A stretch of 64,000 nucleotides of DNA from Cyanobium sp. WAJ14-Wanaka (GTDB lineage: Bacteria; Cyanobacteriota; Cyanobacteriia; PCC-6307; Cyanobiaceae): assembly GCF_024345375.1 (NCBI RefSeq), contig NZ_JAGQAZ010000001.1:902661-966660 (forward strand), in the 5' to 3' direction. The notes below the pieces were generated by a model. It ran no database searches, was not told the origin of the DNA, and saw only the letters and a list, made by a program, of their open reading frames with translations. How positions within the stretch are numbered: position 1 is the first letter of the stretch; each line of letters opens with the position of its first letter. This document shows, one piece after another, positions 1-64,000 of the stretch. The position numbers were made by a program, and so were the translations under genes.

Positions 1-1539
1 GGCAACGGCCAGCTTGGGATTGATGCCTATCGGCCCCAGAATTGGCATCAGGGCCCTACCCATCAAACCGGAAAATGACTCAGCTGAGGCGGGCTCCACC
101 CCAAAGGGCAGGTTGTTTAGCAGCCACACCGCAATCACACCAAAAATGATGAAGCGCCTAGCCCAAAACCAGAAGTGGCGCACCTCAAGCCACGCCCGCG
201 AAAACATCTGGCGCAGGGTGGGGAAGCGATAGGGCGGCAACTCCAACACCAGGGGCTCAGAGCTGTTGAAGCGGCCCTTAAAAATCAGGGCCGTGAGAAT
301 CGCCGCAGCAAAACTGATCACATAGAGGCCAAAAATCACCAAGGCCCCAACCCTGGGTGCAAAAAACACCGAGGCCATGAACAAAAAGACGTTCAGGCGC
401 GCCGAGCAGAGCGAGAAGGGAATAATCAGCATCGAAAGCAACCGCAGGCCCCGATCACGCATCACCCGGGTGCCAAGGATCGCCGGCACATTGCAGCCAA
501 AGCCCATCAGCGAGAGCACGAAGGAGCGGCCGTCGAGGCCAAGCCGCTCCATAAAGGCATCCATTAGGTAGGCGGCTCGAGAGAGATAGCCGCTGTCTTC
601 CACCACGCCCATGGCCAGGAAGAAGAGAAAGATCACGGGCAAAAAGGCGCTCACCGTGCCAATGCCCTGGTAGAGCCCCTCGAGCAGGAAACCCTGCAAA
701 AAGACCGGCAAGCCCCCAATCAATGGGGCGATCACCCCTTTGCCAAAGGCATCTAGGAGTGAGCCCAAGCCCTCCTGCAAGGGCACCCCCACCGCATAGA
801 TGGCCTGAAACATCAGGGCCATCACCAGGAAAAAGAGGGGCAGACCAAACAGGGGATGGAGCAGAACCCCATCCAGCCGTCGACTGAGCCGGTCCCGCCA
901 TTGGGGCGGCAGGGTCACCGCCAGCCCAAGCAGGTGGCTGATTTGGGCCTGGAGGCCGGCATCGCCCAGCTCGAGGCAGTTTTCCAGTTGGGCCAGGGGC
1001 TTTTGATCACCCCGATCGCCACTGCGCTCGCCATTCCCTTGCTCGCACCCAGCCGCCAGCAATTTGACCATGGCGTGGCGGGCCTCCCCCAGCCCGCGCC
1101 GGTGTTTGGCGCTGACCAGCAGCACCGGCATCTCCAGCTCCCGGGAGAGGGCGCCCAGATCTATCGAGACCCCAAAGCGACGGGCCTCATCGGCCATGTT
1201 CAGCAGCACCAACGCCGGTAGCCCCAGCCGCTGCACCTGGATCGCCAGGCGCAATTGGCGATCCAGCTGGCTGGCATTGAGCACCAGCACCACCAGGTCC
1301 AAGGGGGTGGCTTCAAGGAAGCGGCGCACCACCGCCTCATCTTCCGAATGGCCCCGCAGGTCGTAGATGCCTGGCAGATCCACCAGCTGGGCGCTCTGGC
1401 CCTGCAGCTCCAGGCTGGCCTGCATTAAATCCACCGTGATCCCAGGCCAATTGCCGATATGGGCGTGGCTGCCGGTGAGCTGGTTGAAGAGGGTGGATTT
1501 TCCCGTGTTGGGCATGCCCAACACCGCAATCGTGGTCAT
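1..1539 (-). CDS. feoB: Ferrous iron transport protein B (partial, C-terminus beyond window)
   Basis: FeoB is the inner-membrane Fe2+ uptake permease with a cytosolic N-terminal G domain. The reading frame starts MTTIAVLGMPNTGKST, giving a P-loop at residues 8–16, followed by a DLPG G3 motif and NMAD as the likely G4 motif. Hydrophobic membrane segments with Gate motifs follow, including a GFGCNVPA stretch. The frame is open to the window edge, so the end is missing. The ATG at 1539 overlaps the feoA stop by four bases (ATGA), which fixes the start and shows translational coupling. The pair is the usual feoAB operon. No Fur box was identified upstream. Confidence 0.95.
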   Translation of the reverse strand, partial: MTTIAVLGMPNTGKSTLFNQLTGSHAHIGNWPGITVDLMQASLELQGQSAQLVDLPGIYDLRGHSEDEAVVRRFLEATPLDLVVLVLNASQLDRQLRLAIQVQRLGLPALVLLNMADEARRFGVSIDLGALSRELEMPVLLVSAKHRRGLGEARHAMVKLLAAGCEQGNGERSGDRGDQKPLAQLENCLELGDAGLQAQISHLLGLAVTLPPQWRDRLSRRLDGVLLHPLFGLPLFFLVMALMFQAIYAVGVPLQEGLGSLLDAFGKGVIAPLIGGLPVFLQGFLLEGLYQGIGTVSAFLPVIFLFFLAMGVVEDSGYLSRAAYLMDAFMERLGLDGRSFVLSLMGFGCNVPAILGTRVMRDRGLRLLSMLIIPFSLCSARLNVFLFMASVFFAPRVGALVIFGLYVISFAAAILTALIFKGRFNSSEPLVLELPPYRFPTLRQMFSRAWLEVRHFWFWARRFIIFGVIAVWLLNNLPFGVEPASAESFSGLMGRALMPILGPIGINPKLAVA

Positions 1540-1814
1540 GGCAGGGCCGGCTGCGGTTCGAGGCCCACGCAGGCCGCATCCCGGCGGCGCAACATCAGCT
1601 CGGTCATGCCGACCCGCACATGCAGGGGCCCCGACCACCAGCCGCGCCGCAGCATCAGCACCTGCTTGCCCTGGCTCAGGCCCATGGCCTCGAGGCGGTG
1701 GCGCAGGCCAGCGGTCGCCTCAATGGCATTGATGGTGGCGGAATGGCCCGGGGCCAAATCCGCCAGGTGAGCCTGCTTTCGCATCGCCGCGGGCTTATTG
1801 AGATTGAGTTTCAA
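1536..1814 (-). CDS. feoA: Ferrous iron transport protein A
   Basis: This is a 92-residue protein of the FeoA family, a small SH3-like cytosolic partner of FeoB. The typical LRHRLEAMGLSQGKQV stretch lies in the middle, followed by basic residues and a VGMTELMLRR strand near the C-terminus. It is a little longer at the N-terminus than many FeoA proteins (about 75–80 residues), so a later start cannot be excluded. It overlaps feoB by four bases. Known FeoA proteins support FeoB activity in ferrous iron uptake; the role here is inferred from family and context. Confidence 0.9.
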   Translation of the reverse strand: MKLNLNKPAAMRKQAHLADLAPGHSATINAIEATAGLRHRLEAMGLSQGKQVLMLRRGWWSGPLHVRVGMTELMLRRRDAACVGLEPQPALP

Positions 1815-1912
1815 TATCGTAAGCCCCTGGGCGGATGCCCAGTTGGTTTGCAGTGAACATTTGCTGCCCGTCTGCGCTTCTAGGTTTGGGGTAAGGGTGC
1901 TGATCCGCTCCT

Positions 1913-2161
1913 ATGGCGATGTCATGTTCCAAATGTGGCTGTCGCATGGTCACCAAGGTGGGGGTTAGCCAAACCCTGTTGGTCTGCACAGATTGCGGCC
2001 ATCCCCGCAACGAAATTCATAGCCAGCCCCAGGCACGCCAGAAAGCCTGGGCCTACCTGCTGATGTTTTGCCTGGTGCTAGCTGGAGGCTTCTACACGGT
2101 CGTGCGTGGCTCGGGGAACAGCGAACCCTCAGCGATAATGGATTCTGCCCGGGAAAAGTAA
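1913..2161 (+). CDS. Small zinc-ribbon membrane protein, function unknown
   Basis: This 82-residue protein has two CxxC knuckles (CSKC near residue 5 and CTDC near residue 26), which suggests a small zinc ribbon. A single hydrophobic segment follows at about residues 46–64, then a short polar tail. A second in-frame ATG two codons downstream is an equally good start. It lies 18 bp before ktrB on the same strand and may be cotranscribed with it. I do not recognise a named family. The paired cysteines together with a membrane segment argue that this is a real gene. Confidence 0.6.
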   Translation: MAMSCSKCGCRMVTKVGVSQTLLVCTDCGHPRNEIHSQPQARQKAWAYLLMFCLVLAGGFYTVVRGSGNSEPSAIMDSAREK

Positions 2162-2179
2162 GGGGATTTGAAGAATTAA

Positions 2180-3577
2180 ATGTCGAGCTTGTTGGGTGGG
2201 TTAAACCAATGGCGCCATCGGCTGTCGGTACCCCAGTTCACCGCCGTAACCGGTGTGCTGGTGATCGGCTTTGGCACCATCCTTCTGGCTAGCCCGGCCT
2301 GCTCAACCGACGACGTGGGCCTCTGGGAAGCCCTCTTCACCGTGACCTCGGCGATCACCGTGACCGGCCTCTCAATCATTGATGTGAGCCGCGACCTCAC
2401 CTGGTTTGGCCAGGGAATCCTGGCGGGATTGATCATCACGGGGGGCTTGGGCCTGATGGCGATCACCACCTTTTTGCAGGGCTTCGTGCAGGGCAAATCG
2501 GGCCTGCGCCATCGCCTCGACAAGGGCCGCTCCCTCGATGAATTTGGCGTGGGCGGCATCGGCCCCACCTTTAACCGCATCCTGCTGACGGCCTTTTGTT
2601 TTATGGGCATGGGCACGGTGTTGCTCTATGCCTTCGGTTTCAGTGATATCCGCAATCCGGCCGAGAGGCTCTGGGCGGCGCTGTTTCACTGCATCAGCGC
2701 CTACAACAACGCCGGCTTTGGCCTCTGGGGCGACAACCTGGTGCACTACCGCGACAACCCCTGGGTCAACGGGGTAATCGGCACTTTGATAGTGATGGGA
2801 GGCCTGGGTTGGCGGGTATCCAATGAACTCTGGAGCAACCGCAAAAGCCTGCTCAAACTGCAGTTCAAGCGATTCAGCCTGCACAGCCGTCTGGTGGTGC
2901 GCAGCACCTCGATCCTGATTTGCCTGGGTGCGATCGGCCTATTGATCACCGAGCACTTCGCCAGTGATGGGGTGATCCAAACCCTGCCCTTTTGGTCAGC
3001 CCTTCAGGTCACCCTGTTCCAATCGATCACCACCCGCACCGCTGGTTTCAACACGGTGCCCCTATCCCTCGAAACCTTCTCGGATGCGGCCCTGCTGCTG
3101 ATGATCGTGCTGATGTTCATCGGAGCCAGCCCTGGGGGCACCGGCGGCGGGATCAAAACCACCACCATGGCGGTCTTGATCGGCGCCACCCGCTCCACCC
3201 TCGAAGGCAAGGAGGAAGTGATCATCCGCAAACGCCGCCTCGACGACAGCCTGTTGCTTAAGGCCGTAGGCATCACCCTGGCCTCCCTGGTTTTTGTGGT
3301 GCTGATGACCCTGCTGCTGGGCCTCGGCCCCACCCCGGGGGGTGAAAGTTCGGTGAAGGCCTTTTCCTTCCTCGAAAAACTATTTACCTGCATGTCGGCC
3401 TTTGGCACCGTGGGCCTCGACCTGGGGGTCACCGCCCAGCTGAACCGCTGGGGTCAACTGGTGCTGATGGTGGGCATGTTTGTGGGCAGGATGGGGATCC
3501 TGTTGCTGCTATCGGCCATCCTGGGTAGCCGCCCCCAACCCCGCATGGGCTACCCCCGCGAAGACCTCTACCTCTAA
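2180..3577 (+). CDS. ktrB: KtrB/TrkH-family potassium channel subunit
   Basis: This is a 465-residue integral membrane protein of the TrkH/KtrB superfamily, the K+ translocating subunit. Four M-P-M repeats are visible through their pore-loop glycines: TVTGLS at about residues 60–65, NNAGFG near 175, TRTAGFN near 282 and GTVGLD near 410. It sits 6 bp upstream of a matching NAD-binding regulatory subunit, so the pair forms a Ktr system. In cyanobacteria Ktr is Na+-dependent and used in osmotic adaptation. Length and motifs fit a complete gene. Confidence 0.93.
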   Translation: MSSLLGGLNQWRHRLSVPQFTAVTGVLVIGFGTILLASPACSTDDVGLWEALFTVTSAITVTGLSIIDVSRDLTWFGQGILAGLIITGGLGLMAITTFLQGFVQGKSGLRHRLDKGRSLDEFGVGGIGPTFNRILLTAFCFMGMGTVLLYAFGFSDIRNPAERLWAALFHCISAYNNAGFGLWGDNLVHYRDNPWVNGVIGTLIVMGGLGWRVSNELWSNRKSLLKLQFKRFSLHSRLVVRSTSILICLGAIGLLITEHFASDGVIQTLPFWSALQVTLFQSITTRTAGFNTVPLSLETFSDAALLLMIVLMFIGASPGGTGGGIKTTTMAVLIGATRSTLEGKEEVIIRKRRLDDSLLLKAVGITLASLVFVVLMTLLLGLGPTPGGESSVKAFSFLEKLFTCMSAFGTVGLDLGVTAQLNRWGQLVLMVGMFVGRMGILLLLSAILGSRPQPRMGYPREDLYL

Positions 3578-3583
3578 CGACCC

Positions 3584-4315
3584 ATGGGCACCTGGTGGCA
3601 ACCACTTCAAACGGCCAACTCCACCTACAGGGGTGGATTTGCAGTGATCGGCGTGGGTCGATTCGGTTCGGCCCTCTGCCAGGAATTGATCCAGGCCGGA
3701 GCGGATGTGCTGGCCATCGATAGCAACCAGCGGGCCATCGATGAGCTGCGGCAGCGGCAGCCGGCAATCGAGGCCAGGGTTGTGGATTGCACCGACGAGG
3801 AGGCGCTGCGGGCCGCGGGGGTACTGGACATGGCCACTGTGGTGGTGGCGATGAGCGAACCGATCGAGGCCAGCGTTACCGCCACCCTGATTGCCAAGGA
3901 CAGCGCCGACTCCCAGGTCAAACAGGTAATCGCCCGGGCCACCAGCGACATCCACATGCGCATGCTCCAGCGGGTCGGCGCCGACCGGGTGATCTTCCCT
4001 TCCCAAATGCAGGGCCAAAGGCTTGGTCAGGAGCTGGTGCGCCCCAACCTGCTCGAGCGCCTCAGGCTCGATGACAACAACAGCATCGAGGAAATCCGGG
4101 TGCCCCAGCAATTCGTGGGCCAAAGCCTGCGGGACCTCAACCTGCGCAAAAACTTTCGGGTCAGTGTGCTGGCCGTAGGCCCCGACAACAACCTGACCGT
4201 CAATCCACCGGCATCCCACGTGATGGAAACTGGGGAGCTGATGGTGGTGATGGGCAGCCAGGAGGCCCTTACGAGCTTGCCCTCCGTTGACGCAGGGAAT
4301 CCCAAAGGGCAATAG
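3584..4315 (+). CDS. ktrA: KtrA/TrkA-type regulatory subunit of K+ uptake
   Basis: This 243-residue cytosolic RCK protein gates the KtrB channel. The N-terminal Rossmann fold shows VIGVGRFGSALCQ (glycines 23–28) and a later acidic residue at the end of the second strand (LAIDSN). A C-terminal RCK_C (TrkA_C) domain starts around residue 160. It is cotranscribed with ktrB at a 6-bp spacing. Its last 47 bp overlap the 3' end of the convergent DUF475 gene. Nucleotide binding (ATP/ADP or NAD) is known for the family; it was not tested here. Confidence 0.92.
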   Translation: MGTWWQPLQTANSTYRGGFAVIGVGRFGSALCQELIQAGADVLAIDSNQRAIDELRQRQPAIEARVVDCTDEEALRAAGVLDMATVVVAMSEPIEASVTATLIAKDSADSQVKQVIARATSDIHMRMLQRVGADRVIFPSQMQGQRLGQELVRPNLLERLRLDDNNSIEEIRVPQQFVGQSLRDLNLRKNFRVSVLAVGPDNNLTVNPPASHVMETGELMVVMGSQEALTSLPSVDAGNPKGQ

Positions 4316-5285
4316 CCAGCAGCAGCACCCCGATCAAGCCCGTAAGCCACTCGGGCACATGGATGTGGTGGGCGGCCAGGGGGATGCCAGCCAACATCAC
4401 CAGGCCCAGGGCGCCAATGGCGTAGTGGGCTCCATGCTCGAGATAGATCAGGTGGTCGAGGGCCCGCTCCCGGCTGAGCATCAAGGTGAGCGAGCGGATA
4501 AACAGGGCGCCTAGGCCCAGACCCACCATGATCAGGCCAATGTTGTCGGTGATCGCAAAGGCGCCGATCGTGCCGTCGAGGCTGAAGGAAGCATCCAGCA
4601 ATTCCAGATAGATCAGGCTGGCGATGCCACTGCGAACTGCCATCTGGGGCCCCGAGTCAAAGCCATCGGCCAGGGAGGTGGTGAGTAGCTGCAGCACCAC
4701 CCCCAACACCCCACTGACCATCAAATCGCCGCGCAGCCCAACTGGAGCCACAAACACCAAGGCCACCAGAATGATCAGGGCGATGGCCACCTCCAGGGCT
4801 TCGATGCGGCCGGCGGCACTTAGGCGCCTTTCCAGGGCCTGCCACCAGTGGAGGGTTTTGGCATCGTCGAAAAAGTAGTGAAAAAAGACCATCAGCAAAA
4901 ACATGCCCCCAAAGGCCAGGATCCGCGGCTCGGCAATTTCCAACAGTTTGCGGTATTCGTTGGGATGGCGCAGGGCCGCATCCAGGGCCTCACCCAAACC
5001 CACCTGGCCGGCGATGGCCACCATCAGCAATGGGCCCAGAAAGCGCACGCCAAAGACGGGAATAACCAGGCCCCAGGTGAGGAAGAAGCTCTGCTGGCCT
5101 GGGGTTAGCCGGTCCAGAACTCGGGCATTAACCACGGCATTGTCAAAGGAAAGCGACACCTCCAACAGCAGCAACACCAAGGTGAGCCAGGCCGCCTCCA
5201 ACCCCTGAAATCCCAATATGGCCGCCAGACCGAAGCCGCACATGACCAAGGGGAAGGCGAGATAGCGAAGCAAACGACGGTTCAT
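4269..5285 (-). CDS. DUF475 / TerC-like integral membrane protein
   Basis: This is a 338-residue polytopic membrane protein. The SLSFDNAVV stretch near residue 46 and the later FSLDGTIGAFAITDN stretch are the paired acidic intramembrane signatures seen in DUF475 and TerC-related proteins. TerC-like proteins are linked to metal (Mn2+) export or tellurium resistance in other bacteria, but the substrate here is not known. The gene converges on ktrA with a 47-bp tail-to-tail overlap and lies 8 bp upstream of the amino acid ABC transporter's last gene, on the same strand. Confidence 0.8.
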   Translation of the reverse strand: MNRRLLRYLAFPLVMCGFGLAAILGFQGLEAAWLTLVLLLLEVSLSFDNAVVNARVLDRLTPGQQSFFLTWGLVIPVFGVRFLGPLLMVAIAGQVGLGEALDAALRHPNEYRKLLEIAEPRILAFGGMFLLMVFFHYFFDDAKTLHWWQALERRLSAAGRIEALEVAIALIILVALVFVAPVGLRGDLMVSGVLGVVLQLLTTSLADGFDSGPQMAVRSGIASLIYLELLDASFSLDGTIGAFAITDNIGLIMVGLGLGALFIRSLTLMLSRERALDHLIYLEHGAHYAIGALGLVMLAGIPLAAHHIHVPEWLTGLIGVLLLAIALWDSLRQRRASS

Positions 5286-5293
5286 AGGTGGGG

Positions 5294-6034
5294 TTAGGCG
5301 ATCTGTTGGAGAAATTGCTGGGTGCGCGGGTGCGATGGGCAGGAGAAGAACTGCTCAGGCGGTGCGATTTCCACCACGGTTCCCTCCGCCATCAACACCA
5401 CCCGGCTGGCGACCTGACGGGCAAAGCGCACCTCATGGGTGACGACCACCATCGTCATTCCCTCCGCCGCCAGCTCCTGCATCACCTCCAGCACCTCCTG
5501 CACCATTTCCGGATCGAGGGAACTGGTGGGCTCATCAAAGAGCATCAGGCGGGGCTCCATGCAAAGCGAGCGGGCAATTGCCACCCTCTGTTGCTGACCG
5601 CCCGAGAGCTGGCCGGGGAATTTATGGGCCTGCTCGGCAATGCCGACCCGCTCCAACAGCTCCAGGGCTTCTCTCTCCACCTGGGCCTTCGGGCGCTTAC
5701 GCACCAGCACCGGCGCCAGGGTGAGATTTTCCAGCACGCTGAGGTGGGGAAACAGGTTGAACTGCTGAAACACCATCCCCACCTCGCGGCGGATTGCCTC
5801 GATGTTGCGGGTGTCGGCATCGATGGCCATGCCATCGACCGTGATCGAACCCTGCTGGAAATCTTCAAGGGCATTAAAGGTGCGCAGGAAGGTGCTCTTG
5901 CCAGAACCTGAGGGCCCCATGATCACCACCACCTCACCGCGATGGACCGTCAGGTCCACACCCCTGAGGGCGTGGAAGCCATTCGGGTACCACTTCTGCA
6001 CGCCCCTGGCCTCAACGATCGGATCGGTGCTCAT
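5294..6034 (-). CDS. Polar amino acid ABC transporter, ATP-binding protein
   Basis: This is a 246-residue ATPase of the GlnQ/AapP family that powers amino acid import. Walker A is GPSGSGKST (residues 40–48), the signature motif is LSGGQQQR and Walker B ends LMLFDEPTS. It is the last gene of a four-gene operon. Its ATG lies inside the stop of the preceding permease gene (ATGA), so translation is coupled. By order and length the operon resembles rhizobial aapJQMP and the cyanobacterial N-II (Nat) permease. Substrate specificity cannot be read from sequence. Confidence 0.93.
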   Translation of the reverse strand: MSTDPIVEARGVQKWYPNGFHALRGVDLTVHRGEVVVIMGPSGSGKSTFLRTFNALEDFQQGSITVDGMAIDADTRNIEAIRREVGMVFQQFNLFPHLSVLENLTLAPVLVRKRPKAQVEREALELLERVGIAEQAHKFPGQLSGGQQQRVAIARSLCMEPRLMLFDEPTSSLDPEMVQEVLEVMQELAAEGMTMVVVTHEVRFARQVASRVVLMAEGTVVEIAPPEQFFSCPSHPRTQQFLQQIA

Positions 6035-7281
6035 GGGGCAGAACGCAGGGGGGAATTGGGATTGAGGCGGGTTTCGAGGGCGCGGCTACCCAGGCCCAGG
6101 GCGGCGCAGCAACACCAAAACAGCACCGCCAGCACCAGATAAACCTCGGCATTGCGGCCAAGGAAGGCCGGGTTGGCCATCACCGTGCGAGCCGTACCTA
6201 GCAAATCAAGCAGGCCAATCAGGGAGAGCAAGGTGGTGTCTTGGAGGAGGGTGATGAACTGGCCCACCACCGAGGGCAGGGCCACCCGCACCGCCTGGGG
6301 GATCACCACCTGCAGCAGGGCCTGGGGCATCGACAGCCCTAGGGCCTGGGCCGCCTCCAACTGGCCGCGGGGCACCGCGTTTAGGCCGGAGCGCAGGGCC
6401 TCGGCCACATAGGCCGCCGCAAAGAAAGTAAGCACCCAGGCCGCCCGCCAAACCCGATCTGGCGCCAGGCCCCCGGGCAGCAAAAAGCCCAGGATGTTTT
6501 GGCCCAGAAACAGCAGGGTGATCAGGGGTGCTCCACGGATGAATTCGATATAGATCACCGAGCCCCAGCTCAGCAGGGGCAATTCACTGCGGCGCCCTAG
6601 GGCCAGCAGCAGCCCCAGGGGAAAGCAGATCAGGATGGCAAAGCTGGCTTCGAGCAGGGTGAGCAGGAGGCCGCCCCAGTTGGAGGGCGCCACGGGCATC
6701 AGGCCCAGGCCGCCACTGATCAACACCATCCCCAGCAGGTAGAGCAGGGGCCACAGCAGGGGGAACAGGCGCAGCAGCAGGGTCCGCTCGCCAGCCCGCC
6801 TACCACTGGCCCAATTGCCGCTGGCCCAGCGCAGCCCCAACAGCAGGCCCGTGATCGCCCACCAGCGCGCCTGGATCGCCAAGCTGAGCTGCAGCAGCAG
6901 GGGCAGGAGGGCCGCCAGGGCAACCAAAAACCCTGCTGCCAGGCGGTCGTTGGTCGGCCAGCGGTTGGCCTGGGCCCTGGGCCCACCCCGCAACAGACCC
7001 CAGCTCAAACCGGCGGCGGCGGCCAAAAGGCCCGTAAGCAGCCAGAGCCGCCACTGCTGCTCAATCGGGTAGCGGCCCACCGCAAACAGGGTGCTGTTGG
7101 TTTGAATCACGGCCCACTGGGCCTGGGTGAGTGCCCAGCGCAATAGCCCCGCCCCCGCCGCCAGCAGGGCAGCAAACAGGGCCAAGGAAATCAGTCCGTC
7201 GAGCTTGCTGCCAAACAGCTCGCGGCGCAGCCGTTGCCACGGACCAGGGCGCAACATCGGCGGTGGAGCACTGGCCTGCAT
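6031..7281 (-). CDS. Amino acid ABC transporter permease (AapM/NatH-like)
   Basis: This 416-residue inner-membrane permease has the long N-terminal hydrophobic extension typical of AapM/NatH. The C-terminal half carries the BPD_transp domain with the EAA loop that contacts the ATPase (EALRSGLNAVP, then AAQALGL). The ATG at 7281 overlaps the stop of the upstream permease (TGATG), and its own stop overlaps the ATPase start. It pairs with the second permease to form the heterodimeric channel for polar amino acids. Confidence 0.9.
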   Translation of the reverse strand: MQASAPPPMLRPGPWQRLRRELFGSKLDGLISLALFAALLAAGAGLLRWALTQAQWAVIQTNSTLFAVGRYPIEQQWRLWLLTGLLAAAAGLSWGLLRGGPRAQANRWPTNDRLAAGFLVALAALLPLLLQLSLAIQARWWAITGLLLGLRWASGNWASGRRAGERTLLLRLFPLLWPLLYLLGMVLISGGLGLMPVAPSNWGGLLLTLLEASFAILICFPLGLLLALGRRSELPLLSWGSVIYIEFIRGAPLITLLFLGQNILGFLLPGGLAPDRVWRAAWVLTFFAAAYVAEALRSGLNAVPRGQLEAAQALGLSMPQALLQVVIPQAVRVALPSVVGQFITLLQDTTLLSLIGLLDLLGTARTVMANPAFLGRNAEVYLVLAVLFWCCCAALGLGSRALETRLNPNSPLRSAP

Positions 7282-8276
7282 CAGCGTTCCCTCAACTGCA
7301 CAAGCCGGTTCAGGCCATTCATCAGCGCCGAGATCAGCAGGTCAATCACCAGGTAAGAGCCGAGTAGCAACAGCACCACCTCCACCGCCCTGCCGGTTTG
7401 GTTGAGGGTGGTTTCGGCCACGGAATAGAGGTCGGTGTAGCCAACGGCCACGGCCAGGGAAGAATTTTTGGCCAAGGAGATGTATTGGCTATTGAGGCCA
7501 GGCACGATCACCCGCAGGGCCTGGGGCATCACAATCCGCCCCAGGGTGAGCTGGGGTGAAAAGCCCAAAGCCCGCGCCGCCTCCCACTGGCCTTGGGGCA
7601 CCGAAGCAATGCCCCCACGCACCACCTCGGCAATAAAGGCAGCTGTGTAAACCACCAGGCCCGTGAGCAGGGCCCCAAATTCCACCGTGAGTCGCAGCGG
7701 CGCCTGCCAAACCCCATCCACCAGCTGGGGTGCTTGCCAGGCCAGACCCTTGCCAAACCAGGCCAGATAAAGGCCCGATTTAGCCAGCACCAGCCCCGGC
7801 AACTGCCAGGCCTGGAGCCCGTTGGGCAAGGCCAAAAAGACCACGAAATACCAAAACACCAGCTGCAACAGCAGGGGAATGTTGCGCACCAGCTCCACAT
7901 AGATCCGGGCCAGGCGCCGCAGCAGGCCATTGCCGCTGAAGGCCGCTGCCCCCAAAAGGGTGCCCAACAGGGTGGCACCCACCAGGCCCACTAGCACCAC
8001 CTTCAGGGTGTTTACCAGGCCAGCCACCAGGCCAAGCCAGTAGGGCTGGCTAGCTGAAAAGGGAATGGAGGATTCGGCAAGGTCGAAACCGGCCGGGTTA
8101 TCCAGCCAGCTCCAGCTCAAAAGCAAGCCAGCTGCGGTGAGGTTGCGCACCAGGTTGCCCACCAAAAAGGCCACCAGCACCAACACCACCAGGCCCACTC
8201 CGGCCTGGATTAGCCAGGGCAACAGCCTTCGGTTACGCCACCAGGGAGGCGCGGCCGGCAGCGGGGCTGGGCCCAT
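7281..8276 (-). CDS. Amino acid ABC transporter permease (AapQ/NatG-like)
   Basis: This 331-residue permease has a first membrane segment near residue 25, a long periplasmic loop and a BPD_transp domain with EAA-type sequence (EVVRGGIASVPQGQ, then AARALGF). I start it at the ATG at 8276, which overlaps the substrate-binding protein's stop as TGATG. A GTG 14 codons earlier is open but would give a 43-bp overlap and no better ribosome binding site. It forms the channel together with the downstream permease. Confidence 0.9.
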   Translation of the reverse strand: MGPAPLPAAPPWWRNRRLLPWLIQAGVGLVVLVLVAFLVGNLVRNLTAAGLLLSWSWLDNPAGFDLAESSIPFSASQPYWLGLVAGLVNTLKVVLVGLVGATLLGTLLGAAAFSGNGLLRRLARIYVELVRNIPLLLQLVFWYFVVFLALPNGLQAWQLPGLVLAKSGLYLAWFGKGLAWQAPQLVDGVWQAPLRLTVEFGALLTGLVVYTAAFIAEVVRGGIASVPQGQWEAARALGFSPQLTLGRIVMPQALRVIVPGLNSQYISLAKNSSLAVAVGYTDLYSVAETTLNQTGRAVEVVLLLLGSYLVIDLLISALMNGLNRLVQLRER

Positions 8277-9349
8277 CAACGGAAGGGGGGCGAATAGATC
8301 AGGCCACCGTCTTTCCACTGGCGGTTAAGGCCCCTCTCCAGCTTGAGCTTGGAGCCCACCCCCACGCTTCGCTCAAAAATTTCGCCGTAATTTCCGCCGG
8401 CTGCAATCACCTTGACAACGAAATCGGCGGGCAGGCCCAGCTGCTTGCCGAAATCCCCCTCCACACCCAAGAAACGGCGCAGGTCCGCCAGGTTGGGATT
8501 GGCCTTGGCCTCGGCCAACTTGGCCTGCAGATTGGCCTGGGTAATCCCCAATTCCTCTGCCTGCATCAGGGCATAGATCGTCCAGCGCACCGCATCGGCC
8601 CAGGCCGGATCGCCATTGACGGTGGCAGGGGTGAGGGGCTCCTTACTGAGCACCTCGGGCAGCAGGGTGTGGCCAGCGGGGTTGGGGAAACTGGTGCGCT
8701 TGGCGGCCAGCTGGGAACGGTCGCTGGTGACGGCCACGCAGCGGTCCTGCAGGTAGGCGGCGTAGGTCTGGTCGCCGGTTTGGAATTTGAGCGGCGTGTA
8801 GGGGGCATTGATCTCCCGCATCCGATCGGCCAGGTTGAGCTCGGTGGTGGTGCCGCTCTCCACACAGATCGGCTTGCCGGCCAAATCCTTGAGGCCCTTG
8901 ATGCCACTGGCCACGGGCACCATTACCCCCTGGCCGTCATAGAAAACGGTGGGGGCAAAGCTGAGGCCATTGCCGCCGGCGCCGTCGCGGCTGAGGGTCA
9001 GGGTGGTGTTGCGCGAAAGGAGATCTACCTCTCCGCTCGAGAGGGCCGCAAACCGTTCACTGGAGTTGAGATCGCGGTATTCCACCTTGTTTGGATCGGC
9101 CAGCACCGCCGCGGCCACGGCCCGACACACCTCCACATCAAGGCCGCTGTAGCTGCCATCCGGCCCCACAAAACTGAAGCCGGGCAACTTGCCATCCACT
9201 CCACAGACCAGGGTGCCGCGGCCCTTAATCGTGGCCAGCTTCTGGCTTTCGATCCCAGCGCCGTCGCCGGCGCAACCGGCCAGGGCACACAGGGCGCCAA
9301 GCGAAATCCCCACGGAAAGCTTGGCGGTGAGCTGACGCAACCGGGGCAT
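8276..9349 (-). CDS. Amino acid ABC transporter substrate-binding lipoprotein (AapJ/NatF-like)
   Basis: This 357-residue periplasmic binding protein is the first gene of the operon. The N-terminus is a lipoprotein signal peptide with LAGC at about residues 23–26. The mature part has the SBP family 3 fold, with GTLVCGVDGKLPGF near residue 45 and DVEVCRAVAAA near residue 75. Its partners are the two permeases and the ATPase directly downstream. No promoter was assigned in the short space before the divergent permease gene at 9431. Confidence 0.92.
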   Translation of the reverse strand: MPRLRQLTAKLSVGISLGALCALAGCAGDGAGIESQKLATIKGRGTLVCGVDGKLPGFSFVGPDGSYSGLDVEVCRAVAAAVLADPNKVEYRDLNSSERFAALSSGEVDLLSRNTTLTLSRDGAGGNGLSFAPTVFYDGQGVMVPVASGIKGLKDLAGKPICVESGTTTELNLADRMREINAPYTPLKFQTGDQTYAAYLQDRCVAVTSDRSQLAAKRTSFPNPAGHTLLPEVLSKEPLTPATVNGDPAWADAVRWTIYALMQAEELGITQANLQAKLAEAKANPNLADLRRFLGVEGDFGKQLGLPADFVVKVIAAGGNYGEIFERSVGVGSKLKLERGLNRQWKDGGLIYSPPFR

Positions 9350-9430
9350 GAACCTTCAACTAATCGGTGCAGTTTGGCAGCCGCAGCTCAACCAGAGACC
9401 TAGGGTTTGGCCCTATTTGTGGCTTCCGCC

Positions 9431-11314
9431 ATGGCGCGGGTCGATTTTTTCGGTCTAGGTCGGCTGCGGCGCAGCCTGATCGGCAGCCCCCTACCCACCA
9501 GCGCCCAAGCAGAAGAAAGGCTCAACAACGCAGAAGCCCTAGCCGTTCTCAGCTCCGATGCCCTTTCTTCGGTGGCCTACGCCACCCAGGAAATTGTGCT
9601 GGTGCTGGGCATGGCCGGGGCGGCAGGCCTGGGCTTCACCCTGCCAATCACGGGCCTGATCATTGCCCTGATGCTGATCGTGGCGATCAGCTATCGCCAA
9701 ACCATCAAGGCCTACCCCCAGGGCGGCGGCTCCTACAGGGTGTCCCACGAGAATCTGGGCGACGTGCCCGGGCTGGTGGCGGGTGCCTCCCTGGCCATCG
9801 ATTACATGCTCACCGTGGCGGTGAGTACGGCGGCTGGCATCTCAGCCCTCACCTCCTACTTTCCAGCCCTTGAACCCTTTCGAGTGCCCCTTTGCCTGCT
9901 GGGCCTGGGCCTATTGATGGTGGCCAACCTGCGGGGGGTGCGCTCCAGCGCCCAACTACTCAGCGCCCCCACCTATGTATTTATGGCGGCGGTGCTCACC
10001 GTGGTGGTGATGGGCCTGGCCAAGGTGCTCCATGGCGACCTCGCCCCAATGGCCGCCTCCCAGCAAGACCTAATCATGGCCGCAGAGCACCGGGAGCTTT
10101 CGGCCGTAAGCATCGTGCTGCTGATGCGGGCCTTTAGTTCGGGTTGTGCGGCCCTTACCGGCATTGAAGCCATCAGTGATTCGGTGATGGCCTTCAAGCC
10201 CACGGAATGGAAAAACGCCCGCCGGGTACTCACGGTGATGGTGGTGTTGCTCGCCACGATGTTTGGCGGCATGAGCGTATTGGCCCAAAAGCTGGGCACT
10301 GTTTATGTGGAAAACGGCCCGACCCTGCTCTACCAACTGGGTCAACAGGTGCTTGGCAATGGCTTTTTGTTGTTGGTGCTGCAGATATCGACCCTGTTGA
10401 TCCTGCTTTTGGCAGCAAACACCGCCTATGCAGATTTTCCGCGCCTGGCAAATTTCCTGGCCCAGGACGGTTATCTGCCCCGCCAGCTCACCTCCCTGGG
10501 CGATCGGCTCGTATTCAGCAACGGAATCCTGGCCCTCAGCGGCTTTGCCGGCCTGCTGCTGATTGTCTTTGGCGGCAGCGTGACCCGCCTAATCCCCCTA
10601 TATGCGGTGGGGGTGTTTTTGAGCTTCACCCTTTCCCAGGCCGGAATGGTGGTGCATTGGTGGAGGGATCGGGCCGCTGGCTGGATCGGCAAGGCCCTGG
10701 TGAATGCCTTTGGCAGCCTGGTGACCCTGATGGTTACGGGGGTGCTGCTGTTCAGCAAGTTCACCCATGGGGCCTGGCTGGTCGTGGTAGCCATTCCGAT
10801 CCTGGTGATGCTGTTTTTGGCGATCAAGCGCCACTACGTGCAGGTGGCTAAAAGGTTGCGCCTGGCCACCGATAAGCGTCTGAGCCTGCCCCCTGCCCCG
10901 GAGCATGGCGGGGCGCCGGTGGTGGTGCTGGTCGGACAACTACACCGGGGCAGCTTCGAGGCCGTGCGTTACGCCCACTCCATCGCCCGCGAACTGGTGG
11001 CGGTGCACGTTGACCTGGGCCTGGGGAAGGCCGAGGCCTTCCAGGAGCAATGGCGGCGCCAGCTGCCGGGCATTCCGCTGGTGATTTTGGAGTCGCCCTA
11101 CCGCTCCTTAATCGATCCGGTCTTGGATTTCGTGGGCAGCTTTGAGGTGGAGCACAAAAAAGATCGCGACACCTTTTGCACCGTGGTGTTGCCCGTATTT
11201 GTGACCCGCCATCGCTGGGAAAACATCCTGCACAACCAATCCACCATTGCCCTGCGCAGTGCCCTGCGGGCCCAGGGCACCAGGGTGGTAACCACCGTCG
11301 GCTTCTACCTCTGA
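9431..11314 (+). CDS. APC-superfamily permease resembling the KimA potassium importer
   Basis: This 627-residue protein has about 12 membrane segments and a cytosolic C-terminal domain of about 150 residues. The early sequence LSSDALSSVAYATQEI is the signature of the KimA (YdaO) branch of the amino acid–polyamine–cation superfamily, whose Bacillus member is a c-di-AMP-regulated K+ importer. The ATG at 9431 is preferred over an upstream TTG at 9407. The 3' end overlaps the convergent MFS gene by 10 bp. With ktrBA 5 kb away, a K+ role is plausible, but an amino acid substrate remains possible. Confidence 0.8.
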   Translation: MARVDFFGLGRLRRSLIGSPLPTSAQAEERLNNAEALAVLSSDALSSVAYATQEIVLVLGMAGAAGLGFTLPITGLIIALMLIVAISYRQTIKAYPQGGGSYRVSHENLGDVPGLVAGASLAIDYMLTVAVSTAAGISALTSYFPALEPFRVPLCLLGLGLLMVANLRGVRSSAQLLSAPTYVFMAAVLTVVVMGLAKVLHGDLAPMAASQQDLIMAAEHRELSAVSIVLLMRAFSSGCAALTGIEAISDSVMAFKPTEWKNARRVLTVMVVLLATMFGGMSVLAQKLGTVYVENGPTLLYQLGQQVLGNGFLLLVLQISTLLILLLAANTAYADFPRLANFLAQDGYLPRQLTSLGDRLVFSNGILALSGFAGLLLIVFGGSVTRLIPLYAVGVFLSFTLSQAGMVVHWWRDRAAGWIGKALVNAFGSLVTLMVTGVLLFSKFTHGAWLVVVAIPILVMLFLAIKRHYVQVAKRLRLATDKRLSLPPAPEHGGAPVVVLVGQLHRGSFEAVRYAHSIARELVAVHVDLGLGKAEAFQEQWRRQLPGIPLVILESPYRSLIDPVLDFVGSFEVEHKKDRDTFCTVVLPVFVTRHRWENILHNQSTIALRSALRAQGTRVVTTVGFYL

Positions 11315-12576
11315 CGCAGGGCCCACAGGGCTGGGATTGCATACAGGCAGCAGTAGAGAGCCGGCCCCCATTGCCAACCCTGTTGTTCCAACAGCCAGCT
11401 ACTCACCAAGGGGGATGTGCCGGCAAACAGGGCCATCGCCAGGCTGTAGGCAATCGAAAAGACAGCGCAGCGCTGGCGCACCGGCACCATTTCCACCGCC
11501 GTTACCCCCTGGGCCCCCATCGTCAACATCACCGGCAGCACCCCAATGGCCTGGCCCAGCAGCAGCCCCCGGGTGCCGCCCAATTGCACCAGGGGCAGCA
11601 CCAATGGGGTAACCAATAGGAGCATCAGGTTGCCGATGCGATTTATCAGCCGCTTGCCATATCGATCCACCAACACCCCACCCAGCAGCACAAAGGGCAA
11701 ACCCAGGCTTTGCACCAGGGTGGCGATGGCATTGGCTTCGGCCAGGTTGGCTCCCCCTTGGTGGCCGGTGTAATCGACCAAATAGACAAACAACACATAA
11801 AAGACAACGTTGGCAAAAGACACCAAGGCCGCAATGCGCAGTACCAATCGCCACTGGGAAGCCACCTGCTGCAGGCGGCCGGCCATCGCTCCAATGAGGG
11901 CGCCAGGTGTTTTGATTTCCACCTCTGAGGGCTCTTTTTCGAGGGTTTCCGGCATGCGCCGCCGCATCCACAGACCCACCACGGCCACCAAGGCACCGAG
12001 GCCAAAGGGCAGCCGCCAGCCCCAGGCATCCATGGCGCCATCCCCCAAAAAACCGGCCAACAGGGCCACGGTGAGGGAGCCCAGGCTGAAACCAACCAAA
12101 CCACCTGCCGTGGCCAGGCTGGCCAAGAACCCCTGTTGGCCTGGGCGGGCCGCCTCCGTGGCGTAGGTCATCGAACCGGTGAACTCACCACCCACCGAGA
12201 ACCCCTGCAGCATCCGCATCAACAACAGCAGCAGCCCGGCCGCCATGCCCACCTGGGCGTGGGTGGGTAAAAGCGCTATCGCCAGGCTGGAGGCGCCCAT
12301 CAAAACGATGCTGAGGCTGAGCATCTCGCGCCGGCCAAAAAGATCGCCAATCGGCCCCAACACCAAGCTGCCCACTGGTCGCATCAAGTAGCCCACGGCA
12401 AACACGCCAAAGGCAGCCACCGCCTGCATGGCGCCGTCTTCGGCGGGGAAGAAGGCCTTGCCCAGGGGCGTTGCCAGATAGCCATAGACGGCGAAATCAA
12501 ACCACTCCAGGGCATTGCCCAGCAGGGCTGAAAGGGTGGCGAAACGCCTCTGGGCGCCGGTGAGTTGCAGGCTCAT
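11305..12576 (-). CDS. MFS transporter, metabolite:H+ symporter (MHS) type
   Basis: This 423-residue, 12-segment MFS transporter shows the MHS hallmarks: GNALEWFDFAVYGYLA in helix 1, then GPIGDLFGRREML as the loop 2–3 motif and RMLQGFSVGGEFTGS in helix 4. The family includes ProP, citrate and dicarboxylate carriers, so the substrate is open. The ATG at 12576 overlaps the dedA stop (ATGA). An upstream GTG at 12591 is less likely. It appears to be the last gene of the dedA–MFS operon, formerly rrf2–chrA–dedA–MFS. Confidence 0.88.
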   Translation of the reverse strand: MSLQLTGAQRRFATLSALLGNALEWFDFAVYGYLATPLGKAFFPAEDGAMQAVAAFGVFAVGYLMRPVGSLVLGPIGDLFGRREMLSLSIVLMGASSLAIALLPTHAQVGMAAGLLLLLMRMLQGFSVGGEFTGSMTYATEAARPGQQGFLASLATAGGLVGFSLGSLTVALLAGFLGDGAMDAWGWRLPFGLGALVAVVGLWMRRRMPETLEKEPSEVEIKTPGALIGAMAGRLQQVASQWRLVLRIAALVSFANVVFYVLFVYLVDYTGHQGGANLAEANAIATLVQSLGLPFVLLGGVLVDRYGKRLINRIGNLMLLLVTPLVLPLVQLGGTRGLLLGQAIGVLPVMLTMGAQGVTAVEMVPVRQRCAVFSIAYSLAMALFAGTSPLVSSWLLEQQGWQWGPALYCCLYAIPALWALRQR

Positions 12577-13208
12577 GGCCGCGCGGCCCACCGCGAGAAC
12601 AGCTTCGGCAACACAACTACCACCAATACCAGCGCCATGGCCACCAGCCCAAATTGCATTACCCCCTCCACCATCCTCTGCATGGGGATCCAGCGCCCCC
12701 CCAGCCAGGCCAGGCTCACCATGGTGGTGGCCCAGAGCAAGCCGCCAGCCACATTGCAGATCAGAAAGCGCCCATAGGGCATGCCAACGGCGCCGGCCAT
12801 GGGTCCAGCAAACACCCGCAGTAGGGCCACAAAGCGGCCAAAAAACACCGACTTACCGGCATGGCGCAGGAAGCGTTGACGCAGCACCTCCATCTGCTCG
12901 GGCGATTTACGCAGCAGGCGAGCCACCTTCAGGAGCAGGGGCCAACCGGCCCGGCGCCCCAGCCAATAGCCAATCGAATCCCCCAAGATTGCGCCGCTGC
13001 TGGCGGCTGCTATCACCCCCACCCCATTGAGGTGGCCGCTGCCGGCGGCATAACCACCGAGCAGGGTCACGGTTTCACCCGGCAGGGGCACCCCGGCACT
13101 TTCGAGCAACATGGCCCCAAACACCACCCCATAGCCCCAGGTTTGGAGCAGGGCCTGCAGGTCGGCCGTGCTGATCAAATCGGGGGAAATCAAGGGGGCA
13201 AGGCCCAA
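12573..13208 (-). CDS. DedA-family (VTT domain) membrane protein, complete copy
   Basis: This 211-residue DedA protein has an early PGE motif (SAGVPLPGETVTLLGGY), a GDSIGYWLGRR loop and FFGRFVALLRVFAGP in the second half, which together define the VTT fold. DedA proteins support membrane homeostasis, and some act as lipid scramblases or flippases. The only in-frame start is a TTG directly after the chrA stop remnant (TAATTG). The same arrangement exists at 26501, where only the first half of dedA remains. Its first 330 bp and the next 44 bp are duplicated there. Confidence 0.9.
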   Translation of the reverse strand: MGLAPLISPDLISTADLQALLQTWGYGVVFGAMLLESAGVPLPGETVTLLGGYAAGSGHLNGVGVIAAASSGAILGDSIGYWLGRRAGWPLLLKVARLLRKSPEQMEVLRQRFLRHAGKSVFFGRFVALLRVFAGPMAGAVGMPYGRFLICNVAGGLLWATTMVSLAWLGGRWIPMQRMVEGVMQFGLVAMALVLVVVVLPKLFSRWAARP

Positions 13209-13252
13209 TTAATGCAGCAATTCTGCAAGCACCCCCACCAGGGCCGCAGCGC
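12880..13252. repeat. Left 373-bp direct repeat flanking the R-M/TA/ATPase island
   Basis: This stretch aligns end to end, without gaps, to 26173–26545 in the same orientation, with about 14 mismatches by eye, six of them clustered near the dedA-internal end. It spans the 5' 329 bp of dedA and the last 44 bp of chrA including its TAA stop. Beyond both ends the two loci diverge completely. Confidence 0.93.
13209..13252 (-). pseudogene. 3'-terminal remnant of chrA
   Basis: The last 14 codons of chrA plus the TAA stop (encoding a sequence ending AELLH) are kept here, directly upstream of dedA. The match to the intact chrA at 26502 stops at 13252, where tandem 16-bp repeats begin. The base pattern GGGCCGCAG in this remnant agrees with the internal chrA fragment at 22525 rather than with the intact gene (GGGCAGCAG). 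Confidence 0.85.
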
Positions 13253-13288
13253 TAGCGGGCCGCAGCGCTAGCGGGCCGCAGCGCCAGC
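13241..13288. repeat. Three tandem 16-bp repeats at the left island edge
   Basis: Units at 13241–13256 and 13257–13272 are identical (GGGCCGCAGCGCTAGC). The third at 13273–13288 differs by one base (CCAGC for CTAGC). Only the first 12 bases belong to chrA, so the array starts from chrA sequence and expands away from it at the exact point where homology to the other copies ends. Confidence 0.9.
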
Positions 13289-13348
13289 GGGGCGTGGAAG
13301 TAAAACCCGATTTGATGTCAGGCTTAGCTGGCTCGTCCTCCGCCCCCG

Positions 13349-15085
13349 TTGACCTTCACCGCAGAGAGCCCGCAGCCAGACAAAAACCAACAGGAAGATC
13401 TCCAGGACGAGTTCCTTGGGGCCCTGGCCGCCCTGGGGGGATCAGCCGGAAATGAAGGGCTACGTGGCGTACTGGAATGGGAAGAGGCCACCTATGGGGC
13501 AGTCAAGGCGGAGCTGCTCGATCGGGGACTGATCGTGCTGGGTCGTGGCAGGGGCGGATCCGTTTCCCTAGGCGATGGGCGATCCCGCGCAGCGAAACCA
13601 GCCAATAGTGCCAGCAGTTTTGAGCAGGCCTTTCGCGGCATCGACGACTGCCTGCGTAAGGAGGCCGGCTGCGGCACTGAGCTCGATTACACCGAGCAGA
13701 CCTCCTGGCTGCTGTTTCTCAAATACCTCGATGGCCTGGAAGATGACAAGGCCACCGTGGCTGCATTGGAGGGCCATAGCTATAGCCCGATCCTGGCGGA
13801 GCCCTACCGCTGGAATAGCTGGGCAGCACCAAAAAACGCCAGCGGCCAACTCGATCACAACGTTGCCATCACCGGCGACGACCTGCGTGAATTTGTGAAT
13901 CAACGTCTGTTTCCCTACCTGGAGCAGTTCAAGCAACGGGCCAGCGGCCCAAACACGATCGAATACAAGATCGGTGAAATCTTCGGCGAGATCCGCAACA
14001 AAATCTCCAGCGGCTACAACCTGCGCGAAATCATCGACGTGATCGATGGCCTGCGGTTTCGCTCCCAGGGCGAAAAGCACGAGCTTTCGATGCTCTACGA
14101 GGAAAAGATCAAGAGGATGGGCAACGCTGGCCGCAATGGCGGCGAGTACTACACGCCCCGGCCATTGATCCGCGCAATTGTTGGAGTGGTAAATCCCCAA
14201 ATCGGTGAAACGGTCTATGACCCAGCGGTGGGTTCGGCGGGGTTTTTGTGTGAAGCGTTTGAATTCATGCGCCAGGGCGGCACCGGCGGCCGGGATCTCA
14301 GCACCGCCGATCTCGAAACCCTGCAAACGCGCACCTTCACCGGCAAGGAGAAAAAGAGCCTCGCCTACGTGATCGCGATCATGAACATGATCCTGCACGG
14401 CATCGAAGCGCCAAAGATCATCCACGCCAACACCCTCACTGAAAACCTCAGCGATGTGCAGGAGAGGGATCGCTTCGATGTGATCCTCGCCAATCCACCC
14501 TTCGGTGGCAGCGAACGCAAGGAGGTGCAGCAGAACTTCCCGATCCGCAGCGGTGAAACGGCCTTTCTGTTTCTGCAGCACTTCATCCGCCTGCTGCGGG
14601 CCGGCGGCCGCGCCGGGGTAGTGATCAAGAACACGTTTTTATCCAACACCGACAATGCCTCGGTGGCCCTGCGCCAGCAGCTGCTGGAGAGCTGCAACCT
14701 GCACACGGTGCTGGATTGCCCGGGCGGCACCTTCCAGGGGGCGGGCGTGAAAACGGTGGTGCTGTTCTTCGAGAAGGGCGCACCCACCCACAAGGTGTGG
14801 TTCTACCAGCTCGATCCCGGCCGCAATCTGGGCAAGACCAATCCCCTCAACGACGCCGACCTGGCGGAGTTTGTGGAGCTGCAGAAAACCTTTGCTGATT
14901 CAGCCAAGAGCTGGAGCGTCGCTGCAGACACGATCGATCCCGCCAGCTTCGACCTATCGGTGAAGAACCCCAATGGGGGCGAGGCTGTGACGCACCGCAG
15001 CCCACAGGAGATCATGGCGGAGATCGCTTCGCTTGATACCGAGAGCGCGGACGTTCTGGCAACCATCAAGGGGCTGCTCGCATGA
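13349..15085 (+). CDS. hsdM: Type I restriction-modification system, DNA methyltransferase subunit
   Basis: This 578-residue N6-adenine methyltransferase subunit acts with HsdS. An N-terminal segment of about 85 residues looks like a small helical or winged-helix extension, followed by the HsdM_N domain. The catalytic core shows GEYYTPR (265–271), the SAM-binding DPAVGSAGFL (291–300) and the catalytic NPPF (382–385). The only available start is TTG at 13349, since an in-frame stop lies eight codons upstream. It overlaps hsdS by four bases. It is the first gene of the island after the chrA remnant. Confidence 0.93.
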   Translation: MTFTAESPQPDKNQQEDLQDEFLGALAALGGSAGNEGLRGVLEWEEATYGAVKAELLDRGLIVLGRGRGGSVSLGDGRSRAAKPANSASSFEQAFRGIDDCLRKEAGCGTELDYTEQTSWLLFLKYLDGLEDDKATVAALEGHSYSPILAEPYRWNSWAAPKNASGQLDHNVAITGDDLREFVNQRLFPYLEQFKQRASGPNTIEYKIGEIFGEIRNKISSGYNLREIIDVIDGLRFRSQGEKHELSMLYEEKIKRMGNAGRNGGEYYTPRPLIRAIVGVVNPQIGETVYDPAVGSAGFLCEAFEFMRQGGTGGRDLSTADLETLQTRTFTGKEKKSLAYVIAIMNMILHGIEAPKIIHANTLTENLSDVQERDRFDVILANPPFGGSERKEVQQNFPIRSGETAFLFLQHFIRLLRAGGRAGVVIKNTFLSNTDNASVALRQQLLESCNLHTVLDCPGGTFQGAGVKTVVLFFEKGAPTHKVWFYQLDPGRNLGKTNPLNDADLAEFVELQKTFADSAKSWSVAADTIDPASFDLSVKNPNGGEAVTHRSPQEIMAEIASLDTESADVLATIKGLLA

Positions 15086-16218
15086 TGATCGGGTGGGAGA
15101 CAAAGCAGCTCGGTGACGTTTGTTCGTTTCTGAATCGCGGCGTGTCGCCGAAGTATGTCGAAAATGGCGGAATCGTGGTCATCAACCAAAGATGCATCCG
15201 CGATCATCGCGTGAACTTCGAGGTTGCTCGTCGGCACGACATCATGGCTAAGGCCGTCAGCGCCGAACGTTTCGTGCAAGCTGGCGATGTGTTGGTGAAC
15301 TCAACCGGGGAAGGAACGCTCGGTCGCGTCGCCCAGCTTCGCTATGCCCCACCAGAACCAACCACTGTAGATTCGCACGTCACGATTGTTCGGCCTGAAC
15401 CCGGCATCTTCTTTACCGAGTTCTTTGGCTACGTACTTCGGGACATTGAGGAAGAACTCAAAAAGAGTGGCGAAGGTTGCGGTGGGCAAACCGAATTGAA
15501 CCGCTCGCTTCTGGCCGAGAAATCTCTCGTCCGATTCCCAAAGTCGCTGGCCGAACAGCAGCGGATTGTCGGGGTGCTGGACGAAGCGTTTGCCGGCCTC
15601 GCCACCGCCCAGGCCAACGCTGCCAGGAACCTCCAGAACGCCCGTGCGCTTTTTGAAAGCCACCTCCAATCCGTCTTCACTCAGCGGGGCGAGGGGTGGA
15701 TGGAGAAGGCGCTCGGTGAATGTTTCAGGCTTAAGAGCGGCGACGGTCTAATCAGCAAAGAAATGAAATACGGTGCTTATCCCGTCTTTGGGGGCAATGG
15801 AATCGCTGGCCAGCACAACGATTTCAACCTTTCCGGCGACAACGTGATTATTGGACGGGTAGGAGCTTTGTGCGGGAATGCGAGGCACATCACTGAGAAA
15901 ATCTGGCTGACTGATAACGCATTCAAGCTGGTCGATGTTAATGCTGATTTTGACAACGGATTCCTCACATACCTTTTGAACTACAAAAACCTTCGCGGTC
16001 TTGCGAGGCAGGCCGCACAGCCGGTTATTTCAAACTCCTCCCTCAAAAATTTGAAATTGGAGTTTCCATCACGCGCAGAACAGCAGCGCATCGCGGCCAA
16101 GTTCGACGCCCTCGCCACCGAAACCCAACGCCTCGCGAGCCTCTACGAGCAAAAGCAGGCGGCACTGGCGGACCTGAAAAAATCCCTCCTGCACCAAGCG
16201 TTCAGCGGCGAACTCTGA
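15082..16218 (+). CDS. hsdS: Type I restriction-modification system, specificity subunit
   Basis: This 378-residue protein has two target recognition domains, at about residues 1–150 and 205–345, each followed by a helical spacer starting with a matching AEQQRI motif (EQQRIVGVLDEAF and EQQRIAAKFDALA). This half-and-half design recognises the two parts of a bipartite DNA site and sets the spacing between them. The start ATG overlaps the hsdM stop. The second recognition domain is visibly richer in A+T than its neighbours, as expected for exchangeable recognition domains. Confidence 0.93.
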   Translation: MMIGWETKQLGDVCSFLNRGVSPKYVENGGIVVINQRCIRDHRVNFEVARRHDIMAKAVSAERFVQAGDVLVNSTGEGTLGRVAQLRYAPPEPTTVDSHVTIVRPEPGIFFTEFFGYVLRDIEEELKKSGEGCGGQTELNRSLLAEKSLVRFPKSLAEQQRIVGVLDEAFAGLATAQANAARNLQNARALFESHLQSVFTQRGEGWMEKALGECFRLKSGDGLISKEMKYGAYPVFGGNGIAGQHNDFNLSGDNVIIGRVGALCGNARHITEKIWLTDNAFKLVDVNADFDNGFLTYLLNYKNLRGLARQAAQPVISNSSLKNLKLEFPSRAEQQRIAAKFDALATETQRLASLYEQKQAALADLKKSLLHQAFSGEL

Positions 16219-16334
16219 TTCGTGGCGGTCTTCATGACCTTCGGCGCCCCGATGGGGAGTGCGTGAACGTCGGGGCGTTGGCCTCCAGGTCGATGGCGGT
16301 TCCCAGCGAGCGCAACCCCCAGCCGCCTCCCGTT

Positions 16335-16426
16335 TTCCTGCATCGGCACAGCAGTTTGTTCTGCATCAGAAGGCCGGCTTTTTCTGCATTAGGATTCCGG
16401 CATTTCCTGCATTGCTCGCCCCGCCA
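16335..16426 (+). repeat. Four degenerate 23-bp direct repeats with phased CTGCAT boxes
   Basis: CTGCAT occurs at 16338, 16361, 16384 and 16407, an exact 23-bp period. Each is preceded by TTC, TT or TTTT, and units two and three also share a CCGGC before the next box. The last unit ends at the ATG of the DUF4143 ATPase at 16426. The layout suggests a row of protein-binding sites, but no regulator has been shown to bind it. Confidence 0.75.
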
Positions 16427-17682
16427 TGGCCTCCGGCTATCGCCCCCGCATCGCCGACGCCGAGTTGCGCGCCTGCCTGGGCTCCGCCGGAGCCGTGGTG
16501 ATCGAAGGCCCCAAGGCCTGTGGCAAGACCCGCCTGGCCCAGCAGCTGGCTGCCTCCATGGTGCTGCTTGATATCGACACCGCCGCCCGCCAGGCGCTGG
16601 CGGTGGATCCGGCCCTGGTATTGGCCGGATCTCGGCCGCGTCTGCTGGATGAGTGGCAGGTGGAGCCGGCGCTCTGGAACCAGGTGCGGCGGGCCGTGGA
16701 TGCCGCCGCTGAACCCGGGCAATTTCTGCTCACCGGCTCGGCGGTACCGGCCGATGACGCCGAGCGTCACACCGGGGCCGGGCGCTTCTCGTTTCTGCGG
16801 CTGAGGCCGATGAGCCTGGTGGAAAGTGGCGCCGGCCAGGGCGGTGTCTCGTTGGCGGCGCTGCTGGCGGGGGAGCCGCCGAGCTGCGCCGATCCAGGGC
16901 TGTCGCTGTCGGATCTGGCTGAGCTCGTCTGCCGAGGCGGCTGGCCGGCCCAGCTGGAGCGGCCCGTGGCGGCGGCCTGCCGGGCCGCCCGTGACTACCT
17001 GGAGCAGGTGCGGCGGGTGGACGTGCAGCGGCTAGATGGGCGGCGGCGCGATCCCCAGCGGCTGGGGGCCCTGCTGCGCTCCCTCGGCCGCAATGTCGCA
17101 ACAGAAGCGAGGCTGTCCACCCTGGCGGCCGATGCCGGCGGCGCCGATGGCCCCCTCGACCCGCGCACCGTGGCCGACCACCTAAACGCCCTGGAACGGC
17201 TGATGGTGCTCGAAAATCAGCCCGCCTGGCGGCCCCATCTGCGGTCAAAGGCGGCCCTGCGTCAGGCGCCTCGGCGCCACTTCTGCGACCCCTCCCTGGC
17301 GGTGGCATCCCTGGGGGGCAGCCCCGATCGCCTGCTCAACGATCTGGAGTGGCTGGGCTTGCTGTTCGAATCGCTGGTGATCCGCGACCTGCGGGTGCTG
17401 GCCCAGGCGCTGGAGGGCGAAGTCTTCCACTATCGCGACGACTACGGCATCGAAGTGGACGCGATCGTGCAGCTCCGCGATGGCCGCTGGGGTGCGATCG
17501 AGATCAAGCTCGGACCGGGCCAGGTAGAGGCCGCCGCCGCAGGGCTGATGCGCTTTCGCCAGCAGATCGACACGCGCCTATCCGGCGAACCCGCCTTTCT
17601 GGCGGTGGTCTGTGGCAGCGGCTATGGCTATCGGCGAGCCGATGGCATCGCCGTAGTGCCGGCTGGGGCTTTAGCTCCGTGA
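16426..17682 (+). CDS. AAA-family ATPase with DUF4143 / PD-(D/E)XK-like C-terminus
   Basis: This 418-residue protein of the widespread DUF4143 ATPase group has a Walker A at residues 27–35 (EGPKACGKT), a Walker B LLDEWQ near 73–78 and an LLTGSA sensor-like motif near 105. The C-terminal part carries EVDAIV followed by GAIEIKLG, matching the E-D-ExK core of PD-(D/E)XK nucleases. The function of the family is not established; members are often found in defence or mobile regions. It lies between hsdS and an MNT/HEPN pair, preceded by the 23-bp repeat array. Confidence 0.85.
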   Translation: MASGYRPRIADAELRACLGSAGAVVIEGPKACGKTRLAQQLAASMVLLDIDTAARQALAVDPALVLAGSRPRLLDEWQVEPALWNQVRRAVDAAAEPGQFLLTGSAVPADDAERHTGAGRFSFLRLRPMSLVESGAGQGGVSLAALLAGEPPSCADPGLSLSDLAELVCRGGWPAQLERPVAAACRAARDYLEQVRRVDVQRLDGRRRDPQRLGALLRSLGRNVATEARLSTLAADAGGADGPLDPRTVADHLNALERLMVLENQPAWRPHLRSKAALRQAPRRHFCDPSLAVASLGGSPDRLLNDLEWLGLLFESLVIRDLRVLAQALEGEVFHYRDDYGIEVDAIVQLRDGRWGAIEIKLGPGQVEAAAAGLMRFRQQIDTRLSGEPAFLAVVCGSGYGYRRADGIAVVPAGALAP

Positions 17683-17726
17683 TCAAGCAGGAGGCAAAGC
17701 CAGCCAAGTCACGCCAGACTCCCCCC

Positions 17727-18110
17727 ATGAGCGCCTTAGACCGCCCCTCCAGCTACTCCTACGTGGTGGATGAGTCGCTGCTGCGCACGATCGCGGCCGA
17801 GATCCAGGCGGCGATTCCGGGCGCCGAGGTGCGCCTTTTCGGTTCCCGCGCCCGCGGCACCGAGCGGCCCGATTCCGATCTGGATCTGCTGGTGTCCGTG
17901 CCGGATGAATGGATGGCCAGCCATTCGCGGTTGGAGGAAACGGATGTCCTGGGCTGGAAGCTGGCCCACCACCGCCTGCCGATCGAACTGCTGCTTTTCT
18001 CCGCCAGTGAAGTGGAGGAGCGGCGCCATGGGCGTCAGAACGTGATTGCCGAGGCGTTCCGTTATGGGCGCCGGCTGGATCCTGCGAAGCCCCTGTATGG
18101 CCCCGGCTGA
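17727..18110 (+). CDS. MNT-type nucleotidyltransferase (probable antitoxin of MNT/HEPN pair)
   Basis: This 127-residue minimal nucleotidyltransferase has the GSRARGTERPDSDLDLLV core at about residues 39–56, in which GS and DxD form the polymerase beta-like active site, and IELLLF near residue 89 supplying a likely third acidic residue. In characterised MNT/HEPN systems the MNT protein modifies or neutralises the HEPN RNase. The ATG at 17727 was chosen because it starts right before the fold. The gene overlaps the HEPN gene by 14 bp. A 25-bp stretch recurs exactly at 20880. Confidence 0.85.
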   Translation: MSALDRPSSYSYVVDESLLRTIAAEIQAAIPGAEVRLFGSRARGTERPDSDLDLLVSVPDEWMASHSRLEETDVLGWKLAHHRLPIELLLFSASEVEERRHGRQNVIAEAFRYGRRLDPAKPLYGPG

Positions 18111-18480
18111 AACGGCCACCGGCTTTCTGCGCATCGCGCACCGCGACCTGCGCACCGCCTCGGCCATGGCGGATGCTTCGCTCTTTGAGGAAGCGACCTG
18201 GGGATTTCATCTTCAGCAGGCGATCGAGAAGGCTCTGAAGGCCTGGCTGCTTGTGCTCACGCCAGAGCAGCCACCCTTCAGTCACAACCTCAGGCTGCTG
18301 TTTCAGATGCTGCGCGATCAGGGCGCCGCTGTTGAGCCCTTCGTTGGCCTCAGCCGCTTCACCCTGTATGCCGTGGTGTGGCGCTACGACGAAGATCCGG
18401 ATCTGGAACACCTCGACCGCACCGACTGGAACCAGCTCTGCGCAGACCTGCTCGCCCACGTGGCCAGCCTGCTGCCATGA
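18097..18480 (+). CDS. HEPN-domain protein (probable toxin partner of MNT)
   Basis: This 127-residue all-helical protein has the core sequence FHLQQAIEKALKAWLL at about residues 37–52, followed by HNLRLLF, matching HEPN-domain proteins. The RNase motif of active HEPN toxins (R, four to six residues, H) is not evident; the nearest is R-x8-H near residue 95. The protein may therefore be inactive, divergent or act otherwise. The start ATG at 18097 overlaps the MNT gene, and its stop overlaps hsdR (ATGA), so the pair is coupled to the restriction subunit. Confidence 0.78.
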   Translation: MAPAETATGFLRIAHRDLRTASAMADASLFEEATWGFHLQQAIEKALKAWLLVLTPEQPPFSHNLRLLFQMLRDQGAAVEPFVGLSRFTLYAVVWRYDEDPDLEHLDRTDWNQLCADLLAHVASLLP

Positions 18481-20834
18481 ACGAGGCTGAAACCCGCGCC
18501 GAGTTGATTGATCCGCTGCTCACAGCCGCAGGTTGGGGAGTGGTGGAGGGCAGCCGCATCCGTCGCGAGTTTTCGATTACCCCCGGCCGGATCGAGGGCG
18601 GCGGCCGCCGCGGCAAGCCACTGACCGCCGACTACGTGCTCACCTACCGCAACACCCAGCTGGCGGTGGTGGAGGCCAAGCCCGACACGGCTCCACTCAC
18701 AGAGGGCGTGGCCCAGGCCAAGGACTATGCCGGCAAGCTGAATCTGCGTTTCACCTACGCCAGCAATGGCCTCGGTGTTTACGCCATCGATATGGAGACC
18801 GGGGCAGAAGGTCCGCAAAAGGCCTTCCCTACACCCGACGAACTGTGGGCACTCACCTTCGCCGAGGAGAACGCCTGGCGGGATCGCTTTGCAGCCATTC
18901 CATACCCCGATAAGGGCGGCAGCTGGCAAATCCGTTTCTACCAAAACATCGCCGTGGCGCGGGTGCTTGAGGCGATCGCCTCCGGCCAAGACCGCATCCT
19001 GCTAACCCTGGCCACGGGCACTGGCAAAACCTCAATCGCCTTTCAGATCATCTGGAAGCTGTTCCAGGCCCGCTGGAACCTCAGCGGCCAGCCCACCAGA
19101 AGGCCGCGAATCCTTTTTTTGGCTGATCGCAACACCCTCGCCGATCAGGCCTTCAACGACTTCACCGGTTTTGCCGCCTTCGAAGACAACGCCCTCGCCA
19201 GGATCGAACCAGATGCCCTGCGCAAAAAGGGCCGCGTGCCCACAAACGCCAGCGTTTTCCTAACCATTTTCCAAACCTTCATGAGCGGCCCGCCGGTGGA
19301 GGGCAAGCCCTCTCCCTGGTTTGGCCAATACCCCGCCGATTTCTTTGATTTCATCGTGATCGATGAATGTCACCGCGGTGGCGCCAACAACGAATCCACC
19401 TGGCGCGGCATCCTCGAATACTTCAAACCAGCTGTGCAGCTCGGCCTAACTGCTACCCCACGCCGCACAGACAACGCCGACACCTACAACTACTTTGGCG
19501 AACCAGTTTTCATCTACTCCCTAAAGGAGGGCATCAACGACGGCTTCCTTACGCCCTTTCGCGTAAAGCAGTTCACCACAACGCTTGATGAATACGTCTA
19601 CACCCCCGACGACAAGGTGGTGGAAGGTGAAGTGGAGGAAGGGCGTAGATACAACGAAGCAGAATTCAACCGGATTATTGAGATCGAACAGAGAGAAAGA
19701 CAGCGGGTGGAAATCCTGCTCAGCCAGATCAACCCCAAGGAGAAAACCCTGGTGTTTTGCGCCACCCAGGAGCATGCCCTGGCGATTCGCGACCTGATCA
19801 ACCAACTAAAAACCAGCCCAGACCCCAACTACTGCCATCGCGTCACCGCGGACGACGGCGAGCTTGGCAATACCTGGTTAAGGGCCTTTCAAGACAACGA
19901 AAAAACAATCCCCACCATCCTCACCACATCGCAGAAACTCTCCACCGGGGTGGATGCCCGCAACGTGCGCAACATCGTGCTGTTGCGGCCGGTGAACTCA
20001 ATGATCGAGTTCAAACAAATCATCGGCCGTGGCACCCGCCTCTACGAAGGGAAGGACTACTTCACGATTCTCGATTTCGTAAAAGCCCATCACCACTTCA
20101 ATGACCACGATTGGGATGGCGAGCCCCTGGAGCCGGAACCTCCAGGTTTGCCCAATCCAGGAGCCGAGAAGGCAGTAGAAAGCGCAAGCAAACAGGATTC
20201 GCCAGCCGGCGAAAACGATGATTCGCCCCGTAGAAGCAAACTGCGTATCAAGCTCGGAGATGGCAAGGAGCGCTCTCTCCAGCACATGATGGTGACAAGC
20301 TTTTGGCATCCCGATGGCACGCCAATGAGCTCCCAGCAGTTCATTGAGCTGCTCTACGGCCAGCTGCCGGAATTCGTGAAAGATGAGGCCGAGCTTCGTG
20401 CCCTTTGGAGCGCACCTGATACCCGCGCCAAACTGCTGCAGGGCCTGGCAGAAAAAGGCTTTGGCGGCGACCAATTAGCCGAGATGCAGTCGCTGATATC
20501 AGCAGAGAACAGCGATCTATTTGATGTTTTGGCCCACGTGGCCTACGCCCTACCGCCCATCCCCCGCGAGGAGCGCGCCCAGCAAGCACGCCTCTACATA
20601 AATTCTCGATTTACAAGCAAGCAACAACTTTTCCTGGATTTCGTGCTCCAGCACTACGTGAGCATGGGTGTTCAAGAACTAGCCCAAGAAAAGCTCAGCC
20701 CCCTATTGCTATTGCGCTACCAAAACTCCATCTCCGATGCGGTTGCTGACCTTGGCAAACCGGAAGAAATTGGCCAACTATTTGCCAACTTCCAGCGGTA
20801 TCTATATGAGCCCCAGCCTCAGGCCCGACGGTAG
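18477..20834 (+). CDS. hsdR: Type I restriction-modification system, restriction/translocase subunit
   Basis: This 785-residue HsdR shows an N-terminal PD-(D/E)XK endonuclease (D52, E66 and K68 within VVEAK), a Walker A ATGTGKTS at 179–186, a DECHRGG motif II near residue 300, LTATPRR and a QIIGRGTRL motif VI in the second helicase domain. An EcoEI-type C-terminal domain follows. It cuts and translocates DNA as part of the HsdR2M2S complex. The start overlaps the HEPN stop, so hsdR is separated from hsdMS by three inserted genes. Confidence 0.93.
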   Translation: MNEAETRAELIDPLLTAAGWGVVEGSRIRREFSITPGRIEGGGRRGKPLTADYVLTYRNTQLAVVEAKPDTAPLTEGVAQAKDYAGKLNLRFTYASNGLGVYAIDMETGAEGPQKAFPTPDELWALTFAEENAWRDRFAAIPYPDKGGSWQIRFYQNIAVARVLEAIASGQDRILLTLATGTGKTSIAFQIIWKLFQARWNLSGQPTRRPRILFLADRNTLADQAFNDFTGFAAFEDNALARIEPDALRKKGRVPTNASVFLTIFQTFMSGPPVEGKPSPWFGQYPADFFDFIVIDECHRGGANNESTWRGILEYFKPAVQLGLTATPRRTDNADTYNYFGEPVFIYSLKEGINDGFLTPFRVKQFTTTLDEYVYTPDDKVVEGEVEEGRRYNEAEFNRIIEIEQRERQRVEILLSQINPKEKTLVFCATQEHALAIRDLINQLKTSPDPNYCHRVTADDGELGNTWLRAFQDNEKTIPTILTTSQKLSTGVDARNVRNIVLLRPVNSMIEFKQIIGRGTRLYEGKDYFTILDFVKAHHHFNDHDWDGEPLEPEPPGLPNPGAEKAVESASKQDSPAGENDDSPRRSKLRIKLGDGKERSLQHMMVTSFWHPDGTPMSSQQFIELLYGQLPEFVKDEAELRALWSAPDTRAKLLQGLAEKGFGGDQLAEMQSLISAENSDLFDVLAHVAYALPPIPREERAQQARLYINSRFTSKQQLFLDFVLQHYVSMGVQELAQEKLSPLLLLRYQNSISDAVADLGKPEEIGQLFANFQRYLYEPQPQARR

Positions 20835-20879
20835 TGAACATGCTCGAGCCAAAACCCACCTCTCTCGCCTAGTGGAGGC

Positions 20880-20930
20880 GATCGAACTGCTGCTTTTCTC
20901 CGCCGGTTAGGCGGGGGAGCAGCGCCACAG
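20880..20930 (+). pseudogene. Remnant of an MNT nucleotidyltransferase gene
   Basis: Positions 20880–20904 are identical over 25 bases to 17981–18005 in the MNT gene (encoding IELLLFSA). About 25 further bases are weakly similar and then contain an in-frame stop. The rest of the 157-bp space between hsdR and abiEi holds no other recognisable feature except the abiEi ribosome binding site. It looks like a decayed fragment of a second MNT copy. Confidence 0.65.
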
Positions 20931-20991
20931 ACCTGCGACGAGAAAGGCACTGCCCGCTACAGGTGTGTAGCTTTTGTCGCATAATGGAGCC

Positions 20992-21600
20992 ATGAAGGCA
21001 GTGGCAGACAGGAAAGAAATGGCGCTGAAGCTGGTGCGCAGCAAGGGCCTACTACGCACCGGGGAGGCCGCAGCCGCTGGCGTAGATCGCTCAACCCTGG
21101 CCCGCCTGTGCGAACGGGGCCTGCTGGAGCGCCTGGGGCGCGGGCTCTATGGCCTGCCGGCCGCGGAAGTTCGCGAGCACGTTGATCTCGAGATCGTTGC
21201 CAAGCAGGTTCCCCAGGCGGTGTTCTGCCTGCTCACCGCCCTACGGCTGCATGGCCTGGGCACGCAACAGCCAAGGAGAGCCTGGATCTGCCTCCCCCGT
21301 GGTGCGCACACGCCCGTCCTGCAGTTCCCTCTTCTCGAGGTAATCCACCTGCAGCCTGCGCAGCACCGCCTGCAGGTGGAAACCCAGCGCTCCGGCCCGA
21401 TCCTCCTCAAGGTCTATGGGGTCGAGAAAACTCTGGTCGATTGCTTCCGCCATCGTCGCCGGCTTGGCATGGAGCCGGTGCTGGAAGCCCTAAAGGACGC
21501 GATCCATCAGCGGCGACTGAATGTCGATGAGCTATGGCGGCAGGCCCAAACCCAGCAAATGCTGCGGGTTATGTCCCCCTATCTGGAAGCCCTCCTGTGA
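20992..21600 (+). CDS. AbiEi-family antitoxin (type IV toxin–antitoxin)
   Basis: This 202-residue protein has an N-terminal winged helix-turn-helix (LLRTGEAAAAGVDRSTLARL, then RGLYGLP) typical of AbiEi antitoxins, followed by the AbiEi C-terminal domain. Family members autorepress their operon and counteract the AbiEii nucleotidyltransferase. The ATG at 20992 has GGAG a few bases upstream and is preferred to a TTG at 20974. It overlaps the toxin start as GTGA. Confidence 0.87.
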   Translation: MKAVADRKEMALKLVRSKGLLRTGEAAAAGVDRSTLARLCERGLLERLGRGLYGLPAAEVREHVDLEIVAKQVPQAVFCLLTALRLHGLGTQQPRRAWICLPRGAHTPVLQFPLLEVIHLQPAQHRLQVETQRSGPILLKVYGVEKTLVDCFRHRRRLGMEPVLEALKDAIHQRRLNVDELWRQAQTQQMLRVMSPYLEALL

Positions 21601-22424
21601 CGGCCAACCTGGCTGCATCTATCCGACAACGCCTGCTAAACCGCGCCCGACAAGAGCAGGTGCCATTCGATGCGGTACTGAACCGCTTTGGCAGGGAGCA
21701 ATTGCTTTATCGGATCGGCATCTCGGAGTACAGCCAACAGTTTCTGCTCAAGGGGGCCATGCTCTTTGCCCTCTGGTATGACATGCCCCACCGCCCCACC
21801 AGGGACATGGACCTGCTGGGCTTCGGAGCAGGGGATCTATTGGTATTGGAAGGGGTGTTTCGTGAGATCAGTCAACAAGCCGTAGACGATGGATTGCGAT
21901 TCTCCGAGTCGGTGCAGGTAGAAGAGATCCGTAAGGAAGCCAGTTACGCCGGCGCAAGGGTCACCTTGAACGCCACCCTTGACCAGGCCCGTATTCCTCT
22001 TCAGGTTGATATCGGCTTTGGTGACGCGGTCACCCCAGCAGCCGAGGAGGTTGATTACCCAGTGCTCCTGGAAGACCTACTTCCACCACGTCTAGGCGCC
22101 TATCCCATCTACACGGTAATCGCGGAAAAACTGGAGGCGATAGTTCAGCTGGGCATGGTCAACAGTCGCCTAAAGGACTACTTCGATCTGCAGGTGCTGC
22201 TGGCGCGCGAGCAGCTCGACCGGGAGACCCTCGCAAGGGCGGTGCTGAGCACCTTCGTGGGTCGCGCCACACCCCTGCCGCAACAGGTGCCCATGGGGCT
22301 AAGTCCTGAGTATGGAGAAGATCCTGGGAAGCAGAAGCAATGGCAGGCCTTCTTACAGCGCAACGAACTGTCTGGGTCAGCCCTGCCGGAGGTGGTGACG
22401 TTGCTTCGGGAAGGGTTGATGTAG
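21597..22424 (+). CDS. AbiEii/AbiGii-family nucleotidyltransferase toxin
   Basis: This 275-residue AbiEii-type toxin has KGAMLFALWYD near residue 52 followed by RPTRDMDLLGFG, carrying the DxD of the nucleotidyltransferase site, then LQVDIGFGD with a further acidic residue and a KLEAIVQLG stretch. Known relatives add nucleotides to tRNA acceptor stems and give abortive phage infection. I start it at the GTG at 21597, which overlaps the antitoxin stop. The ATG-free upstream extension from 21534 lies inside abiEi. Confidence 0.87.
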   Translation: MTANLAASIRQRLLNRARQEQVPFDAVLNRFGREQLLYRIGISEYSQQFLLKGAMLFALWYDMPHRPTRDMDLLGFGAGDLLVLEGVFREISQQAVDDGLRFSESVQVEEIRKEASYAGARVTLNATLDQARIPLQVDIGFGDAVTPAAEEVDYPVLLEDLLPPRLGAYPIYTVIAEKLEAIVQLGMVNSRLKDYFDLQVLLAREQLDRETLARAVLSTFVGRATPLPQQVPMGLSPEYGEDPGKQKQWQAFLQRNELSGSALPEVVTLLREGLM

Positions 22425-22524
22425 GCACTCCTCGATGCCGCAAGCCTGAAAAACGGCCCGGCCAGCTGAGATAGCCCGGCCAGACCCCGATCTCGATCTT
22501 CTGGTTACGTAATCAAAAGCCCAA

Positions 22525-22996
22525 TTAATGCAGCAATTCTGCAAGCACCCCCACCAGGGCCGCAGCGCCGATCAGCTGGAGCACGCTCCAGCGCCAACGG
22601 ATTAGGGCCAGCAGGCCCAAAGCAGCCAGGGCGGCGGCGGCCAGGTCGGGGCGGCCGGTGGGCCAGAGCACGGGCCCCGAAAAGAACAGCACCAGGCTGG
22701 CTATCACCCCAACCACCGCAGCCGTAATGGCACTGAGGGGGCCCTGCAGCCGCAGGTCTTCCCGGCTGGCTTCCATCAGGGGGGCCCCCACAAAAATGAA
22801 GCCAAAGCTGGGCAAAAAGGTGAACCAAACCACCACCAAGCTGGCCACCAGCGCATCCCACCAAATTCCCGGAGCCCCAAAGACGCCGCCGTTCCAGCCG
22901 CCCATGAATCCGACAAAGGCCAGCACCATGATCAAGGGGCCGGGGGTGGTTTCCCCCAGGGCCAGGCCATCCACCATCTGGCTGGCGGAAAGCCAG
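22525..22996 (-). pseudogene. C-terminal fragment of chromate transporter chrA
   Basis: About 157 codons of the chrA 3' half, including its stop, match the intact gene at 26502–26973 at roughly 97–98% by eye. Only a few bases below the stop (from 22516) also match. The 5' end is cut at 22996, where the sequence changes abruptly into the 5' part of an unrelated dedA. The fragment lacks the whole first chrA repeat and cannot make a full transporter. Confidence 0.9.
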
Positions 22997-23141
22997 CCAG
23001 GGGCATCACCACCTCCGAAGGGATCGACGGCACCACGTTCTCGAGGAGCATCACCAGGGCAATGGCCCCATAGCCCAGCAGAGGATTGGCATCAACGGCC
23101 GCAAGCAGCAACTTGGGCAGCTTCTCGATGAAGTCGGCCAT
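22997..23141 (-). pseudogene. 5' fragment of a second, different dedA gene
   Basis: The first 48 codons encode MADFIEKLPKLLL, then LLENVVPSIPSEVVMPLAG, the N-terminus of a DedA-family protein distinct from the copy at 12573. It starts 4 bp after the P-type ATPase stop on the same strand, so it was probably that gene's operon partner. At 22997 it is fused out of frame to the chrA fragment, which truncates it. Confidence 0.82.
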
Positions 23142-23145
23142 CAGA

Positions 23146-25932
23146 TCAGGCTTTGCCGGAAACAGGCGAATCGGCTGTGGCTCGGATCCACAAGGAGCGC
23201 AGGATCTTATTGGCTTCCAGATACACGAAGAAGAGCAGGCTCACGCCCACGCACACGCCAAGGTTGGCAGCCGAAAGCGGCACCGTGCCGAAGAAACGCG
23301 CCAGCCAGGGCACATACAGCAGCAACATCTGCAGAGCCGTGGTGAAAATCACCGCCCAGAGCAGCCAGCGATTGCTGAAGGGATTCACCTGGGTGAGGGG
23401 GCGATCGCTCCTGGCGGAGAGCGCATGCCCCATCTGCCCCAGGCAGAGGGTGGTGAACACCATCGTTTTCCAGGGACCATCCGAGCCGGCCGTGCGGTAG
23501 CTCCACACCATCAGCGCGATCACGAACAGCGCGAAAACCACACCAACCCGCAGGATGTAGCGCCCGATCCCGCGGGCGAAGATCGATTCACCTGGGCGAG
23601 CCGGCTGACGCGCCATCAAGCCGTCCTCGGCAGGCTCGAGGGCCAGGGCCAGCGCCGGCACGCCATCGGTAACCAGGTTCATCCAGAGAATCTGCAGGGG
23701 CGTCATCGCCACCCCGTAGATCCCCACCAGCGGTGCAGCGGAAATCGTGATCAGCTCACCAACATTGCTGCCAAGGATGTATTTCACGAAGCGGCGGATG
23801 TTGGCATACACCAGGCGGCCTTCCTCAACCGCACTCACAATCGTGGCGAAATTGTCGTCGAGCAGCACCATGTCGGCAGCTTCCTTGCTCACTTCGGTGC
23901 CGGTGATGCCCATGGCCACGCCGATGTGGGCCTGCTTGAGGGCGGGGGCGTCGTTCACACCGTCGCCGGTCATCGCCACCACCTGGCCATTGGCCTGCAG
24001 CGCCTTGACGATGCGCAGCTTCTGCTCGGGCGGCACCCGGGCATAAACGTTGCAGCGGGCCACCAGCGCGCGCAGATCCTCATCGCTGCTGGCCTCGAGC
24101 TCGCGGCCGAGCACCACCTCGCAATCCTCGCTGGCCAGACCGATATCAGCAGCGATGGCGCGGGCGGTGAGGGGGTGATCGCCGGTGATCATCACCGGCC
24201 GGATGCCAGCGGTGCGGCAGGTGGCCACGGCCTTTGTGACCTCGGGCCGGGCGGGATCGAGCTGAGCCATCAACCCAAGCAGCACCTGCCCCTCGATGGG
24301 GTGATCCGGGCTGGGATGGTGCGGGGCGCAGGCAAAGGCCAGCACCCGCAAGCCGGAGGCGGCCAGCTGGCGGGCCTGATCCAGCCACCACTGACGCTGG
24401 CCGTCATCGATGGGCACCACACCGCCACCATCCACCCAGCGGCTGCACCCAGCCAGGATCACCTCCGGCGCACCTTTGCTGATCAGCAGCTGATCGGAAC
24501 CCTGGGCTGCGGCTCCCAGCGGGTACTGCAGGCTGCCATCGCGATCTTCCACCCACACCGCCATCAGCTGCCGCTCCGAGCTGAAGGGGATCTCGGCGGC
24601 ACGGCGATAGCGGTTGCGCAGATCGAAGTCATCGAAGCCAGCCTTGGCGGCCACCACCGAGAGAGCACCCTCGGTGGGATCGCCGAGTATTTCCCAGCCG
24701 CCCTTGCCGTTGCGTTTGTGCTCGGCGTCGCTGCAGAGCACGGCAGCCTGAAGCAGCAGGTTTTGCAGCCCCGCCGGCACCCCGGCGCTGGCGCCGGCGG
24801 GCGGTTGCAGAGAGCGGGGGCTGAACTCGCCGCTTGGGAAGTAACCCTCACCGCTCACGCCCACAGCCTCGGTGCTAAAGCGCAATTCCTGCACCACCTG
24901 GCGGTTCTGGGTGAGGGTGCCGGTCTTGTCGGAGCAGATCACCGTGACCGAGCCGAGGGCCTCCACCGCCGGCAGCCGCCGGATCAAAGCCGCGCGGCGC
25001 ACCATCCGCTGCGTACCGATCGCCAATGTGACTGTGATCACAGCCGGCAGGCCCTCCGGCACGATCGCCACCGCCATCGACAGCGACACCTCCAGCAGAT
25101 TGAGAGGGTCCTGCTTGAGCAACAGGCCTAGCCCCACCACCAGCGCCACCAGGCCGAGGGCGCTGCCCACCAGCACCTTGGCGAGGCCATCGAGCCGCTC
25201 CTGCAGCGGGGTGCTCTCGCCACCGGCGGTGTTGATCAGCTGCGCGATCTGGCCGAGCTGGGTGGCCATCCCGGTGGAGCTGACCACCGCCACGCCGCGA
25301 CCACGCACCACCTCAGTGCCCTGAAACAGGCAGTTCTGACGCTCGAGCACCGGCGTGGTCTCCTCGAGCAGCAGATCGGGCTTCTTGAAAACGGCCTCGG
25401 CCTCGCCGGTGAGCGCCGCTTCGCGAACCCCCAGATCCACCCCTTCGAGCAGGCGGGCATCGGCGGGGACCCGATCACCTGCCTCCAGCCGGATCAGATC
25501 CCCCGGCACCAGGTCTTCACTGGAGAGGCGCCGCCACTCACCGTCTCGGCGCACCTGCACCATGGGCTGAGCCATGTCACGCAGTGCCAGCAGGGCCTTC
25601 TGGGCGCGGCTCTCCTGCAGGTAGCCCAGCAGGCCGTTGAGGATCACGATCACCAGGATGGCGATGGCGTCCTTGGGGAAGCTGCCCTGGTACAGGTCGA
25701 TCGCTGCCGACACCACGGCCACCGCCAGCAGCATGATCAGCATCACGTTGCTGAACTGATCCCAGAGGATCTCCAGGGTGCTGCGGCCGGCGGCCAGCTC
25801 GAGGCGGTTGGCTCCCACCTCGGCCCGTCGCCGGCTTGTTTCCACCGTGCTGAGACCATCGGTGCCTGCCTGGAGCTTCTCCAGACAGGCAGGGCCGGTC
25901 AGGGCATGCCAGGGATGAACGGTGGGCGGCAT
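23146..25932 (-). CDS. Type II P-type cation ATPase (Ca2+/Na+ type, PacL/Pma1-like)
   Basis: This 928-residue ion pump shows LTGEAEA in the actuator domain (174–180), the membrane motif VPEGLPA (291–297), the phosphorylation site DKTGTLT (335–341) and [12 protein letters not shown] in the P domain. The PEGL signature and length place it with Ca2+ or Na+/K+-type P2 ATPases; the transported ion is not certain. The ATG at 25932 is preceded by AGGAG. It lies in the island between two chrA/dedA repeat copies and leads into the truncated dedA fragment. Confidence 0.92.
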
Positions 25933-26171
25933 CAAGCTCCTGGAAGATGAACAGTCAGGTGGGCGGAAGCCTAGGGATTTTTCCTTATCGAATTGTTCAC
26001 GAGCAGGTCCCGGAGGCTGGCGTCGGTGCTGGCGAGCGGCTCCGCTGGCAAAGCAGGCGCCACGTTCGCCCCGAGGGCCTTGCCCATTCCGATCGCAGGC
26101 GAGCTTCTGCAACCCCCTGGTATCTGAAACTCCGCAGCTGCTGATCAGCCCGCGGCCGACAGTAAGTTGCA

Positions 26172-26501
26172 CCGCAGCACCTCCATCTGCTCGGGCGATT
26201 TACGCAGCAGGCGAGCCACCCTTAAAACCAAGGGCCAACCGGCCCGGCGCCCCAGCCAATAGCCAATCGAATCCCCCAAGATTGCGCTGCTGCTGGCGGC
26301 TGCTATCACCCCCACCCCATTGAGGTGGCCGCTGCCGGCGGCATAACCGCCGAGCAGGGTCACGGTTTCACCCGGCAGGGGCACCCCGGCGCTTTCGAGC
26401 AACATGGCCCCAAAGACCACCCCATAGCCCCAGGTTTGGAGCAGGGCCTGCAGGTCGGCCGTGCTGAACAAATCGGAGGAAATCAAGGGGGCAAAGCCCA
26501 A
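26172..26501 (-). pseudogene. 5' half of dedA (truncated duplicate)
   Basis: About 110 codons matching the N-terminal half of the complete DedA at 12573–13208 follow the chrA stop as TAATTG. Similarity ends near 26173, in the middle of the LRKSPEQMEVLR stretch, and the frame then runs about nine unrelated codons to a stop at 26145. The catalytically important second half is missing, so this is not a functional DedA. The 240 bp between here and the ATPase start contain no recognisable gene. Confidence 0.88.
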
Positions 26502-26545
26502 TTAATGCAGCAATTCTGCAAGCACCCCCACCAGGGCAGCAGCGC
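26173..26545. repeat. Right 373-bp direct repeat flanking the island
   Basis: This is the partner of the copy at 12880–13252: same length, same orientation, about 96% identical by eye. It joins the 3' tail of the intact chrA to the truncated dedA. Recombination between the two copies would delete about 13.3 kb and leave one intact chrA–dedA junction. Confidence 0.93.
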
Positions 26546-27815
26546 CGATCAGCTGGAGCACGCTCCAGCGCCAACGGATTAGGGCCAGCAGGCCCAAGGC
26601 AGCCAGGGCGGCGGCGGCCAGATCGGGACGGCCGGTGGGCCAGAGCACGGGCCCCGAAAAGAACAGCACCAGGCTGGCTATCACCCCAACCACCGCAGCC
26701 GTAATGGCACTGAGGGGGCCCTGGAGCCGCAGGTCTTCCCGGCTGGCTTCCATCAGGGGGGCCCCCACAAAAATGAAGCCAAAGCTGGGCAAAAAGGTGA
26801 ACCAAACCACCACCAAGCTGGCCACCAGCGCATCCCACCAAATTCCCGGAGCCCCAAAGACGCCGCCATTCCAGCCGCCCATGAAACCCACAAAGGCCAG
26901 CACCATGATCAAGGGGCCGGGGGTGGTTTCCCCCAGGGCCAGGCCATCCACCATCTGGCTGGCGGAAAGCCAGTGGAATTGGCTCACCGCCGCCTTGGCC
27001 ACGTAGGGCAACACTGCATAGGCCCCACCAAAACTGACCAGGGCCACCTGGCTAAAAAACCGACCCATCGTCACCAGGGGACCATCCCAGCCGTTCCACC
27101 AGCCCAGGGCGCCAAGGGGCAGGGCCGTGGCCAGCCCCCAAATCAACAAAGTTGGGGGCAAATGGCGCAGGGGAAAAGGCTCGGCTTTGCTGCTTGCAGG
27201 GGCTTTGCCGCTGGCTGGGGCTTCTTCTTTGGCACTAGGCAGCAGCCAACCCACCGCTGCGGCGATGGCAACCACAAGGGGATAGGGCCAGCGCAGCCAA
27301 ACGAAGGCCACAAAGCTGAATACCGCCAGCAAACCCAAAACTGGCGTGTGCAAGGTGCGCCGCCCCACCCGCCAGGCCGCCTGAATCACCAGGGCCAGCA
27401 CAGCTGGCTTAAGGGCCCAAAAAATTGACGCCAGCAGCGGCAGCTGGCCCCACAGCACATAAACAGTGGACAGGGCGATCAGCACGATCACCGAGGGCAG
27501 CACAAACAGCAGTCCGGCGACCAGGCCCCCCGCCACCCCATGCATCAGCCAGCCCAGGTAGGTGGCCAACTGGGTGGCCTCCGGGCCAGGCAACACCATG
27601 CAGAAGTTGAGGGCATGCAGGAAGTGGCGATCCGACAACCATTTGCGCTCCTCCACCAGCTCGCGGTGCAAAAGCGCTATCTGGCCAGCTGGACCGCCAA
27701 AGCTGATCCAGCCCAGCTTCAGCCAGAAGAGCGAAGCGGCCGCAAGGGAAACGCCGAGGGAGCCCCCGTGGGAACCCCCGAGGGAATCCTCAGATGAAAT
27801 ACATCGCCTGGCCAT
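26502..27815 (-). CDS. chrA: Chromate transporter ChrA (intact copy)
   Basis: This 437-residue, two-repeat CHR-family transporter has FGGPAGQIALLHRELVEE with KWLS in the first half and the matching FGGAYAVLPYVAK in the second. PGPEATQLATYLG and TTPGPLIMVLAFVG are the paired PGP motifs of the family. ChrA exports chromate by a proton-coupled mechanism in characterised bacteria. The ATG at 27815 gives a 26-bp overlap with the Rrf2 regulator gene; longer readings lie in that gene and lack family sequence. It was formerly followed by dedA. Confidence 0.9.
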   Translation of the reverse strand: MARRCISSEDSLGGSHGGSLGVSLAAASLFWLKLGWISFGGPAGQIALLHRELVEERKWLSDRHFLHALNFCMVLPGPEATQLATYLGWLMHGVAGGLVAGLLFVLPSVIVLIALSTVYVLWGQLPLLASIFWALKPAVLALVIQAAWRVGRRTLHTPVLGLLAVFSFVAFVWLRWPYPLVVAIAAAVGWLLPSAKEEAPASGKAPASSKAEPFPLRHLPPTLLIWGLATALPLGALGWWNGWDGPLVTMGRFFSQVALVSFGGAYAVLPYVAKAAVSQFHWLSASQMVDGLALGETTPGPLIMVLAFVGFMGGWNGGVFGAPGIWWDALVASLVVVWFTFLPSFGFIFVGAPLMEASREDLRLQGPLSAITAAVVGVIASLVLFFSGPVLWPTGRPDLAAAALAALGLLALIRWRWSVLQLIGAAALVGVLAELLH

Positions 27816-28221
27816 GCTGGTGCTGGTCGCGCAGTTCCAGTAAATCCTGAAGGTTAGTGGCCTCCAATTTCTGCCACTGCAACTGGTCAAGCTGCAGCGA
27901 CCAACTACTAAGCACCTGGGCCTCGGGGCTGGCCTTTGCCGAGAGGGTGGTGGGCCCGGGATCACCCTCCAGCAACAACACAACCGCCGCCAGGGAGATC
28001 TCCGCCGGAGCGCGGCAAAGCCTGTAGCCCCCCTGGGCCCCCCGGATGCTGCCCACCAAACCACCGCGCCGCAGGCCCGCCATCACCTGCTCGAGGTAGC
28101 GCTCCGGGATTTGGTGCCTGGAGGCAATTTCGGCAACCTGTAACAAAGACTGGTTGGCCACCTGGCTAGCCAATTCCATTAGGGCCAGGAGCCCATAACT
28201 GGTTTTGGCACTAAACGCCAA
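27790..28221 (-). CDS. Rrf2-family transcriptional regulator
   Basis: The protein opens LAFSAKTSYGLLALMELA and continues IASRHQIPERYLEQVM and RGGLVGSIRGAQGGYRL, the winged helix-turn-helix and wing of Rrf2 proteins. The three-cysteine cluster that binds an Fe-S centre in IscR and NsrR is absent; one cysteine follows GYRL. The only starts are TTG codons, at 28221 (143 residues, chosen) or 28269 (159 residues). It overlaps chrA by 26 bp, so it probably controls the chrA–dedA–MFS operon. Confidence 0.85.
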   Translation of the reverse strand: MAFSAKTSYGLLALMELASQVANQSLLQVAEIASRHQIPERYLEQVMAGLRRGGLVGSIRGAQGGYRLCRAPAEISLAAVVLLLEGDPGPTTLSAKASPEAQVLSSWSLQLDQLQWQKLEATNLQDLLELRDQHQHGQAMYFI

Positions 28222-28370
28222 GTCGGGTTGCAGCAAATGGCTTGAATCCAGTCTGGCAAAAGGCAGCAAAGGCCAGCTAAAGCACGCGAGACAGAGAGAG
28301 GAGGCCTTTTCCGGTTTTCCGACGCAGTTGCCGTAGTATCACCCCCTAGATCTCCTCAGCCCTGGACGCC

Positions 28371-30179
28371 TTGCCTTCAGTATTTCTGGATCCGCCCAGC
28401 CTGATAACCCTGGCGGTCCTGCTGGGTGCGGTCGTTCTGTTCATTACCGGCTGGCTGGCCCCCGAGGTGACGGGCCTTCTCGCCGCCGGCCTTTTGATTG
28501 CCTTTGGCGTCCTCAAACCGAGCGAAGCCGTCGAGGGATTTGGCAGCACCGCCCTGGTCACCTTGATGGGGCTATTCGCCCTATCTGCGGGCCTATTTCG
28601 CTCCGGGGGCTTGGATCGGCTGCGGGAGGCCATTGGCTCCGATGCCGTGCGCTCGCCAAAACGGATGATCGCCCTGATGGTGGGGCTGGTGGGTCCGGTG
28701 TCGGCCTTTGTGCCGAATACGCCGATCGTCGCCACCCTGCTGCCGGTAATTGAAGGCTGGTGCAAGCGCCGCCGGATCTCACCCTCCAAGGTTTTGTTGC
28801 CCCTCTCCTTTGCCACCGTGTTGGGGGGCACGATCACCCTGCTGGGCAGCTCCGTGAACCTGCTGGCAAGCGATGTCAGCGAAAAACTGGGCTACGGCGC
28901 CTTCCAACTGTTCAGCTTTAGTGCCATCGGCATTGGCGTTTGGCTGAGTGGTGGCTTGGTGATGGTGCTTTTGGCCGATCGCCTGCTGCCCGATCGGGGC
29001 CAAAACGACGACGACCTGGTCGCCGACCTCTCAAACAACGGCTATTTCACAGAGGTGAAAATTCCTGCGGGATCGGAGCTAATTGGCCAATCGCTTCACG
29101 CCAGCCGGCTGCAACGGCGCTTTGACGTCGACGTTCTCGAGCTCCATCGCGGGGCGGAAAGGTTTTTGCCGCCCCTGGCGGATCGCACCCTGGTGGTAGG
29201 AGATCGGCTCCTGCTGCGCTGCACCAAGGCGGACCTGCTGCGTCTCCAGCAGGACCACACCGTTGAGGTGGCCCCCACACCGGAATCCACGCCAGCGGAA
29301 AGGCCCTCGGCTGACAAACAAAACGACCAAAGGATGGTGGAGGTACTCCTGCCTTCTGGCTCCACCCTGGCGGGCGATTGCCTTAGGGATTTGCGATTTC
29401 GTCAGCGCTACAACGTGACGGTGCTAGCCCTGCGGCGGGGCAACCAATTGCTGCGGGAACGGCTCGGTCGGGCCGCCTTGAAGGAGGGGGATGTGCTGCT
29501 CCTACAGGGGCCAAAGGACGCCATTAGGGGCCTACAGGCAAACAACGACTTGGTCGTATTGGAGCAACTGGAAAAGGATCTACCGACGGTCAGCAGGAAG
29601 AGGATTGCAATTTCAATTGCGGCCTTGGTTGTTATTTTGCCGGCCCTAAAGCTGATCCCCCTGGTGGGAGCCGTCCTGCTAGGCACGGTGGCTATGGTGG
29701 CCACGGGCTGCCTTAGGGCTGGAGAATTGCAGCGGGCAATTCGCCTGGATGTGATCCTGCTGTTGGGCTCCCTGGCCAGTTTCAGTGTGGCCATTGAGAA
29801 AACAGGCCTGGCCCGTGCCCTGGCCCAGGGGCTGATCGCCGGGCTGCAGCACTGGCCTGTCTTCTGGGCCCTGGTGGTGGTGTTTCTATTCACCACTTTG
29901 CTGACCGAAGTAATGAGCAACTCGGCGACCGTTGCGATGTTGATACCGATTGCCGGTCAACTAGCCCTGGGGCTAGGTCAACCACCAATGGCCTTCATCT
30001 TTGCGGTGCTCTTTGGGGCCAGTCAAAGCTTCTTAAGCCCAGTGGGATATCAGACCAACCTGATGGTCTACGGCCCAGGTCGCTATCGCTTTCTGGATAT
30101 CGCCCGCTATGGCTTTCCCCTCACCCTCGTTATGACCATGGTGGTTCCTTTTCTGATCAGCCGCTGGTTTGGAATCTGA
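28371..30179 (+). CDS. SLC13/DASS-type permease with central TrkA_C domains
   Basis: This 602-residue membrane protein has two hydrophobic halves (about residues 8–205 and 410–600) flanking a soluble middle with two RCK_C/TrkA_C repeats, near 222–300 and 320–400. That layout is typical of SLC13-related sulfate/Na+ symporters such as the algal SAC1 family. VSAFVPNTPIVATLLPV and the later EVMSNSATVAMLIPIA are the paired helical hairpin signatures. The start is TTG at 28371; no earlier ATG is available. Sulfate is a reasonable guess for the substrate but not proven. Confidence 0.87.
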   Translation: MPSVFLDPPSLITLAVLLGAVVLFITGWLAPEVTGLLAAGLLIAFGVLKPSEAVEGFGSTALVTLMGLFALSAGLFRSGGLDRLREAIGSDAVRSPKRMIALMVGLVGPVSAFVPNTPIVATLLPVIEGWCKRRRISPSKVLLPLSFATVLGGTITLLGSSVNLLASDVSEKLGYGAFQLFSFSAIGIGVWLSGGLVMVLLADRLLPDRGQNDDDLVADLSNNGYFTEVKIPAGSELIGQSLHASRLQRRFDVDVLELHRGAERFLPPLADRTLVVGDRLLLRCTKADLLRLQQDHTVEVAPTPESTPAERPSADKQNDQRMVEVLLPSGSTLAGDCLRDLRFRQRYNVTVLALRRGNQLLRERLGRAALKEGDVLLLQGPKDAIRGLQANNDLVVLEQLEKDLPTVSRKRIAISIAALVVILPALKLIPLVGAVLLGTVAMVATGCLRAGELQRAIRLDVILLLGSLASFSVAIEKTGLARALAQGLIAGLQHWPVFWALVVVFLFTTLLTEVMSNSATVAMLIPIAGQLALGLGQPPMAFIFAVLFGASQSFLSPVGYQTNLMVYGPGRYRFLDIARYGFPLTLVMTMVVPFLISRWFGI

Positions 30180-30204
30180 GCCGGTGTAATTCCAGCCAGA
30201 TCAT

Positions 30205-30348
30205 TCAGCGGCGCCCCAGCAACTCCTCCCAGGAAATTGGCCCCTGGCCGCCAGGACGGGGGGCACCAGGACTGGTGGGGGCTACCTGGCCAAAAGCCAA
30301 GCTGAATCCGGGCCAAGCCCAGAAGGAAAACGAACGGGGAAAAAACAT
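30205..30348 (-). CDS. Possible 47-residue small protein, unknown
   Basis: The frame runs from ATG at 30348 to TGA at 30205. It has a hydrophobic, aromatic-rich N-terminus (MFFPRSFSFWAW), a Pro/Gly-rich middle and the C-terminus ISWEELLGRR. The charged, ordered-looking tail is the only hint that it is coding. There is no strong ribosome binding site and no family was recognised. Confidence 0.3.
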   Translation of the reverse strand: MFFPRSFSFWAWPGFSLAFGQVAPTSPGAPRPGGQGPISWEELLGRR

Positions 30349-30549
30349 GGTGAACTAAAAATGAACTCAAACGGATATCGATCACGCACCGAAGGCGGCT
30401 CGTCAAACGAACAACCTGGCCAAAGTCAACACAGACCCACGGAACCAACCCCAGGAAGCAAGGGAATGGATGGTGCTTTTGCCGGCCTGCTCGAGCCATA
30501 GCTCGATGGCTTCTGCCAGCTCTTTAATAGTACACGCCAGCGGCCCCTG

Positions 30550-30571
30550 GATCCCGATCTGACTCGGGATC
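30550..30571 (-). terminator. Hairpin directly 3' of tRNA-Leu
   Basis: GATCCCGA pairs with TCGGGATC across a six-base loop, four bases beyond the tRNA 3' end. It has no T-run after it, so it may act in tRNA 3' processing or as a weak terminator rather than a standard intrinsic terminator. Confidence 0.45.
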
Positions 30572-30575
30572 GTGA

Positions 30576-30658
30576 TGGGGGCAGGGGGACTTGAACCCCC
30601 ACGGATGAAATCCAGCAGATTTTAAGTCTGATGCGGCTACCAATTACGCCATACCCCC
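30576..30658 (-). tRNA. trnL-UAA: tRNA-Leu (anticodon UAA), intronless
   Basis: The 83-base cloverleaf starts GGGGGTATGG. The acceptor arm GGGGGTA pairs with TGCCCCC, the anticodon arm is CAGA-CTTAAAA-TCTG with anticodon TAA, the long variable arm (GGAT…ATCC) is typical of tRNA-Leu, and the T arm is GGGGG-TTCAAGT-CCCCC. CCA is not encoded. Many cyanobacteria carry a group I intron in this anticodon loop; none is present here. Confidence 0.95.
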
Positions 30659-30719
30659 ATGGCCTAACCATCCTAAATTGATTGCCATCAGCATCTGAGC
30701 CGTGCCCCTCCTCGGGTCT

Positions 30720-30980
30720 ATGAATTCGATCACCAGCTCCCTTGGCCCCTGGCTCACCCCGGAGATCCTGCTGCTGATAGCCGCCTACGTGGTGATTGGC
30801 GGCACCTACCTGGTGGCCGTGCCCCTGGCCCTCTACGCCTGGATGATCAAACGCTGGACCGTGATGGGCAAATACGAGCGCCTGGGGGTCTATGGCCTGG
30901 TGTTCCTATTTTTCCCCGGCCTGATCCTGTTTGCCCCCTTCATCAACCTGCGCATGGCCGGCCAAGGCGAGGTTGCCTAG
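30720..30980 (+). CDS. ndhL: NAD(P)H-quinone oxidoreductase subunit L
   Basis: This 86-residue subunit belongs to the cyanobacterial NDH-1 complex in the thylakoid membrane, which supports respiration, cyclic electron flow and CO2 uptake. Two membrane segments are visible (about residues 15–35 and 50–72), with the conserved [20 protein letters not shown] core and [11 protein letters not shown] tail. The ATG at 30720 matches the usual length; a GTG six codons earlier is possible. The ndhL–DUF3007–trpA order is characteristic of picocyanobacteria. Confidence 0.92.
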
Positions 30981-31319
30981 GTGAACCGCGGCCAAGCGAT
31001 CTTGCTGGGCATTGGCATCTTTGCCCTGGGGGGCATCGGCTACGCCCTTTTTCAGGCCAATGGCCTTGAAGGTTTTAGTGCCGGTATTGCCACCTCGGCC
31101 GTGCTCACGGTGCTGGTGCTCGGCTGGACCAGCAGCTATCTGCTGCGGGCGCTCACCGGCAAGATGACCTACATGCAGCAGCGGCGCGAGTACAGAGAGG
31201 CCTACGACTCCCTGACCAACGAGCAGCTACAGGCCAAATTCGACGCCCTCAGCCCCGAGGAGCAGGAACGACTACTGCGCGAAACCGGCCAGTTGGCAGA
31301 CGACCCCAGCCCCCCATGA
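30981..31319 (+). CDS. DUF3007 family membrane protein
   Basis: This 112-residue protein has two hydrophobic segments (about residues 8–24 and 35–55) and a charged C-terminal helix with [15 protein letters not shown] and [12 protein letters not shown]. It belongs to DUF3007, a cyanobacterial and plastid family of unknown function. The GTG start immediately follows the ndhL stop with no gap, and its own end overlaps trpA by four bases. The tight linkage with ndhL hints at a thylakoid role, but this is only context. Confidence 0.88.
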
Positions 31320-32134
31320 CTGCCCCAACCACCCCCATTCAGCAGCGCTTCCAGGAGCTCAAGCAGCAACGGCGCTGTGCCCTGATGCCCTTTTTGATGG
31401 CAGGCGATCCCGACCTGGCCACCACCCGGGCCACCTTGCTGGCCCTGCAGGCCGCAGGGGCCGACATGGTCGAACTGGGCATTCCCTACAGCGATCCCCT
31501 GGCCGATGGTCCGGTGATTCAGGCCGCCGCCAGCCGGGCCCTGGCAGCCGCCACCACCCCCGCCAAGGTGCTCGAGATGCTCGCCGGCCTCAAGGGCGAA
31601 CTGACCCTGCCGGTGGTGCTCTTCACCTACACAAACCCCCTGCTCAACCGGGGCATGGAGGATTTTTGCCGGGCCGCCGCAGCTGCAGGCGCCGCCGGCC
31701 TGGTGGTGCCTGATCTCCCCCTCGAGGAGGCCGAAAAACTCTCCGCCATAGCCAGCGCCCAAGGCCTAGATCTGGTGCTGCTGGTCGCCCCCACCACCCC
31801 CAGTGAACGGATGGCCCGGATCCACCAAGCCAGCCGCGGCTTCACCTACCTCGTCAGTGTCACCGGAGTAACCGGCGTCCGCACCTCCCTCGAATCACGG
31901 GTGGGTGGCCTGGTGGGGCAACTCAAGGCCCTCGGCAGCACGCCCGTGGCCGTGGGCTTTGGCATTTCTGGCGTCGAGCAGGCCCGTCAAGTGCGCGACT
32001 GGGGTGCCGATGGCGCCATCGTTGGTAGCGCTTTGGTGAAGGTGATGGCTGAAGCCCATGGCCGCCAGGAGAATGTGGGGGCCGCGGCCGGCGCCTTCTG
32101 CTCCGAACTGCGCACCGCCCTCGACGCTGACTAA
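31316..32134 (+). CDS. trpA: Tryptophan synthase alpha chain
   Basis: This 272-residue TIM-barrel enzyme cleaves indole-3-glycerol phosphate to indole and glyceraldehyde 3-phosphate, working in an alpha2beta2 complex with TrpB. The catalytic Glu lies in [18 protein letters not shown] (around residue 50) and the catalytic Asp in the same stretch. [11 protein letters not shown] and the phosphate-binding VGFGISG and VGSAL motifs follow. The start overlaps the DUF3007 stop (ATGA). Length is normal for the family. Confidence 0.96.
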
Positions 32135-32155
32135 GAACCAATCCCTGACAAAACC

Positions 32156-32425
32156 ATGGCCAAATTCGTGCTCTGGGGCACCTACTGCGAAAACGCCCTC
32201 GAGAAGCGCACCCCCTTTAGGGAAGCCCACCTAGCCGGGCTGCAGCAGCTGAAGCATGCCGGCACCCTGGTGACCCTTGGCCCCACGCAAACCAGCAGCC
32301 ACGTGTTTGGGATCTACGAAGCCAGCAGCCAGGTCGAGGTGGAGGCCCTGGTCAAGGGGGATATCTACTGGCGAGAAGGCATTTGGACCGCCGTTGAGAT
32401 CTACCCCTGGATTCAGGCTTTTTAG
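32156..32425 (+). CDS. YciI-like protein
   Basis: This 89-residue protein has the YCII-related fold, a ferredoxin-like domain. Visible features are REAHLAGLQQLKHAGTL with the conserved His that acts in family members, GIYEASSQVEVEALVKGD and a final IYPW strand. The function of YciI proteins is mostly unknown; some act on aromatic or chlorinated compounds. It follows trpA by 21 bp and overlaps the end of the convergent cytochrome gene by four bases. Confidence 0.85.
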   Translation: MAKFVLWGTYCENALEKRTPFREAHLAGLQQLKHAGTLVTLGPTQTSSHVFGIYEASSQVEVEALVKGDIYWREGIWTAVEIYPWIQAF

Positions 32426-32796
32426 GACCAGCCAGCCTGGGCCCGGCTCCACACATAGCTGGCCACCTGCTCGGCGCCACCATCGCCCAGCACCGCCCCA
32501 TAGCCCGACATCTGGCCTAAACCGTTGGCCGCGATCAAGGCCACGGCATCGGCACTGGTGATGCCATTGCGCTCCAGGGCCGCCAATTTGAGGGTCTTGC
32601 CGCGCCTAAGGATGTTGCCGCCATTGACATGGCAGCCCACACAGTGGTTTTGGAACAGGGCCTCCCCAGCGGAGACATCAGCCACTCCCACATCAGCCAG
32701 GGCCAGATCAGCCAGCGCCGCTCCAGGGGCAAATAGGCCAGCCATAACCAGCACCGCCCCTAGGGCCAGGAAAAAATCACGAAACCGGGTTGGCAC
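32422..32796 (-). CDS. petJ: Cytochrome c6-like protein (PetJ family)
   Basis: This 124-residue secreted c-type cytochrome has an N-terminal signal peptide of about 30 residues ending APGAALA. The mature part has CVGCH for covalent haem attachment, a GGNILRRGKTLKL stretch typical of c6 proteins and a GQMSGY segment supplying the likely axial Met. Cytochrome c6 carries electrons from cytochrome b6f to photosystem I in the lumen. The sequence around the Met differs from canonical AMPAF, so a c6-like paralogue is possible. The start is GTG. Confidence 0.85.
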   Translation of the reverse strand: MPTRFRDFFLALGAVLVMAGLFAPGAALADLALADVGVADVSAGEALFQNHCVGCHVNGGNILRRGKTLKLAALERNGITSADAVALIAANGLGQMSGYGAVLGDGGAEQVASYVWSRAQAGWS

Positions 32797-32855
32797 CTGG
32801 GGAAGCGGGCGATAAGTGCTTCCAGTCTGCGATTCCAGGCGCTAAAGATGGGCCC

Positions 32856-34103
32856 TTGCTGCGGAAACTAGCCCTGGCCGCAACCTCACCAGCCCAACCA
32901 CTCCATCAACCCCTACGGGTGTTGCACAGCGCCGATTGGCAGATCGGCAAGCCCTATGCCCGGGTGCTCGACCCCGACAAGAGGGCCCGGCTCCGCCAGG
33001 TGCGTTTCGCCGCCATTGGGCGGCTCGCTGAATTGGTGCAAAGCCAGGGCGCAGACCTGGTGGTGGTGGCTGGAGACCTGTTCGATTCCCCCACCCCCAA
33101 CAGCGCCGATGTCAGTGCCGTCTGCGCCGCCATCGGCAAAATTGCCTGCCCTGTGCTGGCCATCCCTGGGAACCACGACCATGGCGCCCCGGGCAGTGTC
33201 TGGCACTCGCCCTTCTTTCAAGCCGAACGGCAGCGCCGCGCCGAAAACCTGACGGTGCTGCTTGAACTTTCCCCCTTCGAGGTGGCGGGGGCCGTGGTTT
33301 TACCCTGTCCCCTATTGCGGCGCAACGACAGCAGCGATCCCTGTGGCTGGTTGCACAGCCTCGATTGGCAGGGGTTGCCAGCCGATAAACCAAGGCTGGT
33401 GCTCGCCCATGGATCGGTGCATGGCTTTGGGGCCGGCGAGCTAGATGCCAACGCCAATAACCGGCTGCGCTTGGAGGGGCCCTGGCTAGATGCAATCGAC
33501 TACCTAGCCCTGGGCGATTGGCATGGCCTGAAGCAGGTCTCAGCAAAGGCCTGGTACAGCGGCACCCCCGAACCCGATCGCTTCCCCCGCAGCGCTGATT
33601 ACCAATCCGGCTATGTCCTGCAGGTGGATCTGTTGCGTGGCCAAATGCCCCAGGTGACGCCCCTTTCCACCGGCTGCCTGGGCTGGCACCCCCTCCCCTT
33701 CCATTGCCAGGACGACAGCGACCTGGCCCGCCTAGAGACCCAGCTCGATGAACTGCTGGGCCAACGGGTTGGGGCCGATTTGCTGTTGCTTGAAATCAGC
33801 GGCAGCCTCAGCCTGGCCGGCCAGCAGGCCTACTCCCAACTGCTGGAGAGGGTGGAGGCCCAGGTGCTGCGGCTGAAGCTGCGGGGCCATTGCAGCGTGG
33901 CCCCGGGGGCTGCGGAACTTGCCGAACTAACCCAGCGCCCCGGCGACCCCCTGGTGGCCCAGGTGGCCATCAGTCTCAAAAACTCTGCAACGGCCCAGGA
34001 AGCTGATCCCGACGGTGGGGATGCCGTAGCCCGCCTGGCCCTGGCCGAGCTCTACCGGGCCGTGCATCTGGCGGAGCAGCAGCTGGCTGGCAACCCACCA
34101 TGA
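32856..34103 (+). CDS. SbcD/Mre11-type DNA repair exonuclease
   Basis: This metallophosphoesterase acts with an SMC-like partner on DNA ends. The dinuclear metal motifs are visible: LHSADWQIG, VVVAGDLFDSP, IPGNHDHG and LVLAHGS with a later GDWHG. The C-terminal part is a capping region. No ATG precedes the fold; TTG at 32856 or GTG at 32919 are the candidates, while 32790 would run into the divergent cytochrome gene. It overlaps the sbcC-like gene by four bases. Confidence 0.88.
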   Translation: MLRKLALAATSPAQPLHQPLRVLHSADWQIGKPYARVLDPDKRARLRQVRFAAIGRLAELVQSQGADLVVVAGDLFDSPTPNSADVSAVCAAIGKIACPVLAIPGNHDHGAPGSVWHSPFFQAERQRRAENLTVLLELSPFEVAGAVVLPCPLLRRNDSSDPCGWLHSLDWQGLPADKPRLVLAHGSVHGFGAGELDANANNRLRLEGPWLDAIDYLALGDWHGLKQVSAKAWYSGTPEPDRFPRSADYQSGYVLQVDLLRGQMPQVTPLSTGCLGWHPLPFHCQDDSDLARLETQLDELLGQRVGADLLLLEISGSLSLAGQQAYSQLLERVEAQVLRLKLRGHCSVAPGAAELAELTQRPGDPLVAQVAISLKNSATAQEADPDGGDAVARLALAELYRAVHLAEQQLAGNPP

Positions 34104-36856
34104 GGTTGATCGAAGCCTGCCTGCGCAATGTGCGCCAGCACAAGCAACTTCAGCTCAGCTTTGATCGCCACTTCACCCTGGTGGGTGGCCCCAATGAGGC
34201 GGGCAAAAGCACGGTGGTGGAGGCCCTCCACAAGGGCCTATTTCTGAAGGCCAACGCCACCGGTCGGGGGGTGGAGGAGCTGCGTTCCCGGCTCCACGGC
34301 GGCCTGCCGGAGGTGGATATCAGCTTTGAGGCCCAGGGCCAGATCTGGCAACTGCGCAAACGCTTTGCCGGGGCAACCGGCACCTGCCAACTGAGCACAG
34401 CCTCGGGCACGGCCTCGGGTGTGGCCCTCAGTGGCCCCACCGCCGAGGAACGGCTGGCCAGCCTGCTGGGGGTCGATGGGGCCATCGAGGGGCGCAGGAT
34501 CGCCCAATTGCCCCAGCGCTGGGCCCACCTCTGGGTGCGCCAGGGGGAAGCGGGCCAAAACCTGCTCGACGGGCCAGGCAATGGCTACGACCTAGACCGA
34601 CTGGTGCAGCAACTGCAACAGCAGGGCAGCACCCAGGCCCTGGAATCAGGGATCGATCGCTGGGTGGGCGACCACATCCAGCAGCAACTCGACCAGCGTC
34701 TCACCGCCACGGGCAAGGTCAAAGCAGGCAGCGATCTAGCCCTTGCCCAAGAGCAACTCAACGGTGCCCAGCTCCAATTCAGCCAGGCCCAGGGCCTGCA
34801 GGAGCAACTGGAGGGGGCCATGGAGGAGTTGCGCCGGATTGGCCTGCGGCTCGATCAAATTGGCAACCAGGAGCGGCCGGCCCTGGAGCAGCTGCGCCAA
34901 AGCCAACGCCAACAGGAGCAGGCCCGTCAAAAGCTGGAGGCGGCCCTAAACCTGCACAAGGCCAAAACCGAGCCCCTGCACCAGGAGCTCCGCAGCATCG
35001 AGCAGGTCCTCTCGGAGATGGCCGGCCTGGAACAACAGCTCAACCTCCAGGCGAAGCAGCAATTGGAACTCCAGCAACAACTGGCCAAAAGCCAACTGGA
35101 GTTGCAAAACCAGCAAGCCCAACTCAGCCCCCTGCGGGAACAACAACAACGCCTGCAAACCGAACAACAGCTCAATCAGGGCCTGCAGGAATGGGGGCAA
35201 CAGCAACTTGATCTCGAGCAACTGGAGCAGGAGGCCAAGCAACTGCAACAGCACAAGGATCAATTCGGCCTCTTGCAACAGCAGGCGGAAACGGTGAAGG
35301 CGGAATTGGCCGCCCTGCCCAAAATCGATGCCGACGATGTCAAAAAACTGCGCCAAAAGGAGCAGCAATTGGCCCAGACCCAGGCCCGCTGCCAAGCCAT
35401 GGCCACCTCCATCGAACTGCTGGCCGCCGACCTACCGGTGGAGCTAGAAGGCCAGCCCCTGGCCGTAGGCAGCAGCTATCAAATCAGCAGCGCCCAGGAG
35501 CTGCTGGTGGGGGAAGGGGTGCGCCTGCGCATAAGCCCCGGGGGAGGGGAAGCCACGGCCCAGGCCGACCAGCAATTGGCCAAATGCCAAGGTCAACTGC
35601 AGGAATTACTCCAGCAACTGGGCGTTGCCGGAAGCGAAACAGCCGAACCCCTCGCCCTCAAGCGCCACGACCTCACGGCCCAACTGCAGCGCCTGCGGCT
35701 GGCGGCCAGTGCCATTCCCTGGAACCGGCTGGATGCCCAACTCGCCGAACTGCAGCCCCGCCGCCAAAGGCTGCTCGCAGCCCTCGAACTCCACAGGGAG
35801 GTGCCCAGGCAGCTGGAGGCTGGGGGCCTCCTGCCCAGCGGCCGCGAGGCTCTCCAAAGCTGGCTGGAAGCGCAGCGGGATGGGGCCAGGCTGCTGGCCA
35901 ACCAGTTGGGCCAACTGGAACACCAACTGAAGCGGGGCCAGGGGCAGTGGGAGGAGTGCCTAAACGGCCAGCGTCAACTGGAAAGCCGCCTCGAGCAGCT
36001 GGCGGGTTCCTTGGAAACCCTCCAGCAACGCCGGCTCCACGGCCAACAAAGCCATGGCACCGGAGAACAACTGCAGCAAAGGCGCCAAGAAAAAGTGGCC
36101 GAATTGGCCGCCCAGCAGGCTGAATTAGGCGCCAAGCAAGCCGAATTGAATTCCCTGGAGCAGCAACTACTTGGCCAAGCAAACAACCAGACAGCTGGAT
36201 TGGAACAGCGCAGCCAACAACTAGAGGCCGAAAAGGATTCCCTGCTCACCGCCAGGGGCCAGCAGGAACAACGCTGCCTGAGCCTAAGTGCCAAAGACCC
36301 AGCGGCAGAGGTTGAGTATTGGCAGGCCAGCCTGGAAAGGGCTAACGCTGAAATGGATCGGCTGCAACTGCACACCAAGGCACTCCAGCGCCTGCAGGGG
36401 TTATTTCACCAGGAACGCAGTGCCCTTGCCGACCAATACAGCGCCCCCCTAAAGCAGGCAATGGACCGCTACCTGGAAAAACTAGGTGGCAATTCCCGGG
36501 CAACCAGCCTGGGCTTCGATCCAAAGGCTGGTTTTGGCGAATTGCAATTACGCCAGGGTCAGCAAGGTTTTGCCTTTGAGCAGCTCAGTGGCGGCATGCG
36601 TGAACAACTGGCGGCCGCCCTCAGGCTTGCCATGGCCGAAGTGCTCCAGCCCGCCTATGACAATTGCCTGCCCCTAGTTTTTGACGACGCCTTCACCAAT
36701 AGCGATCCAGAACGGCTACAGGGCTTGGGCCGCATGGTTGAACTCGGCATCGCAGCGGGCATCCAAATAATCCTGCTCTCCTGCAACCCAGAGGATTACC
36801 GCAGCCTGGCTAAGGGCAGGGGCTCGATCCAGATCATGGCAAGCCAGGTCCCCTAA
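34100..36856 (+). CDS. SbcC/Rad50-like SMC ATPase
   Basis: This is a 918-residue ATPase with an N-terminal Walker A (GGPNEAGKST near residue 29–38), a very long Gln/Leu-rich coiled coil (about residues 190–780) and a C-terminal head with LSGGMREQLAAALRLA and the Walker B LPLVFDDAFTNSD. It is related to SbcC and the YhaN group. No clear CxxC zinc hook is seen in the coil, which is unusual for Rad50/SbcC proper. It is coupled to the upstream nuclease, so the pair probably processes broken DNA ends. Confidence 0.88.
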   Translation: MRLIEACLRNVRQHKQLQLSFDRHFTLVGGPNEAGKSTVVEALHKGLFLKANATGRGVEELRSRLHGGLPEVDISFEAQGQIWQLRKRFAGATGTCQLSTASGTASGVALSGPTAEERLASLLGVDGAIEGRRIAQLPQRWAHLWVRQGEAGQNLLDGPGNGYDLDRLVQQLQQQGSTQALESGIDRWVGDHIQQQLDQRLTATGKVKAGSDLALAQEQLNGAQLQFSQAQGLQEQLEGAMEELRRIGLRLDQIGNQERPALEQLRQSQRQQEQARQKLEAALNLHKAKTEPLHQELRSIEQVLSEMAGLEQQLNLQAKQQLELQQQLAKSQLELQNQQAQLSPLREQQQRLQTEQQLNQGLQEWGQQQLDLEQLEQEAKQLQQHKDQFGLLQQQAETVKAELAALPKIDADDVKKLRQKEQQLAQTQARCQAMATSIELLAADLPVELEGQPLAVGSSYQISSAQELLVGEGVRLRISPGGGEATAQADQQLAKCQGQLQELLQQLGVAGSETAEPLALKRHDLTAQLQRLRLAASAIPWNRLDAQLAELQPRRQRLLAALELHREVPRQLEAGGLLPSGREALQSWLEAQRDGARLLANQLGQLEHQLKRGQGQWEECLNGQRQLESRLEQLAGSLETLQQRRLHGQQSHGTGEQLQQRRQEKVAELAAQQAELGAKQAELNSLEQQLLGQANNQTAGLEQRSQQLEAEKDSLLTARGQQEQRCLSLSAKDPAAEVEYWQASLERANAEMDRLQLHTKALQRLQGLFHQERSALADQYSAPLKQAMDRYLEKLGGNSRATSLGFDPKAGFGELQLRQGQQGFAFEQLSGGMREQLAAALRLAMAEVLQPAYDNCLPLVFDDAFTNSDPERLQGLGRMVELGIAAGIQIILLSCNPEDYRSLAKGRGSIQIMASQVP

Positions 36857-36881
36857 AAAAGCCCAGAAAATACCCACAAAA

Positions 36882-36906
36882 AAAGCCCTGGCAATGCCAG
36901 GGCTTT
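36882..36906. terminator. Bidirectional intrinsic terminator
   Basis: AAAGCCCTGGC (36882–36892) pairs perfectly with GCCAGGGCTTT (36896–36906) across a three-base loop, with an A-rich stretch on the left and TTTACTTACTT on the right. It lies between the convergent sbcC-like and abrB genes and can serve both. A second small inverted repeat (TCAGGCA-GA-TGCCTGA, 36914–36929) lies next to the abrB stop. Confidence 0.88.
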
Positions 36907-36933
36907 ACTTACTTCAGGCAGATGCCTGAGGAA

Positions 36934-37299
36934 TCAATCTTCGTCTTCGTCGGTGGCGCCAGCGGGAATTAGGCGAATCTGCTTGCGACCCAGTTTGATT
37001 TCAAAATCATCGCCGGGCTTGAGATCCAGCAGAGCCGTGTAGGCCTTGCCGATCAGCAGGTTGCCATTGCCCTGGACAGTGGCCACATAGCTGAGCTTGC
37101 GACCGCCTTTGCCCATTTTGCTGGAACCGCCCAGCTCAACTCCCTTAGCTTCAAGCAGGGCCTCATAGAAGGCAGTGAAATTCAGGCGATCACCGCCGTC
37201 CTTCTTGCCAGAGACATAACCACAGGCCCTAACAATGTCGGATTTGCCGACGTCGCCAAGCTCCTTTACCTTGGCAAGCAATTCTGATCCTGTAAGCAT
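36934..37299 (-). CDS. Cyanobacterial AbrB-family transcriptional regulator
   Basis: This 121-residue cyAbrB protein starts MLTGSELLAKVKELGDVGKSD and contains FTAFYEALLEAKG and a C-terminal AbrB-like strand segment (YVATVQGNGNLLIGKAY). Cyanobacterial AbrB proteins bind DNA with their C-terminal part and influence carbon and nitrogen metabolism. The ATG at 37299 gives the usual family N-terminus, although the frame stays open 20 codons further. A perfect 16-bp palindrome lies 27 bp upstream of the start. Confidence 0.92.
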   Translation of the reverse strand: MLTGSELLAKVKELGDVGKSDIVRACGYVSGKKDGGDRLNFTAFYEALLEAKGVELGGSSKMGKGGRKLSYVATVQGNGNLLIGKAYTALLDLKPGDDFEIKLGRKQIRLIPAGATDEDED

Positions 37300-37325
37300 C
37301 GCGTTACGTGAAATGTTGAACAGTC

Positions 37326-37341
37326 CTGGGTGATCACCCAG
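37326..37341. promoter_or_regulatory. Perfect 16-bp palindrome upstream of abrB
   Basis: CTGGGTGATCACCCAG is its own reverse complement. It lies in the 103-bp space between the divergent abrB and GNAT genes, 27 bp before the abrB ATG. It could be an operator for a dimeric repressor or an RNA hairpin in the abrB leader. Confidence 0.6.
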
Positions 37342-37402
37342 AGAAGACCTACAGAACATACACCATCAGCACAATTATTCAAGCCCGAAAACTCTCTCTT
37401 CC

Positions 37403-37879
37403 ATGGATCTCCTGCGGACACTCAACCTCAATGATCGTGATGAGATCGCGCTGGTGTATGCCGACGCCGTAAGAAGCCAAGCCAGCGCTCTCTATACAGC
37501 TGAACAAGTTGAAGCTTGGGCCAACCATGCTTGGCAGGATGGGGGTTTTGATCAAGCATTGCTAGCTGGTCAGGGCCTGGCCAGCCTTTCCAGTGCAACT
37601 AGCAATGCCAGCATTGAGGCCTTTGGGGTACTGGATCCAATTGATCGTCTTTCCCTCCTCTATTGCAGAGGCCGATCCTGCCGCCAGGGCAGAAGCGGCC
37701 AGCTCCTGGAAGGCCTAGGGCAATTGGCCCGCAAAGGGGGCTGCCGGCAATTGCGAACGGAGGCCAGCCAACTCTCCAGGCCCCTTTTACTGCGGCAGGG
37801 CTGGCAGGTGGAGCAAGAGGAGGAAGTGCTGTTTGCTGGCACAGCCTTCGTGCGTTGGCGCATGATCAAGTTTCTGTAA
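37403..37879 (+). CDS. GNAT-family N-acetyltransferase (putative)
   Basis: This 158-residue protein has the spacing of a GNAT fold: YTAEQVEAWANHAW near residue 31 (as in YafP-like members), a hydrophobic strand LSLLYCRGRSCRQGRSGQLL where the acetyl-CoA loop (R/Q-x-x-G-x-G/A) is expected, and a LRTEAS segment followed by RPLLLRQGWQVE. The acetyl-CoA loop is a little irregular (CRQGRSG). The substrate is unknown. It is divergent from abrB and lies 19 bp before the Nif11–cupin gene. Confidence 0.72.
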   Translation: MDLLRTLNLNDRDEIALVYADAVRSQASALYTAEQVEAWANHAWQDGGFDQALLAGQGLASLSSATSNASIEAFGVLDPIDRLSLLYCRGRSCRQGRSGQLLEGLGQLARKGGCRQLRTEASQLSRPLLLRQGWQVEQEEEVLFAGTAFVRWRMIKFL

Positions 37880-37898
37880 ACACCTACAAGCGAGCCCC

Positions 37899-38435
37899 GT
37901 GGCCCAAGAGCAACTGCTGCAGTTCCTTGAAAAGGTGCGCCAACTCAATCAATTTGTCGCCTTGACTGAGGCCCAACCGGCCCTGCGCCAACAGCTTGAA
38001 GACTGCAGCAACCACCAGCAGGTGGTCAATTTGGCCCGCGAGCATGGCCTTGAGATTGGTCGCCGCTGGGGGGAACTCCAACAACCAGAACAACCGGCAA
38101 AACAGAGCAACATCTTTTCGAGCCCATGTCCGCCCCCGGGCCATGAGACCCACCAGCTGTTAATCGAGCAGCCAGGCCTGCGCATCGAGCAAATCCACTC
38201 CTGTGGTTACGCCAGCCCCAGGGATTTTTGGTACGACCAACCGGAGCAGGAATGGGTACTGCTGATGCAGGGATGCGCCGAACTTCAGTTTGAGGATGAA
38301 GCCCAATCACGCCACCTGGGCCCAGGCGACAGCCTGTTGATTGGGGCCCATCGGCGCCATCGGCTCGTGGCTACTGATCCAGCGCCGGGCTGCGTTTGGC
38401 TGGCCCTGTTCTGGCCGGTGGTTGGCGCAGGTTGA
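37899..38435 (+). CDS. Nif11-like domain fused to a cupin domain
   Basis: This 178-residue protein has two parts. Residues 1–55 match the Nif11-like leader region (QLLQFLEKVRQLNQFV, then LRQQLEDCSNHQQVVNLARE). From about residue 85 a small cupin follows, with EWVLLMQGCAELQFED and LGPGDSLLIGAHRRHRL, the two cupin motifs. The Nif11 region usually serves as a leader for ribosomal peptide precursors, so a fusion to a metal-binding barrel is unusual, though such fusions recur in cyanobacteria. The start is GTG. The last 65 bp overlap the convergent PsiE gene. Confidence 0.8.
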   Translation: MAQEQLLQFLEKVRQLNQFVALTEAQPALRQQLEDCSNHQQVVNLAREHGLEIGRRWGELQQPEQPAKQSNIFSSPCPPPGHETHQLLIEQPGLRIEQIHSCGYASPRDFWYDQPEQEWVLLMQGCAELQFEDEAQSRHLGPGDSLLIGAHRRHRLVATDPAPGCVWLALFWPVVGAG

Positions 38436-38865
38436 GGGTTCGCACCAACCAAAAGGCACCCCCCAGGGCCAACACTGCCAAACCCAAGCCAGCCAAAAGG
38501 GCGGGCTTATTTTCTGCCCCAGGCGGCAAAACAATCACCTTGCGGGCCACGGCCGTCATCGCCGTAAGCAACACCAGCTCAATTTGCACCACATGGCGGC
38601 GCAGATAGGAGGTGATGTTTTGAAGCACCTCAATGGCAATCAATAGGGTGAGCAAATCACCCAGCAACTGGTTGAGCTTGCTGGCCATCCAGGGGGTGGA
38701 CGGTGCCAATAACGCCCAAAAAACCTGGCCGATTAGCTGGATGGTGCCGGCGACCATCACCACAAACAGCACCACACTCAGGACCTTGGCGAGCTGGTGC
38801 TCCGCCAGGTCCGCTAACTCAAGAAATCGGGCATCAGCCCACTGGTTACGAAGGCGCTTGAACAC
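38371..38865 (-). CDS. PsiE-family membrane protein
   Basis: This 164-residue protein has four membrane segments. LLTLLIAIEVLQNITSYLRRHVVQIELVL is split here by its central charged turn and matches the PsiE (phosphate-starvation-inducible E) family core. The function of the family is unknown. The start is GTG at 38865. It converges on the Nif11–cupin gene with a 65-bp overlap and lies 15 bp after a small secreted-protein gene on the same strand. Confidence 0.8.
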   Translation of the reverse strand: MFKRLRNQWADARFLELADLAEHQLAKVLSVVLFVVMVAGTIQLIGQVFWALLAPSTPWMASKLNQLLGDLLTLLIAIEVLQNITSYLRRHVVQIELVLLTAMTAVARKVIVLPPGAENKPALLAGLGLAVLALGGAFWLVRTLNLRQPPARTGPAKRSPALDQ

Positions 38866-38880
38866 AGTGATTAGGGAGCC

Positions 38881-39177
38881 TTAATTTTGGAAATAGTTGA
38901 ACTGGGGCTTGGCCTGGGTGTCGCTAGGCGGATTGACCAGCCGGGTGTCACAGGTGATGGTGCCGTCGTCGGCCATTAGGCAATTGGACGGCTCCACCTT
39001 GGTCTCAGGGCCCACCGAGGGCCCAGGGCTCCAAAGGAATCGCTGGGCCTGGGCCTGGGCCGGAGCAGCCAGCAATGCCGATGCCGCCCATAGGGATAAA
39101 ACAGTTGTGCCCATTGCCAGAAGTAGGCCAACGGAGCCGCTGCGGTTGGGCTGGGAATGGCCAGGCATGGATGGCAT
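38881..39177 (-). CDS. Small secreted protein, function unknown
   Basis: The 98-residue product has a polar N-terminus, a hydrophobic core (VGLLLAMGTTVLSLWAASAL) and an AQAQA-type signal peptidase site. A short mature domain of about 50 residues follows, with two cysteines (NCLMADDGTITCDT) that could form a disulfide. I chose the ATG at 39177; the ATG at 39168 and a GTG at 39207 are alternatives. No family is recognised. Confidence 0.68.
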   Translation of the reverse strand: MPSMPGHSQPNRSGSVGLLLAMGTTVLSLWAASALLAAPAQAQAQRFLWSPGPSVGPETKVEPSNCLMADDGTITCDTRLVNPPSDTQAKPQFNYFQN

Positions 39178-39225
39178 CACTGGGATCGCGTTACTCGATG
39201 TCACCACTTTGCCTGGGCTGGGGCG

Positions 39226-39621
39226 TTAGGGATTGTGATCCTCTCGAATTTCCTGCAGCAGCAGATCCAATTGCCCCAAGGAAGCCTCCAGGCTTGGGGT
39301 GCCGAGATCAGCTTCTGGGCTAGCAAGGGGTGGTCGGGAAGCTGCGCCGCTGGATGGGGCCCAGCCGTCCTCCCCGTACCAAAGGTCTTCGATCCCGCAC
39401 AGCTGCTGAACCAAGCCATCGAGGCCCGAGCGGCTGTAGGTGCGGTTGAGCTCCTCCAACAAAACCGGCATGCGAATCGAAGCTGCCCGCAGGGCCCTCC
39501 GCAGGTCGGCCTGGGTCCGGCCCGTGTGGCGCAGCCAGTCCTTGAGAAACGACTGGAGATCCTCTAGCTGCTCGGCCGTGAGGGTGGATCTATTTGGGCT
39601 GGGGGAATTTGTTGAGGACAT
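39226..39621 (-). CDS. Conserved hypothetical protein
   Basis: The 131-residue protein begins with a helical region of about 75 residues that reads like a helix-turn-helix (LTAEQLEDLQSFLKDWLR, then TQADLRRALRAASIRMPVLLEEL). A Pro/Ser-rich linker and an acidic C-terminal helix (QLDLLLQEIREDH) follow. I do not recognise a named family. Its start overlaps the upstream DUF1232 gene by 32 bp, so the two are probably cotranscribed. Confidence 0.7.
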   Translation of the reverse strand: MSSTNSPSPNRSTLTAEQLEDLQSFLKDWLRHTGRTQADLRRALRAASIRMPVLLEELNRTYSRSGLDGLVQQLCGIEDLWYGEDGWAPSSGAASRPPLASPEADLGTPSLEASLGQLDLLLQEIREDHNP

Positions 39622-39967
39622 CAGCTTTAGCGGCCGAGGGAGTCAAATGACGGGCACATAGCCCCAATAGGGCAGTCATGGCAACCAGATCATCGCTGAA
39701 ACCCAAAGCTGGGATGAAATCGGGAATCCCGTCCATCGGCATCAGTAAGTAGGTGAGGGCCGCAAGCACCGTCGCCTTAACAGTGGCGGGGGTTTGGGGG
39801 TCGAGCAGCAGCTCCAGGCACTCCAAAGCTGGCCGAGCCACCAGGCGCCCGGCCCGCCGCAGCACCCGGATCATCAGCATTTCATCAACGACCTTGCTCT
39901 CCAGCACTTCGGCCTCAAGGGGGGCATCAGCCCAGGGCCCCGCTCCAGATTTGGCTTCGCTCGTCAT
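39590..39967 (-). CDS. DUF1232 (YkvA-like) protein
   Basis: This 125-residue protein carries the DUF1232 core near residues 70–100: LTYLLMPMDGIPDFIPALG followed by SDDLVAMTALLG. That pattern (P-x-D-x-I-P-D-x-I-P…DD) is diagnostic of the family, which is short, partly membrane-associated and of unknown function. The ATG at 39967 is the only good start. Confidence 0.86.
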   Translation of the reverse strand: MTSEAKSGAGPWADAPLEAEVLESKVVDEMLMIRVLRRAGRLVARPALECLELLLDPQTPATVKATVLAALTYLLMPMDGIPDFIPALGFSDDLVAMTALLGLCARHLTPSAAKADVLNKFPQPK

Positions 39968-40005
39968 CGAAAAAGCCTAGGCAACTCCCCCTGGGGCGGG
40001 GCCGC

Positions 40006-40929
40006 CTAGACCACCTCCACCAGGCCGCTCTCAATGCCGGTGCGGCGCATCTTGCGCAGGGCCCGTTGCAGCATCTGGCGGCAGTACTCGCGACTGCAGT
40101 TGAGGTACTTCGACACCTCGGCCAGGGTGCGCCACTCGTTGCCGCCATCAAGGCCAAAGCGCAGCATCACCACGGTGCGTTCCTTCGGGGTCAGGCTGGA
40201 GCGATCAAGCAGGGTCCAAACCGAGGCCGAACGCTCAGCCAATTCGGCCTTTTCCATGGGGGCCAGCTCACTGCTGGGCAGCACATCCACCAACTCGGAA
40301 GGATCATTCTTCGACTTGACCACCCCCTGCAGGCTGACGGTGATACTGCGCAGCTCGCAACCCAGCAGCTCCACTACCTCCTCGATCGGCAGCTTCAACA
40401 TCACCGCCAAATGGGAAGCGGTTGGCAATACCCCATTGGCCTGCAGATAGCGGGCCTTGGCAGCCCGCAACCGGGTGAGCCTTTCATTCACGTTCACCGG
40501 AATACGAATGGTGCGGCTCTGGGTGGAAAGGGCACGGTTAAGACCCTGGCGAATCCACCAGTAGGCATAGGTGCTGAAGCGGTGCCCCCTGGTGGGGTCG
40601 TATTTCTCCACGGCACGGGCCAGGCCCAAGGTGCCCTCCTGGATCAGATCCAACAGATCCAGACCCTTATTTTGATAGCGCTTGGCCAGGTTGACCACCA
40701 GGCGCAAGTTGGCGGTAATCATTTGATTTTTTGCCCTCTCGCCCACCTTCATGGTGCGTAGCTCAAGGTCGTTGTATTCGCAGGCAGGCCCCGCACCACC
40801 GGCTTCCATGCAGCGCTGCTGCAACACCACCATCGACTGCACCTTGCGGCCCAGGATGAGCTCCTGCTCAGGATTTAACAGGGAATGGCGACCGATCTCG
40901 CCGAGATAGGCACTCAACGAGCTCGCCAT
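40006..40929 (-). CDS. Group 2 RNA polymerase sigma-70 factor
   Basis: This 307-residue sigma factor has region 1.2 at the N-terminus (LSAYLGEIGRHSLLNPEQE), region 2 with NLRLVVNLAKRYQNKGLDLL and FSTYAYWWIRQGLNRAL for –10 recognition, region 3 and a region 4 helix-turn-helix (LAEVSKYLNCSREYCRQML). The missing N-terminal region 1.1 and the length point to the non-essential, RpoD-like group 2 factors of cyanobacteria, which act in stress or circadian and nitrogen responses. The start ATG follows a strong ribosome binding site. Confidence 0.93.
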   Translation of the reverse strand: MASSLSAYLGEIGRHSLLNPEQELILGRKVQSMVVLQQRCMEAGGAGPACEYNDLELRTMKVGERAKNQMITANLRLVVNLAKRYQNKGLDLLDLIQEGTLGLARAVEKYDPTRGHRFSTYAYWWIRQGLNRALSTQSRTIRIPVNVNERLTRLRAAKARYLQANGVLPTASHLAVMLKLPIEEVVELLGCELRSITVSLQGVVKSKNDPSELVDVLPSSELAPMEKAELAERSASVWTLLDRSSLTPKERTVVMLRFGLDGGNEWRTLAEVSKYLNCSREYCRQMLQRALRKMRRTGIESGLVEVV

Positions 40930-40933
40930 GTTT

Positions 40934-40942
40934 CACCTCCTT
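40934..40942 (-). promoter_or_regulatory. Strong ribosome binding site of the sigma factor gene
   Basis: AAGGAGGTG lies four bases before the ATG, a near-complete match to the 16S rRNA 3' end. Such strength is rare in this window. Upstream, 40945–41060 is unusually rich in A+T for the region and probably holds the promoter. Confidence 0.8.
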
Positions 40943-41108
40943 TATTAAAGAAATCTAGGGGGATTTAGCGGGCTTAGTAAAAGCAGCCGAAAAGCTTCCG
41001 ACTTTCAATTTTACTACTGATTTCAGGAAGATTTCATATTTAACCAATTCACCCCAGACAGGGGTCGACAGGCAGCCGCTACGGTTGCTCCACTCTGAAA
41101 AAGGCCCC

Positions 41109-41609
41109 ATGGGCGTCGCCCACACCCTTTTTGCCGCCATCCCCCCAGAAGTGCTGAGCCGCGCTGGCGTGGCCTATCTCCACTACGTGAGCTTCATGGT
41201 CTGTTTTGGGGCCCTGGTCCTGGAGCGCCGCCTAATCAAGGCAGATCCGAGCAAGCAGGAAGCCACCTTGATGGTGATCACCGATGTGGTCTACGGCTTG
41301 GCGGCCTTGGCCGTGCTGGGTTCGGGAATTCTGCGGGTGCTCTATTTCGGCCAGGGGGCGGAGTTTTACACGGAGAACCCCCTGTTTTGGTGGAAGGTTG
41401 GGGTCTACCTGGCCGTTGGCGGCCTTTCCCTCTACCCAACCATCACCTACATCCTCTGGGCCCTGCCCCTGAGCAAAGGGGAGCTGCCCAAGGTGAGCGA
41501 GGCCCTGGCCACCCGGCTGGGCTGGATTCTCAATATTGAGCTGGTGGGCTTTGCCCTGATTCCCCTGATGGCAACCCTGATGTCCCGGGGTGTGGGCTTG
41601 CCCAGCTGA
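41109..41609 (+). CDS. DUF2214 family membrane protein
   Basis: This 166-residue protein has four membrane segments: SRAGVAYLHYVSFMVCFGAL near residue 18, a second starting TDVVYGLAALAVLGSGILR, a third around NPLFWWKVGVYLAVGGLSL and a fourth near the C-terminus. The pattern fits DUF2214, a cyanobacterial and proteobacterial membrane family of unknown function. The ATG at 41109 was chosen over a TTG at 41085. Its stop overlaps the next start (TGATG). Confidence 0.82.
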   Translation: MGVAHTLFAAIPPEVLSRAGVAYLHYVSFMVCFGALVLERRLIKADPSKQEATLMVITDVVYGLAALAVLGSGILRVLYFGQGAEFYTENPLFWWKVGVYLAVGGLSLYPTITYILWALPLSKGELPKVSEALATRLGWILNIELVGFALIPLMATLMSRGVGLPS

Positions 41610-42367
41610 TGAAGGCTTGGGCGACGGCCACGGCTTTGGCGACGGCCACGGCTTTGGCGACCTGTCTTGGTGGGATGGCCCTGGCCAATCCAGCGATCCC
41701 CAACCAGCCAGCCACCAGCCCCCCTGCCAGCCCCATCTCTGGTCCCATCTCCGGCGACTACCGGGACAAACTGCGCAGCACCCCCTGGGGATGGCCAATC
41801 CTTCCCCATTGGCGGGTATGGGTCGAACCTGCTGCCACCACTGGCCCAGACGCCCTTTGGGACCAGCGCTGGCTGGGCGCCATAGAGGGGGCCCTGGGCC
41901 ACTGGCAGGGGGTGCTGTCGGTTGAGAGGGTGGATGATCCAGCCCAGGCCCAAATCCTGATTTTTCGCCGCAGGCCGCCGATCCGCAACCAGCGGGCCAG
42001 CCACGGCCGCGCAGAGCTGGAGCTGGTGCGCCGGCAGACGGCCACGGGCTGGCAACTCGAACCAAAGGTGAGTGTGGCCATCAGCCCCGGCCAAGGCCCC
42101 AAGGCGATCGAGGCCACCGCCCTCCACGAACTGGGCCATGCCTTTGGCCTTTGGGGCCACAGCGACAACCCCGCAGATGCCATGGCCGTGGCCCCTGGGG
42201 CCAAACCGATTCTTAAGCTGAGCGAGCGCGATCGCGCCACCCTGCGCTGGCTTTACGGCCAACCGGGCCTCAAGCTTGAAGCTGGGCCAGTCACTCCCAC
42301 CCCAGTCACTCCCGCCGGGGCCCTCCCCGGCGGGTCGCCAAAACCTCCTGAACCTGGCGCCAACTAA
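41609..42367 (+). CDS. Secreted matrixin-like zinc metalloprotease
   Basis: This 252-residue protein has a signal peptide built from a tandem repeat (ATATALATATALAT). The catalytic motif HELGHAFGLWGHS near residue 174 is the extended HExxHxxGxxH of metzincins, followed by ADAMA, which may form the Met-turn. The C-terminus is Pro-rich. The substrate is unknown; secretion to the periplasm or outside is predicted. It is translationally coupled to the DUF2214 gene, and its last 62 bp overlap the convergent hisIE. Confidence 0.85.
   Translation: MKAWATATALATATALATCLGGMALANPAIPNQPATSPPASPISGPISGDYRDKLRSTPWGWPILPHWRVWVEPAATTGPDALWDQRWLGAIEGALGHWQGVLSVERVDDPAQAQILIFRRRPPIRNQRASHGRAELELVRRQTATGWQLEPKVSVAISPGQGPKAIEATALHELGHAFGLWGHSDNPADAMAVAPGAKPILKLSERDRATLRWLYGQPGLKLEAGPVTPTPVTPAGALPGGSPKPPEPGAN
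41621..41656 (+). repeat. Two tandem 18-bp repeats inside the protease signal peptide
   Basis: Two identical 18-bp units (41621–41638 and 41639–41656), plus five bases of a third, encode ATATAL repeats. The repeat keeps the frame and lengthens the hydrophobic part of the signal peptide by six residues per unit. Confidence 0.85.
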
Positions 42368-43001
42368 CGCCATGGTGGGCTAGGGCCACCTGCAGGTGGA
42401 AGACAATATCGGCCGCCTCAGCTGCGATTTCAGCGGCGTTGTTGTCCTTGCAGGCCATCACAAATTCGGCACTCTCCTCACCGATTTTCTTGAGGATCCG
42501 GTTGTCGCCCCCCTCCAGCAGCTTGTTGGTGTAGCTGCCTGGCTCCGGAGAATCACGGCGAGCCTCGATCACCCGCATCAACTCGGTGCATACATCCGCC
42601 GGAGGCGGAGCCGCCTGGGGGCCACCGGCGCTGGGCAAGGGGCCCTCGTCGTAGAAACAGCTGCGGGCTCCGGTATGGCACGCCCCGGCCCCCTGCTGTT
42701 CGATGGTCAGCAGCAGCACGTCGGCATCGCAGTCGTAGCGCAGGCCCCGCAGGCGCTGGATCTGGCCGCTGGTGGCGCCCTTGTGCCAGAGCTCCTGGCG
42801 TGAGCGGCTCCAGTAGTGCACCTCCCCGCTTTGGAGGGTGTGCTCGATCGCCTGCCTGTTCATCCAGGCCACCATCAACACGGCCCCATCGAGCCAGTCC
42901 TGGGCCACGGCGGGGATGAGGCCGGCCTCGTTAAAACGGAGCGCACGGATCAAATCTGGATCCGGGGCCTGAAATGATGCCTGCACGGGCAGCCGATCCA
43001 T
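42306..43001 (-). CDS. hisIE: Bifunctional phosphoribosyl-AMP cyclohydrolase / phosphoribosyl-ATP pyrophosphatase
   Basis: This 231-residue enzyme carries out histidine biosynthesis steps 2 and 3. The HisI half shows LIPAVAQDWLDGAVLMVAW, a YDCDADVLL zinc site and GACHTGARSCF. The HisE half has a helical EESAEFVMACKD and EAADIVFHLQVAL. I start at the ATG at 43001; another ATG at 43043 would add 14 residues without family similarity. The 3' end overlaps the protease gene by 62 bp. Confidence 0.94.
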   Translation of the reverse strand: MDRLPVQASFQAPDPDLIRALRFNEAGLIPAVAQDWLDGAVLMVAWMNRQAIEHTLQSGEVHYWSRSRQELWHKGATSGQIQRLRGLRYDCDADVLLLTIEQQGAGACHTGARSCFYDEGPLPSAGGPQAAPPPADVCTELMRVIEARRDSPEPGSYTNKLLEGGDNRILKKIGEESAEFVMACKDNNAAEIAAEAADIVFHLQVALAHHGVSWRQVQEVLATRRGGPRRE

Positions 43002-43069
43002 TTGGGCCAATCTTCCCGCAACAGCCGCCAAGCCCACAACCATCCACTGCCCTTGATGTTTCCCAGGGA

Positions 43070-43528
43070 ATGACCGCCGCCCTCACCTGTTCGAAGACCT
43101 TTGGCGGCTTTCCCTGCTGCCATCGCCAATGGCGCCATCCTGGCCATTGCCGCTTTGTGCATGGCTACAGCCGCAGTTTCACCTGCTGGTTTGGGGCCCG
43201 GGAGCTAGATCAATGCGGCTTTGTGGTGGATTTCTCCAGCCTTGGGGCCCTTGAGGCCCAGCTGGCCGAGCAGTTTGACCACACCTTTCTGGTGAATGCC
43301 GACGATCCCCTGCTCGAGCAATGGCAAGACCTGCACCAGCAGGGCGCCCTCGATTTGCGGGTGATGCAAAACGTGGGCATGGAGGCCAGCGCCCAACTGG
43401 TCTGGACCTGGGCCAACGATCTGCTCAGGAGCCGGGATGGTGGCCGCAGCTACTGCCTGAAGGTAGAAGCCCGAGAAAATGAAAAAAACGCCGCCTACTA
43501 CGAAGCCACTCCCAGCTGGATCGGTTGA
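43070..43528 (+). CDS. 6-pyruvoyl-tetrahydropterin synthase / QueD-like protein, variant zinc site
   Basis: This 152-residue protein belongs to the PTPS/QueD superfamily, whose QueD members make 6-carboxytetrahydropterin for queuosine. The N-terminal stretch reads CCHRQWRHPGHCRFVHGYS, where usual QueD proteins have C-x3-HGHNY, so the second zinc-binding His is a Tyr. The C-terminal active-site region has EASAQLVWTWAND and VEARENEKNAAYY. The RQW…HGYS variant occurs in picocyanobacteria and cyanophages. The ATG at 43070 follows AGGGA. Confidence 0.8.
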   Translation: MTAALTCSKTFGGFPCCHRQWRHPGHCRFVHGYSRSFTCWFGARELDQCGFVVDFSSLGALEAQLAEQFDHTFLVNADDPLLEQWQDLHQQGALDLRVMQNVGMEASAQLVWTWANDLLRSRDGGRSYCLKVEARENEKNAAYYEATPSWIG

Positions 43529-43640
43529 TTTGAAGAAAAAAGCCCCCTAGCCCGGGGAGCCGTGCTTGTGAGTTTGGTAACAACAGCGTCGCCAGGGGGG
43601 AGGGCCGTTGCTATTGGATCAATACAACAACAGTGTCTCC

Positions 43641-45809
43641 ATGCCCAGCCCCCAACGTCTTGCGGCCCTGCAGACGATCCAGCAGCGGCCCGCCACCTTG
43701 ACCCCTGGCCCCCAAAAGCTTGATGAGCTGTGGGCCAGCGATGTCTTCGGCCTCGACAAGATGAAGGCGGCGCTGCCGAAGGAGATCTTCAAGTCGGTGC
43801 AGCGCACCATCAAGGAGGGCAGCAAGCTCGACGTTTCGGTGGCCAACGTGGTGGCCCAGGCGATGAAGGAATGGGCCACCGGCCGCGGTGCCCTCTACTA
43901 CTCCCACGTCTTTTATCCCCTCACCAACTCCACGGCGGAGAAGCACGACGGCTTCATCTCGCCCCAGGGCGATGGCACCGCGATCACCGAATTCACCGGC
44001 AAGTTGTTGGTGCAGGGTGAACCCGACGGTTCCTCCTTCCCCAATGGAGGCATCCGCTCCACCTTCGAGGCCCGCGGCTACACCGCCTGGGACATCACCA
44101 GCCCGGCCTGGCTGATGGAGACGCCCAACGGCATCACCCTCTGTATCCCCACGGTGTTCGTCTCCTGGACCGGAGAGGCCCTCGACAAGAAAACCCCCCT
44201 GCTGCGTTCCATCGCGGCGGTCAACAAGGAGGCCCACAAGCTGCTCAGCCTGCTGGGCGAAACCAACATTGCCCCGGTCAATTCCAGCTGCGGCGCAGAG
44301 CAGGAATATTTCCTGATCGACAGCGCCTATGTACCCCTGCGCCCCGACCTGCTGCTGGCCGGTCGCACCCTGTTTGGCAGGCCCTCCGCCAAGGGCCAGC
44401 AATTCGACGACCACTACTTCGGCGCCATCCCTGAGCGGGTGCAGGTGTTCATGCAGGAGGTGGAGCGGCAGATGTATCGGCTGGGGATCCCCGCCAAAAC
44501 CCGCCACAACGAGGTGGCCCCATCCCAGTTCGAGATTGCCCCCTTCTTCGAGGCGGCCAACGTGGCCACCGACCACCAACAGCTGACGATGACAATCCTT
44601 CGCAGCACTGCGAAGAAGCATGGTCTGGCCTGCCTGCTGCATGAGAAACCCTTCGCCGGCATCAACGGCTCGGGCAAACACGTCAATTGGTCGATTGGCA
44701 ATGCCACCCAGGGGAACCTGCTGGATCCCGGCCAAACCCCCCACAAAAACCTGCAGTTCCTGCTCTTCTGTGGTGCCGTCATTCGCGGGGTCCATCTCTA
44801 TGGCCCCCTGCTGCGGGCCGTGATCGCCACCGCCAGCAACGACCACCGGCTCGGTGCCAACGAGGCCCCGCCGGCAATCATTTCCGTCTACCTCGGCAGC
44901 CAGCTGGAGGACGTCTTCAACCAGATCAGGGAGGGCCGGCTCTCCGGTTCATCGATCGGTGGCGTGATGGATTTCGGGGTTGAAACCCTGCCGGAATTCG
45001 ACAAGGACGCGGGGGATCGCAACCGCACCTCCCCCTTCGCCTTCACCGGCAATCGCTTCGAATTCCGCGCCGTGGGCTCTGGCCAATCGGTGGCCGGTCC
45101 GCTGGTGTCGCTAAACACGATCTTGGCCGATTCCCTCGCCTGGATCGCCAGCGAACTTTCCAGCAAGTTGGCCAGTGGCATGGGCCTGGAGGAAGGGGCC
45201 TTGGCGGTGCTCAAGACCGTGGTTGAACAGCACGGCGCCGTGGTGTTTGGCGGCAACGGCTACTCCGATGAGTGGCACCGGATGGCCGTGGAGGAGCGGG
45301 GCCTGGAAAACCTGCGCACCACCGCCGATGCCCTACCCGTGCTGACCCGCCCAGCCATCCGCGAATTGTTTGAGCGCACGGGGGTGCTCACCGGGGTGGA
45401 ACTGGAAAGCCGCTTCGAGGTCTACGCCGAGCAATACATCCTGGCGATCGATGTGGAGGCCAAGCTGGCGGTCCAAATCGCCCGCACCCAGGTATATCCA
45501 GCGGCAATTCGCTATCTGGGCGAATTGGCGGGATCGCTCCAACTTCAGAGCACCCTTGGCATTCAGGTGGCTCCGGAAAATACAAAGCAGGTTGCAGCCC
45601 TTTGCCAGTCGCTGATGGACATCAGCGGCCAGCTGCAAAGCGCGATCGACCAACCGCCCCATGGCACGGAAGAGCACCTGCGCTATTCCGCCAGCACCCT
45701 GGTGCCCCTGATGGATGAGCTACGCGGGGTGGTCGACGGCCTCGAGGCCCTAGTCGACGACAACCTTTGGCCATTGCCCACCTACCAGGAGATGCTTTTC
45801 GTCCGCTAG
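43641..45809 (+). CDS. glnN: Type III glutamine synthetase
   Basis: This 722-residue GS III makes glutamine from glutamate, ammonia and ATP, often under nitrogen shortage in cyanobacteria. Visible features are the GS III N-terminal signature ([18 protein letters not shown]), the metal and glutamate site [13 protein letters not shown], the central [19 protein letters not shown] and the catalytic loop [17 protein letters not shown]. Length is twice that of type I GS, as expected. The ATG at 43641 is preferred to a TTG at 43608. No clear NtcA box (GTA-N8-TAC) was seen upstream. Confidence 0.95.
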
Positions 45810-45822
45810 AAGCTGCGTACCC

Positions 45823-46218
45823 CTAGGACTTGACCCCTCCGCAATCTTGCCAACCGGCAAGGAGGTGGTCAAGTTCTTCTTTCATAACTAGCAGCTCACT
45901 GACGCGCCTTTCAATGGAGGCAGACTGGCCTTGGATACTATTTTTCAGGGTCGCGCAGTTGCATACACCAGACCTGCGCACGTCCAATATCTTGCGAATC
46001 TCCCCCACCGGCACATCCATCGACCGAAGGGCGCGAATGATTACCAGATCCGCCACAGCGTGCTGATCAAATAGGCGATAGCCCCCTTCCGAGCGGCAAC
46101 TCGGTACCACCAAGCCCTGGTCGCAATAAAAACGGATTGTTTTAACCGAAAGCCCGGTGTTTTTGGCCACCTGGCCAATCTTCAGGGCCGGCCCATCGGA
46201 ATAATTATCTGAAGCCAT
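45823..46218 (-). CDS. MerR-family transcriptional regulator
   Basis: This 131-residue protein has an N-terminal MerR winged helix-turn-helix (LKIGQVAKNTGLSVKTIRFY, then EGGYRLFDQHAVADL), a dimerisation helix and cysteines in the effector region: VCNC near residue 87 and a C-terminal DCGG. These resemble metal- or redox-sensing MerR proteins, but the spacing is not exactly that of CueR or ZntR. It converges on glnN, 13 bp apart, and is followed upstream by a porin gene in the same orientation. Confidence 0.85.
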   Translation of the reverse strand: MASDNYSDGPALKIGQVAKNTGLSVKTIRFYCDQGLVVPSCRSEGGYRLFDQHAVADLVIIRALRSMDVPVGEIRKILDVRRSGVCNCATLKNSIQGQSASIERRVSELLVMKEELDHLLAGWQDCGGVKS

Positions 46219-46341
46219 CCTTAATCACCTTTTAGCCACCTAATGGCCAACCCTGAATAGAGGTGGGTACTTCACAGCAAATTCAACCGAAACCATGGTG
46301 GGTTGTCGGGGCCGGGCGCATCAATGCTGGGCTAGGCCAGG

Positions 46342-47787
46342 CTAGAAGCGGAAGGTGGTCTTGACCAGGGCGCCGACTTGACTCCCGCCGCCGGCTGCAT
46401 CTTGGTTGCCGGCGTTATTCAGATAGAAAATTGCCGGCGTCAGGGAAATTGCATCGGTGATCTGCCACTGATACCACCACTCCCAAGCCCACACCCCCGA
46501 TTCAGTGGTGGCGCCATTGCTAGTGGAGCTGGCGAAGGCGGGCTGGCCCAAGCCCATGCCAAAGCTATTGCCCTTGGCGAGCACATCAGACCACTGCAGG
46601 CCCACCATCCAGGACTGGCTGGTGCCGAGATCGTTGCCGGAGCTTTTGTTGATGCCATAGCCGGCACTAATCGAGGGGACCCAGCCCGCCTGGGAGGGTT
46701 GCCAGAAACCACTAAGGCCGAAGGCGTTGGTGGTGGCCCCTCCCCCAGCCTCTGGCGCGATTTGGCTGGTGACAAAAGAAGTGGCCCCCGGCACATCCAC
46801 GCCGGCATCCAGATAGGAATAGATAGCGGCAATACCCCAATTTTCCTTGCCATAACCCAGCTGGACCGTGCTGGTGCCCGCAGAAGCACTGTTAAACAGG
46901 CCCTCTGAGGAATTCGCTGCATTGGCAGCTACGTAGTTAGCACTCACGCTCCAACCGTTGTCCTGCCACCAGAGGCCAAAACCAGGGCCAAGGTTTTTGT
47001 TGTAGGCCAGGGGCGCCCCGTTGAGGGTGAGGACGTTGAGGATGGTGTCGCTGGGATAGGCACTGGGCCAGAGCGCCAGCATGTCTTCCTGGCCCACCCG
47101 GCCGCCCAGGGTGGCGGTGAACTTGCCGCCGATCGGGAACTGGTAATAGAGCTTGTCGATACCGACCAGGTCGGGGCCGCCCTCCTCCTGGAATGCAATC
47201 TCCAGGCTGGAAAGCCCCCCTCCAAAGGCATTGCGATCGCCATCGAAGTTGCCTGAGCGCAGCACGGTGCGCAGTAGGTCCTTGCCCGTGAAGCTGGTGT
47301 CGAGGCTGAGCTGTAGGTCGTAGTTGAAGGTGACCTGGCCGCCGGCGGGGTTGTTACTGACGCCCCCCACCACAAAGGTGGCCAGACCCGACAGTTTGGT
47401 GGTGGTGGAGAACTGATTAGCTTCCAGGGTGCCTACGCGGGCATCAAGACCGTCAACACGGCCCTTGAGGATGGCGAGCTCCTTTTGGAACTCGCTCATC
47501 AGCTTCTTCAGTTCGTCGGTGGTCTCGGTAACGCGATCGAGGCAGGCGTTGAGCAGGGCAGCTGCTTCAAAGCGGGTAATCGCCTGGCCGCCCTTGTAGG
47601 TGCCGTTGGGGTAACCGGCGACGCAGCCGTAGCGCTCGATCAGGTTCGAAAGGGCCTGGTAAGCCCAGTCGGTGGGCTTGACGTCAGAGAACTGACTGAT
47701 GCTGGTGACTTGCTCGTCGGCGATGGCAGCAGGTGCCATGGGAGCCAGCAGGCCCAGAACAGAGGGAGCAATTAAAAGGATTCTCAT
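46342..47787 (-). CDS. SLH-domain outer-membrane porin (OprB/Som family)
   Basis: This 481-residue porin has a signal peptide ending AAIA, an SLH domain at about residues 32–85 (FSDVKPTDWAYQALSNLIER, RFEAAALLNACLDRV) that binds the cell wall, a coiled-coil spacer (about 88–125) and a beta barrel ending in the aromatic C-terminus KTTFRF. This is the typical cyanobacterial porin plan. It starts three bases after the zur stop on the same strand, so zur and the porin are probably cotranscribed. A paralogue's signal peptide is found as a remnant at 52015. Confidence 0.93.
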   Translation of the reverse strand: MRILLIAPSVLGLLAPMAPAAIADEQVTSISQFSDVKPTDWAYQALSNLIERYGCVAGYPNGTYKGGQAITRFEAAALLNACLDRVTETTDELKKLMSEFQKELAILKGRVDGLDARVGTLEANQFSTTTKLSGLATFVVGGVSNNPAGGQVTFNYDLQLSLDTSFTGKDLLRTVLRSGNFDGDRNAFGGGLSSLEIAFQEEGGPDLVGIDKLYYQFPIGGKFTATLGGRVGQEDMLALWPSAYPSDTILNVLTLNGAPLAYNKNLGPGFGLWWQDNGWSVSANYVAANAANSSEGLFNSASAGTSTVQLGYGKENWGIAAIYSYLDAGVDVPGATSFVTSQIAPEAGGGATTNAFGLSGFWQPSQAGWVPSISAGYGINKSSGNDLGTSQSWMVGLQWSDVLAKGNSFGMGLGQPAFASSTSNGATTESGVWAWEWWYQWQITDAISLTPAIFYLNNAGNQDAAGGGSQVGALVKTTFRF

Positions 47788-47790
47788 TCT

Positions 47791-48228
47791 TTATGCCAGT
47801 TTTGGCTCTGCCTCTAGAGGCTGGAGCTGGGCGGCTTGCTGGAGCTGGCAACTCTGGCAGAGGCCGAAAAATTCCAGGGTGTGGAACAGCAGTTGAAAGC
47901 CAAAGGTTTGCCCACCATGCAGGTGCACCCCATGCATCGGGCACTGGGGCAAGACCACGGTGGTGCCGCAGTCGACACAGGTCAGGTGGTGCTCATCCCG
48001 TTCGGCGGGGGCAAAAAGGGCCTCTCCACTGGGTAGGTGCCGGCAACGAATTAAGCCCCACTGCTGCAACTGGCGCAGGTTGCGATACACCGTCGCCAAG
48101 CCCATGGGCTGGCTGCCCTGGCGCAAACGGGCGTGCAGGTCCTGGCCAGAGAGTTCGCGCTTGGCCCTGCGCAACTGCGACAACAACAGCTGCTGGCGGT
48201 CGCTGGGGGCGGCAACCTGGGAGGTCAT
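47791..48228 (-). CDS. zur: Fur-family regulator, probably Zur (zinc uptake repressor)
   Basis: This 145-residue Fur-family protein has a winged helix segment (QPMGLATVYRNLRQLQQWGL), the HHLTCVDCGTTVVLPQCP zinc region and a second CxxC (CQSCQ) near the C-terminus. Its divergent position to znuACB and the shared palindrome identify it as Zur rather than Fur; a second Fur gene lies at 53601. The ATG at 48228 is preferred, with another at 48255. Its end is three bases before the porin gene start. Confidence 0.88.
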   Translation of the reverse strand: MTSQVAAPSDRQQLLLSQLRRAKRELSGQDLHARLRQGSQPMGLATVYRNLRQLQQWGLIRCRHLPSGEALFAPAERDEHHLTCVDCGTTVVLPQCPMHGVHLHGGQTFGFQLLFHTLEFFGLCQSCQLQQAAQLQPLEAEPKLA

Positions 48229-48340
48229 GGCCAGATCGGCTGGAGCTGAATGCATTGATCCTATGGAGATATTCCCTTCCCCACCCGGTCAGTGGCCCAA
48301 CAACAACACCTAGCCAGCGGGTAGCCAATGGCCAGTAGAC

Positions 48341-48355
48341 TGAGAATCATTCTCA
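48341..48355. promoter_or_regulatory. Zur box upstream of znuA
   Basis: TGAGAATCATTCTCA is a perfect 7-1-7 palindrome matching the cyanobacterial Zur consensus (TGATAATNATTATCA) at most positions. It lies 58 bp before the znuA ATG and 112 bp before zur, in their shared upstream region, so it could repress both directions when zinc is sufficient. Confidence 0.88.
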
Positions 48356-48413
48356 CAAATGCCAGGGAGAGGCTGGGGCCGTTTTCGCCCTTTCAGGCCC
48401 CCCGATTCCCTCG

Positions 48414-49355
48414 ATGAAGTCGATGCATCCCTGGATTGGCCGGGTAGGCGTTCTGTTCTTGGCCCTAGCCGCGGCCTCCTGCGGAGCACCCCGACCAGGC
48501 GCAGAGAGGGCCTCAAAACCCAAGCAGCTGCAGGTAGTCACCACCTTCCTGCCCATCAGCCTGTTCACCCGAGCCTTAGCAGGGGATTGCGCCACGGTCA
48601 CGCAGCTGATCCCAGCCAACGGTGGGCCCCATGATTTTCAGGCCAAACCAGGTGATCTGCTTGCCCTGAAACAGGCGAATGTGCTGGTCAAGAATGGCCT
48701 GGAGATGGAGGGTTTTCTCAACAAGCTGGTGGCCTCAGCCGCCAACCCCAAACTGATCGTTATCGACTCCAGCCGGGGCGTTGCCACCCTCGATTCCCCC
48801 GAAGAGCATGGCCATGGGGGCCATACCCACGGCGAGGTGAACCCCCACATCTGGCTGGATCCATTGCGGGCAATTCAGCAGGTGGAAACCATCCGAGCTG
48901 GCCTGGTGAAAGCAAATCCCAGCTGCGCCGAGGGCTACAAACGCAATGCAGCCAGCTACACATCCCAGCTGCGGGCCCTGAACGCCGAGATTGCAGGTCA
49001 GCTCAAGCCCTACAGCGGCAAAACCTTCGTTGCCTTCCACGATTTCGCCCCCTACTTTGCCCAGCGCTACGGCCTCAAGGCCGATTTCCTGGTGGATGTG
49101 CCGGAGCTGAATCCCAGTCCTGCCGATCTACGGCGGGTGGCCGCTGAAGTGAAGCAAACCCAGCTCAAGGCCCTGCTCAGCGAACCCCAGGAGGGTCAGC
49201 GCTCCTTCAATACCCTGGCCCAAGACCTGGGGGTAAAAATCAGTGTGTTTGACCCCCTCGAAACCGGCGCAGCCCTGGCCGCCGACAACCCCAGTACCTA
49301 TCTTCAAGTGATGCGGCGCAACGTGGCCGACCTGATCCAGGCCTTTGGTGGTTGA
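48414..49355 (+). CDS. znuA: Zinc ABC transporter substrate-binding protein
   Basis: This 313-residue cluster A-I metal-binding lipoprotein has the lipobox ALAAASC at about residues 17–23. The mature part has a His in NGGPHDFQ (near 73), a His-rich loop HGHGGHTHG (about 133–141) and the conserved HIWLDP and FVAFHDFAPYF motifs that hold Zn2+. It delivers zinc to ZnuB in the inner membrane. The upstream Zur box supports regulation by zinc. Confidence 0.94.
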   Translation: MKSMHPWIGRVGVLFLALAAASCGAPRPGAERASKPKQLQVVTTFLPISLFTRALAGDCATVTQLIPANGGPHDFQAKPGDLLALKQANVLVKNGLEMEGFLNKLVASAANPKLIVIDSSRGVATLDSPEEHGHGGHTHGEVNPHIWLDPLRAIQQVETIRAGLVKANPSCAEGYKRNAASYTSQLRALNAEIAGQLKPYSGKTFVAFHDFAPYFAQRYGLKADFLVDVPELNPSPADLRRVAAEVKQTQLKALLSEPQEGQRSFNTLAQDLGVKISVFDPLETGAALAADNPSTYLQVMRRNVADLIQAFGG

Positions 49356-49361
49356 TCACTG

Positions 49362-50156
49362 ATGGGGCAGCAACCGGTGGTGCAGGTGCAGGACCTAAGT
49401 GTCCAGCGCGATGGCCAATTGGCCGTGGATGGGGTGAGCTTTCAGCTCGAACCAGAAACGGACACGGCCCTGGTGGGGCCCAATGGGGCCGGTAAAAGCA
49501 CGCTGGTGGCCGCCCTGCTCGGCTTGCTGCCCAGATCCGCTGGCACTGTTCAAATCCTCGGCCAGCAAATGGGTCCGGCTGGAGAGCTGCCCCGTTCGGT
49601 GCGCGCCCAGATTTCCTACTTGCCCCAGACCCTGGCGCTCCAGGGACGTTTCCCCCTGACGGTGGCTGAATTCGTGGGCTTTGGCTTTGATCCACCCGGC
49701 CCAAACCTGGCCTGGCTTGGGGGCCGGCGCCGCAGCCAGGCGGTGGCTGGGGCCCTTGAACGCACAGCCTGCTCCGATTTGGCGGAAAGGTTGTTAAACG
49801 AGCTCTCCGGTGGCCAGCTCAAGCGGGTGCTGTTGGCGTTTTGCGTAGTACGGCCCCGGCAACTGTTGGTGCTAGATGAGGCCCAGGCCGGCCTCGATGC
49901 CCCTTCCAGCGAACAGTTTCAGCAGTTGTTGCTGGAGTTGCGCCGCCAGGAGGGCTGGACCGTGCTGCAGGTGTCGCACGACCTCGACATGGTCAGACGC
50001 AGCTCTGATCAGGTGCTTTGCCTCAACCGCCGGCTGCGTTGTAGCGGCAGCCCAGACCATGCCCTGAGCTCGGCGCGCCTAGCGGAGCTCTATGGGGCCA
50101 ACGTGGTGCCCTATCGCCACCAACACCACACCCCCAGCAAGGAAAACCATGGTTGA
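49362..50156 (+). CDS. znuC: Zinc ABC transporter ATP-binding protein
   Basis: This 264-residue ABC ATPase has Walker A GPNGAGKST near residues 39–47, the signature LSGGQLKRVLLA and Walker B LLVLDEAQ. The Walker B is followed by AQAGLD, where most ABC ATPases have PxxGLD. It starts 6 bp after znuA and overlaps znuB by eight bases, so the three genes form one operon. Confidence 0.93.
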   Translation: MGQQPVVQVQDLSVQRDGQLAVDGVSFQLEPETDTALVGPNGAGKSTLVAALLGLLPRSAGTVQILGQQMGPAGELPRSVRAQISYLPQTLALQGRFPLTVAEFVGFGFDPPGPNLAWLGGRRRSQAVAGALERTACSDLAERLLNELSGGQLKRVLLAFCVVRPRQLLVLDEAQAGLDAPSSEQFQQLLLELRRQEGWTVLQVSHDLDMVRRSSDQVLCLNRRLRCSGSPDHALSSARLAELYGANVVPYRHQHHTPSKENHG

Positions 50157-50988
50157 TGCCTCGGGGGTGGCGGCGGTGCTGACCCAGCCGTTCATGCAGC
50201 GGGCCCTGGTGGGTGGCCTGCTCACCGGCGGCCTGGGAGGTTTGCTGGGAAGCTTTGCGGTGTTGCGGCAACTGTCTTTCTTCAGCGATGCCCTCGGCCA
50301 TTCGGCCCTGCTCGGGATCAGCATCGGCATCCTCTTAGGGGTCAACCCCACCCTGGTGCTGATTCCCTTCGCCGTGCTTTTTGCCCTGCTGGTGAACCAA
50401 TTGGTGGCCCGCAGTGGGTTGCCGGCCGATGCCCTGCTCAATATAGTCTATTCCAGCTCCCTGGCCTTCGCCGTGGTGGCCCTGAGCCTGGTGGAGACCT
50501 ACCGGGGCGGCATCCAGCAGCTGCTATTCGGCGACATCCTCGGAATCAGTTGGAGCGATCTGGGCGTAATTGCCCTGCTTCTAGTTGCGGCCACTGTTTA
50601 CCTGGGCCTGAGCCTGCGGGCCCAGGTGCTGCTTACCCTCAGCGACGATCTGGCCGGAGCCCTAGGGGTGCGGGCAAACCGCCATCGCCTCGCCTTCATC
50701 ATCCTGCTGGCGGTGGTGGTGGCAGTGTCAATTAAGGCCGTCGGCGTATTGCTAATCAGCGCCTTTGTGGTGATCCCAGCCTGCGCCGCCCGCTTGCTGA
50801 GCCGGCGCTTCCCCGTCTACGTGCTGATATCGGCGGGCCTGGGGGGCAGCTGTGCCCTATTGGGCCTACTTGGTTCCGGCCTTACCAACCTGCCCTCCGG
50901 CCCCTGTGTGGTGATCGTCCAGTTCAGTGGCTTTTTATTGGCGCTCGCGCTCACCAGCCGGAGGCGTTTCGCCGCCGCCAGTAGCTAG
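50149..50988 (+). CDS. znuB: Zinc ABC transporter permease
   Basis: This 279-residue ABC-3 family permease has about eight membrane segments. Characteristic stretches are LGSFAVLRQLSFFSDALGHS near residue 36 and LLFGDILGISWSD near 128, which contact the ATPase. I chose the ATG at 50149, eight bases inside znuC; a longer frame from 50092 lies in znuC and has no family match. It is the last gene of the znuACB operon and lies 18 bp before the desaturase. Confidence 0.93.
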   Translation: MVDASGVAAVLTQPFMQRALVGGLLTGGLGGLLGSFAVLRQLSFFSDALGHSALLGISIGILLGVNPTLVLIPFAVLFALLVNQLVARSGLPADALLNIVYSSSLAFAVVALSLVETYRGGIQQLLFGDILGISWSDLGVIALLLVAATVYLGLSLRAQVLLTLSDDLAGALGVRANRHRLAFIILLAVVVAVSIKAVGVLLISAFVVIPACAARLLSRRFPVYVLISAGLGGSCALLGLLGSGLTNLPSGPCVVIVQFSGFLLALALTSRRRFAAASS

Positions 50989-51006
50989 TCCCCTAGGTTC
51001 GCTGCC

Positions 51007-52158
51007 ATGGGCACCAAAATCCGGCGAAGCGACTTTGTTATTGCTCCCTATGTCCGCAGCAGCAACCGCCGCGGCGCCCTCCAGGTTTTAAACACCATTG
51101 GGCCCTACCTAGCCGCCTGGGCCCTGGCCATTCAGGCCGCCCAGCATGCCGTCTGGGCCCTGCCCCTAATAGGGGTGGTGCTGGTGCTATTTGCCCTGCG
51201 TTGCTTTTCGCTAATGCACGACTGCGGGCACCAATCCCTATTTCGCAGCCCCCAGCTAAACCGCATTGCAGGCTTTCTGCTCGGACTAATCAATGCAATG
51301 CCCCAATTGGCCTGGTCAAAGGACCACGCCTACCACCACCGCACCAACGGCGACTGGGAGCGCTACCGCGGCGTGGCCGACTTCCTCTCCACCCAGGAAT
51401 TTGCCGAGCTCAGCCGCCGGCAGCAATGGTTCTACGGATTCCTGCGCCACCCATTGATGGCCATTCCAGGCGGCTTTTTTTACCTTGCACTCCAACCGCG
51501 CCTATCCCTACTGCAGGAACTAGCCAAAGCCCTTCGCACCGGGAAAATTTCCAAGGACCCAGAATTTTGGGACCTACTGCTCAATAACATCTGCGTATTT
51601 GGCATTTTGATTCTGGCCGGCAACACCTGGGGCTACGGATTAATCCTGGGCATGTATAGCTTGACCCTGACATTTGCCGCCATGTTTTTTATCTGGATCT
51701 TCTTTGTCCAGCATATTTTCGAGGGCACCTATGCCCACCGCACTGAGGGCTGGAACTCCCTCGAAGGGGCCCTATCTGGCACCAGCTACCTGGTACTACC
51801 AGCCCTATTGAACTGGTTTACGGCTGATATCGGCTACCACAATATCCACCACCTATCCGAGCGAATCCCCAACTACAACCTCAGGGCCGCCCACCTGGCC
51901 AATGCCCACCTACTCAAGGAGGTGCCCAAGCTCAAACTAGGGACCATGCTTGGTTGCTCAAAATTTAGGCTCTGGGACAGGGAGCATCAACGGTTGGTCG
52001 CCATTGCTTCTAGTACTGATGCTGGTGACTTGCTCGTCGGCGATGGCAGCAGGTGCCAGGGGAGCCAGCAGGCCCAGAACAGCAGGGGCAACCAGCAGCT
52101 GCTTAAACAATTTCATGGTGGTCCTCACACGAGCTGGCGCAATGCGCCGCAGCAATGA
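51007..52158 (+). CDS. Fatty acid desaturase family protein with a chimeric C-terminus
   Basis: This 383-residue membrane di-iron enzyme shows the three His boxes HDCGH (about residue 74), HAYHH (about 108) and HNIHH (about 282). Its exact substrate is not clear. From about residue 337 to the end, the codons are read through the antisense strand of a porin signal-peptide remnant (52015–52116), so the last 47 residues are foreign and polar. The family C-terminus normally ends soon after the LWDREHQRLV stretch. The His boxes are intact, so activity may survive. It follows znuB closely. Confidence 0.85.
   Translation: MGTKIRRSDFVIAPYVRSSNRRGALQVLNTIGPYLAAWALAIQAAQHAVWALPLIGVVLVLFALRCFSLMHDCGHQSLFRSPQLNRIAGFLLGLINAMPQLAWSKDHAYHHRTNGDWERYRGVADFLSTQEFAELSRRQQWFYGFLRHPLMAIPGGFFYLALQPRLSLLQELAKALRTGKISKDPEFWDLLLNNICVFGILILAGNTWGYGLILGMYSLTLTFAAMFFIWIFFVQHIFEGTYAHRTEGWNSLEGALSGTSYLVLPALLNWFTADIGYHNIHHLSERIPNYNLRAAHLANAHLLKEVPKLKLGTMLGCSKFRLWDREHQRLVAIASSTDAGDLLVGDGSRCQGSQQAQNSRGNQQLLKQFHGGPHTSWRNAPQQ
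52015..52116 (-). pseudogene. Signal-peptide remnant of an SLH-porin paralogue
   Basis: 34 codons encode MKLFKQLLVAPAVLGLLAP and continue to DEQVTSIS, the secretion signal and first mature residues of a Som-type porin. The match to the porin at 46342–47787 is near-identical over the last 60 or so bases, but the first codons differ, so the source was another paralogue. The rest of the porin gene is gone; the fragment runs antisense into the desaturase. Confidence 0.85.
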
Positions 52159-52309
52159 TGCGCTAAAGCTCCTTTGGACAGCCTCTAGGGGAGGCAAGTG
52201 CGAGGGTTTGGACACCTGCCCCAGCTACCGGCCCGGCAGAGATTGGGGATGGCAAAGCCCCTACCGCCACCTCGCTTCCTAATGTTTAGGTAAGCGGCAC
52301 ACCCGATCC

Positions 52310-53377
52310 ATGAGCCCCAGCAGCACCGCCAGCGCCAAGCCCCTACCCGTAACGATCCTTACCGGCTTCCTGGGTGCGGGCAAAACGACCCTGCTGAACC
52401 ACATCCTCAGCAATCAGCAGGGCCTAAAAACCGCCGTGCTGGTGAATGAATTTGGTGAAATCGGCATCGACAACGACCTGGTGGTGGCCACCGGCGAAGA
52501 CATGGTGGAGCTGAGCAATGGCTGCATTTGCTGCTCCATAAACGGAGAGTTGCTGGAAGCCGTTTATCGAATTCTGGATCGCCCCGATCCCGTGGACTAC
52601 CTGGTGGTCGAAACCACGGGCCTCGCCGATCCCCTCCCCGTGGCGATGACCTTCCTGGGCAGCGACCTACGCGACCAGACCCGGCTCGATTCGATCATCA
52701 CCCTGGTAGACGCCGAAAACTTCAGCGATGAGCTGCTGGAGGGGGAGGTTGCCAGGGCCCAAATCGTCTACAGCGACATGCTGCTGCTCAACAAGTGCGA
52801 CCTGGTGGAGGAGGAACGCCTAGGTGCCCTTGAAAAACAGCTGCGGGAAATCAAAACCGATGCCCGCATCCTGCGGTCGGTCAAAGGGGAGGTCTCCCTG
52901 GCGCTGTTGCTGAGTGTGGGCCTATTTGAGAGCGACAAGGTGGTGGTCGCCCAAAACCACGACGACTGCGACCACGACCACGGTGAATGCGTCCATGAGC
53001 ATGGGCATGAGCATCACGAGCACGCCCATCACCAGCACGAGCATCACGACCATCCAGATCACCAGGCGATTGAGGGGTTCACTTCCCTGTCGTTTGCAGC
53101 AGAGGGCCCCTTTGCCCTGCGCAAATTCCAAAACTTCCTCGACAACCAGCTGCCTGGCTCGGTTTTCAGGGCAAAAGGCATCCTCTGGTTCAACGAAAGT
53201 GAGCGGCGCCACGTGTTTCACCTGGCCGGCAAACGCTTTTCGATCGACGATTCCGATTGGCCCAGCCAGGAGCGCAAAAACCAAATCGTTTTAATCGGCA
53301 AAAAGCTGGATCACGCCAAGTTGCGCCAGCAACTGCAAGCCTGCGTGGCCAAAAATGCCGGCAAGGGGTTCAGCTAA
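52310..53377 (+). CDS. CobW/COG0523-family GTPase, probable zinc metallochaperone
   Basis: This 355-residue G3E GTPase has Walker A GFLGAGKTT near residues 19–27, NGCICCSI (the CxCC metal site) near 69–76, ETTGLADP and the NKCD G4 motif. A long His/Asp-rich loop at about residues 217–250 (repeated HEH, HHEH and HDH units) can bind several metal ions. COG0523 proteins insert or buffer zinc, cobalt or nickel. Between znuACB and fur, a zinc-supply role is the best inference. No Zur box was found directly upstream. Confidence 0.9.
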   Translation: MSPSSTASAKPLPVTILTGFLGAGKTTLLNHILSNQQGLKTAVLVNEFGEIGIDNDLVVATGEDMVELSNGCICCSINGELLEAVYRILDRPDPVDYLVVETTGLADPLPVAMTFLGSDLRDQTRLDSIITLVDAENFSDELLEGEVARAQIVYSDMLLLNKCDLVEEERLGALEKQLREIKTDARILRSVKGEVSLALLLSVGLFESDKVVVAQNHDDCDHDHGECVHEHGHEHHEHAHHQHEHHDHPDHQAIEGFTSLSFAAEGPFALRKFQNFLDNQLPGSVFRAKGILWFNESERRHVFHLAGKRFSIDDSDWPSQERKNQIVLIGKKLDHAKLRQQLQACVAKNAGKGFS

Positions 53378-53443
53378 AGGGGAACGGTTGCTACACCACT
53401 TCAGTCGAAACCGACTAGATTTGTCACATCTCGCAGGTAAGTC

Positions 53444-53587
53444 ATGGCCGAACTGCTCCTATTCACCGGGGTTTTGGCTGTGCTGGCCCTGGCCTTCCTG
53501 CTCACCGCCGACTCCGACGACGACAATGGCGGCGGCGGCCTGATGCAGCCGGTGCTGGTGCCAGTTCGAGTGCGCCAGAACCGCTAG
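53444..53587 (+). CDS. Small membrane protein, unknown
   Basis: The 47-residue frame starts MAELLLFTGVLAVLALAFLL, a single membrane helix, followed by an acidic TADSDDDN turn, a Gly run and a LMQPVLVPVRV tail. The sequence looks ordered and coding, and the ATG sits a normal distance after CobW. No known family is recognised, though short acidic membrane proteins like this are common in picocyanobacteria. Confidence 0.5.
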   Translation: MAELLLFTGVLAVLALAFLLTADSDDDNGGGGLMQPVLVPVRVRQNR

Positions 53588-53600
53588 ACCTTCCAGGCCC

Positions 53601-54059
53601 CTAGCCAGCAGCGCAATCTGGGCAAAGGGCTCGCACGTTTAGAACACACTCCAGTAGGCGAAAACCATGGCTGCCGGCAGCCTGTTCGCCAGCTGCCAAA
53701 ACCTCAGCGTTTTCAAATTCCTCAGTGCGACCGCAGCGAACGCACACCAGGTGGTGGTGGTCGCGGTGGGCATCGCTTGCCAATTCAAAACGGCGGCCGC
53801 CCTCGGGGAGCTCCAATTCCTGGAGCAGGCCCATGCCGCTCAGCAAACGCAGGGTGCGATAAACCGTTGCCAGCGAAACCCTCTCCTCGCTGCGCAGCAA
53901 ACGTTGGTGCACCTCCTCCGCACCGAGATGGCTACCTTCGCCGATTCGCTCAAAAAGCTCGAGCACCTTTTGGCGCTGGGGGGTTAGGCGCTGGCCGCGG
54001 TCATGCAGGCTGGAGCGCAGTCCCGTGGTGCTGCCGACTGGGCTGGCTGGCGAAGGCAC
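53601..54059 (-). CDS. fur: Fur-family transcriptional regulator (ferric uptake type)
   Basis: This 152-residue protein matches cyanobacterial Fur over its whole length: LHDRGQRLTPQRQKVLELF, HLGAEEVHQRL, SLATVYRTLRLLSGMGLLQ, the HHHLVCVRCG metal site and a C-terminal CPDC. The paired CxxC supports a structural zinc. The start is GTG at 54059; no ATG is available. Fur proteins repress iron uptake genes with Fe2+. With zur at 47791, the window holds two Fur paralogues. Confidence 0.9.
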   Translation of the reverse strand: MPSPASPVGSTTGLRSSLHDRGQRLTPQRQKVLELFERIGEGSHLGAEEVHQRLLRSEERVSLATVYRTLRLLSGMGLLQELELPEGGRRFELASDAHRDHHHLVCVRCGRTEEFENAEVLAAGEQAAGSHGFRLLECVLNVRALCPDCAAG

Positions 54060-54201
54060 GGCACTGGGCTGGGCTGGAACTTCTCAACAATAGGCACAGT
54101 TGCGAATAAACGCCACCGCCTCCACCGACTCCTCAGTCTTTACCGCCTGCACCGTCTTCACGTAGGAAACCGTGGAAAAAAGGTGGTTGATTTTTGGCGA
54201 A

Positions 54202-54795
54202 TTAGTGCTTTTTCTCAACCTTTAGGGAGAGCAGGAAACTACTCAGGGCAAGCGCCAACACACAAAGGCAGAAATAGGCCAGTGTTTGCACATCTTTAAC
54301 CTCAATCGAAAGCATGGCCTTGAAAGCCGACACAATCAACGCCACGATCAACACCTTGACCAGCTTTTCCTTGAGCTGATCGAGATTCTTGATATCTAGT
54401 AGACCCGAACCATCGGCATGGTTGGTCTCCTCGCGATAGGCATCTAGCGGCGAAAGCAGCAATTCATAGAGTCCATAGCCGAATATCAACAAAGCAACCC
54501 CAATCAGATAAAAATCAATGCCAGAAACCATCCCAGCCAAAGCCTTGTAGTAAGAGATTTCTGCATGGCCTCCCGGCTTTTCAAAGTAAACACCGATCGA
54601 ATAAAAAATCTCACGGGTGCCTATGGCAAAGGTCAGCAGGGTGCTGAGCAGGCTCATCAACACCGGCACAATTGCAATCAGCCGAAACCGCCAAATCATG
54701 CGTTCTAGGCGCAATTCGAGTTGCTTGGCAAGCCTGGAGCGCCTGGGGACCTGGGGAACTTCCTGCATCGGAAAATCAACTTCTTTCTGCAGCAT
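54202..54795 (-). CDS. YqhA-family (UPF0114) membrane protein
   Basis: This 197-residue protein has a charged N-terminus, then helices near residues 36–58, 84–105, 145–165 and 172–190. IDFYLIGVALLIFGYGLYELL and LVKVLIVALIVSAFKAML are the conserved UPF0114 stretches. The function of the family is unknown. The ATG at 54795 was chosen over a TTG at 54819. About 115 bp of A+T-rich sequence separates it from the next gene upstream and probably holds its promoter. Confidence 0.85.
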   Translation of the reverse strand: MLQKEVDFPMQEVPQVPRRSRLAKQLELRLERMIWRFRLIAIVPVLMSLLSTLLTFAIGTREIFYSIGVYFEKPGGHAEISYYKALAGMVSGIDFYLIGVALLIFGYGLYELLLSPLDAYREETNHADGSGLLDIKNLDQLKEKLVKVLIVALIVSAFKAMLSIEVKDVQTLAYFCLCVLALALSSFLLSLKVEKKH

Positions 54796-54910
54796 AGCTG
54801 CTAATTCAACCGCGCCCAAACAAATAACCGAGCTAATCAGCCATCACAAGGGCACCTCAAATAAATTGGGATTTATTAATTTGACGGCACAAATTTTGCA
54901 ATGACCGGCT

Positions 54911-55858
54911 TTAGCTTCGATCCACACCAGAACTCCCACCATTGATCCTGGCTGCATCAAGGCGGGCAGTGGAGGCCGCCAGTAAATCTGCCAGGCTCAC
55001 CACCAGCCGGTAGCTGATGGCGATGGCCAGGATCGGGGCTTCTGGCACGGCAAAGCCCAGCCTCAGCAGCAACACGGCCTCAAAAACCCCCAGCCCCCCC
55101 GGGGCCCCTGGCACCACCAGGCCGGCGGTCCAGGCCAGGGCGAAGCCCGCCAACCAGCCGGTCCACTCCAGGGACCACTGCAAATCAAAGGCCAGCACGC
55201 AGCAGGCAAAGCCCGCAAAGCGCAGCAGGACAAAACCCAGTTGGGCCAGCAGCAGGGGCCAGGGGTAGCTGGGCAGGCGGGGAGATTGGTCCACCAGGCC
55301 CTGCCAATTTTCCAATGCCAGCTCAGGAGCCCGGCGCCTTTCCAGCCACGCCAACAGGGGATTCAGCCAGCGGGGCAAGAGCAGCAGCAGGGGCAGTAGG
55401 CAGAGCAGGCCCAAGCCCCCCTGCAAACCACCCAAGGCCACCAGGGCCAGGGCCGTAACAGCGGCAACCAGGGGATCGAGCAACACGGCCAACAGGGCCA
55501 CGCCCCCCGATGCCGGCGTTGCCAAGGGGGCACCCACACTCCGCAAAAGGTTGACCCTGGCGCTGAGGTGCCAGATCCCGCCTGGCAAATACTTGCGCAG
55601 GTTGGTTTGTAGGTAGGCCAGCACCAGGGCCTGCCAGCGGGGGATCAGGCCCAACCACTGCAGCACCACACCCAGGGCCAGGCCATTGGCCACCAGGCTG
55701 AGCAGGCTGAGGCCCACCCCCAGCAACAACCACAGCCAACCCTGGGCATCAAGGCTCAACTGCAACAGCTGCTGCCCGTGGCCCACCAGGGCCGCCAGCA
55801 AAAAGCCAGCACTCAGCAGCGAAATCCACTTCTTCAGATCCAGCGCCGCAAGCTTCAC
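54911..55858 (-). CDS. UPF0104 / lysylphosphatidylglycerol synthase-like membrane protein
   Basis: This 315-residue protein has about eight membrane helices and belongs to the LPG_synthase_TM (UPF0104) family. LRKYLPGGIWHLSARV near residue 90 and PGAPGGLGVFEAVLL near 253 are its two conserved blocks. It is an integral-membrane domain without the cytosolic transferase, so a flippase or glycosylation-linked role is possible but unproven. The GTG start overlaps the larC stop (GTGA), placing it last in the M41-like–larC operon. Confidence 0.85.
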   Translation of the reverse strand: MKLAALDLKKWISLLSAGFLLAALVGHGQQLLQLSLDAQGWLWLLLGVGLSLLSLVANGLALGVVLQWLGLIPRWQALVLAYLQTNLRKYLPGGIWHLSARVNLLRSVGAPLATPASGGVALLAVLLDPLVAAVTALALVALGGLQGGLGLLCLLPLLLLLPRWLNPLLAWLERRRAPELALENWQGLVDQSPRLPSYPWPLLLAQLGFVLLRFAGFACCVLAFDLQWSLEWTGWLAGFALAWTAGLVVPGAPGGLGVFEAVLLLRLGFAVPEAPILAIAISYRLVVSLADLLAASTARLDAARINGGSSGVDRS

Positions 55859-57084
55859 AGCAGTCCCTCCACCGCCGCCCTGACCTGGTCGAGGGCAAGC
55901 CCCTGGCTTTCCGACAGGGCCACCAAGTCGGCATGTTCCGCCTTAGCTCGCCAACGGCCATCGGGCAGCAGGGCCTCCTTAATCCCCACCTCCCCCCAGG
56001 GGGTTTGCAGCCTGCGGCTGCGGCGGGGCAGCACCCAGCGGTTTTGGGTGCTCTCCCTTAGGCCCAGGCTGCTGCTGTGCTGCCACCAAAGCAGGCGCAG
56101 CTCAGCGGCCATTTCCGGTCGCACCAGGGCCGTCACCAGCTGGCCCGGCCGGCCCTTTTTCATCGCAATCGCCTGGCTAAAAACCTCCAGGGCGCCCGCC
56201 TGGCGCAACCTCTCGAGCAGATAGGCCAAATCCTCTGGGGTCGCATCGTCCACCTGGGCCTGCTGCACCACCAGGGTTTCCAGGCTGGGCTGGGCGCTAT
56301 CGCCAGCTTCTCGCTGCCCCAGGAGTTGGGGCGGGGAGGCCAGGGTGATGCGCAACAGGTTCGGGCGGGGGGGCTGATCGGCACCTACGGCGAACTGACG
56401 ACTACCCAAACCCACCCCAATCGAAGCCGGCACATGGTCGGGGGCCTGACTAAAGCTTTGAACCCAGCAGGCCACCAGCGCCAGCCCCGTGGGGGTGGTG
56501 AGTTCCCCCGCTGGATAGGAGCCACTGCTGGCCAAAGGCACCTTTTTGAGGCGGGCCAGCTCCAGTACGGCAGGGGCAGGCAGGGGCAGGATTCCATGGG
56601 CCGTTTGAACCGAGCCATGGCCGGCTGGAGGGGGGGTGCAAACAAGCCCGTCCACGCCGAAATGGATTAGGCCGGCGCACACCCCCACCACATCCACCAG
56701 GGAATCCACCGCTCCCACCTCGTGGAAATGCACCTTTTCTGGCTCGATGCCATGGACTGCCGCCTCCGCCGTGGCCAGCAGGCCAAAAACCTCGAGCACC
56801 TTGCTTTTCAGAAGCTCGGGCCAGGCTGCCTGCTGGATCTGCAGGCGTAGTTGGGACCAATGCCGGTGGGGTGGCTGCTGCTCGAGCGGGGTCACCTCCA
56901 GGTGCAAGCCCCGCAAACCGGCGCTCTGGCGCTCCTCCAGCCCGAGGCGATAGGCCCGCTCCAGCCCCAGGGCCGCCAGGGGTAGGTCCACCACCTGCTG
57001 CGGCAATCCGAGATCGAAAAGGGCCGCCAGCAACATGTTGCCGGCCAAGCCAGAGGGGCAATCAACTATGGCCAGCCGACTCAT
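55855..57084 (-). CDS. larC: Nickel-pincer cofactor biosynthesis protein LarC
   Basis: This 409-residue protein of the LarC family (DUF111) has the N-terminal GLAGNMLLAALFDLG, the central HFHEVGAVDSLVDVVG with its metal-binding His and Asp residues, and TPPPAGHGSVQTAHG. LarC inserts nickel into the pincer cofactor made by LarB and LarE, and serves lactate racemase-type enzymes. Neither larB nor larE is in this window. It lies between a coupled M41-like protease gene and a UPF0104 gene, both overlapping by four bases. Confidence 0.9.
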   Translation of the reverse strand: MSRLAIVDCPSGLAGNMLLAALFDLGLPQQVVDLPLAALGLERAYRLGLEERQSAGLRGLHLEVTPLEQQPPHRHWSQLRLQIQQAAWPELLKSKVLEVFGLLATAEAAVHGIEPEKVHFHEVGAVDSLVDVVGVCAGLIHFGVDGLVCTPPPAGHGSVQTAHGILPLPAPAVLELARLKKVPLASSGSYPAGELTTPTGLALVACWVQSFSQAPDHVPASIGVGLGSRQFAVGADQPPRPNLLRITLASPPQLLGQREAGDSAQPSLETLVVQQAQVDDATPEDLAYLLERLRQAGALEVFSQAIAMKKGRPGQLVTALVRPEMAAELRLLWWQHSSSLGLRESTQNRWVLPRRSRRLQTPWGEVGIKEALLPDGRWRAKAEHADLVALSESQGLALDQVRAAVEGLL

Positions 57085-57755
57085 CGCTCCAACTCCGGCG
57101 GCTGGGAAGCAGGCATGGCAGCAGGCTGGGAACGCACTAGGCGGGGAGCCATCTGCAGCAGCAGTTCAGCCTCAGACTCCAGTTCGGCCTGGCGTTGCCC
57201 CAACCACTGCTCCACCTCCCGGCGGGCCCGGCGTTGCTCCAGTTGGGCCATCTGGGCATCCTTGCCGGAAAGGCCCCAAAGGCGGCCCAAAAGGGCCCGG
57301 TCATCGGCCCCGCCCAAGCTCTCGCCATAGACCAGCTGTTCGGCCACCATGCCCGCCTGCAGCACCCGACTCCAGCGACGCAACTCCGCTGGCGCCAACT
57401 TGGCGTGGGCCGGCGGCTCCAGCTGGGTGCAGCCATTGCTCTGCAGGCCTGCCTGAAGACAGGCCAGGCTGCCCACCAGCACCTGGGCCACCGGCATCTG
57501 CTCATGGCCCGCCACCAAAACATGGCCGGCTTCGTGGACCGCAATGCGGCGCAACCGGGCTTCCCCGCCAGGTAGGGCCTCGGCCAAGAGATGGCCGCCG
57601 CGGCCACCAAAACGGGCCGCATCCACGGTGAGGGCCGCCAAACCAAAGCCTGCAGCCAGGGCAATCCAGGCGGGTGATAGTCCGAGCAGGGGCCCAACCA
57701 CCGCAACGCCTGTGACCCCAAAAACCACGAAGCCAGCCCCCAGCGGTTGTTTCAT
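57081..57755 (-). CDS. FtsH-like (M41) protease domain without AAA module
   Basis: This 224-residue protein has two short hydrophobic segments at the N-terminus, then RRIAVHEAGHVLVAGHE near residue 70, the HEAGH zinc-protease motif of the FtsH (M41) peptidase. A helical stretch with GMVAEQLVYGESLGGADD follows, which recalls the FtsH segment carrying the third metal ligand. No AAA ATPase domain is present, so the protein is an orphan protease domain. Cyanobacteria carry such ATPase-less proteins; their substrates are unknown. It overlaps larC by four bases. Confidence 0.8.
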   Translation of the reverse strand: MKQPLGAGFVVFGVTGVAVVGPLLGLSPAWIALAAGFGLAALTVDAARFGGRGGHLLAEALPGGEARLRRIAVHEAGHVLVAGHEQMPVAQVLVGSLACLQAGLQSNGCTQLEPPAHAKLAPAELRRWSRVLQAGMVAEQLVYGESLGGADDRALLGRLWGLSGKDAQMAQLEQRRARREVEQWLGQRQAELESEAELLLQMAPRLVRSQPAAMPASQPPELER

Positions 57756-57789
57756 GCGAGTGGGCTAGGGCTGGTTTGCACCCGATCGC

Positions 57790-58431
57790 CTAGCGACTGG
57801 GCCTGGCAGTCTTGGTGGCACTTCTGGCACCACCGGCCGCAGGGGGACGTTTCTTGCCGCCCCGGTTGCCGCGCTGGGCCACCGGACCCACCACTTCACA
57901 GGCTTCCACCTGCAGAAATTCGCCCTGGCGGCGCACATTCAGATCCACGAAGTGGCGCAGGTGCTCCAGGGGCACATCGCCCTTCAACTGCAGCTTGAAC
58001 GGCACGGGCCTACTGCCATCGGGCCGGGGCATTTGCCGCACCTTGATCACCAAATCGCCAGTTTCAGGGCGGGTGTAGATCAGCTCCCCGCGGATGGAGA
58101 GGTAATCGTCGCCCTCGGGGATTTGGTCACTCGCTTCCGCATCTGCCAGGGTGCTGGGCTCCCAAACGCCGACCATCTGTAGATGCAGGCCAGCCTCCTC
58201 ACGGGAGCGGGGATATACGACCCAAAGATGGGGTTCCTCGAGATTGATGTGGCGCTTCATCAAGGTGAGGAGGCGTCCTAAGACCACGGCATCTATTTCA
58301 CTGCCATCTGCGGTGCGAATCATCCCCCGGGTGAGCTGGGCCGGATCGGCAGGCACGTAAATCCCCCGCACCACGCCAATGGCCCGGTACTGCATCGGTT
58401 CGGTGACCGGGGAAATCGGATGGTGACGCAT
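57790..58431 (-). CDS. Conserved hypothetical protein
   Basis: This is a 213-residue soluble protein with an acidic middle and a basic tail. It contains MQYRAIGVVRGIYVPADPAQL near the start (shown from the second ATG), INLEEPHLWVVYPRSRE, then DLVIKVRQMPR and a Lys/Arg-rich C-terminus (RGGKKRPPAAGG). I do not recognise a named domain. The ATG at 58431 faces the divergent gene; a second ATG at 58395 would shorten it by 12 residues. Confidence 0.7.
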   Translation of the reverse strand: MRHHPISPVTEPMQYRAIGVVRGIYVPADPAQLTRGMIRTADGSEIDAVVLGRLLTLMKRHINLEEPHLWVVYPRSREEAGLHLQMVGVWEPSTLADAEASDQIPEGDDYLSIRGELIYTRPETGDLVIKVRQMPRPDGSRPVPFKLQLKGDVPLEHLRHFVDLNVRRQGEFLQVEACEVVGPVAQRGNRGGKKRPPAAGGARSATKTARPSR

Positions 58432-58519
58432 GGCTACCAGTGTAAGCGTCCAAATGTCAGTGGGCGCAAGGGCCACGGCGGCCAAGGCAAACTGGAGCCA
58501 GCTGCACACCCGCCACCGG

Positions 58520-59374
58520 ATGGCCCCTGCCCCGTCCCACCTGAAGCGCTGGCTATTGCTTGGGGCTGGGTGCCTGGTGGGCCTGGGCCTGGTCGGGGGC
58601 TGGTGGCTTGGTCAACTGCAATCGCCCCCCGGCAGGGCCAGCCAACAGCAGGCCCTAGGGCGCCAGGTGGCCGATTTGCAGAGCCAGCTCGACCGCGGCA
58701 ACGCCTCTGCCGCCGATCAGCAACGCCTGCTGGAGCTATTGATTGGCCTCAATCGCCAGGCGGAGGCCACCCTGCTGGCCGAGCGGCTGGCCGACCAACA
58801 ACCGGAGCGGCCGGGCCTGCGGCTGGTGCTGGCGGAGCTGCGCCGCTCCCAAAACGATCGGGCAGGCGCTGAACGGGAAGTGCGCCAACTGCTCAACCAA
58901 GATCCCAACAACATCCAGGCCCTGCAGTTGATGGCCCTGCTGCAGGTGGAATCGGGCCGGGGGGTGCTGGCCATCAGCCAACTGCAGGCGGCCTTTGATG
59001 GGGCAAGCAAGCCCCAACTACAGCCCCAGGCCCTTGACCTGGGGCTGCTGCTGGCGAATGTGCTCGAACGCCAGGGCCAAGGGGGCCAGGCCCAGGCCCT
59101 GCTGGTCAAGCTGGCCGCCGCCTTCCCCAAGGATCCCCGCCCCCAACTGGCCATGGCCCTGCTGCTGCACCAACGGGGCGACAACAGCGGCGCCCAGAAG
59201 GCCCTAGAGCTGGCCCGTCAAAGGGTGCCGGCCAAAAACCAGGCGGCCTGGAACGGGTTGGCCACGGCCTGGGGCCTGGAGGGCCTGGCTGCTGGAGGGC
59301 CTGGAGCTAAGGCGCCTTCACCTGGGCTGAACCCGCCTTCGGGGCAGGGGTTGCCGGGGCGTCAAAACCCTTGA
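58520..59374 (+). CDS. Membrane-anchored TPR-like protein
   Basis: This 284-residue protein has one N-terminal membrane helix (LKRWLLLGAGCLVGLGLVGG) and then helical repeats of the tetratricopeptide type, such as QVADLQSQLDRGNASAADQQ, RLVLAELRRSQNDRAGAERE and LALNVLERQGQ-like units. TPR proteins usually bind partner proteins; the partner is unknown. The ATG at 58520 is preferred, since a longer frame from 58430 would overlap the divergent gene's start. Its last 68 bp overlap a convergent small gene. Confidence 0.78.
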   Translation: MAPAPSHLKRWLLLGAGCLVGLGLVGGWWLGQLQSPPGRASQQQALGRQVADLQSQLDRGNASAADQQRLLELLIGLNRQAEATLLAERLADQQPERPGLRLVLAELRRSQNDRAGAEREVRQLLNQDPNNIQALQLMALLQVESGRGVLAISQLQAAFDGASKPQLQPQALDLGLLLANVLERQGQGGQAQALLVKLAAAFPKDPRPQLAMALLLHQRGDNSGAQKALELARQRVPAKNQAAWNGLATAWGLEGLAAGGPGAKAPSPGLNPPSGQGLPGRQNP

Positions 59375-59642
59375 GGGCCGCATCCACCGCATCGGACGGG
59401 TTGGTGGCCTCATCCATGGCACTGTTTTTGCGCAACTTGTTCATCAGGTCAATGGGATTGGCCGTGTTGAAGATGTTGGTGTCCTGGGATTTGCCGGAGC
59501 CGTAATCGAGCTCCCGCTGCATCTGGGGGCTGGAGTAGGTCTGGCCGGAGCCCGAAGCTGGCTGGCCCAAAGCCGACTGGGCCGTGGCCAAACCAAACCC
59601 CATCAAGGTGCCCACGCCAAGCACCAGAAACGATCTACCCAT
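59307..59642 (-). CDS. Small secreted protein, unknown
   Basis: The 111-residue product has a signal-peptide-like N-terminus (FLVLGVGTLMGFGLATAQS, then ALGQPA). The mature part is polar with Ser/Gln/Asn-rich segments, an LMNKLRKNSAMDEAT helix and a Pro/Ala-rich tail. ATG codons at 59642 and 59657 both fit. No family is recognised. The 3' end overlaps the TPR gene by 68 bp. Confidence 0.65.
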   Translation of the reverse strand: MGRSFLVLGVGTLMGFGLATAQSALGQPASGSGQTYSSPQMQRELDYGSGKSQDTNIFNTANPIDLMNKLRKNSAMDEATNPSDAVDAALKGFDAPATPAPKAGSAQVKAP

Positions 59643-59731
59643 TTGGCACCCTTCCATGGCAGCACCCCCACTTATGGGCCGATGCTAGGGGACCCCACGG
59701 GACCCGACAGTTCCGTTTATTTGTTTTTTCG

Positions 59732-60538
59732 ATGCGGATTGCCACCTGGAACGTCAATTCAGTTCGCACCCGCCTTGACCAGGTGGTGGCCTGGCTCGGG
59801 CAGGAAAGCCCCGATGTGCTCTGCCTTCAGGAAACCAAGGTGACCGATGAGCTGTTCCCCCGCAGTGCCTTTGAAGACCTCGGCTACCAGCTGGCGATCA
59901 GTGGCCAGAAGGCCTACAACGGCGTCGCCATGCTCAGCCTCTCTCCCCTGGAGGATGTGCAAATCGGCTTCGATGCCCTGCTGAGCGGTGATCCCGGGGC
60001 AGCCCAACTGAGCGAACAGAAGCGGGTGATCAGCGCCCTGGTGGAAGGGGTCAGGGTGCTCAATCTCTATGTGCCAAACGGTTCAGCCCTCAATTCGGAG
60101 AAATACCCCTACAAACTGGAATGGCTGGGCTGTCTGAAGCGTTATCTGGCAATCCAGGGCGACCAGGGCGACCCCCTCTGCATGGTGGGCGACTTCAACA
60201 TTGGCCCTGAGGCGCGGGATCTGCCGGACCCAGGCCGCCAAACCGGCGGCATCATGGCCAGCACCCCTGAGCGCGAGGCCCTGCGCGAGGCCCTCGGGGA
60301 AAACCTCAGCGACGTGTTTCGAGTCTTCGAACCGGACACTGGCCACTGGAGCTGGTGGGATTACCGCTCCGGCGCCTGGGACCGCGACAGGGGCTGGCGG
60401 ATCGATCACATCTATCTGAGCGAAGAGCTGCTCGACTGCGCCACTGGCTGCGTGATCCACAAGGCCACCCGAGGCAACATCCAACCCAGTGACCATGCCC
60501 CGGTCGTGGTCAATCTGGCCTGGCCGCCAGAGGAATAA
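59732..60538 (+). CDS. xth: Exodeoxyribonuclease III
   Basis: This 268-residue AP endonuclease/3'-exonuclease acts in base excision repair. All family motifs are visible: ATWNVNSVR at the start, LCLQETKV with the metal-binding Glu, LNLYVPNG, VGDFNIGP and the final SDHAPVVV with the catalytic Asp–His. Length is normal for XthA. It ends three bases before the convergent glcD gene. Confidence 0.95.
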   Translation: MRIATWNVNSVRTRLDQVVAWLGQESPDVLCLQETKVTDELFPRSAFEDLGYQLAISGQKAYNGVAMLSLSPLEDVQIGFDALLSGDPGAAQLSEQKRVISALVEGVRVLNLYVPNGSALNSEKYPYKLEWLGCLKRYLAIQGDQGDPLCMVGDFNIGPEARDLPDPGRQTGGIMASTPEREALREALGENLSDVFRVFEPDTGHWSWWDYRSGAWDRDRGWRIDHIYLSEELLDCATGCVIHKATRGNIQPSDHAPVVVNLAWPPEE

Positions 60539-60541
60539 AAA

Positions 60542-62029
60542 TCAAAAAACCTCTGCCCCTGCCGGCAGGCGTACCCCCTCGGCCGCCAACACCTCGACCC
60601 GCCTGGCCGATTCGGCGCAGCTGCGGGGGGTGGGGAAGATCTTGCCCGGATTCGCCCTGCGCAGCGGATCAAAGGCCTGACGCACCAACTGCATGGTGGC
60701 CAGGTCGTCGCTGCTGTACATCCAATCGAGGTAGCAACGCTTATCGGAGCCCACCCCGTGCTCACCGGTGATGCTGCCGCCGGCATCGACGCACAGGCGC
60801 AGGATTGCGCCACCGAGTTCTTGGACCCGCTCCTTGATCCCCGGCTCATTGGCCCGATAGAGGATCAGGGGGTGGAGATTGCCATCTCCGGCATGGAACA
60901 CATTCGCTACGGGCAGGCCATGGCTTTGGCTGAGCTGCTCGATCGCCGCCAACACCTGGGGCAGGGCGCTGCGGGGGACGACACCGTCCTGGAGGTAGTA
61001 ATTGGGGTAGCTGCGGCCCAGGGCGGAAATCGCCGACTTCCGGCCCTTCCAGAGCAAATCCCGTTCGGCCTGATCCCAGGCCTGCCGCACCGAGCGGGCC
61101 CCCGCCTGGCGGCAAAAATCGGTGGCCAGCTCAACTGCTGCGGCCACCTCCCGCTCCTGACCATCGAGCTCGATCAACAGCACAGCCGCCGCATCGGCCG
61201 GGTATTCCTCGATCCCAAAGGCGTTGTTCACGGCCTCCAGGCAGAGGCGATCCATCATTTCCATGCCGGCCGGCAGCACCCCTGCCGCCGTAACCAGCCG
61301 CACGGCCTCACCGGCGGCTTCCATCGAGCTGAAATCGGCCAGGAGCACGGCCACGCTCTGGGGCTTGCGCAGCAACCTCAAGGTGATGGCCGTAGCCACA
61401 CCCAGGGTGCCCTCACTACCGACAAAAGCTCCCCGTAAATCAAGCTCTGGGGCCTCATCGAGCTCGCTGCCCAGCTGGATCACGCTGCCATCGGGCAAAA
61501 CCACTTCCATCGCCAAGACGTGGTTGCTGGTGACTCCGTATTTGAGGCAGTGCACCCCCCCGGAGTTTTCGGCGATGTTGCCGCCGATGCTGCAGGCCAC
61601 CTGGCTGGAGGGATCGGGGGCGTAATAAAAGCCATCGCCCGCCACGGCCCGGGTTACCGAGTTGTTGATCACCCCTGGCTGCACGGTGATGCGTCGATTG
61701 GGCAGGTCGATTGCCAGCACCCGGCGCATGCGGCTGGTGGCGATCACCAGGCATTCGGTTTCGGCCACGGCCCCACCGGAAAGGCCCGTGCCACTGCCCC
61801 GGGCCACAAAGGGCACCCCCTCGCGATGGCAGAGCCCCAGCACCGCTGACACCTCAGCTGTGGTTTCTGGCAAAACCACCAGGGGCGGCTGGTGACGGCT
61901 AAGGGTCAGGCCGTCGCAGTCGTAGGAAAGCAGCTCCTGCCTGGCTGACACCACTGCCCTCTGGGGCAGCAGTTGGCGCAGTTGGCGTTCTAGAGCTGGC
62001 CAATTAATGCCCAATTGTTCTCGCCCCAA
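60542..62029 (-). CDS. glcD: Glycolate dehydrogenase, FAD-linked subunit
   Basis: This 495-residue flavoprotein oxidises glycolate to glyoxylate in photorespiration. The FAD_binding_4 domain shows VVLPETTAEVSAVLGLCH, FVARGSGTGLSGGA and SSQVACSIGGNIAENSGG. The C-terminal FAD-oxidase domain carries VFHAGDGNLHP and GSITGEHGVGSDK. The first codon is TTG at 62029; no ATG occurs before the fold. GlcE and GlcF partners are not in this window, which is common in cyanobacteria where the glc genes are scattered. Confidence 0.93.
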   Translation of the reverse strand: MGREQLGINWPALERQLRQLLPQRAVVSARQELLSYDCDGLTLSRHQPPLVVLPETTAEVSAVLGLCHREGVPFVARGSGTGLSGGAVAETECLVIATSRMRRVLAIDLPNRRITVQPGVINNSVTRAVAGDGFYYAPDPSSQVACSIGGNIAENSGGVHCLKYGVTSNHVLAMEVVLPDGSVIQLGSELDEAPELDLRGAFVGSEGTLGVATAITLRLLRKPQSVAVLLADFSSMEAAGEAVRLVTAAGVLPAGMEMMDRLCLEAVNNAFGIEEYPADAAAVLLIELDGQEREVAAAVELATDFCRQAGARSVRQAWDQAERDLLWKGRKSAISALGRSYPNYYLQDGVVPRSALPQVLAAIEQLSQSHGLPVANVFHAGDGNLHPLILYRANEPGIKERVQELGGAILRLCVDAGGSITGEHGVGSDKRCYLDWMYSSDDLATMQLVRQAFDPLRRANPGKIFPTPRSCAESARRVEVLAAEGVRLPAGAEVF

Positions 62030-62131
62030 CCCGCCAATTTTGGTGGGCTCAACTCGGGATCAACCTAACTAGTAACCGTTATTGCCGGTTCTGGGTCAAG
62101 ATGGGCGGCGGTCTTTCGCTGGCTTTCCCCC

Positions 62132-63448
62132 TTGACCTCGGCTCCCGTGTCGGCTGCTGCCTTGAACACCTCCCGTTCCCAGGAACTCTTCAGTGCCGCC
62201 CAAAAGCTGATGCCAGGTGGCGTCAGCTCACCGGTGCGGGCGTTCAAGTCGGTTGGGGGCCAACCCCTGATCTTCGATCGGGTCAAAGGCGCCTACGCCT
62301 GGGATGTGGACGGCAACCGCTTCATCGATTACATCGGCAGCTGGGGGCCCGCCATCTGCGGCCATAGCCACCCAGAGGTGTTGGCGGCCCTCCATGAAGC
62401 CCTCGATAGGGGCACCAGCTTTGGGGCCCCCTGCGCCCTGGAAAACACCCTCGCCGAGATGGTTATCGAGGCGGTGCCCTCGGTGGAAATGGTGCGCTTC
62501 GTCAACAGCGGCACCGAGGCATGCATGTCGGTGCTGAGGCTGATGCGGGCCTTCACCGGCCGCGAAAAGATCATCAAATTTGAAGGCTGTTACCACGGCC
62601 ATGCCGACATGTTTTTGGTGAAGGCGGGCTCTGGGGTTGCCACCCTCGGGCTGCCCGACTCCCCCGGCGTGCCCCGCAGCACCGCCGCCAGCACCCTCAC
62701 CGCCCCCTACAACGACCTAGAGGCCGTCAAACAGCTTTTCGCGGAGAACCCCGGCGAAATAGCCGGCGTAATCCTGGAGCCCGTGGTGGGCAACGCCGGA
62801 TTCATCACCCCCGAACCTGGCTTCCTGGAGGGCATCCGCGAACTGACCAAGGAGCACGGTGCCCTTTTGGTGTTCGACGAAGTGATGACCGGCTTCCGGA
62901 TCAGCTACGGCGGCGCCCAGGCCAAATTCGGCGTCACCCCGGACCTCACCACCATGGGCAAGGTGATTGGCGGAGGTTTGCCGGTGGGGGCCTATGGCGG
63001 CCGGGCCGACATCATGGCGATGGTGGCTCCCGCGGGCCCGATGTATCAAGCCGGCACCCTCAGCGGCAATCCCCTGGCCATGACCGCCGGGATCAAGACC
63101 CTGGAGCTGCTGAAGCAGCCCGGCACCTACGACCGGCTAGAGGCCATCACCAAGCGCCTCAGTGATGGCATCCAGGAAGCGGCCAAGGCCGCTGGTCTGC
63201 CCATCTGCGGTGGTTCGATCAGCGCCATGTTTGGCTTTTTTCTCTGCGAAGGCCCGGTGCACAACTTCGAACAGGCGAAGGCCGCCGACACGGTGCGCTT
63301 CGGCAAGCTCCATCGGGCCATGCTCGAGCGGGGTGTCTACCTGGCCCCGAGTGCCTTCGAGGCGGGCTTCACCTCCCTGGCCCACTCCGACGCCGACATC
63401 GACGCCACCCTGGCGGCCTTCCGCGAGAGTTTCGCTGCCATCGCCTGA
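62132..63448 (+). CDS. hemL: Glutamate-1-semialdehyde 2,1-aminomutase
   Basis: This 438-residue PLP enzyme makes 5-aminolevulinate, the precursor of haem and chlorophyll. The start of the conserved region is [18 protein letters not shown], then [44 protein letters not shown] and the PLP lysine in [17 protein letters not shown]. The TTG at 62132 is the longest start with a GTG at 62147 as an alternative; both agree with family length. The stop overlaps the next gene as TGATG. Confidence 0.95.
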
Positions 63449-64000
63449 TGGGGCGCAGCTTCAGGCCAAAGCTGATTGCGTTGCTGGCGGCTACGGCCCT
63501 GCTCGCCGGCTGCAGCAATAGGTCTGCGGATGGGCCCGTAAACCTCACTAAGGGCATACCGGTGGGGGCTGTTTTGGCGCTCACCGGCAATGCCAATGTC
63601 TATGGCCAAGACCAAAAAATCGGCATCGACCTCGCCCTTGCCCAACTCAACGGCCAAGCAATCTCCCTGCAGATCGAAGACAGCGGCAGTGATGAGCCTG
63701 GCGCCAACGCCGCCTTCAATCTCCAAATCAATCGGGGCGTGTTGGCCCTGATTGGCCCCACCCTCTCCCAACAAGCTTTTTCAGCAGACCCCATTGCCCA
63801 GCGGCGCGGGGTACCTGTGGTGGCCCCGTCGAACACCGCCACCGGCATACCTGAAATCGGCCATTTCATTAGCCGTGTTTCTGCCCAAAGCTCCGTAATT
63901 GCGCCGCTCTCAATTGCCAAGGCCCTGCAAATCAATCCCGCCATTAGGCGAGCGGCAGTTTTCTATGCCCAGGACGATGCCTACAGCACCGCTGAGACGG
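63448..64000 (+). CDS. ABC transporter substrate-binding lipoprotein (partial, runs off window)
   Basis: At least 184 codons are present. The N-terminus is a lipoprotein signal (LLAATALLAGC, about residues 12–22). The mature part has IPVGAVLALTGNANVYGQDQ, GIDLALAQLN and VLALIGPTLSQQ, matching the periplasmic binding protein group that binds branched-chain amino acids, amides or urea (Peripla_BP_6). The start ATG overlaps the hemL stop. The C-terminus and any transporter genes lie beyond 64000. Confidence 0.85.
   Translation, partial: MGRSFRPKLIALLAATALLAGCSNRSADGPVNLTKGIPVGAVLALTGNANVYGQDQKIGIDLALAQLNGQAISLQIEDSGSDEPGANAAFNLQINRGVLALIGPTLSQQAFSADPIAQRRGVPVVAPSNTATGIPEIGHFISRVSAQSSVIAPLSIAKALQINPAIRRAAVFYAQDDAYSTAET

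Follow-up and report, generated by a model that had tools for sequence, protein, structure and literature searches.

The window, that is the whole 64,000-nucleotide stretch of DNA from Cyanobium sp. WAJ14-Wanaka that was analysed, contains an array of four direct repeats with a 23-bp period just upstream of a gene for a DUF4143 ATPase. Our results indicate that this array is likely the cognate binding-site array of the ATPase encoded directly downstream, through which the protein would repress its own promoter. The computational analysis showed that the period is fixed across phyla and that, within the clade of this ATPase, residues of the protein co-evolve with bases of the repeat. Physical binding, cooperativity, repression and the link to defence are inferred, as neither binding nor expression data are at hand.

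A phased array upstream of the ATPase gene

On the forward strand, CTGCAT occurs at 16338, 16361, 16384 and 16407 in steps of exactly 23 bp, and Tandem Repeats Finder reported a period of 23 across 16359-16412. Within the 2.14-Mb genome, the pattern CTGCAT-N17-CTGCAT was found five times on the forward strand, three of these within the window array. The reverse strand contained none, nor did the reversed control pattern occur in the genome (0 occurrences). The coordinates and genome-wide counts thus confirmed four CTGCAT boxes at exact 23-bp spacing, the core claim of the original prediction. CTGCAT alone shows no enrichment across the window, with 46 occurrences against 57 expected. A chance repeat was ruled out by the genome-wide pair count together with the phasing in homologues described below.

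Alignment of 68 arrays provided a common register of unit positions 0-22, in which CTGCAT corresponds to positions 16-21, i.e. the right half of a 16-bp core. The real repeat unit is therefore larger than CTGCAT and consists of a 16-bp core and a 7-bp linker. Across the 68 arrays, the mean identity between units of one array was 0.58-0.84 at positions 7-22 and 0.29-0.46 at positions 0-6; as the units were chosen by their score over positions 5-22, these values are biased somewhat toward the core. The letters of the 7-bp linker are free, which identifies the spacing as the feature that is kept. Three or four units were present in 58 of the 68 arrays, with a range from two to nine. The edge of unit 1 in the window coincides with the point at which DNA similarity to relatives begins (16327-16334 in eight of the 14 closest loci). 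The window array occupies -97 to -13 relative to the start codon, and the claim that the last box abuts this codon failed: 13 nt lie between the box and the ATG at 16426, so that it is merely near. No Rfam family reached the gathering score in 15900-21200, and an RNA element is accordingly not supported. Separately, a 16-bp repeat, GGGCCGCAGCGCTAGC (3.2 copies, 97% match), occurs at 13241-13291, just upstream of hsdM (start at 13349).

Features of the array and of the downstream ATPase gene (window coordinates)
Feature	Coordinates	Strand	Basis
Repeat unit 1, 16-bp core CCCGTTTTCCTGCATC	16329..16344	+	Register from 68 aligned arrays
Repeat unit 2, core CAGTTTGTTCTGCATC	16352..16367	+	
Repeat unit 3, core CGGCTTTTTCTGCATT	16375..16390	+	
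Repeat unit 4, core CGGCATTTCCTGCATT	16398..16413	+	
Putative -10-like hexamer TAGGAT, unit 3/4 junction	16390..16395	+	Phase 22, common to 22 other arrays of 68
DUF4143 ATPase gene, 418 aa, PADLOC PDC-S01	16426..17682	+	Pfam AAA_14 + DUF4143; PDLC04790 E=9e-67
AAA ATPase domain, ~residues 1-134 (Walker A GPKACGKT, Walker B LLDEW)	16426..16827	+	Conserved residues, AlphaFold2 model
Winged helix, residues 210-286; recognition helix 246-258	17053..17283	+	AlphaFold2 model, mean pLDDT 91.6
Wing loop, residues 266-282, candidate base-reading positions 276/277	17221..17271	+	Model and covariation
PD-(D/E)XK region, residues 307-418 (E315, E343, D345, E359, K361)	17344..17679	+	Alignment, model
Beta-hairpin turn, residues 338-342, candidate base-reading positions 339/340, beside nuclease motif	17437..17451	+	Model and covariation

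Domain structure of the ATPase

The PADLOC model PDLC04790 was matched by the window protein and by all 69 rows of the protein alignment. Pfam, the motif residues and the AlphaFold2 model (mean pLDDT 91.6, pTM 0.92) agreed that the window PDC-S01 protein contains both an AAA domain and a PD-(D/E)XK domain. The strands of the latter span residues 331-338, 343-350 and 355-361 in the model. In the 69 aligned sequences, E315, E343, D345 and E359 do not vary, nor do most residues of Walker A and B, and K361 is almost invariant. Between the two domains lies a region which we take to be a winged helix, an assignment made by us from the order of helices and strands in the model. NCBIfam gave no match for the window ATPase, the search for solved relatives by sequence yielded two weak matches only (E 0.06 and 0.5), and the Pfam domain search found no transposase domain.

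The 23-bp period is conserved across phyla

The original prediction had suggested examining the upstream regions of homologues for phased boxes. For this comparison, the 150 bp upstream of 77 homologous loci (~53% identity or more) and of the window gene were collected, 78 in total; three of 80 loci were dropped because of 5'-truncated matches (L038, L043) or too little upstream sequence (L058), and one masked locus (L064) was omitted from the lag test. When all lags from 10 to 60 were compared, 23 or 46 ranked first, alone or in a tie, in 76 of 77 upstream regions, the sole exception being L073, which has an odd match span of 1.7 kb. Lag 23 itself was best or tied in 68/77. Controls, evaluated for lag 23 only, gave 22 of 1120 for the upstream regions of other mechanically called ORFs in the same loci and 29 of 770 for Markov shuffles. 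The mean number of matches at lag 23 was 23-25 of 35 in three groups, compared to 10-16 at other lags.

The homologues carry names from eleven phylum-level groups (Cyanobacteria, Actinomycetota, Gammaproteobacteria, Planctomycetes, Gemmatimonadetes, Elusimicrobia, Desulfobulbaceae/Desulfobacterales, Chloroflexi, Nitrospirales, Acidobacteria and Bacteroidota/Rhodothermales), which were taken from record titles, many of them of metagenome bins. The letters of the repeat vary by lineage, e.g. CGGCTTTTTCTGCATT in the window, ATTGCAAATCACGGGTT in L081, GTCCGTTTCACCCGCT in L067 and CGCCAAAACTATCAAT in L029, and the period stays constant. Among 41 further loci (30 from an actinobacterial sample, ten from a chloroflexal sample and the gammaproteobacterial centre itself), 23 or 46 was among the best lags in 33, several of these at 37-45% identity; without four loci that repeated training loci, the count was 30 of 37. 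The 349 genomes around the gammaproteobacterial centre contained no match at E 1e-70 except the centre and thus no new locus. Phased repeats are hence present upstream within the ATPase clade, and the recurrence of the 23-bp phasing in nearly all sampled members supports the proposal that the spacing itself is selected.

Residues of the ATPase co-vary with bases of the repeat

The protein alignment of 69 rows was compared with the upstream arrays of 68 of these, as one (L058) lacked upstream sequence. The alignment did not include L038, L043 and L073, and it further lacked nine loci that do carry an upstream array (L007, L009, L010, L012, L013, L016, L019, L025, L028), being either close relatives of included rows or partial matches. 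Correlations of 7452 residue-position pairs were calculated from 39 non-redundant loci, with a standard deviation of 0.079 over all pairs. The highest values were obtained for residue 339 with unit position 8 (r 0.68), 277 with 9 (0.59), 340 with 7 (0.55), 276 with 7 (0.54) and 404 with 11 (0.48), and a register-free scan likewise placed residues 340, 339 and 276 first. Over the 68 arrays, R277 occurred with G9 in 27 of 27 cases, an arginine-guanine pairing; N339 occurred with T8 in 33/38, T340 with T7 in 27/31 and Y340 with C7 in 15/15. The supported residues R277 and N339 are located in the wing of the winged helix and in the hairpin turn beside the PD-(D/E)XK motif, respectively.

These rules were applied to new loci, which were registered with a profile that disregarded unit positions 7, 8, 9 and 18. 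Nine of the 41 test loci were omitted: four were repeats of training loci (L150, L176, L177, L183), three had no clear array (L154, L157, L163), one was partial (L175) and one was doubtful though its best lag was 23 (L153). Among the 14 new loci with 50% identity or more, R277-G9 held in 5/5 loci versus 0/9 without R, V277-A9 in 5/5 versus 1/9, N339-T8 in 8/8 versus 0/6 and T340-T7 in 6/7 versus 1/7. The rules are mutually dependent in this set as the residues co-occur, and some of the loci, such as L146 and L147, are close relatives. For the 18 test loci below 50% identity, whose register is uncertain, the rules were weak (R277-G9 6/10 versus 1/8, p 0.057; the others not significant).

A co-change analysis was carried out on a tree of 82 tips, from whose construction the tested columns were excluded. 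R277 underwent 13 changes and G9 underwent 14, ten of them coincident versus 1.57 expected, and N339 and T8 changed 15 and 12 times, with ten coincident versus 1.76 expected; in both cases none of 1000 random placements gave as many. Weaker support was obtained for S276 with T7 (four coincident, P 0.004) and for Y, S or N340 with C7 (three coincident, P 0.015), and the tree did not support V277-A9 (P 0.097) or T340-T7 (P 0.12). Four further candidate pairs failed: E338-G11 (tree P 0.08; test set 0/2), K245-C18 (tree P 0.77), Q197-G18 (no coincident change on the tree; test set 0/2) and G/P404-G11 (no coincident change on the tree).

For seven arrays (L029, L030, L032, L057, L080, L082, L085), the register had been set by hand before the residue-base tables were made. 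Without them, 340-7, 277-9 and 276-7 remained among the top five of 6992 pairs and 339-8 was ninth, with residues 94, 283, 287 and 213 scoring equally with position 8. Position 8 is therefore less specific, and R277-G9 is regarded as the firmest contact, followed by N339-T8. In Mantel tests that took the remaining protein into account, repeat similarity was not explained by the whole winged helix (partial r 0.02) or by the recognition helix (0.08); it was explained by the nuclease part (partial r 0.28). The covariation signal thus sits at single residues and not at whole regions. That residues of the wing and the hairpin, distant from each other in sequence, are linked to the neighbouring bases 7-9 is as expected if both touch one stretch of DNA, an argument made without distances from the model. 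The window protein itself has A276, A277, D339 and Y340, so that only the Y340-C7 rule applies, and it fits. As residues of the ATPase change together with bases of the repeat, the ATPase most likely binds its own array. The suggestion of an operator array, possibly for the ATPase itself, is therefore supported by the residue-base covariation, with binding and regulation remaining inferred.

Array and gene as a unit and their genomic surroundings

Sites matching the array were searched in 771,751 bp of 68 loci. Only one site outside the arrays was as strong as the second-best array unit, and no site of that strength was present on the reverse strand of the same 771,751 bp. The only off-array site belongs to a remnant array in L083 (3530-3575), about 2.5 kb upstream of the main array and followed by an ORF that we read as transposase-like. 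Consequently, there is no array at the right end of the gene and no sign of a local regulon, a statement that is limited to the 68 loci and does not cover whole genomes. The array sites sit upstream of their own gene and stay with it across loci.

Among L006-L019, the 14 closest loci, the DNA resembles that of the window from the first unit onward in the eight loci mentioned above and from within the array in four; in the remaining two the similarity starts at the gene (L018) or further upstream within the same operon (L008). The similarity ends at 17662-17700, around the stop codon, in ten of the 14 and extends into the neighbours in four. In L018, array and gene form an insertion of approximately 1362 bp (5905-7266). 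Within a genus sample of 16 genomes, one of them that of L018, the flanks of this insertion are adjacent in 11 other genomes that were aligned, the window's own included, and lie 23-32 bp apart in G045 and G183 according to unaligned BLAST coordinates; G247 gave no match to the site. The junction rests on DNA similarity, as the query protein is a mechanically called ORF that is interrupted in relatives, and the neighbouring genes are unnamed. Neither a target duplication nor a terminal inverted repeat was evident by eye at this one junction. We conclude that array and gene can move as one unit, as exemplified by the 1.36-kb insertion in L018. At the corresponding site of G205 (L198), 935 bp of other sequence without similarity to the L018 insert or the ATPase were observed, so this spacer may have served as a landing site more than once.

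In the window, the ATPase gene is located between hsdS and a nucleotidyltransferase/HEPN pair, which is followed by hsdR. The surrounding Type I restriction operon spans 13349-22424, with the DUF4143 gene and the nucleotidyltransferase/HEPN pair in the hsdS-hsdR interval and AbiEi/AbiEii after hsdR. A short remnant after hsdR (20833-20930) consists of what we read as an antitoxin-like start, followed by 49 bp that are 88% identical to the nucleotidyltransferase gene at 17980-18028, and similar remnant pieces were observed downstream of the ATPase gene in L010, L012, L013, L015 and L016.

The neighbours of 24 other loci, chosen for long flanks, were also inspected; loci sharing the restriction operon with the window (L008, L009, L010, L019 and partly L006 and L012) were not part of this set, and the inspection had no control neighbours. 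The 93 neighbour ORFs, called mechanically, included no recurrent defence family, and no PADLOC model had more than two members at E 1e-8. Single neighbours matched PDC-S24, PD-T4-6, AbiEi, mad6, MkoA and PglW, and the Pfam families of the neighbours were mainly metabolic. A defence-island context is therefore unsupported by the neighbours of the 24 chosen loci.

A proposed self-bound, autoregulatory array

In the proposed mechanism, each protomer would read one 16-bp core with the winged helix (wing residues 276/277) and the PD-(D/E)XK hairpin (residues 339/340). Neighbouring protomers would be placed every 23 bp, i.e. approximately 2.2 helical turns, with cooperativity between them probably mediated by the AAA domains. 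The bound ATPase would most likely repress its own promoter, and its release or activation may follow a change in the state of the ATPase or a phage-derived signal.

Autoregulation is inferred to be likely as the array fills the stretch before the start codon and overlaps a -10-like element. The best -10-like hexamer fell at phase 22 in 23 of the 68 arrays and at phase 8 in 18, compared to a largest class of 6.8 on average and 13 at most for shuffled offsets; this phase preference arises in part because the core itself can read TACAAT. No sigma-70-type -35/-10 pair at threshold was found in 16200-16500 of the window, and the promoter is therefore a guess.

A bolder reading is conceivable, in which the PD-(D/E)XK domain itself helps to read the sequence, with the base-linked hairpin lying next to its active site, and the nuclease may be poised at the edge of the core next to the free linker, making the array a self-sensing switch. 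The enzyme assembled on the array would then be silent and self-repressing, and loss of the array complex, or its being outcompeted, e.g. by invading DNA, would free active nuclease. The same self-contact may also drive the spread of the one-gene cassette.

Alternative explanations

The array might be the operator of another host regulator encoded elsewhere, with the ATPase merely the regulated gene. Its placement is where an operator would be, and no binding data exist to decide the matter. We consider this unlikely because array and gene occur together across unrelated sites and phyla, repeat sequences vary between lineages, and residues within the ATPase change in concert with the repeat bases. 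It is likewise improbable that array and gene form a mobile single-gene cassette in which the array serves chiefly as a cis site for movement, by end binding or PD-(D/E)XK cleavage, with regulation being secondary. In favour of this view, similarity starts at the array in eight and ends around the stop codon in ten of the 14 closest loci, array and gene were inserted in L018 at a site whose flanks are adjacent in 11 aligned genomes, and the base-linked hairpin adjoins the nuclease motif. However, the 68 loci lack both a second array at the right end and a copy on the reverse strand, the single junction displays no target duplication or terminal inverted repeat by eye, and no transposase domain was found. 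In addition, four of the 14 closest loci remain similar past the gene, and in one locus the similarity sets in before the array.

An iteron-type replication origin bound by an Orc/Rep-like initiator could also account for direct repeats in tandem next to the gene of an AAA protein that has a winged helix, and the top Foldseek match was indeed an archaeal Cdc6/Orc1 on origin DNA (2qby, E 3.1e-6). Yet the window gene and L018 reside in chromosomal contigs between other genes, and relatives were found in only nine of 72,556 plasmid records (E 1e-30) and four of 50,697 phage records (E 1e-10). We therefore regard this explanation as very improbable, and the iteron-like version of the original prediction found no support. 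Finally, tandem repeats arise readily, and passive duplication without function would leave such an array; this possibility is virtually eliminated by the exact period that is kept across phylum-level groups despite sequence divergence, by the constrained core as opposed to the free linker, and by the residue-base covariation. A self-bound array thus remains our preferred interpretation.

Upstream repeats in the wider DUF4143 family

To determine the range of the array, more distant DUF4143 loci were analysed. The cyanobacterial-phylum sample comprised 30 loci, 27 of which were tested, the window gene among them; L129, L130 and L136 were omitted as partial or misframed. Six of the 26 non-self loci had short-period repeats at the floor p of 0.005 (L118 and L119 with 22 bp, L121, L122 and L140 with 23 bp, L143 with 32 bp), and three more of the same 26 reached p 0.025-0.04 (L127 and L123 with 33 bp, L126 with 41 bp). 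L121 is closely related to L122, and these two and L140 may or may not fall within the window's clade. Two of 26 loci in an Elusimicrobia-centred sample were significant, L222 with a 9-bp microsatellite and L233 with two palindromic units 23 bp apart (p 0.010); none of the other four of the 30 loci in this sample was significant, L237 giving a flat tie over many lags that is probably due to masked bases. Most sampled distant DUF4143 genes thus lack an array. The array as a general DUF4143 property was rejected, and it instead marks this PDC-S01 clade.

The window's genome encodes a second DUF4143 ATPase (L119, G000:C1 ~1047945-1049009) with 34% identity and four 22-bp repeats, CAGATTCCAATCTGGACGCTAA and variants, that are unlike the window array in sequence, and a third copy (L135) without a significant array (p 0.83). 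In the Elusimicrobia-centred sample, some genomes contain over 20 DUF4143 matches, the maximum being 27 in a genome of 1.3 Mb.

Perfect inverted repeats with arms of at least 8 bp were found upstream of 16 of 50 distant DUF4143 genes (L116-L145, L211-L236) versus 5.4 expected, and in four of 68 loci of the 23-bp clade versus 3.8 expected. The arms are 13-22 bp long in L216-L218, L221, L223 and L227. Several of the 16 loci are close relatives, and terminators of neighbouring genes were not excluded. Other DUF4143 ATPases may thus have palindromic operators, and it is possible that operator-like DNA is common in the superfamily, in differing forms.

PDC-S01 has been described as ranking fourth in frequency among the defence systems of all prokaryotes (29,494 detections in bacteria and 9,986 in archaea) and is among the candidates that mostly still await validation (PMC12988326); it was also the most frequent individual locus in rumen genomes (PMC13356809). 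A Thermus gene with AAA_14, DUF4143 and HTH motifs showed a 6.6-fold rise in RNA in an Argonaute-bearing strain when a plasmid was present (PMC4406477); its membership in the clade of the window ATPase is undetermined. An upstream array for this family was not mentioned in titles and abstract openings of the literature searched, which included no bioRxiv and few subscription journals. A 16-bp site and two well-supported specificity residues render this abundant protein of unknown function directly assayable and its DNA partner testable. The dozens of matched protein-site pairs are useful in themselves and suggest that a hairpin of the nuclease domain helps to set sequence specificity.

Comparison with known systems

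The window protein is an ATPase fused to PD-(D/E)XK, as is PDC-S01, the single-gene phage defence candidate of PADLOC (PMC12988326). The passages on PDC-S01 in PMC12988326 and PMC13356809 mention no upstream array, whereas the window has one.

Several systems in which a protein acts on repeated DNA sites offer themselves for comparison. Transposon ends of the Tn7/TnsB type carry inverted binding-site arrays at both ends. This arrangement is not met here, with no reverse-strand site and a single forward site outside the arrays in 68 loci. By analogy, the array resembles the iterons of Rep proteins, e.g. of geminiviruses, in that direct repeats lie near the gene of the matching protein and differ among relatives (PMC12548392); in contrast, the window offers no replicon context and a different protein. 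Archaeal Orc1/Cdc6 proteins act on the ORB repeats of origins. They may share with the window ATPase the combination of an AAA domain and a winged helix on repeated asymmetric sites, but the Foldseek match to 2qby has a low TM-score (0.29 by query length). The window ATPase differs from Orc1/Cdc6 by its PD-(D/E)XK domain, the strict 23-bp tandem spacing and the position of the array upstream of its own gene.

The closest similarity, one of fold only, was to STAND/NLR-type and related ATPases, which VIA-align matched over approximately residues 1-310 of the window protein. The best matches were PABY2304 (2qen; Z 15.2, rmsd 4.4, 257 aligned) and SSO1545 (2fna; Z 14.4, rmsd 4.5, 253 aligned), and plant NLRs and CED-4 gave Z values of ~11-12. 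The fold of ATPase and winged helix is thus nearest to PABY2304 and SSO1545, followed by NLR/CED-4. Unlike these ATPases, the window protein possesses a C-terminal PD-(D/E)XK region and is preceded by an upstream DNA array.
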